DNA of 42,729 bases from Chitinophagaceae bacterium. GTDB lineage: Bacteria > Bacteroidota > Bacteroidia > Chitinophagales > Chitinophagaceae. The DNA lies in contig JAHEMN010000014.1 in the NCBI GenBank assembly GCA_024643645.1, positions 1-42,729 of the forward strand. The letters run 5' to 3'. Under the pieces are notes generated by a model. The model was not told where the DNA came from and did not search any database. It worked only from the letters and a program-made list of their open reading frames with translations. The position numbers and the translations under genes were made by a program. Positions 1 through 42,729 of this stretch are shown piece by piece (the first letter of the stretch is position 1; each line of letters begins with the position of its first letter).

Positions 1-1
1 C

Positions 2-703
2 CGGCTTATGATGGTTCGTTTAGCAGGTACAACGAAAGATGGTTATTATGTACAGCAGAAAAAAGATGGAGAATTAATTATTGCCGATAATTCCACAAGG
101 TCATTTGCAGAGCCAAGTGGGTTTGGAATGGGAAGGATGACACCGGGTCTTAATCCTGGTGATGATGACAGAATGTATTACCAGGGACGAACAACTCCAC
201 CTGCTACATTAGGCTTTACTAATACATTTAATTATAAAGGGTTTTCTTTAATGGCAGTAATAACCGGTAGATTCGGGCATAAGTTTCTTAGAACAGATGA
301 ATATTTATCATATACTGTTAATAACAACAATGTTAGTGCTTCAGGTCTGGCTAGTATACAGTCTCCATCATTAATTGCCAATACTTCAACCGGAAATATT
401 GACCCTACATTACGTAACCAGACCATGTGGTTCAACACGGCTTCTCTACGGAATTATTATTCAGAAGAAATAGTTTCAGATGCTTCTCATATCAGGTTAA
501 ATGAAGTTTATCTCGGTTATGATATAGCTGATAAAACGCTAAATAAGTTGAAGAACTTTTTTAAGTCAGTTACAATTTATACACAAGCCAGAAATCTGGG
601 ATTGTTGTGGAAAGCAAATGATCTTGGACTGGATCCGGAGTTTCCAATTGGAACAGTGAAACCAGTAAGAACATTCACTTTTGGTGTTAGGCTTGGTATG
701 TAA
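2..703 (+). CDS. SusC/RagA-family TonB-dependent outer-membrane transporter, C-terminal part (5' cut by window edge)
   Basis: This frame is open from the first bases of the window, so only the last ~234 residues are present; a full SusC is about 1000 residues. The visible part is rich in aromatic and polar residues in alternating beta-strand style and ends with a strand reading PVRTFTFGVRLGM, with a terminal hydrophobic residue as expected for an outer-membrane barrel. The SusD gene follows after 41 bases, which is the classic SusC-SusD order. Known for the family: SusC forms the TonB-dependent pore and SusD the surface lid for import of oligosaccharides or peptides. The substrate cannot be told from this fragment. 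The ATG at 8 is internal and not the real start. Confidence 0.85.
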   Translation, partial: RLMMVRLAGTTKDGYYVQQKKDGELIIADNSTRSFAEPSGFGMGRMTPGLNPGDDDRMYYQGRTTPPATLGFTNTFNYKGFSLMAVITGRFGHKFLRTDEYLSYTVNNNNVSASGLASIQSPSLIANTSTGNIDPTLRNQTMWFNTASLRNYYSEEIVSDASHIRLNEVYLGYDIADKTLNKLKNFFKSVTIYTQARNLGLLWKANDLGLDPEFPIGTVKPVRTFTFGVRLGM

Positions 704-744
704 AATTCAATCAGTTATTTAAAAAACGTATTAAAAGAAAATAT

Positions 745-2301
745 ATGAAAAGAATATTATTATTACTTATAACTTTTGCACTGCTTAACACAGGGTGTAA
801 AAAATATCTCGAAAAATCTCCAAGTGAAGGAGGCCTGGTCGGATTTAATAATGTGGATCAGTTTGATGGGTTATTAAATGATATTAGAATTACAAGAAAT
901 ATTTTTGAATGGAGGAATGCCATTTATGCTTCTGATGATTGTTTCATTGACCCCGATTTTCAAACAGCAAGTCCTTCTTATCTGCAGCCAGAAGCTTTTA
1001 ATACCTGGAATCAAAATGAACTTAGGAGCTTAACATCCTCAAATGGTTTTCAAAGAGGCTGGTCGTATATGTACACTTATAATTATATAACAGAAAAAAT
1101 TGATGACCCTAATATTTCAGGTAGTGCTTTATTAAAAAAGCAGGTTAAAGCAGAGGCTATGTTTTTCAGGGCATTTAACTTTTTTAACCTCGCAGTAGAA
1201 TATTGTATGCATCCGGGTTTGAACGGCGGGCAATATCCAGGATTGGGATATAAAAATACGATTAGTACCGACCCTTCAACCTATAGTGACAGGAAAACAG
1301 TAGACTTCACATTTCAAGGAATCGTTCAAGATCTTGCTAATGCTGAACAATTACTAAATGAAGCTGGTAAAGGTGATTTTAATATTAACCAACCCTGGAG
1401 GGCTACTGTAATTTCAGTTCAAGCTTTAAGAGCAAGGGTGGAATTGTATATGGGCAATTATACTAAAGCATTTGAATATGCCAAGAAAGCATATACCGGA
1501 TACAGTTTTTTATATGACATGAATAATGCTTCATTGTTTACCATGCAGAACAGGACAACAACAAGTACTTCATGTAATGGTATTCCCACTTCAGTTACTT
1601 CTCAAAGCCCGGTAATCAGTAATGTGGGGGGAAGTGCAACTGATCCCAATGGCTTGTGGAATTATAAGGAGTCTTATTTCAGGTATGTAGCTCAATTTGC
1701 AGCAGCAAGTAAACTCCCGCCTTCACAAGATTTATATAATCTTTATAATACATCAGATTTAAGAAAGAAAATATTTTATGACAATAATCTGAATGCAAAT
1801 AACAGCCCTTTTACTCCATGCAGAAAAGATGAATTGGTTTCAAAACAATACATGAAACATGCACTGGGAAATAACAGATCTGGTTTTGTATTGGGTGTTA
1901 CTGTTCCTGAAATTATGTTGATAATGGCAGAATGCAGGGCAAGAGGAATGGGAGATGGAGAAAATGCAAGTATAATATTAAAGGAGTTAAGAAAAATGAG
2001 ATTTCCTACAGGGTATGTTGATAATATAGGCGGTACACTTAAAGATGTTAAAGATGAAAGAAGAAGAGAACTTGCTTTTGTAATGCGTTGGTATGATTTA
2101 AAAAGGTATAATGCTTTAGATAATGATAACATTACCGTTACAAAACGTGGCAGAGATGATGTTTATCAATTAAACTCGACAGTAGTAACCTATAAATTAG
2201 CACCAAATGCTCCGGCATATGCCTTACCAATTCCTGAAGTGGAAATTATTCTTTTAGGATCCTGGCAACAGAATGAATATGGAGGAGTTTCAAAGCAATA
2301 A
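745..2301 (+). CDS. SusD/RagB-family nutrient-binding surface lipoprotein
   Basis: This 518-residue protein has a lipoprotein signal: Lys/Arg start, hydrophobic run, then the lipobox LNTGC with the lipidated Cys at about residue 18. The length is typical for SusD. The C-terminal third has the usual signature, with an ELAF stretch followed by MRWYDLKRYN near residues 447-456 and YALPIPEVEI close to the end. The middle is helical and TPR-like (KAEAMFFRAFNFFNLA, ARVELYMGNYTKAFEYAKKAY). It lies directly behind the susC fragment and should form the lid of that transporter on the cell surface. Ligand unknown. The TlpA genes downstream suggest a substrate with a redox or thiol aspect, but that is inference. 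Confidence 0.93.
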   Translation: MKRILLLLITFALLNTGCKKYLEKSPSEGGLVGFNNVDQFDGLLNDIRITRNIFEWRNAIYASDDCFIDPDFQTASPSYLQPEAFNTWNQNELRSLTSSNGFQRGWSYMYTYNYITEKIDDPNISGSALLKKQVKAEAMFFRAFNFFNLAVEYCMHPGLNGGQYPGLGYKNTISTDPSTYSDRKTVDFTFQGIVQDLANAEQLLNEAGKGDFNINQPWRATVISVQALRARVELYMGNYTKAFEYAKKAYTGYSFLYDMNNASLFTMQNRTTTSTSCNGIPTSVTSQSPVISNVGGSATDPNGLWNYKESYFRYVAQFAAASKLPPSQDLYNLYNTSDLRKKIFYDNNLNANNSPFTPCRKDELVSKQYMKHALGNNRSGFVLGVTVPEIMLIMAECRARGMGDGENASIILKELRKMRFPTGYVDNIGGTLKDVKDERRRELAFVMRWYDLKRYNALDNDNITVTKRGRDDVYQLNSTVVTYKLAPNAPAYALPIPEVEIILLGSWQQNEYGGVSKQ

Positions 2302-2353
2302 TTTTTGAATGAGTTCTAAACTTTAAAGTATTATCAATAATAAATAATTAAAG

Positions 2354-2863
2354 ATGAAAAAATATTTGTTTATCATATTAATTTCTGCAAGCCTAGCAGC
2401 TTGTGAAAAAGGAGAAGAATATAGGGGTAATAATTTTCCAGGATTTTCTGGTGCCGGTGAAAGTGCTACCTGGGTTGTTTATAATCATAATGTAACAGAC
2501 ATTACCTATGTAACCAGTGTATTACCGATACAAACCCCGCCCACTACTTATTTTAAACTTGATTCAACTTATACTGCTTCCCGTCAGAAAGAGGTTTCGG
2601 CAGCTTCATATAAAATATATAAAAGTGGCGAAGTAGCTGTGATTATAAATAATGCCTGGGTAAAGCAGCCCAATTATAAGTGGGAGCTTGCCGGCGATCA
2701 AATAAATATCTATAAAAACAGCGGCAGTGCCTGGAATGTAGTAATCGTAGGTTTTCAGGATCAGGAAAAACTATTATTGAAGTTTAAGAAATCATTTTTT
2801 GGAGATACGTCATCCGATAAAGAACGTTTTGTAATGGAAGTTTTTTATACAATATTTAAATAA
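2354..2863 (+). CDS. Small lipoprotein of the SusCD locus, function unknown
   Basis: The 169-residue product starts with a lipoprotein signal (MKKYLFIILISASLAAC), lipidated Cys at residue 17. The residues after the Cys are charged and acidic (EKGEE), which resembles the export signal that sends Bacteroidota lipoproteins to the cell surface. The rest is a predicted beta-rich domain with many Tyr, Trp and Val residues and no motif I recognise. It follows susD by 52 bases and is followed by a second lipoprotein gene after 7 bases, so all are probably co-transcribed. Small lipoproteins in this position often bind substrate or are surface accessories; here that is inference from position only. Confidence 0.8.
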   Translation: MKKYLFIILISASLAACEKGEEYRGNNFPGFSGAGESATWVVYNHNVTDITYVTSVLPIQTPPTTYFKLDSTYTASRQKEVSAASYKIYKSGEVAVIINNAWVKQPNYKWELAGDQINIYKNSGSAWNVVIVGFQDQEKLLLKFKKSFFGDTSSDKERFVMEVFYTIFK

Positions 2864-2870
2864 AACAAAC

Positions 2871-3374
2871 ATGAAATATTTTCTAACTATTCTGATAGCT
2901 TCTTTCTTAATTATTTCTTGTGATAAAGAAGAAACAGTTAATAATATTAATGTGGAAGGTTACTGGAGTGTACAGGACCCTACATATTCTTTAAGTTCAT
3001 CAAGAGACCTATATCATTTGTTTAAAGCACCAAATGCGTATTACAGATTTAGCTATCTTAAAACAAACGATTTTTCTGTGTTAACATTAAAGCCTCAATC
3101 AGATTCAATGATTGCTTTTTATCAGGTTAATGGAACACAGCTTATGCTGCCAAGCCCTTCGCCAAGTGCATCCGTAGGGTTTGGTTATCCAGGTAATAAC
3201 CTGATAAGTCAAACAGATAATGAAATGATGTTTACCAGGTTGGTAATTACAAAAAGAGATGGAAATACAGGAGAGCCATTAACTACCAGAACAGATACAA
3301 TAAAGTATACACGGGTTACTGATCAGGTAAAAGTGGCTTATTTTAATAATTATCTTAAGCAGTGGCATCCATAA
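2871..3374 (+). CDS. Small lipoprotein of the SusCD locus, function unknown
   Basis: A 167-residue protein with a lipoprotein signal ending in LIISC (Cys at residue 17) and followed by DKEE, an acidic patch like the surface-export signal described for Bacteroidota lipoproteins. The remainder is a compact, probably beta-rich domain with no catalytic motif that I can see. The start lies 7 bases after the stop of the previous lipoprotein gene, which suggests tight co-transcription. The two neighbouring lipoproteins have similar size and layout but no obvious sequence identity. Confidence 0.8.
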   Translation: MKYFLTILIASFLIISCDKEETVNNINVEGYWSVQDPTYSLSSSRDLYHLFKAPNAYYRFSYLKTNDFSVLTLKPQSDSMIAFYQVNGTQLMLPSPSPSASVGFGYPGNNLISQTDNEMMFTRLVITKRDGNTGEPLTTRTDTIKYTRVTDQVKVAYFNNYLKQWHP

Positions 3375-3474
3375 TTAATTAAGTGCTTGTCATAATATTA
3401 ATAAAATTTATCGGCAATGAATAATAGTTATGCCGGAATGGAATTGCGTAGAAAAATTTAAATGATTTGTTGAG

Positions 3475-4836
3475 ATGAAGATTAAATATTCCTTTTTAGT
3501 ACTATCGTTATTATTTATTTTCGGAGCAACTGAATTAATAGCACAAAATTCAGCTAAGGGAGTAGCCAGGTTAAAAGGCAAAGTATTAAATTTTGGATCA
3601 ACTGTAGTTTTGAATGACTTTTCAGAGACTCAAAATATAACGCCTTCTTCATTTAACAGACAGGTTGAGATTTACAAAGACTCCATAATTGAGCTTGAGG
3701 TTCCCTTGAAAGCTCCTGCTTATTTCAGAATTGGGCGAAATAAACTCTATCTCTCTCCTGGGGACAACCTTGAATTTATTATTGATAACAACAGAGCGGA
3801 TTTTGCAGTATTTAAAGGTAAAGGGAGTGCTATAAATACTTATATGAAAGATGTGCCTTTTCCAAAAGCTGGTTCTTTTCTTGAGGCAGGAAGAAACTTA
3901 AAAGCAACTCCCGATCTAATGCTTAAATTTATTTTAAGTGCGGCAAAAGAAAGAAACAGGCAGCTTACTTCATTAAAAGGTGTTTCACAGGAATTTGTTC
4001 GTCTGGAAAAGGCAAGGAACCGTGCTGATATAATAAAATCTATACTAGCAGTACCGGCCTATTCATATAGTATATTTAAAGATAAACCAAAAGAGGATCA
4101 GGAGTCATACAACAAAGAGTTTAAAAGAATTTCTGACCCCGTTAAAGATTCATTACTCAAAAACTTCTTTGACCCCAGCTTGTTGCAAGTAGAAGTGTAC
4201 AGAGATATTGACAGCTATTTGGATATCACAAAAGCAAAGCCTTCCGACTTGCAAATATTCCATGATTGGCAAAAGGCCAATAACATAGCAAGATCTATAA
4301 TAAAACCGCTAAGTGATAAATCAAAAATCCCTTCCATTAAACTCGTTGTGGATTCAATTAAAACAAAAAAATACCGGGATATTTTACATTTATTATTAGC
4401 AGAGAAAATGAAGTTTGGTGAAGGAGATACTGCTATCGATTTTACTGTTAATAATACAGATGGTACAACTACCAATCTTTCAAGCTTAAAGGGGAAAGTT
4501 ATTTATATCGATATCTGGGCTACCTGGTGCGGACCTTGTATGGCTGAAATGCCTCATTTGGAAGAATTAAAAGAAAAGTACAAATCACAAAACGATTTAG
4601 CAATTATTTCCCTTTCAGTAGATGACAACGACCCGATATGGTTAAAAAATCTTGAAAAAAGAAAACCAGAGGGAATACAATGGAGGATTGACAGGCCAAA
4701 GTTATCAGCGTATGAAGTTGAATCTATCCCTCGCTATATTTTGATTGACAAAGATTTTAAAATAGCAAATTTTACGGCTCCAAAAGCTTCAGATATTGAA
4801 TTAACTAAAATATTGAATAACCTTTTGGGTCATTAA
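3475..4836 (+). CDS. TlpA-family thiol:disulfide oxidoreductase with large N-terminal domain (SusCD locus)
   Basis: This 453-residue protein has a cleavable signal peptide (cut near LIAQN, residue ~24), a long N-terminal part of about 300 residues that may be DUF4369-like, and a C-terminal thioredoxin domain. The active site reads IWATWCGPC with cysteines at 352 and 355, and the cis-proline loop is probably ESIPRYILID. Such proteins act in the periplasm to reduce or exchange disulfides. It is the first of two similar proteins in tandem behind susCD. TlpA-like proteins are common next to SusCD pairs in Chitinophagaceae and Sphingobacteriaceae, but their client here is unknown. Confidence 0.9.
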   Translation: MKIKYSFLVLSLLFIFGATELIAQNSAKGVARLKGKVLNFGSTVVLNDFSETQNITPSSFNRQVEIYKDSIIELEVPLKAPAYFRIGRNKLYLSPGDNLEFIIDNNRADFAVFKGKGSAINTYMKDVPFPKAGSFLEAGRNLKATPDLMLKFILSAAKERNRQLTSLKGVSQEFVRLEKARNRADIIKSILAVPAYSYSIFKDKPKEDQESYNKEFKRISDPVKDSLLKNFFDPSLLQVEVYRDIDSYLDITKAKPSDLQIFHDWQKANNIARSIIKPLSDKSKIPSIKLVVDSIKTKKYRDILHLLLAEKMKFGEGDTAIDFTVNNTDGTTTNLSSLKGKVIYIDIWATWCGPCMAEMPHLEELKEKYKSQNDLAIISLSVDDNDPIWLKNLEKRKPEGIQWRIDRPKLSAYEVESIPRYILIDKDFKIANFTAPKASDIELTKILNNLLGH

Positions 4837-4904
4837 TTTTCGACATGAATTATATAACATAATTCATTTACTTTTTAATCATAAATTATACATTGATTAA
4901 TAAC

Positions 4905-6824
4905 ATGAATAAAGAAAAGATAATGGTGTTTCTGCTAAAAGGCATCGTTATATTCTTTTCAATGAACATACAGATTTTAGCTGCACAAGAAAAGGAATAT
5001 GAAGCTTTAGAGTTGAAAAAACAGCCAGTTCGGGCAGGTCAAACTATTCAAATAAAATTTGATATTGCAAAAGCAGGGGTGTCTAAATCAGAAACACCCA
5101 TATATGCAGTAATGTTTTCATACAAAAGCGGTAATGTAAGTGCTGTTGATACTTTAATGACTGGTAAATCTAAACTCACTGCAAAATTTAATGTACCAGA
5201 TTCTGCGGATGCGATTGCTTTTAAATTTATACAAGGTTTACAGGAATATACCAATAATGGAAATGGTTATTATTACTCTGTAAACGATAAAAATGGTAAT
5301 GCACAAATTGGTACTAAGTATTCTTTATACAGGTTAAACTCTAATGATTATCTTGTTGGAATTACAAAGGGAAGGGCTGAACTAGCAAAAAAGTATTACA
5401 ATGAATGGTTTGCTGATCAGGATTTGGAAAAAATGAGCTATTATGAAAAAGCTATTGCTTTATATATCCGAAAAGATACTTCGGCCCTGATAAAACATTT
5501 CTCTTTAATATCAAGCTCAGAAGATTTAACGGAAGGTCAGTTTCAGAACTTAGGTTTATACACAAGATTAGCAGGGAAACTGTCTGCTAACTTAATTGAA
5601 AAAGAGAAAGAAAAAAGATTTCCCCGTGGTAAATGGTATTGGCAACCCTGGTTAGACTCCTTAAAAAAATTAGAAACTATTCCGGAAAAATTGGTTTGGA
5701 TAAAAGCATTTCAATTTGTTTATCCCGATGTTTCAGCTACTGAGCATACAATTACATATGAAATGTATGTAGATATTATCCGCACTGCAGTTCGTACTAA
5801 TGATTTGCAAAGCTTATTGTTATATTCTTCTTTGTTGAAGTCGAAAAATTATTCAGACGAAAGGTTAAACTATTACAATATTGAATTTGCAAAAAACCTT
5901 ATTAAAAAAGATACATTATTAAACGATGCGTATCAATTGCTGAATAAGCCCTTGTCTTTTTTTGACACAAAAATTAAATCATTTGCTTCTATTCAAAATT
6001 ATCAGTCTAAACAAATGTATTTGTTAGAGGCAAATAGACAATACATGGAAATAGCAAGCTTATTTGGGGAATTGTTGTACAAAATGGAGCGGTATGATTC
6101 TGCTTTTTATTACACTGGTGCAGCAGCTAATTTTGAAGATTTAAACAAACCGGTTTACAATGAACGGTATTTTCTTGCTATGGAAAAAATAAAAGGTGCC
6201 CAATATGTTATTGATGCGTTGAAACCTGTTTTTAGGGGCAAGGGTTACAATTATAAAATGCAGGAACAATTTTTAAGATTATATAAGAATACTTTTAAAA
6301 ATGATGGGGTACTGGTACTGGATGAATTATTGAATGATACAAAACTTAAAACAAGAGAAGAAGTAAAATCCAAAATGATAAATGAACCTGCTCCTGATTT
6401 TTTATTACCCGGCCTAAAAGGGGGTAATATTAGTTCTGCTTCTTTAAAAGGAAAAGTGGTAGTACTCGATTTTTGGGCTACATGGTGTGGTCCTTGTGTG
6501 GCTGCTTTCCCCGCAATGCAGCAACTTGTAAATGCTAATAAATCTGACAGCAGTGTGAGAATATATTTTGTAGATACATGGCAAAAAGAAACGGATAAAT
6601 ATGCAAATGCAGAAAAATTCTTTACTGATAAGCCTTATAAACTTGATGTGTATATGGATACAGAGGATAAGGCAGTGAAGGATTTTAAAGTACAAGGAAT
6701 ACCAACTAAAGTAATAATCGATAAAAGTGGAGTTATTCGTTTTATATCCATTGGTTTTGCAGGCGATGAGCAACGGGCTGTAGAAGAGCTCCAGGCAATG
6801 ATTGACATAGCCGCTATGCAATAA
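4905..6824 (+). CDS. TlpA-family thiol:disulfide oxidoreductase, large (SusCD locus)
   Basis: I chose the ATG at 4905 (639 residues); an in-frame TTG at 4893 would add four residues and is less likely. A signal sequence (FLLKGIVIFFSMNIQILAAQ) is followed by about 480 residues of mostly helical, repeat-like sequence, then a C-terminal thioredoxin domain. The active site is FWATWCGPC with cysteines at 528 and 531, and the cis-Pro loop is GIPTKVIID. Periplasmic disulfide reductase or exchange activity is expected. It has the same layout as the preceding TlpA gene but a longer N-terminal part, so the two may have diverged to serve different partners. The LytTR gene follows after 60 bases. Confidence 0.88.
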   Translation: MNKEKIMVFLLKGIVIFFSMNIQILAAQEKEYEALELKKQPVRAGQTIQIKFDIAKAGVSKSETPIYAVMFSYKSGNVSAVDTLMTGKSKLTAKFNVPDSADAIAFKFIQGLQEYTNNGNGYYYSVNDKNGNAQIGTKYSLYRLNSNDYLVGITKGRAELAKKYYNEWFADQDLEKMSYYEKAIALYIRKDTSALIKHFSLISSSEDLTEGQFQNLGLYTRLAGKLSANLIEKEKEKRFPRGKWYWQPWLDSLKKLETIPEKLVWIKAFQFVYPDVSATEHTITYEMYVDIIRTAVRTNDLQSLLLYSSLLKSKNYSDERLNYYNIEFAKNLIKKDTLLNDAYQLLNKPLSFFDTKIKSFASIQNYQSKQMYLLEANRQYMEIASLFGELLYKMERYDSAFYYTGAAANFEDLNKPVYNERYFLAMEKIKGAQYVIDALKPVFRGKGYNYKMQEQFLRLYKNTFKNDGVLVLDELLNDTKLKTREEVKSKMINEPAPDFLLPGLKGGNISSASLKGKVVVLDFWATWCGPCVAAFPAMQQLVNANKSDSSVRIYFVDTWQKETDKYANAEKFFTDKPYKLDVYMDTEDKAVKDFKVQGIPTKVIIDKSGVIRFISIGFAGDEQRAVEELQAMIDIAAMQ

Positions 6825-6884
6825 TAAATAGGATAGTAATGCCAGTTTTTTATGAAACCAATTAATAATTAAATAATAAATCGC

Positions 6885-7298
6885 ATGAAAAACTTTTTTT
6901 TCATAAAGGTCGATGGCAGATATACTAAAATAGATTTTAGTGAAATTATTTATGTAGAGGGTTCAAGAAATTACTCTAAAATTATAACAGAGTCAAAAAA
7001 TCATCTTATATTATTAACGATGAAACGCATAGAACAATTTTTACCTCAAGAGTTATTTAAAAGAATTCATAAATCTTATATTGTTTCATTAAGCAAAATT
7101 AAACAGTTTGATAAAGGAAGAGTTTGGTTAAAGGATATAGAGCTACCGGTTGGAGAACAATATAAAAGCGAAATAGAGAATTCGGTATTGATTATCAATT
7201 ATTCTGAAAACTATAGTTCATTCATTGGAAAAAGTAAAAAGTTTGAGCCGGTTGTTATTAATAATTACAATAACAGCAAATTAATTAAAGTAAAATAA
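6885..7298 (+). CDS. Stand-alone LytTR DNA-binding domain protein
   Basis: The 137-residue product is almost entirely a LytTR domain (residues ~3-105). It shows the family features: VDGRYTKIDFSEIIYVEGSRNY near the N-terminus, then MKRIEQFLP, FKRIHKSYIVSL and the final strand around ELPVGEQY. No receiver domain or membrane segment precedes it, so it is not a standard LytR/AlgR response regulator. The C-terminal ~30 residues are polar and Asn-rich. It is the last gene of the SusCD-TlpA run before a terminator hairpin, so it may regulate the locus. What signal it responds to cannot be read from the sequence. Confidence 0.9.
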   Translation: MKNFFFIKVDGRYTKIDFSEIIYVEGSRNYSKIITESKNHLILLTMKRIEQFLPQELFKRIHKSYIVSLSKIKQFDKGRVWLKDIELPVGEQYKSEIENSVLIINYSENYSSFIGKSKKFEPVVINNYNNSKLIKVK

Positions 7299-7329
7299 AG
7301 ATTTTCTCATAAGCAGTAGTTTTGGTTTT

Positions 7330-7363
7330 AAAGGAAGGGGGTGAGGAGTCATCTCCTTCTTTT
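7330..7363. terminator. Hairpin terminator between convergent LytTR and alkyltransferase-like genes
   Basis: An imperfect inverted repeat pairs 7330-7342 with 7351-7363, including a few G-T wobbles, with an 8-base loop. On the plus strand it runs into TTTTGCTTTT, as in an intrinsic terminator. It lies between the LytTR stop (7298) and the minus-strand stop (7368), so it could serve both. Confidence 0.6.
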
Positions 7364-7367
7364 GCTT

Positions 7368-7757
7368 TTAAAATCCCAGTTCTACAATTGGGTCCCAAAA
7401 ATATTTATTAAAATCTACGATTTTATCATCAATAACTTTAATGCCTTCCTTTTTTAAAAGTTGTTCCATTTTTTCAGGTGGAGAAAAATGAAACTTTCCG
7501 GTAAGCATCCCATTTCTGTTTACCACCCTGTGTGCCGGAACTTTTAATTTAGCATGATGTGCACCATTCATTGCCCAGCCAACCATTCTGGCAGAAGATT
7601 TAGTGCCAAGGCAGGCTGCAATAGCACCATAAGAAGTTACCTTTCCTTTTGGTATTTGCCTTGCAACTTCATATACTAATTCAAAGAAATTTTTGTCTTT
7701 TGACCCGGAAGGATTAATAGTTCTTAGTTTTTCAACCGGTTTTTTTGAAGAAGGCAT
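7368..7757 (-). CDS. Alkyltransferase-like (ATL) protein, MGMT family without the acceptor cysteine
   Basis: At 129 residues this matches the C-terminal DNA-binding domain of O6-alkylguanine-DNA alkyltransferase. It has the wing-helix stretch GKVTSYGAIAACLGTKSSARMVGWAMN (residues ~38-64, with the conserved Arg at 57) and the active-site region VPAHRVVNRNG (residues 73-83). In active MGMT this reads PCHR; here the cysteine is Ala75, so it cannot accept an alkyl group. Known ATL proteins (YbaZ, with PWHR) bind O6-alkylguanine and hand the lesion to nucleotide excision repair. It is the last gene of a trmB-DUF5522-ATL run. Confidence 0.9.
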   Translation of the reverse strand: MPSSKKPVEKLRTINPSGSKDKNFFELVYEVARQIPKGKVTSYGAIAACLGTKSSARMVGWAMNGAHHAKLKVPAHRVVNRNGMLTGKFHFSPPEKMEQLLKKEGIKVIDDKIVDFNKYFWDPIVELGF

Positions 7758-7772
7758 GAGCCGAAGTTAAAT

Positions 7773-7955
7773 CTATTTCAGCTTTTCTTTAAGGAGTTGT
7801 GATTTTTTTGGTTCAGGTACATTTTCATATTCAAAGGGACAATGCATGCAGCCATTACCACAACAAAATCCTTTTTCAAAATGATATTGCTCTGTAAGTA
7901 CAACATATCCATCATCATTAATGTAGTAATGCAATCCTTCAATCAATTCCTTCAT
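7773..7955 (-). CDS. DUF5522 small cysteine-rich protein
   Basis: This 60-residue protein has the DUF5522 layout: GYVVLTEQYH, then CCGNGCMHCPF with four closely spaced cysteines (residues ~31-39). These probably bind a metal, by analogy with other Cys-rich micro-domains. Its start overlaps the end of trmB by 17 bases in another frame, which indicates translational coupling. It is followed by the ATL gene after 15 bases. Function is not established. The link to a tRNA methyltransferase gene and a DNA-damage sensor gene is positional only. Confidence 0.85.
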   Translation of the reverse strand: MKELIEGLHYYINDDGYVVLTEQYHFEKGFCCGNGCMHCPFEYENVPEPKKSQLLKEKLK

Positions 7956-8649
7956 CTTTTTTTAATATTTTCTTTAGTTCTTCGTCTTTGTCTTTTCCCG
8001 GTAATACATCTGGTAAAGAAAAGCAGAGATAATGAACCCGGTTACTACCTGCAATATCTAATGATTCATAATGTGTTTTAATATATAATTCATTTGATAC
8101 ATGTTCATTAGCATATACATTCTCAAAATCATGATGCAGGGTGCAATTATATAGTGAAATTACCTGCTTAGTGAATCTATACAGATCCGGACTATCTGTT
8201 TTCAAGTGTATTAAACCATTGGGAATGAGGAATTGTTTATAAAGACGTAAAAATTTTGGGTGAGTAAGCCTTTTTTTTGCTTTTGACATCCTTAATTGCG
8301 GGTCAGGAAAGGTTATCCATATCTCTGCAACTTCATTTTTAGTAAAATATTCAGCTGCCTGGTCAATCTGTGTTCTTAAAAAAGCAACATTTTTTAAATT
8401 ATTTTGTATAGCCCTTTTTGCCCCCACCCAAATTCGGTTCCCTTTAAGATCGAGGCCAATAAAATTTCTTTCAGGATATAATTGTCCAAGGCCTACGGCG
8501 TATTCTCCTTTTCCGCAGGCTAATTCCAGTGTTATGGGATTTGAATTGGTAAAATGGCTGTGCCATGTTCCCGCAACATTCTTTGGAAACTGAAATACAT
8601 TTGGGAAAGTCTCTATCTCAGCAAAACGGATTAATTTCTTTTGGCCCAT
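7939..8649 (-). CDS. trmB: tRNA (guanine-N7-)-methyltransferase TrmB
   Basis: TrmB makes m7G46 in tRNA variable loops, using S-adenosylmethionine. The SAM-binding motif LELACGKGEY is followed by FIGLDLKGNRIWVGAKRA, and the TrmB signature reads WITFPDPQLRMSKAKKRLTHPKFL. I use the ATG at 8649 (236 residues) instead of an in-frame TTG at 8658, because a TAnnTTTG promoter box occupies 8656-8663 and would overlap the longer version. The 3' end overlaps the DUF5522 gene by 17 bases. Confidence 0.95.
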   Translation of the reverse strand: MGQKKLIRFAEIETFPNVFQFPKNVAGTWHSHFTNSNPITLELACGKGEYAVGLGQLYPERNFIGLDLKGNRIWVGAKRAIQNNLKNVAFLRTQIDQAAEYFTKNEVAEIWITFPDPQLRMSKAKKRLTHPKFLRLYKQFLIPNGLIHLKTDSPDLYRFTKQVISLYNCTLHHDFENVYANEHVSNELYIKTHYESLDIAGSNRVHYLCFSLPDVLPGKDKDEELKKILKKDEGID

Positions 8650-8655
8650 GGCCGG

Positions 8656-8663
8656 CAAAGTTA
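8656..8663 (-). promoter_or_regulatory. -7 promoter box TAACTTTG of trmB
   Basis: The minus strand reads TAACTTTG, an exact match to the Bacteroidota consensus TAnnTTTG, and ends six bases before the trmB ATG. The transcript would therefore have almost no leader. No good TTG was found 19-22 bases upstream, so the promoter is only half supported. Confidence 0.55.
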
Positions 8664-8665
8664 CT

Positions 8666-9610
8666 TTAAATTTTTACCTGAAGGCCGATACCAAAAATGG
8701 ATTTTAATTGTAATGCCGGAGATGTTCCGTTTTTGCCAAATAACTCAACATCATCATCATAGATCATATCAAGATTCCAACTTAGGCAGATCAACTTTCC
8801 AACCTTTGCAGTAACAGCATTTGTCATATAGAGGTCCACATTCGATGGATTCTTATTGTAATTGGAGAACAGATCTATTCTGCCTTTGTAGGAAATGAAT
8901 TTATTGAATGATGTTGTATAGCTGATTGTTGCAAAGGAACCTACTTGGTTTAAACTATGTTTTCCCGGAGATACACCATAATCACCTCTTGCAGAAAGTG
9001 AATCATCTTTTACTATGATCCAACGGGAAGTGACAGGAGAAACGAAAGCAGTAAATCCTTTTACGGGTTTATATTCCAATCCCTGACTGATCAATGCATA
9101 AGCCGGTGATAAAAAAGCAGAGGAGAAATTCTTTTTATATACACCTTTATTGACCTCTATATATGAATAACCTTTTAATGCCTGGGTACGAAAATTTGTT
9201 AATGTAGTAAGGTTTAATTTTTTATTTAAAGTATACCCATACTTAGAAATAAAATCAATACGGTCGTCATTTTTCCTGCTTCCGAGGCTGGTCGTCTTTA
9301 TATAACCAAAATTCAGATTTAATGCATTGTCCCAGTTTGTTCTACCTTTTTTATAAAATCCATAGAGATAAAGTGAGGATGATAAAGAGAATGAAAAGTC
9401 ATCACCTCCCGCTGCCCAATTACTAAGGCTGCCTTGTCCTGCATTGATGCTATAAGTACCTCCCGTTTTCCAGTTTTTTACGCTGGTATCCTGCACATCT
9501 TTTTTGATTGCTCTTGTCGATTCAATTTGTAATTTCCGAATACTTTGGTCTTGTGAAAATAAATGCTGTGATAATAATACAAATAGGAAAAATCCGATTA
9601 TTTTTTTCAT
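8666..9610 (-). CDS. DUF3078 domain protein, predicted outer-membrane beta-barrel (paralog 1)
   Basis: The 314-residue protein has a signal peptide (cut near LFSQDQS) and the DUF3078 signature: NWKTGGTYSINAGQGSLSNW (residues ~45-65), an AAGGD motif and NFGYIKTTSLGSRKNDDRID. The alternating aromatic pattern and an ending in short strands (FGIGLQVKI) point to an outer-membrane barrel, but its function is unknown. It is a close paralog of the next gene upstream at 9835-10761, sharing the same blocks in the same order. The 224-base gap between them contains a terminator for the upstream copy, so the two are probably transcribed separately. Confidence 0.87.
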   Translation of the reverse strand: MKKIIGFFLFVLLSQHLFSQDQSIRKLQIESTRAIKKDVQDTSVKNWKTGGTYSINAGQGSLSNWAAGGDDFSFSLSSSLYLYGFYKKGRTNWDNALNLNFGYIKTTSLGSRKNDDRIDFISKYGYTLNKKLNLTTLTNFRTQALKGYSYIEVNKGVYKKNFSSAFLSPAYALISQGLEYKPVKGFTAFVSPVTSRWIIVKDDSLSARGDYGVSPGKHSLNQVGSFATISYTTSFNKFISYKGRIDLFSNYNKNPSNVDLYMTNAVTAKVGKLICLSWNLDMIYDDDVELFGKNGTSPALQLKSIFGIGLQVKI

Positions 9611-9781
9611 AACTGTTACTAAGATTTATAAAATAAAAAAATAACAGGGTAGGGATATAATTTATTTTTAGAAATCTTCTATTTCTATAGAGGCGCCAAG
9701 GTAATGAAATGATCTATTAAAGAGTAGTTCTTTTTTATTTTAAAGGAAACGTTAAAAGCTTTTTAAAATATTATATATAAA

Positions 9782-9821
9782 AATGAAAAGACCTTTCTAA
9801 TTTTAGAAAGGTCTTTTCATT
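9782..9821 (-). terminator. Intrinsic terminator after DUF3078 paralog 2
   Basis: A perfect 19-bp inverted repeat (9782-9800 with 9803-9821) is separated by two bases, so in RNA the loop would open by a pair or two. On the minus strand it is followed by TTTTATATATAA. It starts 14 bases beyond the stop of the DUF3078 gene that ends at 9835. Confidence 0.85.
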
Positions 9822-9834
9822 AATGATAATAAAA

Positions 9835-10761
9835 TTAAAACTTGACCAATAATCCAATGCCGACCAATGATTTAACCTGTAAACCGGGAGATGATTGATT
9901 AGGGCCAAATAATTTTACATCATCATCATAAATTAAATCAACACCCCAGGTTGCAGATAATACTTTCGATAATTTAATGTTCAGGACATTCGACATAAAC
10001 AGATCAATATTCTGCGGATTTCTTCTGTAATTGGAAAACAGGTCAAGTCTTCCTTTATAAGTAATATTCTTACTTATTTCTTTTAAATAGTTGATCGTCG
10101 CAAATGCTCCAAATTCGAGATTTGATTTTGAACCCGGAGTAACACCGTAAGCACCTTTATTGGAGAGGGCAGTGTCTCTTACAATTACCCAACGGGCAGT
10201 AACAGGAGAAAAGAAAATGGATAAGTTCTTTGTAGGCTTGTAGTCAAGACCAAGACTAAGTAATACATAGCCGGGGGCCATAAAATTTGAAGACAACTTT
10301 TTTACGTTATTATCAAAAGTATAACCTTCAAAAAATTGTGAACGTAAATTAAATAGTCCTGAAAGGTTTAGTTTAGGCCTTAACGCATAGCCGTATTTTG
10401 ACAACAGATCAAAACGATCATCATTTTTTCTGCTACCAAGACTGGTTGTGTTTACATAACCAAGATTAAAATCGAATGTATTGTCCCAGCTATGTTTATC
10501 TTTTTTATAAAATGCATATAAGCTAAGTAGTGAGTTTACTGATAGTGAAAAATTATCACCACCGGCTGCCCAGTTATTTAACGAACCCTGTGAAATATTA
10601 AGACTATACAATCCGCCTTTTCTCCAGGCTTTGGTACTGGTATCTGTATCGTCTTTTTTAATTTTTTTTTCTGTAGCTGATTTTAAAGCTTTAACTGACT
10701 CGTCCTGAGCTGCAACAGAAATACTAATAATTAAAGAAAGAAGAAGTATAGTTTTTTTCAT
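9835..10761 (-). CDS. DUF3078 domain protein, predicted outer-membrane beta-barrel (paralog 2)
   Basis: The start chosen is the ATG at 10761, giving a normal signal peptide (MKKTILLLSLIISISVAAQ). A longer reading to 10794 adds eleven residues and would cover the promoter box at 10776-10783. The 308-residue product carries the DUF3078 blocks GGLYSLNISQGSLNNWAAGG, NFGYVNTTSL or similar, SRKNDDRFD and a C-terminal DLIYDDDVKLFG, all also found in paralog 1. An outer-membrane barrel is likely; its role is unknown. Confidence 0.87.
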   Translation of the reverse strand: MKKTILLLSLIISISVAAQDESVKALKSATEKKIKKDDTDTSTKAWRKGGLYSLNISQGSLNNWAAGGDNFSLSVNSLLSLYAFYKKDKHSWDNTFDFNLGYVNTTSLGSRKNDDRFDLLSKYGYALRPKLNLSGLFNLRSQFFEGYTFDNNVKKLSSNFMAPGYVLLSLGLDYKPTKNLSIFFSPVTARWVIVRDTALSNKGAYGVTPGSKSNLEFGAFATINYLKEISKNITYKGRLDLFSNYRRNPQNIDLFMSNVLNIKLSKVLSATWGVDLIYDDDVKLFGPNQSSPGLQVKSLVGIGLLVKF

Positions 10762-10775
10762 TTCAAATGTTTTTT

Positions 10776-10783
10776 CAAATGTA
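10776..10783 (-). promoter_or_regulatory. -7 promoter box TACATTTG of DUF3078 paralog 2
   Basis: The minus strand reads TACATTTG, matching TAnnTTTG, 14 bases before the ATG at 10761. No clear TTG lies at the usual distance upstream; instead a palindrome (10790-10810) sits there, so an activator or repressor may act at this promoter. Confidence 0.5.
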
Positions 10784-10789
10784 ACAACA

Positions 10790-10810
10790 ATCATATTTTC
10801 TAAATATGAT
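10790..10810. repeat. 9-bp palindrome (ATCATATTT-N3-AAATATGAT), possible operator
   Basis: Perfect inverted repeat with a 3-base spacer, lying immediately upstream of the TACATTTG box of the DUF3078 gene, in the region where the -33 element would be expected. It does not have a T-run of an intrinsic terminator on either strand. It could bind a dimeric regulator; this is inference. Confidence 0.4.
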
Positions 10811-10878
10811 ATTAATTAATAATGAGTATAAAAACAATCATTTTATTTAACTGTTCATCATTAGTAGAAAAAAGGCAT

Positions 10879-10911
10879 AAAAAAAGCCTTCTGAATTTAT
10901 CAGAAGGCTTT
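10879..10911 (-). terminator. Intrinsic terminator of the tRNA-like RNA gene
   Basis: The minus strand forms a 12-bp hairpin (10911-10900 with 10894-10883, AAAGCCTTCTGA arm, 5-base loop) that ends in a run of T continuing from the stem. It starts five bases after the tRNA-like 3' end at 10917 and closes that transcription unit. Confidence 0.85.
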
Positions 10912-10916
10912 AGTAG

Positions 10917-11095
10917 CTGTAGGGGGAGGGATCGAACCTCCACGGAGCAGTTAGTTGTAGCACAAAGTTCGGTGGTCGACCCCGGTCGTCCCAGTATTGC
11001 TACCGAAACGGCTCTATGCTATATTTATCCTGTTACCTCCACCCCCGAGACAAGAGGGCATGTCTGCCATGCTTTCGCAATTTCATCACCCCACA
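10917..11095 (-). ncRNA. tRNA-like structured RNA with expanded D-loop and variable arm (unassigned)
   Basis: Reading the minus strand, TGTGGGG (11095-11089) pairs with CCCTACA (10924-10918) as a 7-bp acceptor stem with one G-T pair, followed by G as base 73; CCA is not encoded. A D-arm ATG/CAT (11086-11084, 11062-11060) encloses a Leu-type loop that would read AAATTGGCAGA if a 10-base insert with GCGAAAGC were removed. The anticodon arm CCCTC-TTGTCTC-GGGGG (11058-11042) would give anticodon GTC. The T-arm GGAGG-TTCGATC-CCTCC is at 10941-10925. Between the anticodon and T arms lie about 99 nt that fold into stacked helices (GGAG/CTCC, CAG/CTG, TAGCA/TGCTA, TTCGGT/ACCGAA, CGAC/GTCG). It has its own promoter and terminator. 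An alternative hairpin GCATG/CATGC competes with the D-arm. It is too short for tmRNA and shows no tag frame. Function unknown. Confidence 0.6.
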
Positions 11096-11129
11096 GTGTG
11101 TGTCTTGTTATTTTAAGAGCTTGATGGAA

Positions 11130-11162
11130 CAAATATAGGCTGTAGATCCGATTCATTCCAAA
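11130..11162 (-). promoter_or_regulatory. Promoter of the tRNA-like RNA (TTTG-N21-TATATTTG)
   Basis: On the minus strand TTTG (11162-11159) and TATATTTG (11137-11130) are separated by 21 bases, a good fit to the Bacteroidota -33/-7 promoter. Transcription would start near 11125, leaving about 30 nt of leader before the tRNA-like 5' end at 11095, consistent with RNase P processing. Confidence 0.65.
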
Positions 11163-11170
11163 TTTTCTAA

Positions 11171-11208
11171 CAAATATTTTGAAAGTATAGAAAATATTCA
11201 AATATTTG
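11171..11208. promoter_or_regulatory. AT-rich palindromes between the tRNA-like RNA and the Lrp/AsnC gene
   Basis: CAAATATTTG at 11199-11208 is a perfect 10-bp palindrome, and a near copy CAAATATTTT lies at 11171-11180, 28 bases away. Lrp/AsnC proteins typically bind repeated AT-rich palindromes in front of their own gene. The position also borders the promoter of the divergent tRNA-like RNA, so both could be controlled. Inference only. Confidence 0.35.
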
Positions 11209-11246
11209 CATATATAAGTAGAAATTATCAAAAATCAATTATTAAA

Positions 11247-11711
11247 ATGGCGGCTAAATTAAATCTTGATAAACTCGACCTTCAGATCATTCATCACATG
11301 ATGGAAAATGCCGAAATTTCTTACGCTGATCTGGGTAAGAAACTCTTTGTTTCAGGTGGCACTATTCATGTTCGTATCAAAAAACTACAAGAGGCAGGAA
11401 TCGTCAAAGGTACAAGGTTGAAGGCAGATTTGAAGCAATTAGGTTATGATGTTATTGCTTTTATCGGAATTTATTTAAAAGAAAGTTCGTTATATGATTC
11501 TGTTGCAAAAGATCTGCAAAAGATTCCCGAAATAGTTCGGCTAAATTATACCACCGGCAACTATAGCATGTTCGCAGAAATAGTTTGTAAGGATATCGGG
11601 CAACTTCGCTTTGTATTGCATGATCAGCTACAAAAAATAAAGGGTATTGAAAGAACCGAAACGTTCATTTCACTGGATGAGAGCTTTAGCAGAAATGTGA
11701 AAGTGATGTAA
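11247..11711 (+). CDS. Lrp/AsnC-family transcriptional regulator
   Basis: The 154-residue protein has the standard two-part build. An N-terminal winged helix-turn-helix covers residues ~5-60 (LDKLDLQIIHHMMENAEISY, then ADLGKKLFVSGGTIHVRIKKLQEAGIV), and a C-terminal RAM/effector domain covers ~70-150 (YDVIAFIGIYL and following). Family members are feast/famine regulators that bind amino acids and form octamers. The start is clear because the family begins a few residues before LDKLD. The gene is divergent from the tRNA-like RNA and convergent with the OppC gene, so its targets may be elsewhere. Palindromes upstream may be its own operator. Confidence 0.95.
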   Translation: MAAKLNLDKLDLQIIHHMMENAEISYADLGKKLFVSGGTIHVRIKKLQEAGIVKGTRLKADLKQLGYDVIAFIGIYLKESSLYDSVAKDLQKIPEIVRLNYTTGNYSMFAEIVCKDIGQLRFVLHDQLQKIKGIERTETFISLDESFSRNVKVM

Positions 11712-11720
11712 GCCTTGCAG

Positions 11721-12806
11721 TTAGATCCTGCCTCTTACATTAAGAGCATCTCTTAAGCCGTTTCCCAAAAGATTAAAAGAAAGAACTAACAGCATAATGG
11801 CAAAGCCTGGGGCAAGGGCCAGCATAGGGTTTTGTGTAATGATAAAATTGTAATTCTCCTTTATCATCAAACCCCAACTTGGTTGTGGTGGTTGTACCCC
11901 AATACCCAAAAAACTAAGACCCGCTTCAATAACAATAGCTGATGCAAAATTTGCAGCTGCTATCACCATTACCGGTCCCATGATGTTGGGCCATATATGT
12001 CTTATAATTATTCTGAAGTTTGAGAAACCCAAAGCCCTGGTTGCTTCTATATATTCCAATTCTCTTACTCCTAATACCTGCCCTCTTACCAATCTTGCAA
12101 CATTCACCCACATAGTTAATCCGACTGCAATAAATATCTGCCAGAAACCCTTTCCTAATGCTAATGTAATAGCAAATACTAAAAGCAAAGTTGGAATACT
12201 CCAGATGATATTGATAAACCACATAATAATATCGTCTGTACGGCCACGAAAGAAACCTGCTAGTGAACCAAGTAACAAACCAATACTCAATGAAATGATT
12301 ACTGTTATTAAACCTACACTTAAACTAACTCTTGTACCTACCACAATCCTGCTCAAAATATCCCTGCCATACTTATCGGTTCCTAGCCAGAATTTTTTTG
12401 TAACGACCGGGGTGGATGCTGTTTGTGCAATATGAAAAGCAGTTCTTTCGCTTAATCCTTCGTCAATATATTTTTGAACAACGACGCTATCACCAGTTTG
12501 TATATGACTGACTATTGGAATAAAATAATAAGCGTCTTCTTTGCCCGATGCTAGTTGTGATAATAAAGAAGTAGAAGCTACCTCTTTATCTTTTTTTACT
12601 TTAATGAATAGTTGTTGATACCCGGGCTTTTCACCACCAATTTCCAATATAATTCTGTTTGCAAAAGGGGAAGGGTCTGGTGCAATAAAATAGGCAAAAA
12701 CAGCTACCAATACAGATAGTAAGATAATGATCAATCCAAACATAGCACCTTTGTTTTTTTTCAGTCGTTGCCATGCTGCTGCCTGGAATGAAAGGGATTG
12801 GCTCAT
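11721..12806 (-). CDS. Oligopeptide/dipeptide ABC transporter permease, OppC/DppC type
   Basis: This 361-residue inner-membrane permease has an N-terminal cytoplasmic helix and first TM (KKNKGAMFGLIIILLSVLVA), a long extracytoplasmic insert of about 90 residues, then WLGTDKYGRDILSRIVVGTR, typical of OppC, and five further TM segments. The ATPase-coupling EAA loop reads EYIEATRALGFSNFRIIIRHIWPN (residues ~245-270). It normally pairs with OppB, two ATPases and a binding protein, but none of these is nearby. It is therefore an orphan subunit in this window. The insert between TM1 and TM2 is longer than in typical OppC (about 300 residues in total). Confidence 0.93.
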   Translation of the reverse strand: MSQSLSFQAAAWQRLKKNKGAMFGLIIILLSVLVAVFAYFIAPDPSPFANRIILEIGGEKPGYQQLFIKVKKDKEVASTSLLSQLASGKEDAYYFIPIVSHIQTGDSVVVQKYIDEGLSERTAFHIAQTASTPVVTKKFWLGTDKYGRDILSRIVVGTRVSLSVGLITVIISLSIGLLLGSLAGFFRGRTDDIIMWFINIIWSIPTLLLVFAITLALGKGFWQIFIAVGLTMWVNVARLVRGQVLGVRELEYIEATRALGFSNFRIIIRHIWPNIMGPVMVIAAANFASAIVIEAGLSFLGIGVQPPQPSWGLMIKENYNFIITQNPMLALAPGFAIMLLVLSFNLLGNGLRDALNVRGRI

Positions 12807-12850
12807 GCAGGAAAGTTAAGTGTATTAAAGGAAATTGAGCTTTGTTGTAA

Positions 12851-13969
12851 TCATTTTACACTTCGGCCTTTCCATTCATATTTCCCGGTTTGACCGAGAA
12901 GTCCTGAAATGACAGTATATAATACATGTAAGGGTTGAAAAAAGAATAGCCATTTTACAGCCCATTTCTTATCAAAAAATTTTGAAACGGATATAAAAAA
13001 AGGAAGCTCGGCAATTGTTTTTAAGATCCATAGAGCTCCCAAATACAGCCAGTATTGTTGATACCAGAAACCGGCAACTGCCAATACTAAAAATGATAAA
13101 TTGAAAACGTAAACTAAAAATAAAACTGCTATGATTCTTTTATCATGATATTTTTTTGCTTTGCTTGCCCATCTGATCCGTTGATTAATAAATCCTTTCC
13201 AGGTTTTCATTGGTTGTGTAACTACGATGGAATCTTTTGATTTTAAATAATGCACTTTACCAGGATACTCCTTCCATATCTTATGCATTAATAACATGTC
13301 ATCTCCGGAAGCAATCGAGTCAATTCCCTGAAATCCATTGACAGCATAAAAAGCCTTTTTTTCATATGCCAGATTTGCACCATTACACATCGAGTGTAAA
13401 TTCATGTTTACTGATGCACCTGTAATTCCCTGTAATACCATAAAATCCATTGCTTGAAATACTTGTAAAATTGACGAGTTGCAATTATAGAGCACAGGCG
13501 CAGCAATAAAAACAGATTCCTTTTTATTTTTAAAATCTGCCATTATCTGTAACCAGGGTAGCTTTGGAATACAATCTGCATCTGTTGTAACAATCATATC
13601 ACCCGTAGCAGCAGCAATTCCGGTTTCTATAGCCTTCTTTTTATAGGAGTTGATATTATCATCTTTTAAATGTATCAGTTTAACCGATGGAAATTGCTGT
13701 ACAATAGCTGCTGTTCCATCAGTAGAATGGTCATCAATTACAATTATTTCAAATAAGTTTGAAGGGTATGTTTGATTTTGAAGGGCTTGCAGTAACTGCC
13801 CGATATTTTCTTCTTCATTTCTTGCAGGAATGATTATGCTGATTTTTAATTGCTGTATGTGATCAGATGAAACAAATTCCGGAATAGACTTCCAGGCATG
13901 CCAATAAGAAATTATCAGAATGCTATAAATTATAAAGAAAGTAAAGATGATATATAAAATGATTATCAT
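12851..13969 (-). CDS. Membrane-anchored family 2 glycosyltransferase
   Basis: I take the ATG at 13969 (372 residues) over an in-frame TTG at 13981. One N-terminal TM segment is followed by a GT-A domain: SIIIPARNEEENIGQLL, VIDDHSTDGT, the metal-binding TTDADC, GDDMLLMHK and the QRIRW motif of processive transferases. Two or three C-terminal TM helices follow (VLFLVYVFNLSFLVLAVAGF and after). Such enzymes extend surface polysaccharides from nucleotide sugars at the inner membrane; donor and product are not predictable. The alpha/beta hydrolase gene lies immediately upstream, in the same direction. Confidence 0.9.
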   Translation of the reverse strand: MIIILYIIFTFFIIYSILIISYWHAWKSIPEFVSSDHIQQLKISIIIPARNEEENIGQLLQALQNQTYPSNLFEIIVIDDHSTDGTAAIVQQFPSVKLIHLKDDNINSYKKKAIETGIAAATGDMIVTTDADCIPKLPWLQIMADFKNKKESVFIAAPVLYNCNSSILQVFQAMDFMVLQGITGASVNMNLHSMCNGANLAYEKKAFYAVNGFQGIDSIASGDDMLLMHKIWKEYPGKVHYLKSKDSIVVTQPMKTWKGFINQRIRWASKAKKYHDKRIIAVLFLVYVFNLSFLVLAVAGFWYQQYWLYLGALWILKTIAELPFFISVSKFFDKKWAVKWLFFFQPLHVLYTVISGLLGQTGKYEWKGRSVK

Positions 13970-13987
13970 GAAGTATAGCAAAACTAA

Positions 13988-14815
13988 TCAATGAAGCAAG
14001 GCGGTCATTATTTCTTCTGCATGTTTTTCATGCAATACCTGGTGGCCAGCTGGTATTATTGAAATAGTGCAATATTCTTCAATTCCTTTTCTGAATTTTT
14101 CACCGACAGAAGAAATGATTATCCGGTCGTGTTTGCCATAAACTAAACGGACAGGTGTATTATTCTCAACAATAGTCTTTTTTATTATAGAAATATCTGG
14201 CTTTATTTTTCTTAAAGTAGTCCATCTGGAGTATAGCAACCTTCTTACTTTTGGATTCCCGATATAATAATTTACAAATTTGAAGATGCTTGCATTTACC
14301 ATTTTTAATTTATTCAGCAATTTCAGAAGACCAAAGAACCATCCAGGCTTTTGCATGGTTAATTTGAATAATTTATTGCCAATCCATGTTTGTGTGGCTA
14401 ACCAATACCAGAAATTTACCTTTAATCCATCGGGCGCCAACAAAACTAATTTTTCAATTTTTTCAGGTATTAGTTGGAGTAAACTTAATGCCACCCGACC
14501 ACCGAGGCTAAACCCTAAAAGAGTTAAGTTTTTTATCTCTGTTGTTGGTTGCTCTTTTTCTTTATTAATTATTTCTTGAACAATTTCTTGAAGATCGTTC
14601 ATGCTAAAACTTAGATCATCATTCCATTCAGTTTTTCCATGAAATGGAAGATCAATGGAGTAAAAAGTATATTGATTACCAGTATATTTCTCAAAAAACT
14701 CAAAAGCTGTTGCTTCTTCACCATACCCATGGAAACAAACTACATTTTTGGATCCGGAGCCATATATATAATAACTGATTGCCGAGTTTCTATATTGGAG
14801 AATATTAGGTTCCAT
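13988..14815 (-). CDS. Alpha/beta-fold hydrolase
   Basis: A 275-residue cytoplasmic hydrolase of the lipase/esterase-like alpha/beta superfamily. The oxyanion region reads CFHGYGEEATAF (residues ~26-37), the nucleophile elbow is GFSLGG (Ser near 96), the acid lies in LVYGKHDRIIIS and the catalytic His in PAGHQVLHEKH near the C-terminus. All three catalytic residues are present. The substrate is unknown. It starts the run hydrolase-GT2 on the minus strand and is divergent from the MarR gene, with only ~84 bases between the two starts, so MarR could control it as well. Confidence 0.9.
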   Translation of the reverse strand: MEPNILQYRNSAISYYIYGSGSKNVVCFHGYGEEATAFEFFEKYTGNQYTFYSIDLPFHGKTEWNDDLSFSMNDLQEIVQEIINKEKEQPTTEIKNLTLLGFSLGGRVALSLLQLIPEKIEKLVLLAPDGLKVNFWYWLATQTWIGNKLFKLTMQKPGWFFGLLKLLNKLKMVNASIFKFVNYYIGNPKVRRLLYSRWTTLRKIKPDISIIKKTIVENNTPVRLVYGKHDRIIISSVGEKFRKGIEEYCTISIIPAGHQVLHEKHAEEIMTALLH

Positions 14816-14848
14816 ATCAGCCTTAAAAATTTTTTTTGAAAAAATATA

Positions 14849-14878
14849 TTGGCTATTTCAAATATAATACTAATTTTG
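14849..14878 (+). promoter_or_regulatory. Promoter of the MarR gene (TTG-N19-TAATTTTG)
   Basis: TTG at 14849-14851 and TAATTTTG at 14871-14878 are separated by 19 bases, an excellent match to the Bacteroidota promoter consensus. The transcript would start near 14883, inside the palindrome at 14880-14899. Confidence 0.7.
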
Positions 14879-14879
14879 A

Positions 14880-14899
14880 ATAGTTGCACAAACAACTAT
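14880..14899. promoter_or_regulatory. Probable MarR operator, palindrome ATAGTTG-N6-CAACTAT
   Basis: A perfect 7-bp inverted repeat with a 6-base spacer ends immediately before the MarR start codon at 14900 and covers the expected transcription start. MarR-family dimers bind palindromes of this size, often with TTG and CAA half-site cores, and usually repress their own gene. Autorepression is the likely role. No second copy was seen before the acyl-CoA dehydrogenase gene. Confidence 0.65.
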
Positions 14900-15340
14900 A
14901 TGCCAAACAACCAATTTAAAAAAGGAGAATTATACAGCTTTATCACCGGTAAAGCTTCTACTGCTATTGCAAGAAGGTTGCAGAAGAAGTTTAACAATGC
15001 TGGTTTGAATATTACGATTGAGCAATGGAGTGTATTATATCATTTATGGAAGAAAGAAGGTATTAGTCAGCAAGAGATCTGCAATGCCACTTTCAGGGAT
15101 AAGCCAAGCATAACTAGGTTGGTAGATAATCTTGAAAAATTAAATCTTGTAAAGAGAGTTCCATCTGAGCATGACAGAAGAATAAATCTTATATATCTAA
15201 CAAAAAATGCTGAAAAGTTACAGGAAGAAACGATGGCCATCGCATCCGAAACTTTGAATGAAGCATTGGAAGGAGTACCAACAGATAAAGTGGATATATG
15301 TAAAGAAGTATTACAAATTGTGTATGACAATCTTAAATAA
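14900..15340 (+). CDS. MarR-family transcriptional regulator
   Basis: Start at the ATG 14900 (146 residues); an upstream in-frame TTG would put the promoter and operator inside the gene. The winged helix-turn-helix is clear: ITIEQWSVLYHLWKKEGISQ, the recognition helix around FRDKPSITRLVDNLEKLNLV and the wing KRVPSEHDRRINLIYLT. MarR proteins bind as dimers and are released by small ligands such as phenolics or acyl-CoAs. The acyl-CoA dehydrogenase gene follows after 36 bases with no new promoter seen, so it is probably in the same transcript. A fatty-acid or acyl-CoA response is thus a reasonable guess. Confidence 0.93.
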   Translation: MPNNQFKKGELYSFITGKASTAIARRLQKKFNNAGLNITIEQWSVLYHLWKKEGISQQEICNATFRDKPSITRLVDNLEKLNLVKRVPSEHDRRINLIYLTKNAEKLQEETMAIASETLNEALEGVPTDKVDICKEVLQIVYDNLK

Positions 15341-15376
15341 TTAAACCTAAGTCTTATATATTTTAAAATTAAAATC

Positions 15377-17170
15377 ATGAGTACAGAAACATTAAATAAA
15401 ACCGTATTAAAAGGTGGCGAATGGCTGGTTAAAGAATCTTCACCGGCTGAAACATATACCAGAGAAGAATTTAATGAAGAGCAATTAATGATCCGTGATA
15501 TGTGTAATCAATTTCTGGAAGCAGAAGTGTATCCAAATCTGGATCGCATTGATGCATTAGAACCAGGCTTAATGAAATCATTAGTTACCAAAGCAGGTGA
15601 GCAAGGATTATTGGCAACTTCTTTTCCCGAAGAATATGGAGGCTTGGGTAAAGACTTTGTAACCTCAACGATCATTAATGAATATCTCGGTGCCGGACAC
15701 TCCTTTTCTGTTGCCATTGCTGCACATACCGGGATCGGAACATTGCCTATTTTATATTTTGGTACACCTGAACAAAAAGAAAAATATATTCCAAAACTGA
15801 TCAGTGGTGAGTGGGCAGGGGCTTACGGATTAACAGAACCAAACAGTGGCAGTGATGCATTGGGTGCAAAGACATCGGCTAAGCTGAGTGATGATGGTAA
15901 ATATTATTTGCTGAATGGACAGAAATGCTGGATCACCAATGGTGGTTTTGCACAGGTTTACACAGTATTTGCTAAAATTGATGGAGACAAGTTTTCTGCT
16001 TTTATTGTTGATAGAGGTACTGAAGGATTTACACAAGGTCCGGAAGAGCAAAAGATGGGTATTAAAGGATCTTCAACTGTTCAATTATACTTTCAGGATG
16101 CAAAAGTGCCGGTAGAAAATCTATTAGGAGAAATTGGAAAGGGTCATAAGATCGCCTTTAATATTTTGAATATCGGCCGTTTGAAATTATGTGCTGCAGC
16201 TTTGGGTGGTGCAAGGAAAGCTTTATCTGAATCAGTAGTATATGCAAAAACAAGAGAGCAGTTTAAACAGCCTATTTCAAATTTTGGTGCTATTAAGCAC
16301 AAGTTGGCTGAAATGGCTATCAGGGTTTTTGTTTGCGAATCTGCATTGTACCGTACTTCAAAATGGATCGATGAAAAAGAAGCAGAATTAATGGCAGCAG
16401 GAAAACCATTTAATGAAGCTTTACTTGGTGGAGCAGAAGAGTATGCTATTGAATGTGCAATGTTAAAAGTATATGGTAGTGAGGTACTCGATTTTATTGT
16501 TGATGAAGGGGTACAGATACATGGAGGAAATGGATTTAGTGCAGAGTATAATATTTCAAGAGCATACAGAGATAGCCGTATCAACAGAATATATGAAGGT
16601 ACCAATGAGATCAACCGTTTACTTACATTGGATATGACCTTGAAAAGAGCAATGGGTGGCAGATTGGATCTGATGGGTCCTGCAATGGCTGTTCAAAAAG
16701 AGTTAATGAGTATACCAGATTTTGGTGCAGAAGATGAAACTCCTTTTGCAAAAGAAAGAAAACTGGTTGCTGATCTTAAAAAAGCAATTTTAATGACTTC
16801 AGGTGCTGCCGTTCAAAAATTGATGATGAAAATTGATTCAGAGCAGGAAGTATTAATGAATATTGCTGATATGGCCATTGAAACCTTTAATGCAGAAAGT
16901 GTTTTATTACGGGTAATGAAGATGGTTGAAGAAAAAGGTGAAACGGCTAGTCGGTTAAATATTGATATAATGAGGACTTACTTATATGATGCAGCAGACA
17001 GAGTAAACAAATCCGGAAAAGATGCGATCAATGGATTTGCCGAAGGCGATGAGCAACGTATGATATTAATGGGATTAAAAAGATTTACAAAAGCAGAACC
17101 CTTCAACAGCAAAGATGCCAGAAGAAGGATCGCTGATAAAATGATTGATGAAGGGAAATATTCTTATTAA
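15377..17170 (+). CDS. Acyl-CoA dehydrogenase (FadE-like, with C-terminal extension)
   Basis: A 597-residue FAD flavoenzyme of fatty-acid beta-oxidation that makes trans-2-enoyl-CoA from acyl-CoA. The N-terminal helical domain, the FAD/substrate middle domain (AYGLTEPNSGSDALGAKTSA) and the C-terminal helical domain are all present. The catalytic-base region reads RIYEGTNEINR near residue 415, with the flavin-binding QIHGGNGFSAEYNISRAYRD before it. A further ~170-residue helical extension follows (from LDMTLKRAMGGRL), giving a length seen in very-long-chain-type enzymes. It probably lies in an operon with MarR. Its stop shares four bases with the convergent membrane protein gene. Confidence 0.95.
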   Translation: MSTETLNKTVLKGGEWLVKESSPAETYTREEFNEEQLMIRDMCNQFLEAEVYPNLDRIDALEPGLMKSLVTKAGEQGLLATSFPEEYGGLGKDFVTSTIINEYLGAGHSFSVAIAAHTGIGTLPILYFGTPEQKEKYIPKLISGEWAGAYGLTEPNSGSDALGAKTSAKLSDDGKYYLLNGQKCWITNGGFAQVYTVFAKIDGDKFSAFIVDRGTEGFTQGPEEQKMGIKGSSTVQLYFQDAKVPVENLLGEIGKGHKIAFNILNIGRLKLCAAALGGARKALSESVVYAKTREQFKQPISNFGAIKHKLAEMAIRVFVCESALYRTSKWIDEKEAELMAAGKPFNEALLGGAEEYAIECAMLKVYGSEVLDFIVDEGVQIHGGNGFSAEYNISRAYRDSRINRIYEGTNEINRLLTLDMTLKRAMGGRLDLMGPAMAVQKELMSIPDFGAEDETPFAKERKLVADLKKAILMTSGAAVQKLMMKIDSEQEVLMNIADMAIETFNAESVLLRVMKMVEEKGETASRLNIDIMRTYLYDAADRVNKSGKDAINGFAEGDEQRMILMGLKRFTKAEPFNSKDARRRIADKMIDEGKYSY

Positions 17171-17919
17171 TTCCAGGCTTCTTTATCAAAATCTAACATG
17201 GCTGTTCTTGACGGAGCAGCCGTTTTTGTATCCTTATATATATCAGAAAGCTCTTTCCTCGTAATTTTTAATTCTTTTATTTTTTTAATTCTGTTCCACT
17301 CAAAAACTAATCCTACACTTAATAAAATAGAAGATAAAGTGGTTGCGATAAAATAGATCAGAAAAGTATCGGCTACCTGATCTGTCTTGGCAATATAAAA
17401 TATTATATATAGTATACTAAAACAACCATATAAAAAAAGTAATGAGCCTGCTATTAGTGCTTTTCCGGTTGCTTTTCGGTGTTCTACTGCTCTGGCGGCA
17501 TGTTTTATAAAGAATTGAAGACATAAGCCGGTAATTATTATTAACCCCGGGCCTAGAATAATTGTTAACCCATTCACATTAAAACCGGTTATAAATAATA
17601 CAATAGATTCAAAAATGATAAAACCAAGTAAAAGTATCTTCATTCGTTGTGTGAATTTTTTTGAAGGACTGAAATAAGTCAGGAAAATCAGCATTAAGGG
17701 AACATCTAATAAATTATTAGTAACCCCCCAGTAATAGATGACATTTTCATTTGCATGAATATAGCCCTCTGTTAAAAGGTTATAAATAAAAATAGAAGAA
17801 AAGTAAATTAAGAGGGCGGCGAAGCTTCTGTATGTCCCCAGTCGTAATACCAGAATAATTATTATTGGTATTAAAATGGCAAAGGATGAAATAAAGCCCA
17901 TTATAGTATTCCAGGTCAT
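17167..17919 (-). CDS. Seven-TM membrane protein, unknown function
   Basis: The 250-residue protein has about seven hydrophobic segments. They begin with SSFAILIPIIIILVLRL and continue through a short-loop bundle, ending near LSSILLSVGLVFEW, with a charged C-terminal tail (RIKKIKELKITRKELSDIY). No catalytic or binding motif is recognisable. The layout resembles sensor or receptor-like 7TM modules of Bacteroidota, but no output domain is attached. Its 3' end overlaps the acyl-CoA dehydrogenase stop by four bases, so the two genes are convergent. No promoter of the TAnnTTTG type was seen upstream. Confidence 0.75.
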   Translation of the reverse strand: MTWNTIMGFISSFAILIPIIIILVLRLGTYRSFAALLIYFSSIFIYNLLTEGYIHANENVIYYWGVTNNLLDVPLMLIFLTYFSPSKKFTQRMKILLLGFIIFESIVLFITGFNVNGLTIILGPGLIIITGLCLQFFIKHAARAVEHRKATGKALIAGSLLFLYGCFSILYIIFYIAKTDQVADTFLIYFIATTLSSILLSVGLVFEWNRIKKIKELKITRKELSDIYKDTKTAAPSRTAMLDFDKEAWN

Positions 17920-18060
17920 GATCTATTGGTTTTTAGGATAAGGATTTCAATTAACAACATTGCCTGGTTGCAATATTTGTTATTTAATTAACGAGAGTTA
18001 AAGTCTTATATTTTTATTAAATAAGTGTAAATCCTAAAATAGAGTAAAAGCGAAAATTAT

Positions 18061-18078
18061 TTTCGTAGAACTACGAAA
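18061..18078. promoter_or_regulatory. 8-bp palindrome TTTCGTAG-AA-CTACGAAA upstream of the amidase gene
   Basis: A perfect inverted repeat with a 2-base spacer, 35 bases before the amidase start. No T-run follows on either strand, so it looks like a dimer-binding operator rather than a terminator. The CTACGAAA half-site looks like those of BlaI/MecI-type repressors in shape, but no such gene is in the window. Confidence 0.45.
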
Positions 18079-18112
18079 TTCACAAATAGGTGTTTTTTAC
18101 TAACTTGCTGTG

Positions 18113-19297
18113 ATGATACGATTATTGATAGCTATTTCCTTGTTTTTCAGTATTTCATCTAATTCTCAATCAGTTGTAGAAAGTAAAATTCTTGTAGGTA
18201 AGACAATCGGCAAACAGCCTTATATGGATTATGGTTTAGGAGGAGATCGGCTCGGCGGTGCAAAAATGACATACCTGGATACAGGTATTTTAGTTCAGGC
18301 AATTGACAGTAGCATTGGTCGCTATAAAGTCCAACTTTCCAAATACAGAACTGCCTGGTTACCCAAAGCCAATTTTCAGGAAGATAATACTATTACAACA
18401 GAGCCTTATTATCTTACCGGCAGTATTTTGATCAATGGAGACGATAATTATGATTTTGTTTCTATCGCTTTGGATGAAAAACTACCTTACACAAGTATTC
18501 AACAAGTTAATCCTTCTAAAATTCTGATTGATATTTTCGGAGTTACTGGAAATACAAACTGGGTTACACACAGGTCATCTGCCAAAGAAATTAAAAACGT
18601 ATATCATGAACAGTTAGAAGATGATGTTTTTCGTATTATCATCGAATTAAAGCATCGGCAACATTGGGGATATAGTATTTATTATGAAGGAAAGAAGCTA
18701 TACATAAAAGTAAAACGACAGCCACAGGATCTTAGTTTGGAGAATATGAAAATTGCGATTGATGCCGGGCATGGTGGAAATAATTCAGGAGCATCAGGTA
18801 TAACAACAAGAATAATAGAAAAGGATTATACCCTGAGGATCGCAAAACAAATTGAAAAAGCATTAATGGAAAAGGAAGCCATTGTATTTATGACCCGACG
18901 TACGGATAACAGTTATAGTATGCTTGAAAGAGAAGAGAGGATCAGAGCAGAAAATCCTGATTTTATGATCAGTGTACATTTAAATTCTTCAGTAAGGCCC
19001 GAAGTAAGAGGTGTAAGCACCTATTACCGTTATATCGGATTTAAACCCCTGACACATTATATACAGCAAAGTATGTTGAAAATTGAAGGCCTGGAAGATT
19101 TTGGGAATATCGGCAGTTTTAATTTTGCTTTAAGTGGACCGACGGATATACCAAATTGTTTACTGGAAGTTGCTTTTTTAAGTAACAGGGAAGATGAAAA
19201 ATTGATCTTAGATCCGGAGTTTCATAAAGAGGTTGCAAAACAGGTAGTAGAAGGAATTAAGGAATGGTTGAAATCCTGTAAAGAAGAAAATAACTAA
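18113..19297 (+). CDS. N-acetylmuramoyl-L-alanine amidase (Amidase_3)
   Basis: Start set at the ATG 18113 (394 residues); the GTG directly before it is in frame. A signal peptide (LLIAISLFFSISSNSQS) directs it to the periplasm. The N-terminal ~200 residues contain an SH3-like segment and a beta-rich AMIN-like part. The C-terminal zinc amidase domain begins at MKIAIDAGHGG (His220). It also has the Glu in RIIEKDYTL, the His in ISVHLNSS and the catalytic Glu in LLEVAFLSN, so all ligands are intact. The enzyme cleaves the amide bond between MurNAc and the stem peptide during cell separation. Stop bases overlap the convergent cytochrome gene by four. Confidence 0.93.
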   Translation: MIRLLIAISLFFSISSNSQSVVESKILVGKTIGKQPYMDYGLGGDRLGGAKMTYLDTGILVQAIDSSIGRYKVQLSKYRTAWLPKANFQEDNTITTEPYYLTGSILINGDDNYDFVSIALDEKLPYTSIQQVNPSKILIDIFGVTGNTNWVTHRSSAKEIKNVYHEQLEDDVFRIIIELKHRQHWGYSIYYEGKKLYIKVKRQPQDLSLENMKIAIDAGHGGNNSGASGITTRIIEKDYTLRIAKQIEKALMEKEAIVFMTRRTDNSYSMLEREERIRAENPDFMISVHLNSSVRPEVRGVSTYYRYIGFKPLTHYIQQSMLKIEGLEDFGNIGSFNFALSGPTDIPNCLLEVAFLSNREDEKLILDPEFHKEVAKQVVEGIKEWLKSCKEENN

Positions 19298-19689
19298 TCT
19301 TCCGGTGGAAAATGTTCACCCCGATGACATGTTTTACAGGATACTGTATTCAGGTATTCAGGTCTTTGTTCCGGATAAAAATAAAAGTTCTTTTTATTGA
19401 TATCAATCACCATTTTCATCATTTTACGGGCATTTTCTTTCATAGGTTCAGCATCTGAATAATAATCAAGACTGTCAGGAATATTTTTCATAGGTACATG
19501 GCAAAAGTTACAACTTACTCCAAGTGCTGTATTATAAGTCTGCATGATGCTGTCCAGTCTGGCATCACTGATATCTTTCGGTAATACTTTAAGGTTCCTT
19601 TCTTTAAAATTGACTTTTACAGCCGCAACGCCGAATAGCACAAAAAAGGCTAAAGCTGAAAACGTAATTATCTTTTTCTTAAATATCAT
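19294..19689 (-). CDS. Secreted diheme c-type cytochrome
   Basis: The 131-residue product has an N-terminal TM/signal helix (KIITFSALAFFVLFGVAAV) and two heme-c sites, CNFCH (60-64) and CKTCH (118-122). The spacing, the stretch LGVSCNFCHVP and the MKENARKMMKMVIDIN between the sites resemble the photosynthetic-reaction-centre cytochrome family (CytoC_RC) fold, here with two hemes instead of four. It should act as a periplasmic electron carrier. The Met in the helix before the second heme may be an axial ligand. It is convergent with the amidase gene. Redox partner unknown. Confidence 0.88.
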   Translation of the reverse strand: MIFKKKIITFSALAFFVLFGVAAVKVNFKERNLKVLPKDISDARLDSIMQTYNTALGVSCNFCHVPMKNIPDSLDYYSDAEPMKENARKMMKMVIDINKKNFYFYPEQRPEYLNTVSCKTCHRGEHFPPED

Positions 19690-19800
19690 AGTAGTCAGAT
19701 GCTTTTTTATTAATAATAGTGGTATTGCCTTCCTGTAATATCCAATTTACTAATAACTCATCGTTTCCGATAAAAGTAAGTGATGAAAGCACTAGTTTTC

Positions 19801-19808
19801 TACATTTG
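19801..19808 (+). promoter_or_regulatory. -7 promoter box TACATTTG of the AhpD-like gene
   Basis: An exact TAnnTTTG match, 19 bases before the ATG at 19828. No TTG at the usual distance upstream, so it is a weaker call. Confidence 0.45.
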
Positions 19809-19827
19809 ATCTATAAAAATATCTAAT

Positions 19828-20184
19828 ATGAGCAATTTAGTAACGGAATTTAATGATTACAGAACCAGAATGAATGAGGTCATTTTAAGTAAAGACAACC
19901 TGGTAATCAAACGTCTGTGGAATCTTGATACGAATACTTATGCCGAAGGGGCTCTTGATGTAAAAACTAAGGAGCTGTTGGGTTTAGTGGCCAGTATGGT
20001 ACTAAGATGTGATGATTGTATCAAATATCATTTGGGGAAAGCGTTTGAATTAGGCGTAGATACAAAGGAGATGTATGAAGTTTTTGCTGTTGCCAATATT
20101 GTAGGTGGTACAATTGTAATTCCACATACCAGAAGGGCTGCAGAATACTGGGAAGTCTTGTTGAATAATGGAAATGAGAATTAA
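19828..20184 (+). CDS. AhpD-like carboxymuconolactone decarboxylase family protein
   Basis: This 118-residue protein is of the CMD/AhpD type. The redox-active motif reads LRCDDCIKYHLGKA (Cys61 and Cys64), and it is followed by the helix with AFELGVDTKEMYEVF and the region GGTIVIPHTRRA. Members with this CxxC plus His pattern act as small thiol peroxidases or peroxiredoxin reductases rather than as true decarboxylases. The next gene encodes an oxidoreductase beta subunit 63 bases downstream but with its own promoter, so the link is only positional. Confidence 0.88.
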   Translation: MSNLVTEFNDYRTRMNEVILSKDNLVIKRLWNLDTNTYAEGALDVKTKELLGLVASMVLRCDDCIKYHLGKAFELGVDTKEMYEVFAVANIVGGTIVIPHTRRAAEYWEVLLNNGNEN

Positions 20185-20200
20185 AGTATTATGCTGATGT

Positions 20201-20230
20201 TTGTTCGACATTCATTATTCATTAAATTTG
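20201..20230 (+). promoter_or_regulatory. Promoter of the 2-oxoacid:ferredoxin oxidoreductase beta gene (TTG-N19-TAAATTTG)
   Basis: TTG at 20201-20203 and TAAATTTG at 20223-20230 are 19 bases apart, matching both elements of the Bacteroidota consensus. The ATG is at 20248, so the leader is about 13 nt. This shows the gene has its own promoter and does not depend on the preceding gene. Confidence 0.7.
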
Positions 20231-20247
20231 TGCTAACACACTAGATT

Positions 20248-21282
20248 ATGAGTGATACAACATCAGCCCCCGCCCCCGTATTAACAGCTAAAGATTTTTC
20301 TACTGACCAGGAAGTTCGTTGGTGTCCCGGATGCGGTGACTACTCAATATTAGCACAGGTACAGAAGGTAATGCCAACCCTTGGTATACCAAAAGAAAAT
20401 ATAGTCATTGTTTCAGGTATCGGTTGCAGTAGCCGTTTCCCTTATTATATGAACACTTATGGAATGCATTCAATCCATGGCAGGGCAACAGCAATTGCCT
20501 CTGGTTTAAAAGCATCCAGGCCGGAATTAAGTGTTTGGATCGTTACTGGTGATGGGGATGGATTAAGTATAGGAGGAAATCATACCATACATTTATTACG
20601 TAGAAATTTTGATGTAAACGTTTTATTGTTCAATAATCAGATATATGGATTGACCAAAGGTCAATATTCCCCAACATCTGAGGAGCATAAAATAACCAAG
20701 AGTACTCCAATGGGTAGTATTGACCATCCATTTAATCCACTGGCCCTTGCATTGGGTGCAGATGCCACATTTATTGCCCGTACAATGGACCGTGACCCTA
20801 AACACTTACAAGCATCATTAATAAGAACACATCAGCATAAGGGAGCTTCTTTTCTTGAGATTTATCAAAACTGCAACATCTTTAATGATGGTGCATTTGA
20901 AATATTTACAGAAAAGAGTAGTAAGCCAACTGAAACATTATTCTTAGAGCAGGGAAAACCGTTGGTGTTTGGTGCTGCGGCTGATAAAGGGATAAAATTA
21001 GATGGTTTTAAACCAGTAGTGGTAGATCTGAATGATGGAAACAGTAAAGATGATCTGTGGATACATGATGAACAAGACATTTACAAGGCACAAATATTGA
21101 CAAGAATATTTGATAATCCTAAAACAGAAGGCCACTTACCGAGGCCGTTTGGCGTATTCTATCAAACGAACAGAGATTGTTATGAAGATGTGATGGCTGC
21201 ACAACTGGAAGAGGCCATGTCAAGAAAACCTGCAGACCTTGATAAACTTCTTAAGGGTAATGAAGTTTGGACCATTGCATAA
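20248..21282 (+). CDS. 2-oxoacid:ferredoxin oxidoreductase, beta subunit (KorB-like)
   Basis: A 344-residue thiamine-diphosphate subunit. Cysteines for a 4Fe-4S cluster are visible at RWCPGCGDY (26, 29), GIGCSSR (60) and QNCN (209). The ThDP/Mg site is TGDGDGLSIGG with NNQIYGLTKGQ after it. Together with an alpha/gamma subunit this enzyme converts 2-oxoglutarate (or pyruvate) to the acyl-CoA and reduces ferredoxin. The alpha subunit is not encoded in this window; usually it precedes this gene. The gene has its own promoter, so the split is a real arrangement here. Substrate preference cannot be told, though KorB is the most common type. Confidence 0.93.
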   Translation: MSDTTSAPAPVLTAKDFSTDQEVRWCPGCGDYSILAQVQKVMPTLGIPKENIVIVSGIGCSSRFPYYMNTYGMHSIHGRATAIASGLKASRPELSVWIVTGDGDGLSIGGNHTIHLLRRNFDVNVLLFNNQIYGLTKGQYSPTSEEHKITKSTPMGSIDHPFNPLALALGADATFIARTMDRDPKHLQASLIRTHQHKGASFLEIYQNCNIFNDGAFEIFTEKSSKPTETLFLEQGKPLVFGAAADKGIKLDGFKPVVVDLNDGNSKDDLWIHDEQDIYKAQILTRIFDNPKTEGHLPRPFGVFYQTNRDCYEDVMAAQLEEAMSRKPADLDKLLKGNEVWTIA

Positions 21283-21296
21283 ATCAAAAGACGATA

Positions 21297-21710
21297 ATGA
21301 AACTTAAGATAATATTTAAGTCAGCATTATTGTTTTTTTTTCTGTTTATCATTTCGGGATGTAATGCGTTTAAGTATGGTGCTACTGAAGACAAAGCATT
21401 AAATGCATATTATCTAATTACAGGAAGCGAAAGTAATTTTGGTGATAAAAGAATAGAGTATAACACCTCTTATCACAACTGTCTTTGTTTTACTGATTTT
21501 TTACATAAAAGAGGAAATCCCGCATTTATTTACGAATACAAGAATCAATTAAAATGTAAAGGAATAAAACTTTTTTATCCTTCAAGTGATTCTGTTTTTG
21601 TGTTTGAAGAAGCAAAAAAAGGGAAACGGTATTCTTTTATTAAGGAAAGCAGAAAAATGGATGAATATGAAAAACTTACTTATCAAAGATTGATTTCAGG
21701 AAAGAATTAA
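21297..21710 (+). CDS. Lipoprotein, unknown function
   Basis: Start at the ATG 21297 (137 residues), because a longer reading overlaps the previous gene and lacks a signal peptide. A lipobox ends in IISGC with the lipidated Cys near residue 22. The rest is a small domain with Cys-Leu-Cys (HNCLCFTDFLHKRGNP) and no recognised motif. It begins 14 bases after the oxidoreductase beta gene, and the TlpA gene follows 23 bases later, so it probably belongs to that transcript. Confidence 0.72.
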   Translation: MKLKIIFKSALLFFFLFIISGCNAFKYGATEDKALNAYYLITGSESNFGDKRIEYNTSYHNCLCFTDFLHKRGNPAFIYEYKNQLKCKGIKLFYPSSDSVFVFEEAKKGKRYSFIKESRKMDEYEKLTYQRLISGKN

Positions 21711-21733
21711 TTTACAAACTATTAAAACCTTAT

Positions 21734-22456
21734 ATGAAACAACTGTTTGCTATTATTTTTTTTATTTTTTATGCATCACACTCATACAGCCAGTTTTCAT
21801 TTACTTATAATAGTAGAGAATATCAGGTTTTAAAAACAAGTAAGTTTAAAGATTCAGAAGGCAAAGAATATAGTTATAGTGAAATGCAACTTAAAATGAT
21901 GGGTGGAGAATATGAAATACTTCCGGCTGACCCAAAAGATGCAAGCAAAGGTTTTTTAATTTCAATAATAAGTAAGGAGGAGCAATTAAGAAGAGCAATG
22001 GCCGCTCCCAAACCTGCTGAGACTAAATTTTTTAAAACAGGAAAAAAATTTGATAGCTTCAGTGCTTATGATATGAATGATGACCTGGTAGATTCGAAAC
22101 AACTAAAAGGGAAAGTATTGGTGATCAACTTTTGGTTTACAACCTGCCCTCCTTGCAAACAGGAACGTCCATACCTGAATAAGATAGTGGATGATTATAA
22201 AAATGATTCTAATGTTGTTTTTATTGCAATTGCTTTAGACAGAAAACAGCAATTAGAGCCCTATTTAAAAGTAAATGAATTTAAATATAATGTGATTCCT
22301 GACGGGAAAAAATTAGCTGATTCGTATGATGTAACTTCTTTTCCCACTCAGGTAATTGTCGATAAAGAAGGCAAAATCGCTTTTCACACTGTTAGCTATT
22401 ATTATGTTACAGATTATTGGATGCGAAAAACGATAGATGAATTGAGAATGAAATAA
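21734..22456 (+). CDS. TlpA-family thiol:disulfide oxidoreductase
   Basis: This 240-residue periplasmic protein has a signal peptide (FAIIFFIFYASHSYS) and an N-terminal ~95-residue region, then a thioredoxin domain with active site NFWFTTCPPCKQERP (Cys138 and Cys141). The Trp just before the first Cys in classical TlpA is Thr here. The cis-Pro loop is SFPTQVIVD. Expected to reduce or exchange disulfides, perhaps in cytochrome c or envelope-protein maturation. It follows the unknown lipoprotein and is convergent with the cupin gene. Confidence 0.9.
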   Translation: MKQLFAIIFFIFYASHSYSQFSFTYNSREYQVLKTSKFKDSEGKEYSYSEMQLKMMGGEYEILPADPKDASKGFLISIISKEEQLRRAMAAPKPAETKFFKTGKKFDSFSAYDMNDDLVDSKQLKGKVLVINFWFTTCPPCKQERPYLNKIVDDYKNDSNVVFIAIALDRKQQLEPYLKVNEFKYNVIPDGKKLADSYDVTSFPTQVIVDKEGKIAFHTVSYYYVTDYWMRKTIDELRMK

Positions 22457-22475
22457 TAGTCAAAACATTTTTTAA

Positions 22476-23360
22476 TCATCTATTATTGGCAAGTACTCTC
22501 GCTGCATTCGAATACACTTTCTTCTCTTTTCTTTTATACCACCAAACTGGCATCGTTTTTTTCATCATTGTATCAATGTTTCGCATTCCAATCAGGCTCC
22601 AGGCGCCTTTTAATTTACCGGCTAAGGAGGGTTGCATTGCACGGAGGCTCATGGCAAAACCGCTATCCAGATATTCCATATGATGCCAATAGCCCGCAGG
22701 CATAAATAAGGTATCACCAGGTTCTAGAATGAAATCAAAGCCCTCGGCTAATTTTAGGGCTGGAAATTTTTCGTAATCAGGCTTGCCGTTTTGTTCGTAA
22801 TAATGAGAAAAATCTGCCAGGCTTAATACTTCATATGGTTTACGATATAGTTTATATTGTTCATTAAAAGGGAACATCAGCACTCTTTTTCTTCCGCCAA
22901 ATTGTGTGTGCAGAATATGGGATAGATCAATATCAAAATGCATATGCGTAATACTTCCGGCACCCCCGGTAAAAAGCATCGGGTATTTTTTAATAAATCC
23001 CTTCATCAGATTTTCAGGCCATATAAAATCATTGATTAACGAAGGGGCATGATCGAAAATGTTAAAAAGGAAAATCCGCCAGGCAGCTGGGCCATTGCTT
23101 ATCATATCAATATACTCACCAAAGGTTTTGTAATCATCGGCAGTATTGATAGGAGTATAAGCATCACTTTTTACATTATTATAAAGAGGTACTTTCTTAT
23201 TGCCCACTAATTTTTTAAAGTAATCCCAATTCCATTTAGAATATGCAGGCCATTCTTTAGCAAGATTTTTAATAACAACAGGAACACCAGGTTCATAAAA
23301 TTCTTTTTTAAAAACTTTTGAATCAATAGAATCAAAAGTTGTAACCGGCTTTAACTGCAT
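22476..23360 (-). CDS. Cupin-like JmjC-domain Fe(II)/2-oxoglutarate oxygenase
   Basis: The 294-residue protein has the cupin_8/JmjC layout. An N-terminal block EPGVPVVIKNLAKEWPAY and the metal site HFD (His141 and Asp143 in THMHFDID) are followed by GRKRVLMFP, and a second His comes from FMPAGYWHHME (His226/227). These give the HxD...H triad that binds iron. Family members hydroxylate proteins, including ribosomal residues, but the target here is unknown. The gene has a TATCTTTG box 18 bases before the ATG and is convergent with the TlpA gene. Confidence 0.88.
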   Translation of the reverse strand: MQLKPVTTFDSIDSKVFKKEFYEPGVPVVIKNLAKEWPAYSKWNWDYFKKLVGNKKVPLYNNVKSDAYTPINTADDYKTFGEYIDMISNGPAAWRIFLFNIFDHAPSLINDFIWPENLMKGFIKKYPMLFTGGAGSITHMHFDIDLSHILHTQFGGRKRVLMFPFNEQYKLYRKPYEVLSLADFSHYYEQNGKPDYEKFPALKLAEGFDFILEPGDTLFMPAGYWHHMEYLDSGFAMSLRAMQPSLAGKLKGAWSLIGMRNIDTMMKKTMPVWWYKRKEKKVYSNAARVLANNR

Positions 23361-23378
23361 GGCTTTTTATTGGTTTAG

Positions 23379-23386
23379 CAAAGATA
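23379..23386 (-). promoter_or_regulatory. -7 promoter box TATCTTTG of the cupin gene
   Basis: Exact TAnnTTTG match on the minus strand, 18 bases before the ATG at 23360. A TTTG lies 16 bases further upstream, a shorter spacing than usual. Confidence 0.5.
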
Positions 23387-23478
23387 TGATATGATGAAAA
23401 TACAAATTGCCCGTTAAATGATGATTGGTAAACGATTGTTTTACAAAAAACATAGTATTTTTAAAGCTATTCGCTAAT

Positions 23479-24087
23479 ATGTTAATTAATATACATCCTG
23501 ACAATCCACAACCACGGTTAATTAAACAAGTTGTTGAGATCCTCCAAAAAGGAGGAATAATTATTTACCCTACTGACACAGTTTATGGTTTGGGATGTGA
23601 TATTCTGCAACAAAAAGCTGTAGAAAGAATTTGCAGCATTAAACAAGTGGATCCTAAAAAGGCGCAACTTTCATTTGTTTGCAGCGACCTTTCTCATCTT
23701 AGTGATTTTGCGAAGCCAATTCCAAACCCGGTTTACCGCTTACTTAAAGAATATTTACCGGGACCGTATACATTTATTTTACCAGCCAGTAAAATGGTGC
23801 CTAAAATTCTGCAAAGCAAAAAAGATACAATTGGCCTGAGAATACCCAATAATAATATCGCAATGGCCATTGTTAATGAATTAGGTAGACCCATCCTCAG
23901 TGCATCATTACCCGGAGAAATGGTTGAAGACTATACTGATCCTGAAATCATGTATGAAAACTTCAGAAATGAAGTTGATATTGTAATTAACGGAGGCATA
24001 GGTGGTACTGTGCCTTCCACCATTGTTAATTTTACCGGGGAAGTGCCTGAATTGATAAGAGAAGGTTTGGGAAAATGGGAAGACTAG
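23479..24087 (+). CDS. L-threonylcarbamoyladenylate synthase, Sua5/YrdC/YciO family
   Basis: I use the ATG at 23479 (202 residues), which begins MLINIHPDNPQ; a longer in-frame reading from 23425 would add eighteen residues not typical of the family. The YrdC domain is clear: KGGIIIYPTDTVYGLGCDI (residues ~22-40), SFVCSDLSHLSDFA, LPGPYTFIL and SKKDTIGLRIPNN or similar, ending with PSTIVNFTGEVPELIREGLG. Members make threonylcarbamoyl-AMP for the t6A modification at tRNA position 37. YciO-type relatives without that role share the fold, so the precise activity is likely but not certain. Confidence 0.9.
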   Translation: MLINIHPDNPQPRLIKQVVEILQKGGIIIYPTDTVYGLGCDILQQKAVERICSIKQVDPKKAQLSFVCSDLSHLSDFAKPIPNPVYRLLKEYLPGPYTFILPASKMVPKILQSKKDTIGLRIPNNNIAMAIVNELGRPILSASLPGEMVEDYTDPEIMYENFRNEVDIVINGGIGGTVPSTIVNFTGEVPELIREGLGKWED

Positions 24088-24098
24088 CTGATTGACAA

Positions 24099-24752
24099 TC
24101 ACAGATATTTTTTTATAGCTGGCAAAGTTGAAGGAATCCAGTTCATTATTATCTCTGCAAAAATTAAGGGGACAAAGGAGAAAAAATATTCATTCACTGT
24201 TCTTCTGAATATAGGATCTTCAATTGTACCAAATAAAAAATCCATTGGCAGTAGTTGATCAATCCTTACTGCAACAAATCCCAGCACACATATATAGCTT
24301 CTTACCATCATTTGCCGGTGCGTTTTTATGTTTCTGATCAAAATGGCTTTCCATGCAAACAAGGTAGATAGTACCGCAAAGAAACCTAATAGGGAAAGTG
24401 AGATACGACAAGGTATGCAGGAACTCACTACTGCAAGCCTGGCTACAGAAATACCAATCAATAGTATGCCAAACATATATGCTTTACCTGCAAATCTGTG
24501 AAAATTTAAATAACGCCTACGGATAAAAGGCCAGAACTGAGTTGGGCCTAATATTAAGGTCATCGTTCCTCCAATCAAATGCAACACCATCCAAAACTGG
24601 TTATTGAAAAAAGTAGTACCAAAGTTTTTACTACGGTAGCCATAAAAAAAGGCTATTACATTGTCCATGAAAAAATAAAAGGAAAGCCAGATGATCAGGC
24701 TCCAGAATAATATTTGAAATAATGTCCAGGAAACAGATCGTATCTTATTCAT
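24099..24752 (-). CDS. DUF2306 membrane protein
   Basis: The 217-residue protein has about six TM helices and the DUF2306 pattern: a His in FWMVLHLIGGTMTLILGPTQF, then LNFHRFAGKAYMFGILLIG and the HRQMMVRSYICVLGFVAVRI segment. His, Arg and Gln residues in the helices suggest a possible heme or quinone contact, but the function is unknown. It starts one base after the end of the NTF2-like gene, which indicates co-translation. Confidence 0.85.
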   Translation of the reverse strand: MNKIRSVSWTLFQILFWSLIIWLSFYFFMDNVIAFFYGYRSKNFGTTFFNNQFWMVLHLIGGTMTLILGPTQFWPFIRRRYLNFHRFAGKAYMFGILLIGISVARLAVVSSCIPCRISLSLLGFFAVLSTLFAWKAILIRNIKTHRQMMVRSYICVLGFVAVRIDQLLPMDFLFGTIEDPIFRRTVNEYFFSFVPLIFAEIIMNWIPSTLPAIKKYL

Positions 24753-24753
24753 G

Positions 24754-25248
24754 TCAATCTTTCTTTATTTTCGGATTCTGACCAATAATATCTGCCTGCA
24801 TTTTCCACACACCATTTTCAAGACCCATTACAATAAGATTGGAGCGGTAATTTTCACGCAGTTCCCCTTTGTCCATATTCTTCTGCCAGAAAACAGAAAC
24901 AAAAATAGCAGTAGTTTCATATTGATATAATGTTTCGCTGATGATTTTTGCTTCAAGTGATTGAAACTGATTTTTGGTTTGCCGTTTGGTTAAGCCATCC
25001 AGGCTGATCGGCAATCCATCAATACCATGATAGAACCATCCGTCGGATATAATTTCCTTGCGTAAGCTATCCCGTTCTTTCACATTGGTTACATTATCCA
25101 TAATGGCTCCTTCTCTTTCCAGCAATTTCAATACATCAGGATGGGGTGGATGCGTTCCTTCAAATTTCATGTCCTGAGAAAAAGTTGTATAAGAGAATAA
25201 GCAGATTGAAAAGAGAGATACAACAAATGCCTGCAGATTTTTTTTCAT
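24754..25248 (-). CDS. Secreted NTF2-like/SnoaL-type protein
   Basis: Start at the ATG 25248 (164 residues), with a TTG at 25254 the alternative. A signal peptide ends near TTFSQ, then a single domain of about 130 residues with a DUF4440/SnoaL-like pattern: VLKLLEREGAIMDNV, FYHGIDGLPISLDGL, YQYETTAIFVSVFWQ and GVWKMQADIIGQ at the end. NTF2-like pockets bind small ligands, but no catalytic pair is evident. The DUF2306 gene follows directly after one base, so both may work together in the envelope. Confidence 0.78.
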   Translation of the reverse strand: MKKNLQAFVVSLFSICLFSYTTFSQDMKFEGTHPPHPDVLKLLEREGAIMDNVTNVKERDSLRKEIISDGWFYHGIDGLPISLDGLTKRQTKNQFQSLEAKIISETLYQYETTAIFVSVFWQKNMDKGELRENYRSNLIVMGLENGVWKMQADIIGQNPKIKKD

Positions 25249-25410
25249 AAACAAGTATAATATTGGTTTCGATTAAAATTGTGCCTGGTCGTTTCAACGG
25301 GTGTAGGATATTGTTTTTAAAAGGTACTATTTTATTTATTCTTTTTTCAATTATCAATTCATAATCTTGAATTTCAATTTATTTGCATTATCGACAGATT
25401 TCGAAAATGC

Positions 25411-25442
25411 AAAAGCACCACCTTGAAAAAGGTGGTGCTTTT
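25411..25442 (-). terminator. Intrinsic terminator after the small basic secreted protein gene
   Basis: A perfect 14-bp hairpin (25411-25424 with 25429-25442, loop GAAA on the plus strand), ending in T-runs on both strands. It follows the minus-strand stop at 25483 by 41 bases. Confidence 0.85.
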
Positions 25443-25482
25443 CATTGCACAGGATTCTTGCTTTATGTTGGGTTGTTATTGT

Positions 25483-25782
25483 TTATGACCTGTTTCTTCC
25501 AGTATGACCAAAGCGGCTTGAGTTTCCTTTTTTAAACTTCCGGGCAAACTTCTTCTTATTACCATGTTTTTTAGCGTATTCACCCTTCTTACCCTTGCGG
25601 TTCCACATTTTATGACGGTCGCCGTCTTTATGGAATTTCGATTTGTCAAATTTGCCGTCATCACCTTTTTTAAAAGTTTTTTCGATGCGGTTTTTTTGTA
25701 CTGGCTTTTCGTTTGCTTTTTGTGCTGATGCAGTTACTGATAAACATATCATTATCAGGCCTGCGAATAGAATCTTTTTCAT
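25483..25782 (-). CDS. Small, very basic secreted protein, unknown
   Basis: Start at the ATG 25782, giving a signal peptide cut near TASAQ and a mature part of about 79 residues. That mature part has 22 Lys and 7 Arg against only 8 acidic residues, so the net charge is about +21. It is poor in hydrophobic residues and rich in Lys-Lys-Gly, Lys-Phe and His-Lys patterns, looks disordered and has no known domain. Such proteins may bind DNA, RNA, polyanionic polysaccharides or cell-surface acids. The gene has its own terminator, and phased repeats (TTAAC) lie ~190 bases upstream. A protein this short could be a misread frame, but the clean signal peptide, terminator and composition favour a real gene. 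Confidence 0.7.
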   Translation of the reverse strand: MKKILFAGLIMICLSVTASAQKANEKPVQKNRIEKTFKKGDDGKFDKSKFHKDGDRHKMWNRKGKKGEYAKKHGNKKKFARKFKKGNSSRFGHTGRNRS

Positions 25783-25969
25783 GTGTTTCTTTTTTAAGTT
25801 TAATATTTGCCACATGTTATTCGACATAAAAATTATCATCGTCAATTAGAAAAAAAAATACTCGATAAGTTTTATGTCTCATTTCATAGAGCTCTTATTT
25901 TTTTGTGATTAAAAATTATGCAGCTATATGACGCAATGCTTTTAGTATAGTTTAAGGAAAATTAATTTC

Positions 25970-25994
25970 TTAACCTTATTTAACCTTGCTTAAC
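25970..25994. repeat. Three TTAAC direct repeats at 10-bp spacing
   Basis: TTAAC occurs at 25970, 25980 and 25990, two full 10-bp units (TTAACCTTAT and TTAACCTTGC) plus half. On the minus strand this reads GTTAA-N5-GTTAA-N5-GTTAA, one per helical turn, as in OmpR/PhoP-type response-regulator sites. It sits 188 bases upstream of the small basic protein start and touches the end of the RNase HII gene. Confidence 0.45.
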
Positions 25995-26599
25995 TATCTG
26001 TCATTAAAAAGTGTGGGTTCGATTGGTTGTAACCGGAAACTTTTTCGATGGTATTTACATTGTCCATGTTCTTCTATTGCTTTTCGGTGTGCCAGTGTTC
26101 CATAACCTTTATTGTTATTCCAGCAATAGTGCGGAAACTTTTTGTGCAGCTTCAGCATATACTCATCCCGGTAGGTTTTTGCCAAAATACTTGCAGCAGC
26201 AATTGAAGTATAAATAGAGTCGCCTTTGATGATACAACAATGCGGAAGTTTTTTATAATTATAAAACCGATTACCATCGATTAATAATAATTGTGGCTTT
26301 CTCTTAAGTTTATCTATTGCCAGGTGCATGGCTTTAAATGATGCTTTTAAAATGTTGATCTTATCGATCTCGTCATTATCAATTCTGGCTACTGCAAAAG
26401 AAATTGCCGTTTGTTCTATTAATGTTCTCAGGTCGTTTCTGTTCTTTTCAGTTACCAGTTTGGAATCGTTTAGATGTTTATGGTTGAAATCTCTGGGTAA
26501 AATAACCGCAGCAGCAAAAACAGGTCCTGCAAGGCACCCCCTTCCAGCCTCATCACATCCAGCCTCCAGCAATTCATCCTGGTAATAAGTTTTGAGCAT
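25994..26599 (-). CDS. rnhB: Ribonuclease HII
   Basis: The 201-residue enzyme cleaves RNA of RNA-DNA hybrids and single ribonucleotides in DNA. Catalytic residues are visible: Asp16 and Glu17 in GCDEAGRGCLAGPV, Asp108 in LLIDGNRF and Asp127 in IKGDSIYTSIAAASILAKTYRD. The length is typical. A TATTTTTG box on the minus strand at 26629-26636 lies 29 bases before the ATG. It is divergent from ctaA, whose promoter box is about 25 bases away. Confidence 0.95.
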   Translation of the reverse strand: MLKTYYQDELLEAGCDEAGRGCLAGPVFAAAVILPRDFNHKHLNDSKLVTEKNRNDLRTLIEQTAISFAVARIDNDEIDKINILKASFKAMHLAIDKLKRKPQLLLIDGNRFYNYKKLPHCCIIKGDSIYTSIAAASILAKTYRDEYMLKLHKKFPHYCWNNNKGYGTLAHRKAIEEHGQCKYHRKSFRLQPIEPTLFNDR

Positions 26600-26628
26600 T
26601 TGACTGCAATTTCTTAAATAATACTGAA

Positions 26629-26636
26629 CAAAAATA
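26629..26636 (-). promoter_or_regulatory. -7 promoter box TATTTTTG of rnhB
   Basis: Exact TAnnTTTG match on the minus strand, 29 bases upstream of the rnhB ATG. The ctaA box on the other strand starts 22 bases away, so the two promoters are back to back. Confidence 0.5.
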
Positions 26637-26658
26637 ACAACCTCAAAAACCTTGCAGT

Positions 26659-26666
26659 TAACTTTG
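26659..26666 (+). promoter_or_regulatory. -7 promoter box TAACTTTG of ctaA
   Basis: Exact TAnnTTTG match, eight bases before the ATG at 26675, which leaves a leader of only a few nucleotides. No obvious TTG was found at the usual distance. Confidence 0.5.
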
Positions 26667-26674
26667 CACTCAAT

Positions 26675-27757
26675 ATGGCAAAAGAACTTTCAATGCGATC
26701 TTCAAAACCTATAGCTATATGGCTTTTGATTGGTGTAGGTATGATCATTATTCAGATATTATTGGGAGGTATAACCCGGCTGACCGGTTCGGGACTATCT
26801 ATCACGGAGTGGAATATTGTTACAGGAACTTTTCCGCCAACAAATGATCAACAATGGTTAATAGAGTTTGAAAAATACAGATCAACACCGCAGTTCAGCC
26901 TTCTCAATTTTGATTTTACGCTGCAGGATTTTAAGCATATTTTTTTCTGGGAATGGTTTCATCGTTTTTGGGCCAGATTGATCGGAATTGTTTTTGCAAT
27001 ACCATTTATTGTTTTTTTAATTCAGAAAAGATTTAAGCCATCAATGGTTAAACCGATGCTGATCCTTTTTTTATTAGGTGCTTTACAAGGAGCAATCGGT
27101 TGGATAATGGTAGCTAGTGGTTTAACTGGTGATGCGATCTATGTAAAGCCTACAAGGCTGGCATTGCATTTTATATTTGCGATGGGTCTATTGTGTTATA
27201 CATTTTGGTTTTCGTTGGAGTTAATGGTTCCTAAAGAAAGAATAATTACAAACTCAGGGATAAAGAAATTAAATATTGCAATATTATCAGTACTTATTCT
27301 GCAATTTATTTATGGAGCACTGATGGCGGGTCACAAAGCTGCAACAGCCGCAATGACCTGGCCAGATATTAACGGCCATATTATTCCTCCCGGTATGATG
27401 AAAAATGATGAGGGTCTTCTTAACCTGATCGACAATAAGATCACTATTCACTTTATACATCGTGGACTGGCTTATCTGTTGTTGATATTGGTAGTGATAC
27501 TTACGATACGACTTTATAAAAATGCTGGATCTTCTTTGATCAGGAAAACCAGATGGTATCCTTTATTGCTGGTTTTATTACAAGTAGTTCTTGGTATTTC
27601 GTCCGTCATATTTAGTATCAAGATCATTCCTAATTATTGGGGGCTTTTTGAATGGATGGCACAATTACATCAATTGATAGCAATGTTTTTATTGTTATCC
27701 CTGGTTTGGATTGCTTATGTAGTGAGAAATAAAAAATTGCAGCCCGGTCACAATTAG
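26675..27757 (+). CDS. ctaA: Heme A synthase (COX15/CtaA)
   Basis: A 360-residue inner-membrane enzyme that oxidises heme O to heme A for cytochrome c oxidase. Eight TM helices can be traced. Heme-ligand histidines sit in EWFHRFWARLIG, LALHFIFAMGL, FIHRGLAYLL and QLHQLIAMFL, the expected four. The periplasmic loop after the first TM carries TRLTGSGLSITEWNIVTGT. The length fits the proteobacterial/mitochondrial type without an extra domain. The TlpA gene follows after only four bases, which suggests a shared transcript for oxidase assembly. Confidence 0.95.
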   Translation: MAKELSMRSSKPIAIWLLIGVGMIIIQILLGGITRLTGSGLSITEWNIVTGTFPPTNDQQWLIEFEKYRSTPQFSLLNFDFTLQDFKHIFFWEWFHRFWARLIGIVFAIPFIVFLIQKRFKPSMVKPMLILFLLGALQGAIGWIMVASGLTGDAIYVKPTRLALHFIFAMGLLCYTFWFSLELMVPKERIITNSGIKKLNIAILSVLILQFIYGALMAGHKAATAAMTWPDINGHIIPPGMMKNDEGLLNLIDNKITIHFIHRGLAYLLLILVVILTIRLYKNAGSSLIRKTRWYPLLLVLLQVVLGISSVIFSIKIIPNYWGLFEWMAQLHQLIAMFLLLSLVWIAYVVRNKKLQPGHN

Positions 27758-27761
27758 TAAA

Positions 27762-28535
27762 ATGCGAAATCTATTTTTTTGTTTATTAGTTTTTAATACA
27801 CAGATTGCTAATGCGCAGGATACTGTTGTATTGAAACCTGTCGTCCCGGTATCTATTATTGAAAAGAGTATTGAAAGTTGGTCAAATTATGAACGAGACT
27901 ATATGGTTTGGTCGGCAGATTATATAGCCATGGATACTGGATTCACTCAAATTGGGAAAAAGGAATTCTTAAAAGAATTAATAACAGGGAAGTATTTACC
28001 GGTTAGGTTAAAAACAAATGATTCGACAATATGCTATCAGCTATATAAGTTGAATAGGTCTACCGAAGATGAATTAAGCATTGTAATTAAGTATAAGGCA
28101 TTAGTTGAATTAAAATATTTCAACATGGAAGGATTGCCTTTGCCGGGTTATAATTTTATCGACCTTGAGAAAAATATATATAATAGACAGACAACAAAAG
28201 GAAAGATAGTAATGATAAAATGCTGGTTCATTAATTGTATACCATGCATTCAGGAAATGCCCAGATTAAATGCTTTAGTCAGTGAATATAAAAACAGAGA
28301 AGACGTTGTTTTTATAGGCCTTGCATTTGATAAAGAAGTAAGCCTTAAAAGTTTTTTACAAAAAACAACATTCAATTATAGAATAGTACCTGATAAGGAA
28401 GATTACCTGCTTACAAAATTGGGAATTAGTAGTTACCCAACACATTTAATACTTAATAAGAATGGGTTGGTCCTAAAGGTATCCGAAAATCTGGAAGAGA
28501 TAATATCTGTATTAAAGAATGAATTATTGAAGTAA
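27762..28535 (+). CDS. TlpA-family thiol:disulfide oxidoreductase (ctaA-linked)
   Basis: This 257-residue protein has a signal peptide (NLFFCLLVFNTQIANA) and an N-terminal ~130-residue region, then a thioredoxin domain with active site KCWFINCIPCIQEMP (Cys159 and Cys162). Cys-Ile-Pro-Cys instead of Cys-Gly-Pro-Cys is unusual and the preceding residue is Asn instead of Trp. The cis-Pro loop is SSYPTHLILN. It starts four bases after ctaA, so it may reduce cysteines of heme-copper oxidase subunits or an assembly factor such as Sco. That role is inference from position. Confidence 0.88.
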   Translation: MRNLFFCLLVFNTQIANAQDTVVLKPVVPVSIIEKSIESWSNYERDYMVWSADYIAMDTGFTQIGKKEFLKELITGKYLPVRLKTNDSTICYQLYKLNRSTEDELSIVIKYKALVELKYFNMEGLPLPGYNFIDLEKNIYNRQTTKGKIVMIKCWFINCIPCIQEMPRLNALVSEYKNREDVVFIGLAFDKEVSLKSFLQKTTFNYRIVPDKEDYLLTKLGISSYPTHLILNKNGLVLKVSENLEEIISVLKNELLK

Positions 28536-28570
28536 TTAAAAACATTCATTATCAGTAATTTGACATAGCA

Positions 28571-28595
28571 ATCAATAATCACTAATTTTATTGAT
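28571..28595. repeat. 8-bp palindrome (ATCAATAA-N9-TTATTGAT) upstream of the patatin gene
   Basis: Inverted repeat with a 9-base spacer, 18 bases before the patatin start. It may be an operator or a weak hairpin at the end of the ctaA-tlpA transcript; there is no T-run after it. Confidence 0.3.
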
Positions 28596-28612
28596 AACCA
28601 TATGATATTCTC

Positions 28613-30895
28613 ATGAAAGCCTGGTTTCGTGGATTTATTTATTCCTTTCCTATTCAACTTGTATTACTTCATATAAGAAAGTACCAGGTGTTATTAGTGT
28701 TTTGGTTAGTTCTTTTCAGTGTGGTAAATGGTACTTTCATGAAAACATTTGGTGCTGATTCACTTTTCCTGGCACCCGAATACCTTGGTAATGTTAACTC
28801 ATTCAGCATGGCAATCGTTGGCGCATCGATAGGCATGTTTATTATGAGTTGGAATATCGCTACATTTATTTTATTCAGCCGTTACTTTCGATTTTTATCT
28901 GCTACCACCAATCCTTTTTTAAAATATTGTATTAATAATTCTCTGATACCTTTTTTCTTCGTAGTATTTTATTTCTTCAAGGCTTTTTATTTTGATCAAT
29001 ACAAAGAGTTAATTAGCCCTACTGAAATTCTATTTCTTTTTGGAGGTTTTTTTAGCGGGTTGATATTTATTCTTGCTATTTCGATGATCTATTTTTTCAG
29101 GGCAGACCGTTCCATTCTACGTAAAATGATGCCGGTTATTTCAAATCCCAAATCTTATATCACTCACCTGAAACCAATTAAGGAAGTTTATCATGGAACA
29201 TCATTGATAAATGTGAAAGTTTATTTTGAAACTCCATTTCGTATAAAGGCGGTTCGCAATGTTTCACATTATACAGATGACTTTGTGGCTTCTATTTTCA
29301 AACGCCATCATTTTGCTGCTATTCTTTCTGTATTTGCAGCCTTTTTGTTTCTGATCATTATCGGCTTTTTTCTTGATTACACTTTTTTTCAGTTACCTGC
29401 TGCAGCCAGTATCACTATTTTCTTTTCAATATTAATAGGAGTAGCAGCCAGTGTTACTTATTTTCTACAAAGCTGGAGTATTCCCTATCTGGTAGCTCTG
29501 GTGCTTTTGCTTAATGTTTTTTATCAGCAGGATTGGATCGACCCCCGTAATAAGGCATATGGATTAAATTATTGGAATGAGGATGAAAGGCCTTCATATA
29601 CTAAAGAAGGTTTGATGGAATTATGCAAGCCTCAAAACATTGAAGCAGATAAAAAAAATATGACAGGAATCTTAAATGCCTGGAAAAAGAAACAAGAAAG
29701 TGACAAACCATTATTGGTGTTTATAAATACAAGTGGTGGTGGACATAGAAGTGCAACATTTACCATGAGTGTATTGCAGCACATGGATAGTATTACTAAC
29801 GGTACAATATTCAAAAAAACATTTCTTATTAATGGGGCATCAGGGGGTATGATAGGTGCTGCTTATTTCAGGGAGTTATATTTAAGAAAACAGCAAGGCC
29901 AGAACATTCGCCTGCAGGATAAAAAGTATGTTGATGATATTGCTGGTGATCTGCTCAATCCGATATTCACATCATTTTTTGCAAGAGACCTGATTTCGCC
30001 GGCACAAAAATTTAAAATAGGTCCCTATTCTTATGTCAAAGACAGAGGTTATGCTTTTGAGCAAAAATTGAATAATAATACGAATGGATTCCTGAACAAA
30101 CAATTGAAAGATTATATAGCCGATGAAAAAGCGGCCAATATTCCTCTCATGTTTTTTAATTCTGTAGTTACCAGAGATAGCCGTAAAATGATCATTAGTA
30201 CACAGCCGGTAAGATTCATGATGAAAGTACCGCAGGATACTATTAATACCCCTGCGGTAGATCCGGATGTTGTAGATTTTACATCATTTTTTGCAAAGCA
30301 AGATCCATACAGATTAAGAATGTTATCTGCTATGCGAATGAATGCCACTTTCCCGATTGTTTTACCAAATGTTTGGTTACCATCTGAACCTGTAATTGAT
30401 GTAATGGATGCAGGCCTTAGAGATAATTATGGTCAGGAAACTACTCTTCGTTTTCTGGCTTCTTTTGATGAATGGATAAAAGAAAATACCAGTGGTGTTT
30501 TGATCATCCAGATCAGAGATCGTTCTGCCGGTGCATGGGAAGCGCCTTATTTGTCGGATGATATTACTGACCATGCTACCAAACCATTCTTATTGCTGCA
30601 ACATAACTGGTTTAAGATGATGGAATTTTTTCAAAATGATATGCTTAATTTTTATATAAACAAAAGCGGTAGCCCTGTTTATAAGGTTACTTTTCAATAT
30701 GCAGCAGATAAAGAGGAAAATAAAGCCGCATTGAATTTCCATCTTACCAAGCGGGAAGAAAAAAATATTATAGAAGCAGTTGCTTCCGGTTCGAATCAGA
30801 AAAATTTTAAAAAGGTTTTGGAATTATTCGAAAAAGAAAAGAACAAAGAAGATGCTAAGGTTGATAAAGCCAGAAACATTTTTTTCTTACACTAA
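28613..30895 (+). CDS. Membrane-bound patatin-like phospholipase
   Basis: The 760-residue protein begins with a large hydrophobic part (about residues 1-310) holding roughly eight TM segments, then a soluble patatin domain (~360-680). The oxyanion loop reads NTSGGGHRSATF, the nucleophile elbow is GASGGMIG with Ser410, and the catalytic Asp is Asp599 in DAGLRDNYG. All three elements of the Ser-Asp dyad and oxyanion hole are present. Patatins release fatty acids from membrane lipids. The TM fusion suggests it works directly in the inner membrane. The 3' end overlaps the convergent lipid kinase gene by 41 bases. Confidence 0.9.
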   Translation: MKAWFRGFIYSFPIQLVLLHIRKYQVLLVFWLVLFSVVNGTFMKTFGADSLFLAPEYLGNVNSFSMAIVGASIGMFIMSWNIATFILFSRYFRFLSATTNPFLKYCINNSLIPFFFVVFYFFKAFYFDQYKELISPTEILFLFGGFFSGLIFILAISMIYFFRADRSILRKMMPVISNPKSYITHLKPIKEVYHGTSLINVKVYFETPFRIKAVRNVSHYTDDFVASIFKRHHFAAILSVFAAFLFLIIIGFFLDYTFFQLPAAASITIFFSILIGVAASVTYFLQSWSIPYLVALVLLLNVFYQQDWIDPRNKAYGLNYWNEDERPSYTKEGLMELCKPQNIEADKKNMTGILNAWKKKQESDKPLLVFINTSGGGHRSATFTMSVLQHMDSITNGTIFKKTFLINGASGGMIGAAYFRELYLRKQQGQNIRLQDKKYVDDIAGDLLNPIFTSFFARDLISPAQKFKIGPYSYVKDRGYAFEQKLNNNTNGFLNKQLKDYIADEKAANIPLMFFNSVVTRDSRKMIISTQPVRFMMKVPQDTINTPAVDPDVVDFTSFFAKQDPYRLRMLSAMRMNATFPIVLPNVWLPSEPVIDVMDAGLRDNYGQETTLRFLASFDEWIKENTSGVLIIQIRDRSAGAWEAPYLSDDITDHATKPFLLLQHNWFKMMEFFQNDMLNFYINKSGSPVYKVTFQYAADKEENKAALNFHLTKREEKNIIEAVASGSNQKNFKKVLELFEKEKNKEDAKVDKARNIFFLH

Positions 30896-31754
30896 TATCT
30901 GCTTTTTCAGGAGTTTCAACCGGTTCCCCATCTATGTGTAAGGGGGCAGAAGATCGGTTATTGATACTTATTTTTTCTGTCTGAAAATAAATAATACCTT
31001 TTTTCTTAATATTGATTTCCTTGTTTTGTAATTTATTTATCCCTCCTAATTGCAGTAATGTATAAAAGACAAAACTTAATTTATTTTGTTTTTTTACAAT
31101 TATAATATCCAGCAAACCATCGTTCAGGCTTGCCTTGGGTGCTATCGTAATGTGATTACCGAATTGGTTACTGTTTGCGATACTGATAAAGTATGCCTTG
31201 ATAGAAAAGGTTTTATCGTTAACGGTTATATCAAAGTCATATGGTTTAGAAGCAAAAAATGTTTTTAGCGATAACTTTATATAGGTTATCAACCCTCTTT
31301 TCTTTTGACTGGCGAAATCATGTGCTACTTGTGCATCAAAGCCTAAACCGGAAAGCATACAGGCGAAAGAGTTGTTGATATAATATCCATCTGTAATAAC
31401 CGGCTTGCCATTAAATAAAACCGACAAAGCTTTTTCAGGGTTTTTTGGAATTTTTGCAGCGAATGCCAGGCCGTTACCGGAACCACATGGAAGTATTCCA
31501 AAGTTTACTTTACAATCCATCAGACTATTGATCACCTGACTCACAGTTCCATCACCACCAGCAATTACTACATCCGTTATTTTTTGCTCTTTTATGATTG
31601 GATGTAGAAAAGAATAATCTCCATTGGGTACTGAATGGATTATTTGAAAAGGGATATTTTGTTCCCTGGTTCTTTTTTCAATTAATTGTTCCAGATCTTT
31701 TTTTGCCCTTGTACCAGAGATGGGATTTACGATATATAAAATATGGCGATTCAT
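30855..31754 (-). CDS. Diacylglycerol kinase-family lipid kinase (YegS/DgkB-like)
   Basis: A 299-residue cytoplasmic enzyme with the DAGK catalytic domain. The nucleotide-binding motif is VVIAGGDGTVSQV (residues ~63-74), followed by GILPCGSGNGLAFAAKIP and the C-terminal LHIDGEP motif. Family members phosphorylate diacylglycerol, sphingosine or similar lipids; the substrate is not predictable. It starts three bases downstream of the small secreted protein gene (31758-32177), so both are probably in one transcript. Its 3' end lies antisense to the end of the patatin gene. Confidence 0.92.
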   Translation of the reverse strand: MNRHILYIVNPISGTRAKKDLEQLIEKRTREQNIPFQIIHSVPNGDYSFLHPIIKEQKITDVVIAGGDGTVSQVINSLMDCKVNFGILPCGSGNGLAFAAKIPKNPEKALSVLFNGKPVITDGYYINNSFACMLSGLGFDAQVAHDFASQKKRGLITYIKLSLKTFFASKPYDFDITVNDKTFSIKAYFISIANSNQFGNHITIAPKASLNDGLLDIIIVKKQNKLSFVFYTLLQLGGINKLQNKEINIKKKGIIYFQTEKISINNRSSAPLHIDGEPVETPEKADISVRKKCFWLYQP

Positions 31755-31757
31755 TAA

Positions 31758-32177
31758 TTATGGCAGCTGAAAAGTATACAAATGTACTCTTCGAATACGA
31801 ATGGCAATAGAAGGATCCAGCGGAGCAATAACTGTATAAATGATCACCGATTTTTTATTGGCATAAATAGTACGAAGCTTTTCAAGAGGAATGATTGCAT
31901 TGGTGGTACTGTCTTCTCTAAACAGCTCATTGTCATTCTCATCATAAAATAAAAATGAACGACTCCATGTATCTGGTTCATCTTCTTTGAAAATTATCTG
32001 CAGTTTTCCATTTTTATTCCAATCAGATCTCTTTAGCTTCTTACAATTAGCTTTTTCATCTTCTTTTGAAGTGGATACAATTTTTTTATTATTTAATTTA
32101 ACAGTCCAGGTTCCCATTTGGGCAGTACTTAAGTTTGTTGAAATAAGAAAAACAGCAAGTATATAAAATAGTTTCAT
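31758..32177 (-). CDS. Small secreted protein, unknown
   Basis: The 139-residue product has a signal peptide (LFYILAVFLISTNLSTAQ) and a compact beta-rich domain: WTVKLNNKKIVSTS, RSFLFYDENDNELFRE and SVIIYTVIAPLDPSIAIRIRRVHLYTF at the end. I recognise no family motif. The lipid kinase gene follows after three bases on the same strand. Confidence 0.75.
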   Translation of the reverse strand: MKLFYILAVFLISTNLSTAQMGTWTVKLNNKKIVSTSKEDEKANCKKLKRSDWNKNGKLQIIFKEDEPDTWSRSFLFYDENDNELFREDSTTNAIIPLEKLRTIYANKKSVIIYTVIAPLDPSIAIRIRRVHLYTFQLP

Positions 32178-32228
32178 AATTTCTTTTGATCTGAAGACGA
32201 GGTTATATTAATATCGTTGCAATAGCTA

Positions 32229-33278
32229 TCACCATCTTAATAAAGTGCTGCCCCACGTAAAGCCACTGCCAAAAGCCGCAAGGCAAACCAGGTCGCCCTT
32301 TTTTATCTTTCCTTTTTCCCATGCTTCGCAAAGTGCAATGGGTACAGAAGCTGCCGTTGTATTACCATATTGTTGTATGTTGTTATATACCTGATCGTCA
32401 GTTAATTTAAGTTTTTGCTGAACAAATTGTGCAATCCGAAGATTGGCTTGATGTGGTATCAACAAATTTAGATCTGAAGTTTTTAGGTCATTGGCTTCTA
32501 AGGCTTCCATGATCACTTCCGGAAATTTTACGACAGCCTTTTTAAATACAGCGGGCCCATCCATGTTTGGAAATACCTGTGCATTGTCGATCATTGTATG
32601 ACTAAAAAACATCTGACCGATTTCTGCATCATCAAAATCAGCATACTTTTCTTCCATCCAATGGTTTGCATGAGTGCCCGGATTATACATCGCTAATATT
32701 TCTGCACTTTCACCATCACTATGCAAATGATTGCTAAGAATTCCCCTGGTGGCATCATCAGTAGGTTGTAAAACGACAGCACCGGCACCATCACCAAAAA
32801 TCACGGATACATTTCTGCCCCGAGTGCTAAAGTCCAAACCAAATGAATGTTTTTCTGCACCAACAACTAATATGTTCTTATACATACCAGTTTTAATAAA
32901 CTGGTCGGCAACAGTTAATGCATATACAAACCCGGAACATTGATTTCTTACATCAAGGGCGCCGATCTCTTTCATCTTCAAAGCCCGCTGCAATAAAACA
33001 CCGCAACCGGGAAAATAATAATCGGGACTTAATGTTGCAAAAACTATAAAGTCTATATCCTGAGGTGTTATACCAGCTCTTTCAATGGCAATCTTTGCAG
33101 CTTCCACTCCCATAGTTGTGGTAGTTTCTTTTGTACGATCTGCATATCTTCTTTCCTTAATACCTGTTCGTTCCTGGATCCATTCATCACTGGTATCCAT
33201 ATATTTCAACAGGTCATTATTAGTAACAACATTGGCAGGAACATACATGCCAATTCCGGCAATAAAACTTTTATTCAT
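32229..33278 (-). CDS. fabH: 3-oxoacyl-ACP synthase III family protein (FabH-like)
   Basis: Start at the ATG 33278 (349 residues); a TTG at 33287 is in frame. The enzyme has the thiolase fold and a Cys-His-Asn triad: Cys114 in RNQCSGFVYA, His in PHQANLRIA and Asn in YGNTTAASVP. FabH starts fatty-acid synthesis by joining acetyl-CoA (or branched acyl-CoA) to malonyl-ACP. The insert GTHANHWMEEKYADFDDAEIGQ makes it longer than E. coli FabH (317 residues), as in many Bacteroidota homologs, so the primer preference or a related condensing role remains open. No rpmF-plsX neighbours are present. Confidence 0.88.
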   Translation of the reverse strand: MNKSFIAGIGMYVPANVVTNNDLLKYMDTSDEWIQERTGIKERRYADRTKETTTTMGVEAAKIAIERAGITPQDIDFIVFATLSPDYYFPGCGVLLQRALKMKEIGALDVRNQCSGFVYALTVADQFIKTGMYKNILVVGAEKHSFGLDFSTRGRNVSVIFGDGAGAVVLQPTDDATRGILSNHLHSDGESAEILAMYNPGTHANHWMEEKYADFDDAEIGQMFFSHTMIDNAQVFPNMDGPAVFKKAVVKFPEVIMEALEANDLKTSDLNLLIPHQANLRIAQFVQQKLKLTDDQVYNNIQQYGNTTAASVPIALCEAWEKGKIKKGDLVCLAAFGSGFTWGSTLLRW

Positions 33279-33374
33279 AGCAAACAATTAAGTGAGAAAG
33301 GTATGAAATGTAACGGAATTGAAATTGTTACATATAACAACTATATAGGCTCGAAAAAGAACTACATTGTTTTA

Positions 33375-34376
33375 TCATTGACTTGATATCCTATTCATAT
33401 GAAGGATCTCCGATGCAAATTTTTCAGTTTCGTTAATTACTGTTTGAATATCTTTTGATTTAATATAAGATCCAATAACATGGTTGCCTGCATTAGGAAT
33501 GGCCACTTGTCTTTTTAAACTGTCTGGTGTACCCAATTGATTGAACATTCTTTTCATTGCTGAGACTTTAACAACAGGGTCCTGGTTTTCTTCATCTTTA
33601 TAATAATACAAAAGCAAAACCGGTTGTTTAACTTTTTCAAAGGTTGAATGTTTCATTGTGCTTTCTAATAACTCTTCTAATTGTACTATAGATTCTGTTC
33701 TGTACTTATTATTCCAATACTGTGCGTAAATGGCAGTAGTATCAGGTACTTTACGATATTTACCCGCCACTATTTTTGCTATTTGCAAACCCCAATGATT
33801 ATTTAATAACCAGGCTTTGGAATCATTGATGGCAATATTTGGAGACAACAAAATAAGGCCTGCAATATCTGGATATTCTGCTGCTAATTTTAATGCTAAT
33901 GTTCCGCCGGTAGATGTTGACATCAGGATCACTTTCTTACCTAATTGCTTTCCAATAGCATAAGCTTCTTTTGCAGAGTTCCAAACTCCATTTGCAGTAA
34001 AACTCAATAGTGGTTCAGTAGTATCAATACCATGTGCATCTAGCCGGCTTAAAAATAAATTACATCCGAATTTTTGTGCAAATTCATAATGAAGGGGATC
34101 TCCCTCTTCCTGGCTGGCAGAAAAGCCATGTAAATACACAATTGCATAATCTGTCATTGATTTTGAAGAATCGTTAAGCCATATAACCCTTGCTTCATTA
34201 TCCGGTTTTAATTTATGTTTAGCTTCATTGTCTTTTATATAATTTTCTAATGCTATTAGCTCTGTTGGTACTGTGGGGAGGGTTTTATCGTATTTTGGAG
34301 TAGCTGGTCTGGGTCCAAGAAAGTATGTAATTATCAGTATTAAAAGGATGACGCCTAACCACTTGAGAAGTTTCAT
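33375..34376 (-). CDS. Alpha/beta-fold hydrolase with N-terminal membrane anchor
   Basis: I start at the ATG 34376 (333 residues), with another ATG at 34391 also possible. A longer reading to 34721 would run through the start of typA and is rejected. An N-terminal TM helix (LLKWLGVILLILIITYFLG) is followed by an alpha/beta hydrolase domain facing the periplasm or cytoplasm. It has VYLHGFSASQEEG, the nucleophile elbow STSTGG and PVLLLYYYKDEENQDPVV with the acid, and the catalytic His is in NAGNHVIGSY. Fits an esterase or lipase; substrate unknown. Divergent from typA, with about 127 bases between the starts. Confidence 0.87.
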   Translation of the reverse strand: MKLLKWLGVILLILIITYFLGPRPATPKYDKTLPTVPTELIALENYIKDNEAKHKLKPDNEARVIWLNDSSKSMTDYAIVYLHGFSASQEEGDPLHYEFAQKFGCNLFLSRLDAHGIDTTEPLLSFTANGVWNSAKEAYAIGKQLGKKVILMSTSTGGTLALKLAAEYPDIAGLILLSPNIAINDSKAWLLNNHWGLQIAKIVAGKYRKVPDTTAIYAQYWNNKYRTESIVQLEELLESTMKHSTFEKVKQPVLLLYYYKDEENQDPVVKVSAMKRMFNQLGTPDSLKRQVAIPNAGNHVIGSYIKSKDIQTVINETEKFASEILHMNRISSQ

Positions 34377-34450
34377 ATTGGCTATTTTCATAAAACTAAT
34401 ATAATTCTCTGTTTTAATTGGTTTTAAAGGCCTGTTTATTGCTCTTTCGT

Positions 34451-34481
34451 TTGCTGCCTCCGGCTTATTTGTGTACCTTTG
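34451..34481 (+). promoter_or_regulatory. Promoter of typA (TTG-N20-TACCTTTG)
   Basis: TTG at 34451-34453 and TACCTTTG at 34474-34481 are separated by 20 bases. Transcription would begin near 34486, about 18 bases before the ATG at 34504. Confidence 0.7.
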
Positions 34482-34503
34482 CCGCTCGTTTGAAAAATTG
34501 ATT

Positions 34504-36318
34504 ATGGAGATAAGAAATATAGCGATAATAGCACACGTTGACCATGGTAAAACAACCCTGGTTGATAAGATATTACATACCACCAAAGTTTTCCGGGAGA
34601 ACCAGGAAACAGGTGATCTAATAATGGATAGCAATGATCTCGAAAGGGAAAGAGGTATTACAATTTTTAGCAAAAATGCTTCTGTACAATATAAAGGGGT
34701 TAAGATCAATGTAATTGACACTCCTGGTCACGCCGATTTTGGAGGTGAGGTGGAAAGAGTTTTGAAAATGGCTGATGGTGTTTGCTTATTAGTGGATGCT
34801 TTTGAAGGACCAATGCCACAAACAAGATTTGTTTTACAAAAAGCATTACAGTTAAATCTGAAGCCACTGGTTATCATTAATAAAGTTGATAAACCTAACT
34901 GCAGACCAGATGAAGTGCATGATGCTGTTTTTGAATTATTCTTCAATCTCGATGCTACAGAAGAGCAACTTGATTTCCCTACTTTTTATGGTTCCGGAAA
35001 AAATGGCTGGTTCAATGATTCGTTAGAACAAATTGATAATATCAATCCTTTACTGGATGGTATCGTAAAATATGTACCACCGCCAAAAGTAAATGAAGGT
35101 CCGGTACAAATGCAGATCACTTCTCTGGATTATTCTTCATTCCTTGGACGTATTGCAGTAGGAAAAGTTAGCCGCGGTGTTTTAAAGGAAGGACAGAATG
35201 TTGTTTTGATGCAGGCCGACGGTGTTATCAAAAAAACAAAAGTGAGAGAGTTATATGTGTTTGAGGGAATGGGCAAAAAGAAAGTAACAGAAGTTGTTGC
35301 CGGGGATCTATGTGCTGTTGTTGGTATAGAAGATTTTAATATTGGCGATACAATTTCTGATGCAGAAACTCAGGAAGCATTGCCGGTAATCAGTGTGGAT
35401 GAACCCACTATGAACATGTTGTTTTCAGTTAATAATTCACCTTTCTTTGGTAAAGATGGAAAGTTTGTTACATCAAGACATCTTAGAGACAGATTGATAA
35501 AAGAAACCGAGAAGAATTTAGCATTAAGAGTAGAAGATAGTGGTGAAGGTGATAGCTTAATGGTATATGGCCGCGGTATTTTGCATTTAGGAATTTTGAT
35601 CGAAACTATGCGCCGTGAAGGATATGAGTTGACTGTTGGTCAGCCACAGGTTATAGTTAAAGAAGTGAATGGTGTAAAATGCGAACCTTATGAAACCCTG
35701 GTGGTAGATGTACCGCAAGAATTTGCCAGTAAAGTTATTGATCTGGTAAGCCGTCGTAAAGGCGAAATGCTGATCATGGAAACTAAAGGCGAAATGCAGC
35801 ATCTTGAATTTGATATTCCTTCAAGAGGCTTGATAGGTTTACGTACACAAATGCTTACAGCTACAACTGGTGAAGCTGTAATGGCACATCGTTTTTCCGA
35901 TTATAAGCCATGGAAAGGCCCAATACCGGGAAGAAATAATGGAGTACTGATTTCAAAAAGTACAGAAAAAACAACAGGATATTCAATTGATAAACTTCAG
36001 GATAGAGGAACTTTCTTTGTAGATCCGGGAGAAGATGTTTATACTGGTCAGATCATTGCAGAAAATATTAAGCCTGGTGACCTTGTAGTAAATGCGACAG
36101 AAGCTAAAAAACTTACGAACCACCGTGCCAGCGGAAGTGATGATGCTACCCGTATACAACCAAAGACGTTATTGACACTAGAAGAGTGTATGGAATATAT
36201 TCAACAGGATGAATGTATAGAAGTTACACCGAATTTCATCCGAATGAGAAAAGTGATATTGAATGAAGATGAAAGAAAGAAAGTGCAGAAGAAGATGGAA
36301 GCTGAGGCGGTACAATAA
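34504..36318 (+). CDS. typA: Ribosome-associated GTPase TypA/BipA
   Basis: The 604-residue protein starts at MEIRNIAIIAHVDHGKTTLV; the ATG at 34504 is right at the conserved N-terminus, and a promoter lies just upstream. GTP-binding motifs are AHVDHGKTTL, DTPGHADFGG and NKVDKP. Domains II, III, V and the TypA-specific C-terminus (RASGSDDATRIQPKTLLTLEE near residue 555) follow. TypA helps 50S subunit assembly and translation under stress. The gene has its own promoter and terminator and is followed by the glycosyltransferase group. Confidence 0.96.
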   Translation: MEIRNIAIIAHVDHGKTTLVDKILHTTKVFRENQETGDLIMDSNDLERERGITIFSKNASVQYKGVKINVIDTPGHADFGGEVERVLKMADGVCLLVDAFEGPMPQTRFVLQKALQLNLKPLVIINKVDKPNCRPDEVHDAVFELFFNLDATEEQLDFPTFYGSGKNGWFNDSLEQIDNINPLLDGIVKYVPPPKVNEGPVQMQITSLDYSSFLGRIAVGKVSRGVLKEGQNVVLMQADGVIKKTKVRELYVFEGMGKKKVTEVVAGDLCAVVGIEDFNIGDTISDAETQEALPVISVDEPTMNMLFSVNNSPFFGKDGKFVTSRHLRDRLIKETEKNLALRVEDSGEGDSLMVYGRGILHLGILIETMRREGYELTVGQPQVIVKEVNGVKCEPYETLVVDVPQEFASKVIDLVSRRKGEMLIMETKGEMQHLEFDIPSRGLIGLRTQMLTATTGEAVMAHRFSDYKPWKGPIPGRNNGVLISKSTEKTTGYSIDKLQDRGTFFVDPGEDVYTGQIIAENIKPGDLVVNATEAKKLTNHRASGSDDATRIQPKTLLTLEECMEYIQQDECIEVTPNFIRMRKVILNEDERKKVQKKMEAEAVQ

Positions 36319-36347
36319 ATAATTAGTTACACGTTACTTTATAATTA

Positions 36348-36374
36348 CAGCAAATACTCACCTGGTATTTGCTG
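36348..36374 (+). terminator. Intrinsic terminator of typA
   Basis: A 10-bp hairpin (CAGCAAATAC at 36348-36357 with GTATTTGCTG at 36365-36374, 7-base loop), followed by TTTGTTTTT. The -7 box of the next gene begins nine bases after it, so terminator and promoter are nearly contiguous. Confidence 0.85.
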
Positions 36375-36382
36375 TTTGTTTT

Positions 36383-36390
36383 TACATTTG
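36383..36390 (+). promoter_or_regulatory. -7 promoter box TACATTTG of the GT25 gene
   Basis: Exact TAnnTTTG match, with four bases (TCAG) between it and the ATG at 36395. If the start point lies at the usual distance, transcription begins at or beside the start codon. Confidence 0.6.
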
Positions 36391-36394
36391 TCAG

Positions 36395-37171
36395 ATGGCT
36401 AAACCGATTGCTGAAATAAATAATTTGCTGCAACAGTATTTTGATAAAGTACTGGTATTAACAGTACCCCGGTTTACAGATCGTCAGAAAAAAGTTAGGG
36501 ATAGGTTGGCTGGAATTGATTTTGAATTCTTTTATGGTGTAGATAAAAATGAGTTAGACGATATCTTTATCAATGATAATTATCTTTTTGATAAAAATTC
36601 TCAATTGGCTATAAGGCAATATTTTCCTCCATTGAATGCAGGTGAAATTGCCTGTTCGCTTTCACATCGTAATATATACCAGGCTATAATAGATAATAAC
36701 TGGGAGAAGGTGCTGATCTTCGAAGATGATGTACTTCCAGATTTTAATAATCTTCCATTTATCATTGACACATTGAAAGACTTACCTGAAGACTGGGAAT
36801 TATTATACTTGGGATACCTTAAAAATGAAAAAATAACAATTGGTAAAAAGCTGAAACAGTTTTGGTACAGTATCATGAGTCGCTTCGGATTAAGCAGAAT
36901 GCCATTATTCATGATAAAAAATAGTCTTCCTAAAAAGTATAGTACTAATCTATTAAAAGCAGGGTTTCATGATTGTACACATGCTTATGCTATTACAAAA
37001 GAAGGGGCAAAAAAAATGATAATGACTCAAACACCTGTAAAATACAGAGCTGATAATTTAATTACAGCGTTGGTGCTGAAGGGAGAGTTGAATGCATATA
37101 TCAGTAAGAAATATTTTTTTAATCAGGAAATATTCACTGATAAGACGGATAAGTCATATATAAAAGATTAA
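36395..37171 (+). CDS. Glycosyltransferase family 25 (LPS-type)
   Basis: The 258-residue protein has the GT25 pattern: KVLVLTVPRFTDRQKKVRDRL, FFYGVDKNELD, then NAGEIACSLSHRNIYQAI and the catalytic/metal motif LIFEDDVLP (residues ~109-117), ending with THAYAITKEGAKKMI. Such enzymes add galactose or other sugars to LPS or surface glycans from nucleotide sugars in the cytoplasm. Promoter box only four bases before the ATG. The 3' end shares four bases with the convergent GT4 gene. Confidence 0.9.
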   Translation: MAKPIAEINNLLQQYFDKVLVLTVPRFTDRQKKVRDRLAGIDFEFFYGVDKNELDDIFINDNYLFDKNSQLAIRQYFPPLNAGEIACSLSHRNIYQAIIDNNWEKVLIFEDDVLPDFNNLPFIIDTLKDLPEDWELLYLGYLKNEKITIGKKLKQFWYSIMSRFGLSRMPLFMIKNSLPKKYSTNLLKAGFHDCTHAYAITKEGAKKMIMTQTPVKYRADNLITALVLKGELNAYISKKYFFNQEIFTDKTDKSYIKD

Positions 37172-38292
37172 ATTTTTCCTGTTACAATTTTCTCCATCAA
37201 ATTAATTAATTTCTCTTCATAAGGTGCAGGGTATAGGTCCTGAAATTTCTTAAAGGCATTTTCTCCAACGTTTTTCCATTTGTCTTTTTGTTGCCAGGCA
37301 TTTTCCAATACTGCATCAATTGCTACTTCGTTTACTGCATTACTGATATAGCCGTTCACTTCATGTGTTACCCAAACAGGCATATCGCCAACTTTGCTTA
37401 CCACACAAGGCCTTGAAAGTGCCATTGCTTCCACTACACTAATAGGCATAGCATCTATATGTGTGATTTGTAAATTTAGGTTTGACTCTGTTAAGGCTGT
37501 AACTACAGCAGAAGTATGGCCTTTAAGATATATATGATCTGATAAATTCTTTTGTTTTACCAGTTGTTCCAGTTTTTCCCTGTCTTTACCTTCTCCATAT
37601 AAATATAATTGCCAGTTTCGATTTCTCCATTTTTCACTGGCTAATGCGTTAATTAATACATCCTGGGCTTTTCTTTCAATATCCAGCGCAGCCATCATTG
37701 TAAATAATACACTTTCGTTGTCTTTATTTGGAAAAGGAGTTATAGTATCAGGTACAGGGAAACCTATCGGGTTGTAAATAACTTTTTGTTTTGGAATTTC
37801 TACATGATGGAACTGTTGAAGTGTGTCAAAAATTTTTTGTGAATCTGCGATGTTCAGAGAAGATCTGGAAAACCAGGTGTTCAATGATCTTTTTCTTGCT
37901 ATAGATAATTTCCCCTGCTCATTATAATTATGAGAACTGGTTATTATTTTTTTACATCTTTTATAAATGTTCTTAAAAGGAGCATGGGTTATATCTTCAA
38001 AGCCACCCTGGTTAACAAACACCAGGTCATATTTTTCAAATGGAATGGAATTGACCAGTCGTTGTAATTTCAGTTTCGATAACAGACTGTTATTTTTTGA
38101 AGGCAGAAGAAATAGTTCAACGCTTTCGTTATTTAGTGCATTTATTTTTTCCTCTTTACCGGGCCAGTTAAAACAACTAACTGCAACTGAATAATTTTTT
38201 TTTGCCATCCACAATGCAAGGCGAAACCATTGTTCTTCACTACCACCCCAGGCAGAACCGTTCATCAACGATATAAAAAGTATTGACTTCAT
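37168..38292 (-). CDS. Glycosyltransferase family 4
   Basis: A 374-residue GT-B enzyme. The N-terminal donor-independent domain begins with LFISLMNGSAWGGSEEQWFR, and the C-terminal domain has the GT4 pattern: TMMAALDIERKAQDVLINAL, LYLYGEGKDREKLEQLV, then the glutamate motif ISVVEAMALSRPCVVSKVGDMP (residues ~280-302). Likely adds a sugar to a surface glycan, together with the GT25 and GT2 neighbours. No promoter box of the consensus type was seen before its start. Confidence 0.92.
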   Translation of the reverse strand: MKSILFISLMNGSAWGGSEEQWFRLALWMAKKNYSVAVSCFNWPGKEEKINALNNESVELFLLPSKNNSLLSKLKLQRLVNSIPFEKYDLVFVNQGGFEDITHAPFKNIYKRCKKIITSSHNYNEQGKLSIARKRSLNTWFSRSSLNIADSQKIFDTLQQFHHVEIPKQKVIYNPIGFPVPDTITPFPNKDNESVLFTMMAALDIERKAQDVLINALASEKWRNRNWQLYLYGEGKDREKLEQLVKQKNLSDHIYLKGHTSAVVTALTESNLNLQITHIDAMPISVVEAMALSRPCVVSKVGDMPVWVTHEVNGYISNAVNEVAIDAVLENAWQQKDKWKNVGENAFKKFQDLYPAPYEEKLINLMEKIVTGKI

Positions 38293-38438
38293 ATTGCCAT
38301 AAAGAAATTAAAAGAATGATTGTAGTGAAAAATTATTGTAACAATCAGTTGAAAATACATGATTTGAAATATAAAACTGATCTCTGTTTTTTAGGTTTAA
38401 ATGAAAATGTTGTTTGTCTTTTCATTTTTTAAAACATC

Positions 38439-38446
38439 TACTTTTG
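38439..38446 (+). promoter_or_regulatory. -7 promoter box TACTTTTG of the FkbM gene (TTTG-N22 upstream)
   Basis: TACTTTTG ends four bases before the ATG at 38451, and TTTG at 38413-38416 lies 22 bases upstream of the box. Both elements fit the Bacteroidota promoter and predict a leaderless or nearly leaderless message. Confidence 0.65.
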
Positions 38447-38450
38447 CCAA

Positions 38451-39188
38451 ATGTCCAGATTTTCTACATTATTAAGTCATATCAGCCTGAAAGAAACACT
38501 TTTTATTTATTTAAAAATGAAAACCGGACAATGGAATAGCTGGAAGCTTAATAAATTACAACACTCTTTTTCATTAAGAAATAACCCATACGATTATGCC
38601 ACCTTTGAAGAGGTGCTGCTTAAAGATGCTTATAACATCGATCTTGAGTATGAGCCAAAAACAATTATAGATGCAGGGGCAAATATTGGTTTAACATCCA
38701 TTTATCTGGCAAGTAAATATCGGCAGGCAACAATTATATCATTAGAACCGGAAGAAGAAAATTTTCAATTACTTGTGAAAAATGCTGCTAAGTATGATAA
38801 CATAATACCAGTAAAGGCAGGCGTTTGGAATAAGAAGTCATTTCTTGTAATCAAGGATAATGGGGAAGGAAATAATGCATTTACTGTTGAAGAGGTGGCA
38901 AATGAGAATGAAAACACAATTCAGGCTTTTTCAATTTCTGATATTATACAGCAAAACAACTGGCAAAAGATTGATCTGGTAAAGATGGATATTGAAGGGT
39001 CGGAGAAAACAATCTTTGAAAATGATGTAGATAGCTGGCTTCCAGTTACTAAAACACTTGTTATTGAGCTTCATGACAGAATGATGCCGGGTTGTTCATC
39101 AGCAGTATTTGGTACTTTAGCTAAATACGATTTCAGCAAAAGTAAAAAAGGAGAAAATATCGTTTTTACTAATAAAGCCTTAAAGTAG
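38451..39188 (+). CDS. FkbM-family SAM-dependent methyltransferase
   Basis: The 245-residue protein has the FkbM core: IIDAGANIGLTSIYLASKYRQ (residues ~66-86, SAM-binding glycine loop), SLEPEEENFQLL with the acidic ribose-binding residue and DLVKMDIEGSEKTIFE, ending in LVIELHDRMMPG. These enzymes O-methylate sugars or glycan hydroxyls. Next to glycosyltransferase genes, methylation of a surface glycan is likely, but this is inferred from context. Confidence 0.92.
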   Translation: MSRFSTLLSHISLKETLFIYLKMKTGQWNSWKLNKLQHSFSLRNNPYDYATFEEVLLKDAYNIDLEYEPKTIIDAGANIGLTSIYLASKYRQATIISLEPEEENFQLLVKNAAKYDNIIPVKAGVWNKKSFLVIKDNGEGNNAFTVEEVANENENTIQAFSISDIIQQNNWQKIDLVKMDIEGSEKTIFENDVDSWLPVTKTLVIELHDRMMPGCSSAVFGTLAKYDFSKSKKGENIVFTNKALK

Positions 39189-39220
39189 ATTTTCATTCTT
39201 TTTAAATTTCAGCAGAATCG

Positions 39221-39228
39221 TAAATTTG
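39221..39228 (+). promoter_or_regulatory. -7 promoter box TAAATTTG of the 72-aa membrane protein gene
   Basis: Exact TAnnTTTG match, 16 bases before the ATG at 39245. No TTG element was found at the expected distance. Confidence 0.5.
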
Positions 39229-39244
39229 CACAAATGTTTTTGGT

Positions 39245-39463
39245 ATGAAAAAGTGTGTGCTGGTATTGTTTTTTATAAGCCTATTCGTGACTGCAGCAAT
39301 TACTTCTCAGGCACAATGCTCTATCTGTACTAAAACCACCCAGCAACTAGGAGAAAAACCTGCAGAAGGAATGAACTCCGGCATACTTTACCTTGCATTT
39401 ACTCCCTTTGCCATAGTTGGTTATATCGGATACAGGTGGTGGAAGAATAATAAAACTCCGTGA
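39245..39463 (+). CDS. Small CxxC membrane protein, unknown
   Basis: A 72-residue protein with a signal peptide (VLVLFFISLFVTAAITSQA), then CSICTKTTQQLGEKPAEGMN with a CxxC pair facing the periplasm, and a C-terminal TM helix (ILYLAFTPFAIVGYIGYRWW) with a basic end. The CxxC could bind a metal or act in thiol exchange. I do not recognise a named family. It is convergent with meaB, three bases from its stop, and has its own promoter box. Confidence 0.72.
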   Translation: MKKCVLVLFFISLFVTAAITSQAQCSICTKTTQQLGEKPAEGMNSGILYLAFTPFAIVGYIGYRWWKNNKTP

Positions 39464-39466
39464 TGG

Positions 39467-40363
39467 TTATTTATCTGCGATAAATTTGTAAAGGTTGAAT
39501 TCTCCTTTTTTAAATAATTCTTCTATTTCTTTTTTTAAAACAGCTTTATCTATTCCTTTCATTCTTTTTTCCTGGATAAGATAAAAAGCTCTTTCTGCCA
39601 GCAACCAGAAAGTATTATCCGTTAAATGTGCTTTTTGCAATTGATGGCTGATGATATCAACGAGTTCTTTTACTCCTTCTTTTTGAGAAGCGATCGTTTT
39701 TACTATTGGTACTTCATTATAATGTTTACTGAATGCCGGTGCCAGCATCTGTCGCAGGTTGTTTGCAAATAATTCTGCATCCGGCCGGTCAGCTTTGTTT
39801 ACAACAAATACATCAGCGATCTCCATTAATCCTGCTTTCATCGTTTGCACTTCATCTCCTGCTTCGGGTACCATCACCACTACAGTAACATCTGCCAGGC
39901 CGGCAATTTCAATTTCACTTTGCCCTACACCAACTGTTTCTACAATGATATGGTCGAAATTTGCATATTTAAGCAGGTCAGTTATCTCAATAATTTTAGG
40001 ATGCAAACCACCCATGGAACCACGGGTAGCTAAAGAGCGGATAAAAACATTAGGATTTGTATACCAGTCACTCATCCGGATCCTGTCACCCAATACTGCA
40101 CCCATATTAAATGGAGAAGAAGGGTCTACACAAAGCACCGCTACTTTTTTATTTTCATTTACCAGGTAACCGATCATTGCATCTGCTAAAGTGCTTTTTC
40201 CAGCTCCCGGAGGGCCTGTAATGCCGGTAACTTTTTTAGAAGAAGGAGGAAGAGATTGTAGCATGCTTTCATAGCCGGGATATTCATTCTCAACCAAAGA
40301 AATACTTCTTGCTAAAGCTTTTATATTACCCTGTGCTATTTGCTGCAATAATTCCTGCCACAT
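39467..40363 (-). CDS. meaB: Methylmalonyl-CoA mutase-associated GTPase MeaB
   Basis: I choose the ATG at 40363 (298 residues), beginning MWQELLQQIAQGN, because the longer form to 40414 adds residues outside the family. The Walker A motif GITGPPGAGKST is at residues 48-58, followed by VDPSSPFNMGAVLGDRIRM, VETVGVGQSE and NKADRP. MeaB protects and gates the B12-dependent mutase by loading its cofactor. No mutase genes are in this window, so the partner must lie elsewhere. Confidence 0.94.
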   Translation of the reverse strand: MWQELLQQIAQGNIKALARSISLVENEYPGYESMLQSLPPSSKKVTGITGPPGAGKSTLADAMIGYLVNENKKVAVLCVDPSSPFNMGAVLGDRIRMSDWYTNPNVFIRSLATRGSMGGLHPKIIEITDLLKYANFDHIIVETVGVGQSEIEIAGLADVTVVVMVPEAGDEVQTMKAGLMEIADVFVVNKADRPDAELFANNLRQMLAPAFSKHYNEVPIVKTIASQKEGVKELVDIISHQLQKAHLTDNTFWLLAERAFYLIQEKRMKGIDKAVLKKEIEELFKKGEFNLYKFIADK

Positions 40364-40474
40364 AGAATGAAAGATATACTGTACGTTTATTAATCTGAGT
40401 TGACAAGATACCAAATTCTTAAATGATTTAGAAAATGGTGAGTTGCGTTAAAAGTATAATCTTTGTAAGCAGCT

Positions 40475-41236
40475 ATGACAAAAATTTCAATCGTCTTAAT
40501 TTGTAAAAATGAAGTGGATGTGATCGGCCGTACTTTAAAAAGTCTGGAAGGTATTACTGATGATATCATTGTATATGACAGCGGAAGTACAGATGGAACA
40601 CAAGAGTTGGTAAAACAATTTGGAGTGAATTTACAGGAAGGCATCTGGGAAGGATTTGGAAAAGCGAAAAATAAAGCCAATCAATTTGCAAAATATGATT
40701 GGGTACTAAACCTCGATGCTGATGAAGCTATTGATGAAGACCTGAGGCAATCCATACTGGAATGTGATCTAACTAACGATGAGGTGGTGTATGATCTATG
40801 GTATAAAAACTTTCTGGGAGAAAAACATTTAAAATTCGGAGAATGGGGAACGGATCATCATATCCGCTTATTCAATCATAAAGCGATTCAATGGCAGGAT
40901 GAGCCGGTGCATGAGAAATTGAAATTACCTGCTGATGTAATTGTAAAAGAATTAAAAGGTTATGTGTTACATTATACTATGAAGGATATTGATGATTACA
41001 GCCGTAAGATGAGAGATTATGCAATGTTGAATGCAGAAAAATATTTCCGGCAAGGAAGGAAAGCTACCTGGATAAAATTGCGTTGTTCACCTGCATTCAC
41101 CTTCTTCAATTATTATATTTTGAAAAGAGGTTTTTTAGATGGTAATCTCGGTTATGTAAGTGCAAAGATGACAGCTTATTATACTTTTTTAAAGTATGCC
41201 CGGTTAAAAGAGTTATGTAATCAGAAACAGCAATAA
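40475..41236 (+). CDS. Glycosyltransferase family 2 (WaaE/LPS core type)
   Basis: The 253-residue enzyme has the GT-A motifs SIVLICKNEVDVIGRTL, VYDSGSTDGTQEL and LNLDADEAIDEDL (metal-binding DAD near residue 89), then WGTDHHIRLFNH and EPVHEKL near the middle. The build matches short GT2 enzymes such as WaaE/KdtX that add glucose to lipooligosaccharide core. No C-terminal TM region. Divergent from meaB. It has no clean TAnnTTTG box before the start, although a variant TAATCTTTG is present. Confidence 0.9.
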   Translation: MTKISIVLICKNEVDVIGRTLKSLEGITDDIIVYDSGSTDGTQELVKQFGVNLQEGIWEGFGKAKNKANQFAKYDWVLNLDADEAIDEDLRQSILECDLTNDEVVYDLWYKNFLGEKHLKFGEWGTDHHIRLFNHKAIQWQDEPVHEKLKLPADVIVKELKGYVLHYTMKDIDDYSRKMRDYAMLNAEKYFRQGRKATWIKLRCSPAFTFFNYYILKRGFLDGNLGYVSAKMTAYYTFLKYARLKELCNQKQQ

Positions 41237-41285
41237 AAAATGTAAAACTAAAATAAACGGTCATTTACAACTTCTTTCTTCCTGT

Positions 41286-41293
41286 TACCTTTG
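41286..41293 (+). promoter_or_regulatory. -7 promoter box TACCTTTG of the Lon-N domain gene
   Basis: Exact TAnnTTTG match, with four bases (CCCT) before the ATG at 41298. Predicts a leaderless or nearly leaderless transcript. Confidence 0.6.
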
Positions 41294-41297
41294 CCCT

Positions 41298-41933
41298 ATG
41301 ACCAATTTTATTCCCATATTCCCTTTGAATATTGTTGTATATCCTGGAGAGAATTTAAATCTGCATATTTTCGAACCAAGGTATAAGGAACTTATCAATG
41401 AATGTTATACTACGAAAAAGCCTTTTGGAATACCTATTGTTCTCAATGATAAAGTACAGGAGTTTGGCACTTTGTTAGAAATTCTTGAGATTTCAAAAGT
41501 GTATGAAAATGGAGAAATGGATATTAAAACAAAAGGCGTCAAAGTATTCAGGATGCTGGAGTTGATAAAAGAAATTCCTGAAAAATTATTCAGTGGTGCA
41601 ATTGTAAGTTATCCGGAAAATTATGATAATGGCAGTTCGGGCCTGATGCTGAAAGTAATGACCAATCTGCGGGAATTACATCAATTACTGAAAGTAGAAA
41701 AACCATTCCCGAAACCAGATACTGAATTAAAGGCCTTTGAAATTGCACACCATGTTGGGTTAACGTTGGAAGAAGAATATGAATTATTACAATTGCAGGA
41801 TGAGTTGCATCGTCAGGAATATCTTAAAAGACATTTATTAAAAGCCATACCCATGGCACAAGGAATGGAAGATTTAAAAGAAAAAATAAAACTGAATGGC
41901 CACTTTAAAAATTTGAGTGGGTTCGATTTTTAG
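41298..41933 (+). CDS. Lon N-terminal (substrate-binding) domain protein
   Basis: The 211-residue protein is a stand-alone Lon-N/PUA-like domain: IPIFPLNIVVYPGENLNLHIFEPRYKELINEC (residues ~4-36) and GTLLEILEISKVYENGEMDIKTKGVKVF, followed by a helical C-terminal half (ALRELHQLL-type helices, EEEYELLQLQDELHRQEYLKRHLLKAI). It lacks the ATPase and protease domains of Lon. Such proteins are thought to bind unfolded clients or act as adaptors; the exact role is not known. The coaX gene follows after 39 bases. Confidence 0.9.
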   Translation: MTNFIPIFPLNIVVYPGENLNLHIFEPRYKELINECYTTKKPFGIPIVLNDKVQEFGTLLEILEISKVYENGEMDIKTKGVKVFRMLELIKEIPEKLFSGAIVSYPENYDNGSSGLMLKVMTNLRELHQLLKVEKPFPKPDTELKAFEIAHHVGLTLEEEYELLQLQDELHRQEYLKRHLLKAIPMAQGMEDLKEKIKLNGHFKNLSGFDF

Positions 41934-41972
41934 TCATCAATAATTTTATTACTTCAGCAAATAAAAAAAACA

Positions 41973-42701
41973 ATGCCAACAACCCTTTGTTTTGATTTTG
42001 GTAATACCCGCAAGAAAGTAGCTGTATTTAAAAATGATACGATTGAGGAAGTCATTAATCTGCCTGATGATGCTGTTGAAACAATTCAATCTTTAATTGA
42101 AAAATTCAATCCTGATAAATCAATTCTTTCTTCCGTTATCGATCATAACCCAGCAATGGAAGAGTTGCTAAGCAAGACAACAAAATTTCATAAGCTTAGT
42201 CATCTTACTAAAGTAGCTTTTACAACACCTGTAGGAAAACCAGAAACAATTGGTGCAGACAGGTTGGCTTTAACTGCTGCGGCAGTACATTATTATCCCG
42301 ATAAAAATAACTTTGTGATCGGGCTTGGAACCTGTGTTACTTACAACTTCATCAATAAGTATCATGAGTTTGTAGGTGGCGCCATTTCTCCCGGACTTGA
42401 AATGCGTTTAAAATCGTTGAATTATTATACCGCAAAGCTTCCTTTGGTGAAGGCAGACAGCAATTTACCCCTGATAGGATATGATACCAACACCAATATA
42501 CTCTCTGGAGTGGTATTAGGCATGGCTAAAGAAATTGATGGTTTTATTGCCGCATATGAGGAGAAATTCAGCAACTTTAACGTCCTGTTAACCGGGGGTG
42601 ATATAGTCTATTTGGCTTCACACCTTAAAAAGAAGATATTTGCAGACCCTGATTTAATATTTAAAGGTCTGTATGCAATTAGTGAAGTTAATAACCCCTA
42701 A
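41973..42701 (+). CDS. coaX: Type III pantothenate kinase, lacking the usual catalytic aspartate
   Basis: The 242-residue protein is CoaX of the ASKHA fold. It catalyses ATP-dependent phosphorylation of pantothenate, the first step of CoA synthesis. It starts CFDFGNTRKKVAVF (phosphate loop, Asp8), then TIGADRLALTAAA (residues 92-104), and VGGAISPGLEMRLKSL (residues 134-149). The motif that in B. subtilis reads VVDFGTATTY is here VIGLGTCVTY (residues 115-124), so the aspartate is replaced by Gly117. The family's aspartate is described as the catalytic base, so activity may be altered. Probably co-transcribed with the Lon-N gene. Confidence 0.9.
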   Translation: MPTTLCFDFGNTRKKVAVFKNDTIEEVINLPDDAVETIQSLIEKFNPDKSILSSVIDHNPAMEELLSKTTKFHKLSHLTKVAFTTPVGKPETIGADRLALTAAAVHYYPDKNNFVIGLGTCVTYNFINKYHEFVGGAISPGLEMRLKSLNYYTAKLPLVKADSNLPLIGYDTNTNILSGVVLGMAKEIDGFIAAYEEKFSNFNVLLTGGDIVYLASHLKKKIFADPDLIFKGLYAISEVNNP

Positions 42702-42729
42702 GAAAATCAATGCGTTACGAGTAATTTCT

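Follow-up and report, generated by a model that had tools for sequence, protein, structure and literature searches.

The window analysed here is a stretch of 42,729 nucleotides from a Chitinophagaceae bacterium (assembly GCA_024643645.1, contig JAHEMN010000014.1). On its minus strand, at 11095-10917, lies a tRNA-like RNA of 179 nt with a complete tRNA frame, which ends in G73 at 10917 and is followed by an encoded C74 at 10916, with no CCA. The parts of the RNA that follow are all on the minus strand. Its 7-bp acceptor stem is made of TGTGGGG (11089-11095) and CCCTACA (10918-10924), and the pairs U1-A72 and G2-C71 in it are invariant across the family described below. The D stem has 3 bp and is of the Leu type (ATG/CAT). 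The anticodon arm has the usual 5+7+5 layout (CCCTC-TTGTCTC-GGGGG), its loop TTGTCTC at 11047-11053 containing G34, U35 and C36 at 11051-11049 and then U37 and C38; the T arm reads GGAGG-TTCGATC-CCTCC (10925-10941). The initial annotation of this DNA had sited the acceptor, the D stem, the anticodon arm, the T arm and G73 exactly so. It had also described the D loop as a Leu-type loop with an insert, and natural variants bear this out: the hairpin TGC-GAAA-GCA at 11070-11079 is optional, relatives have a short loop instead, and AAATTTTTGGCAGA or a plain AAATTGGCAGA loop is found at this site in some of them. The genome has a single copy of the RNA; the 30 tRNA matches listed for it include a normal tRNA-Asp and five tRNA-Leu genes. 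An antisense ORF of 100 codons (10822-11124, plus strand) overlaps the RNA, and annotation might report it in error as a hypothetical protein.

Between anticodon stem and T stem lies the variable domain. It measures 100 nt (10942-11041, minus strand), where about 99 nt had been claimed, and its helices V1 to V3 covary. It consists of V1 (GGAG/CTCC), V2 (CAG/CTG), an internal loop GATAAA/CTAA, V3 and a hairpin module as a cap; the conserved cap is GGGGTCGACCACC at 10971-10983 (minus strand), GGGTNGACCAC in its family version, with GACCA(C/T). This long form, with V1, V2, the GATAAA/CTAA loop, V3 and the cap, accounts for 159 of 207 distinct parsable sequences and sometimes carries an upper hairpin, as it does in the window. 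A short form has no cap, long and short forms can adjoin in one genome, and across the family the variable region ranges from 39 to 131 nt. A pseudoknot through a second copy of TAGCA, suggested at the outset as possible, is not supported: the helix that covaries joins the first TAGCATA (11021-11015) to the V3 3' strand, and the second copy sits in the upper hairpin, which is missing from many homologs.

Comparative evidence for the fold is strong. In an alignment of 13 homologs (A2), standard pairs fill 97.5% of pair cells and double-sided changes are seen at 15 of the 34 pairs, compared with 48-59% standard pairs and double changes in 3-5 pairs when the alignment is slid as a control. A larger alignment of 113 distinct rows (A3) gives 98.3% paired and 21 of 34 pairs double-changed, in rows that were fitted to the model and are hence biased toward it. 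A free MAFFT/RNAalifold analysis of 45 long-form variable domains recovered V1 to V3 and shows many types of compensatory change. All cloverleaf arms pair in nearly all sequences; double changes occur in the acceptor, D and T stems, while the anticodon stem has one-sided changes only in both A2 and A3. A pairing of anticodon loop and D loop (AGAC/GTCT) was also considered; it is broken by AGCC variants and is ruled out.

The RNA has candidate expression signals of its own. A promoter of the Bacteroidota type, read by eye, has TTG at 11161-11159 and TATATTTG at 11137-11130 (minus strand). It has family-wide support: TAnnTTTG is present in 104 of 142 upstream regions of 130 nt each (15.7 when shuffled) and TTG-N17-22-TAnnTTTG in 68 of them (1.05 when shuffled), the shuffles here and in the next two counts preserving base composition only. 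The leader holds GCTCTTAAAA at 11111-11120 (minus strand), a boxA-like motif starting 25 nt before the RNA; such an element is found in 65 of the 142 upstream regions, against 9.8 when shuffled, and 48 of the 65 start 11-18 nt before the RNA. Downstream there is an intrinsic terminator at 10911-10883 (minus strand), with a terminator-like hairpin in 89 of 143 loci (6.3 when shuffled). Promoter and terminator had both been called by the initial annotation, which concluded that they made pure decay less likely. We rule out a decayed tRNA, given conservation across orders with compensatory changes and the promoter, boxA-like and terminator signals. That this is a real, conserved tRNA-like RNA is, in our opinion, beyond reasonable doubt.

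On the 3' side the RNA is immediately followed by two tandem DUF3078 genes (8666-9610 and 9835-10794, minus strand) and then by trmB (7939-8658). On the other side, and divergent from it, a gene at 11247-11711 (plus strand) encodes a Lrp/AsnC protein of 154 aa. Its best NCBIfam model is AsnC, at 164.8 bits, which is below the cut-off of 227; the Lrp model gives 50.2.

None of the tools that we tried recognises the RNA. In the window ARAGORN calls no tRNA and no tmRNA and Rfam 15 has no match reaching its gathering score; at lax thresholds the sub-threshold Rfam matches are terminator-like hairpins only. Other family members fare the same with ARAGORN (24 loci) and with Rfam including RF00005 (8 loci), the sole call in these loci being a separate tRNA-Ala in three. 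ARAGORN places no tmRNA at the tRNA-like RNA in the window or the 24 loci. A known Rfam RNA is ruled out by the same searches, which have nothing at gathering score in the window and 8 loci and terminator hairpins as weaker matches. Among the literature matches listed, no title concerns this RNA, in a search that lay mostly outside subscription papers. On the three points by which the initial annotation had proposed to judge its own reading, there is no Rfam match at gathering score, the T arm and acceptor are kept, and covariation agrees with the helices.

Homologs were collected by BLAST in 38 relatives, where 18 genomes matched, some (G034, G037) by the terminator alone, and a covariance model, R1, was then built from 13 homologs. 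We count as members only R1 matches with E<1e-15. By this line 187 of 298 genomes sampled from the order contain the RNA (223 match at E<=0.01, 36 of them weakly), as do 73 of 396 sampled from the class (189 match, 116 weakly), with 16 RNA-positive genomes common to the two samples. The four weak matches that were fetched (L237-L240) are tRNA-Leu(GAG); G034, G236 and G288 fall barely on the weak side of the line. A pattern scan of named genomes returned at least 120 stretches, and the 80 among the matches listed (L060-L139) all have Bacteroidota titles. Among these matches are Chitinophaga, Niabella, Segetibacter, Terrimonas, Dyadobacter, Emticicia, Aquirufa, Fulvivirga, Flammeovirga, Portibacter and other genera, and Chitinophaga pinensis and Dyadobacter fermentans are among the carriers. 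Tandem copies occur: across 150 loci there are two copies in 25, three in three and five in one (Flammeovirga pacifica). Two loci of same-genus genomes (L003 and L010, from G012 and G019) have a second, partial 3' copy downstream, consisting of the T arm and the acceptor 3' strand, in which two hairpins appear by eye to be inserted between T stem and T loop.

The RNA is also carried by phages. A pattern scan of IMG/VR gave 62 metagenomic viral contigs, every one of which matches R1, with U1 in 62/62 and A72, G73 and C74 in all 61 that are readable. The proteins examined, which come from eight of these contigs, include terminase large subunits encoded near the RNA (L299, L284), exonuclease, PhoH and ThyX (L299) and RNA ligase (L310, L303). 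ARAGORN, run on 31 phage loci, finds several with long tRNA arrays, such as the 19 tRNAs plus a tmRNA of L310; separate tmRNAs are called in L310 and L319, and some phages have their own tRNA-Asp beside the tRNA-like RNA (L303, L310). Two queries found no match among INPHARED phages, and one query with the window RNA found none among plasmids. In phage copies a 6-mer palindrome follows GACCAC in 31 of 38 distinct sequences (L268-L329), with 10.5 expected by shuffling, and possibly serves as a kissing-loop dimer site; in host copies the same site has one in 34 of 121 versus 32.5 shuffled, which is not above chance. In sum, this is an RNA family that neither ARAGORN nor Rfam recognises and that is widespread in Bacteroidota and present in some of their phages.

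What might such an RNA carry? Identity positions were counted in 63 distinct sequences (67 rows with duplicates), which had been found by similarity or R1 and not by the GUCUC pattern. U1 and G2 are present in 62/62 and C71, A72 and G73 in 63/63; in the anticodon loop G34 is present in 60/63, U35 and C36 in 63/63 and C38 in 61/63. Position 37 is U in 58, G in three and C in two, and position 33 is U in 53 and C or G in 10. An elongator tRNA needs U33 and a purine at 37 for decoding; in the family U33 is not fixed and position 37 is mostly U. Neither does the family have the A73 and Leu anticodon of tRNA-Leu, since G73 stands in 63/63 with NUC anticodons. Section 29 of PMC9976931 gives G73, G34, U35, C36 and C38 as strong aspartate determinants, to which bacteria add G1-C72 and G2-C71, and says that G1-C72 of bacterial tRNA-Asp helps AspRS to position the acceptor end. 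All five strong determinants are present in the RNA; G1-C72, which the host tRNA-Asp has, is absent and U1-A72 is invariant. This U1-A72 is the pair by which, according to the relevant passages of PMC4206432, bacterial GatCAB recognises tRNA-Asn. The combination of GTC, G73 and U37 had at first been called odd; all three are indeed there, but GTC and G73, with C38, make up an aspartate identity set.

The exceptions among these sequences are few: three of 63 have a Glu anticodon (two UUC, one CUC), and A38 is found in two. The Glu-anticodon members (L241/L263 and L247/L262 with UUC, L244/L261 with CUC) each have an adjoining AsnC-like gene and could be a Glu to Gln version of the system. The base after G73 is C in all 173 distinct members (185 rows with duplicates) and a full CCA is encoded in 14 (16 rows). 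Canonical tRNAs in the same loci behave alike, with C74 in 39/40 and CCA in 3/40, from which we infer that the encoded C74 marks a tRNA-type 3' end that would be completed by CCA addition.

The AsnC-like neighbour is a general feature of the family. Of the 134 loci that extend 700 bases or more to that side, 107 have a divergent AsnC-like gene within 400 bp, at a median of 153; counted as distinct loci it is present in 102 of 129 and lacking in 27. Of the other neighbour clusters, some of which were identified, none occurs in more than 12 loci. Of the 23 genomes in the window's genus, 12 carry the RNA as well as the AsnC-like gene, nine have neither, and two have the RNA alone, at a contig end. 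Three of the 38 relatives (G024, G028, G033) have the gene without the RNA, and no asn gene adjoins it in G024 and G033 by family searches or in G028 by eye. In G024, which lacks RNA and GatB and has AsnA, the slot divergent from the AsnC-like gene (L257:4262-4510) holds a boxA-like leader and a terminator-like hairpin; its fold is very stable (z -9.2), it has no R1 match, and it may be a different RNA, a degenerate copy or a mobile hairpin element. In G033, scored as lacking the RNA, the contig (L259) breaks off on the divergent side of that gene, close to the expected start of the RNA, with promoter-like and boxA-like sequences present; a part of the absences may thus be due to breaks in assemblies. 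In E. coli, according to passages of PMC4482635 and PMC8707732, asnA is activated by AsnC, an effect that Asn abolishes.

A second association is with GatCAB, for which we used GatB at E<=1e-20 as a marker (223 of 224 matches in the order and 299 of 308 in the class exceed the curated cut-off). In the order sample of 298 genomes, 182 have both RNA and GatB, five RNA only, 42 GatB only and 69 neither; GatB is thus present in 182/187 RNA-positive versus 42/111 RNA-negative genomes, with a Fisher p of 7e-32 that ignores relatedness. In the window's family the four counts are 82, 1, 2 and 15, where five of the 15 double-negative genomes have a weak R1 match that is scored as absent. RNA and GatB are jointly missing in nine genera of this family (g1, g18, g20, g30, g40, g43, g46, g47, g53), three of which (g1, g20, g43) also contain genomes with both. 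In the class sample GatB is present in 72/73 RNA-positive and 236/323 RNA-negative genomes. Six RNA-positive genomes have no GatB match, five in the order and one in the class sample, all of them assemblies in 350-530 contigs.

In 80 chosen genomes (28 of the 182 with both, all five with RNA only, 27 of the 42 with GatB only, 20 of the 69 with neither) other enzymes were also scored. AsnRS is present in 80/80, in 78 above cut-off, that of the window genome being a fragment. GlnRS is present in 24/28, 4/5, 7/27 and 20/20 of the four groups, respectively, so GatB without RNA is mostly the mark of a genome that needs GatCAB for Gln-tRNA. Among GlnRS-positive genomes only, the RNA/GatB table reads 24/4/7/20 (p 9e-6): where a genome has both GlnRS and AsnRS, GatB goes with the RNA, apart from seven exceptions. 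In those seven (of 27 checked) GatB has no evident job, because GlnRS is there. Genomes with GatCAB, GlnRS and AsnRS together are treated as a puzzle in passages of PMC4206432, whose Table 2 gives 67 of 547 genera and whose text gives 68.

Asparagine synthetases follow no such pattern. An AsnB-type gene (TIGR01536, some matches to which may be paralogs) is present in 26/33 RNA-positive and 17/20 comparison genomes, unrelated to the RNA (p 0.72), and AsnA is rare (7/80). Seven of 33 RNA-positive genomes have neither (G107, G119, G177, G184, G023, G172 and G104, the last being 86% complete), and so do G054, G212 and G237 among genomes without RNA and GatB. A simple replacement of AsnA or AsnB by the RNA is ruled out, as synthetase presence is unrelated to the RNA.

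Taking the published identity rules together with the co-occurrence, we are fairly confident that the RNA is charged with Asp, and we consider it likely, with somewhat less assurance, that this Asp is amidated by GatCAB. That the RNA is a source of asparagine under AsnC is a more tentative idea, to which we give a little less than even weight; the control by AsnC is suggested by linkage. As a whole, the reading that we lean towards, if slightly, is that of a non-decoding carrier for Asn synthesis, charged by AspRS, amidated from Asp to Asn by GatCAB and controlled by AsnC. AspRS would aspartylate the RNA through G34-U35-C36, C38 and G73; GatCAB, reading U1-A72, would convert Asp to Asn; the host tRNA-Asp has G1-C72. 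The unfixed U33, the pyrimidine at 37 and the large variable domain would exclude the RNA from the ribosome, where the amidated RNA would insert Asn at Asp codons; it is the relaxed decoding positions that suggest this avoidance. Finally, Asn would be freed as an amino acid or handed on, with the AsnC-like regulator in control, and the RNA, as carrier of the reaction, would do the work of AsnA, which AsnC activates in E. coli. Carriage by phages is compatible with an Asn carrier and not specific to it. The AsnC-like neighbour, the GatCAB link and the phage copies were all absent from the initial annotation, which is partly supported by our results, and they change the interpretation.

Several observations fit this reading poorly: the three Glu anticodons, the coexistence with AsnB-type genes in most of the RNA-positive genomes checked (the RNA is no substitute for the known asparagine synthetases), GatB without RNA in seven GlnRS-positive genomes, and the loci without an AsnC-like gene. 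Against it also stand U1-A72 in place of the G1-C72 of tRNA-Asp, U33 still in 53/63, and the six RNA-positive genomes without a GatB match. The enlarged Leu-type D loop, too, is unlike that of tRNA-Asn and tRNA-Gln and counts against an Asn carrier.

How else can the data be read? An unlikely reading, though one to be taken seriously, is that of a regulatory mimic which binds AspRS, GatCAB or AsnC as a non-substrate and tunes Asp/Asn metabolism. The covarying variable domain and the AsnC linkage agree with it and precedents exist in the tRNA-like elements of thrS or yeast AspRS mRNAs mentioned in PMC9976931, but a mimic has no evident need for an encoded C74 in 173/173 members, or for the identities of AspRS and GatCAB together. 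Rather improbable in our view is that Asp itself is used, by an aminoacyl-tRNA-dependent transferase that modifies a lipid, peptide or protein, GatCAB being uninvolved. The near-invariant Asp set, the tRNA-type 3' end and the relaxed decoding features would all be accounted for; however, the invariant U1-A72, the co-occurrence with GatB and the AsnC-type neighbour would be left unexplained, and no neighbour cluster beyond the AsnC-like gene, among clusters identified in part, reaches more than 12 loci.

Very unlikely is an unusual tRNA that takes part in decoding, with GAC/GAU read as Asp or Asn, despite the GUC anticodon, the predominant U33 and the phages that carry the RNA beside ordinary tRNAs, some with a tRNA-Asp of their own: C or G at position 33 in 10/63, U37 in 58/63, a variable region of 39-131 nt and the normal tRNA-Asp in the genome speak against it, and the GatB link would have no explanation. 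Charging by SerRS, the lead idea of the initial annotation, we regard as the least probable of all. It draws on the class II shape, with its long variable arm, and on G73. SerRS ignores the anticodon, and charging by it therefore leaves the near-invariant GUC and C38 unexplained; moreover, the two bases that separate the V stem from the T stem resemble, by eye, those of tRNA-Leu. The near-invariant G34-U35-C36, C38 and G73 are instead the strong aspartate set of section 29 of PMC9976931.

Whether this is a dedicated RNA platform for amino-acid biosynthesis, outside translation, under AsnC-type control, present in much of Bacteroidota and phage-borne, is for us a nearly balanced question. If an Asn carrier is what the RNA is, it would provide a job for GatCAB where GlnRS and AsnRS are already present, the puzzle posed in those passages of PMC4206432, and would stand as a present-day example of amino-acid synthesis on an RNA carrier, apart from decoding. 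It would also be a widespread bacterial RNA family that the annotation tools tried have missed.

The closest known system is the tRNA-dependent Asn synthesis of Deinococcus, Thermus and Bdellovibrio, in which AspRS and GatCAB act on tRNA-Asn. Asp on a U1-A72 acceptor, as we propose here, is common to both, and so is GatCAB beside AsnRS and usually GlnRS. The carrier there, however, is an ordinary tRNA-Asn (GUU), which a non-discriminating AspRS charges and which serves in translation, whereas the carrier proposed here would be an RNA of its own, with GUC as its anticodon and with relaxed decoding features. With bacterial tRNA-Asp the RNA shares G34, U35, C36, C38, G73 and G2-C71, but it differs in U1-A72 (not G1-C72), in the Leu-type D arm, in U37 and the unfixed U33, and in a variable region of 39-131 nt; that of tRNA-Asp has about 5 nt. 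The body of the RNA is apparently derived from bacterial tRNA-Leu, with which it has in common the 3-bp D stem and the D loop, and tRNA-Leu(GAG) is what the four fetched weak model matches are; G73 instead of A73, the Asp anticodon and the far longer, structured variable region set it apart. Like tmRNA, it would be a non-decoding RNA with a tRNA-like end, and both occur on some phage contigs (L310, L319), but it is not called by ARAGORN and has a full anticodon arm and a separate identity set. Finally, as in the asnC-asnA unit of E. coli, an AsnC-type regulator adjoins a product that would make Asn from Asp, although the partner here is an RNA gene and not asparagine synthetase A.
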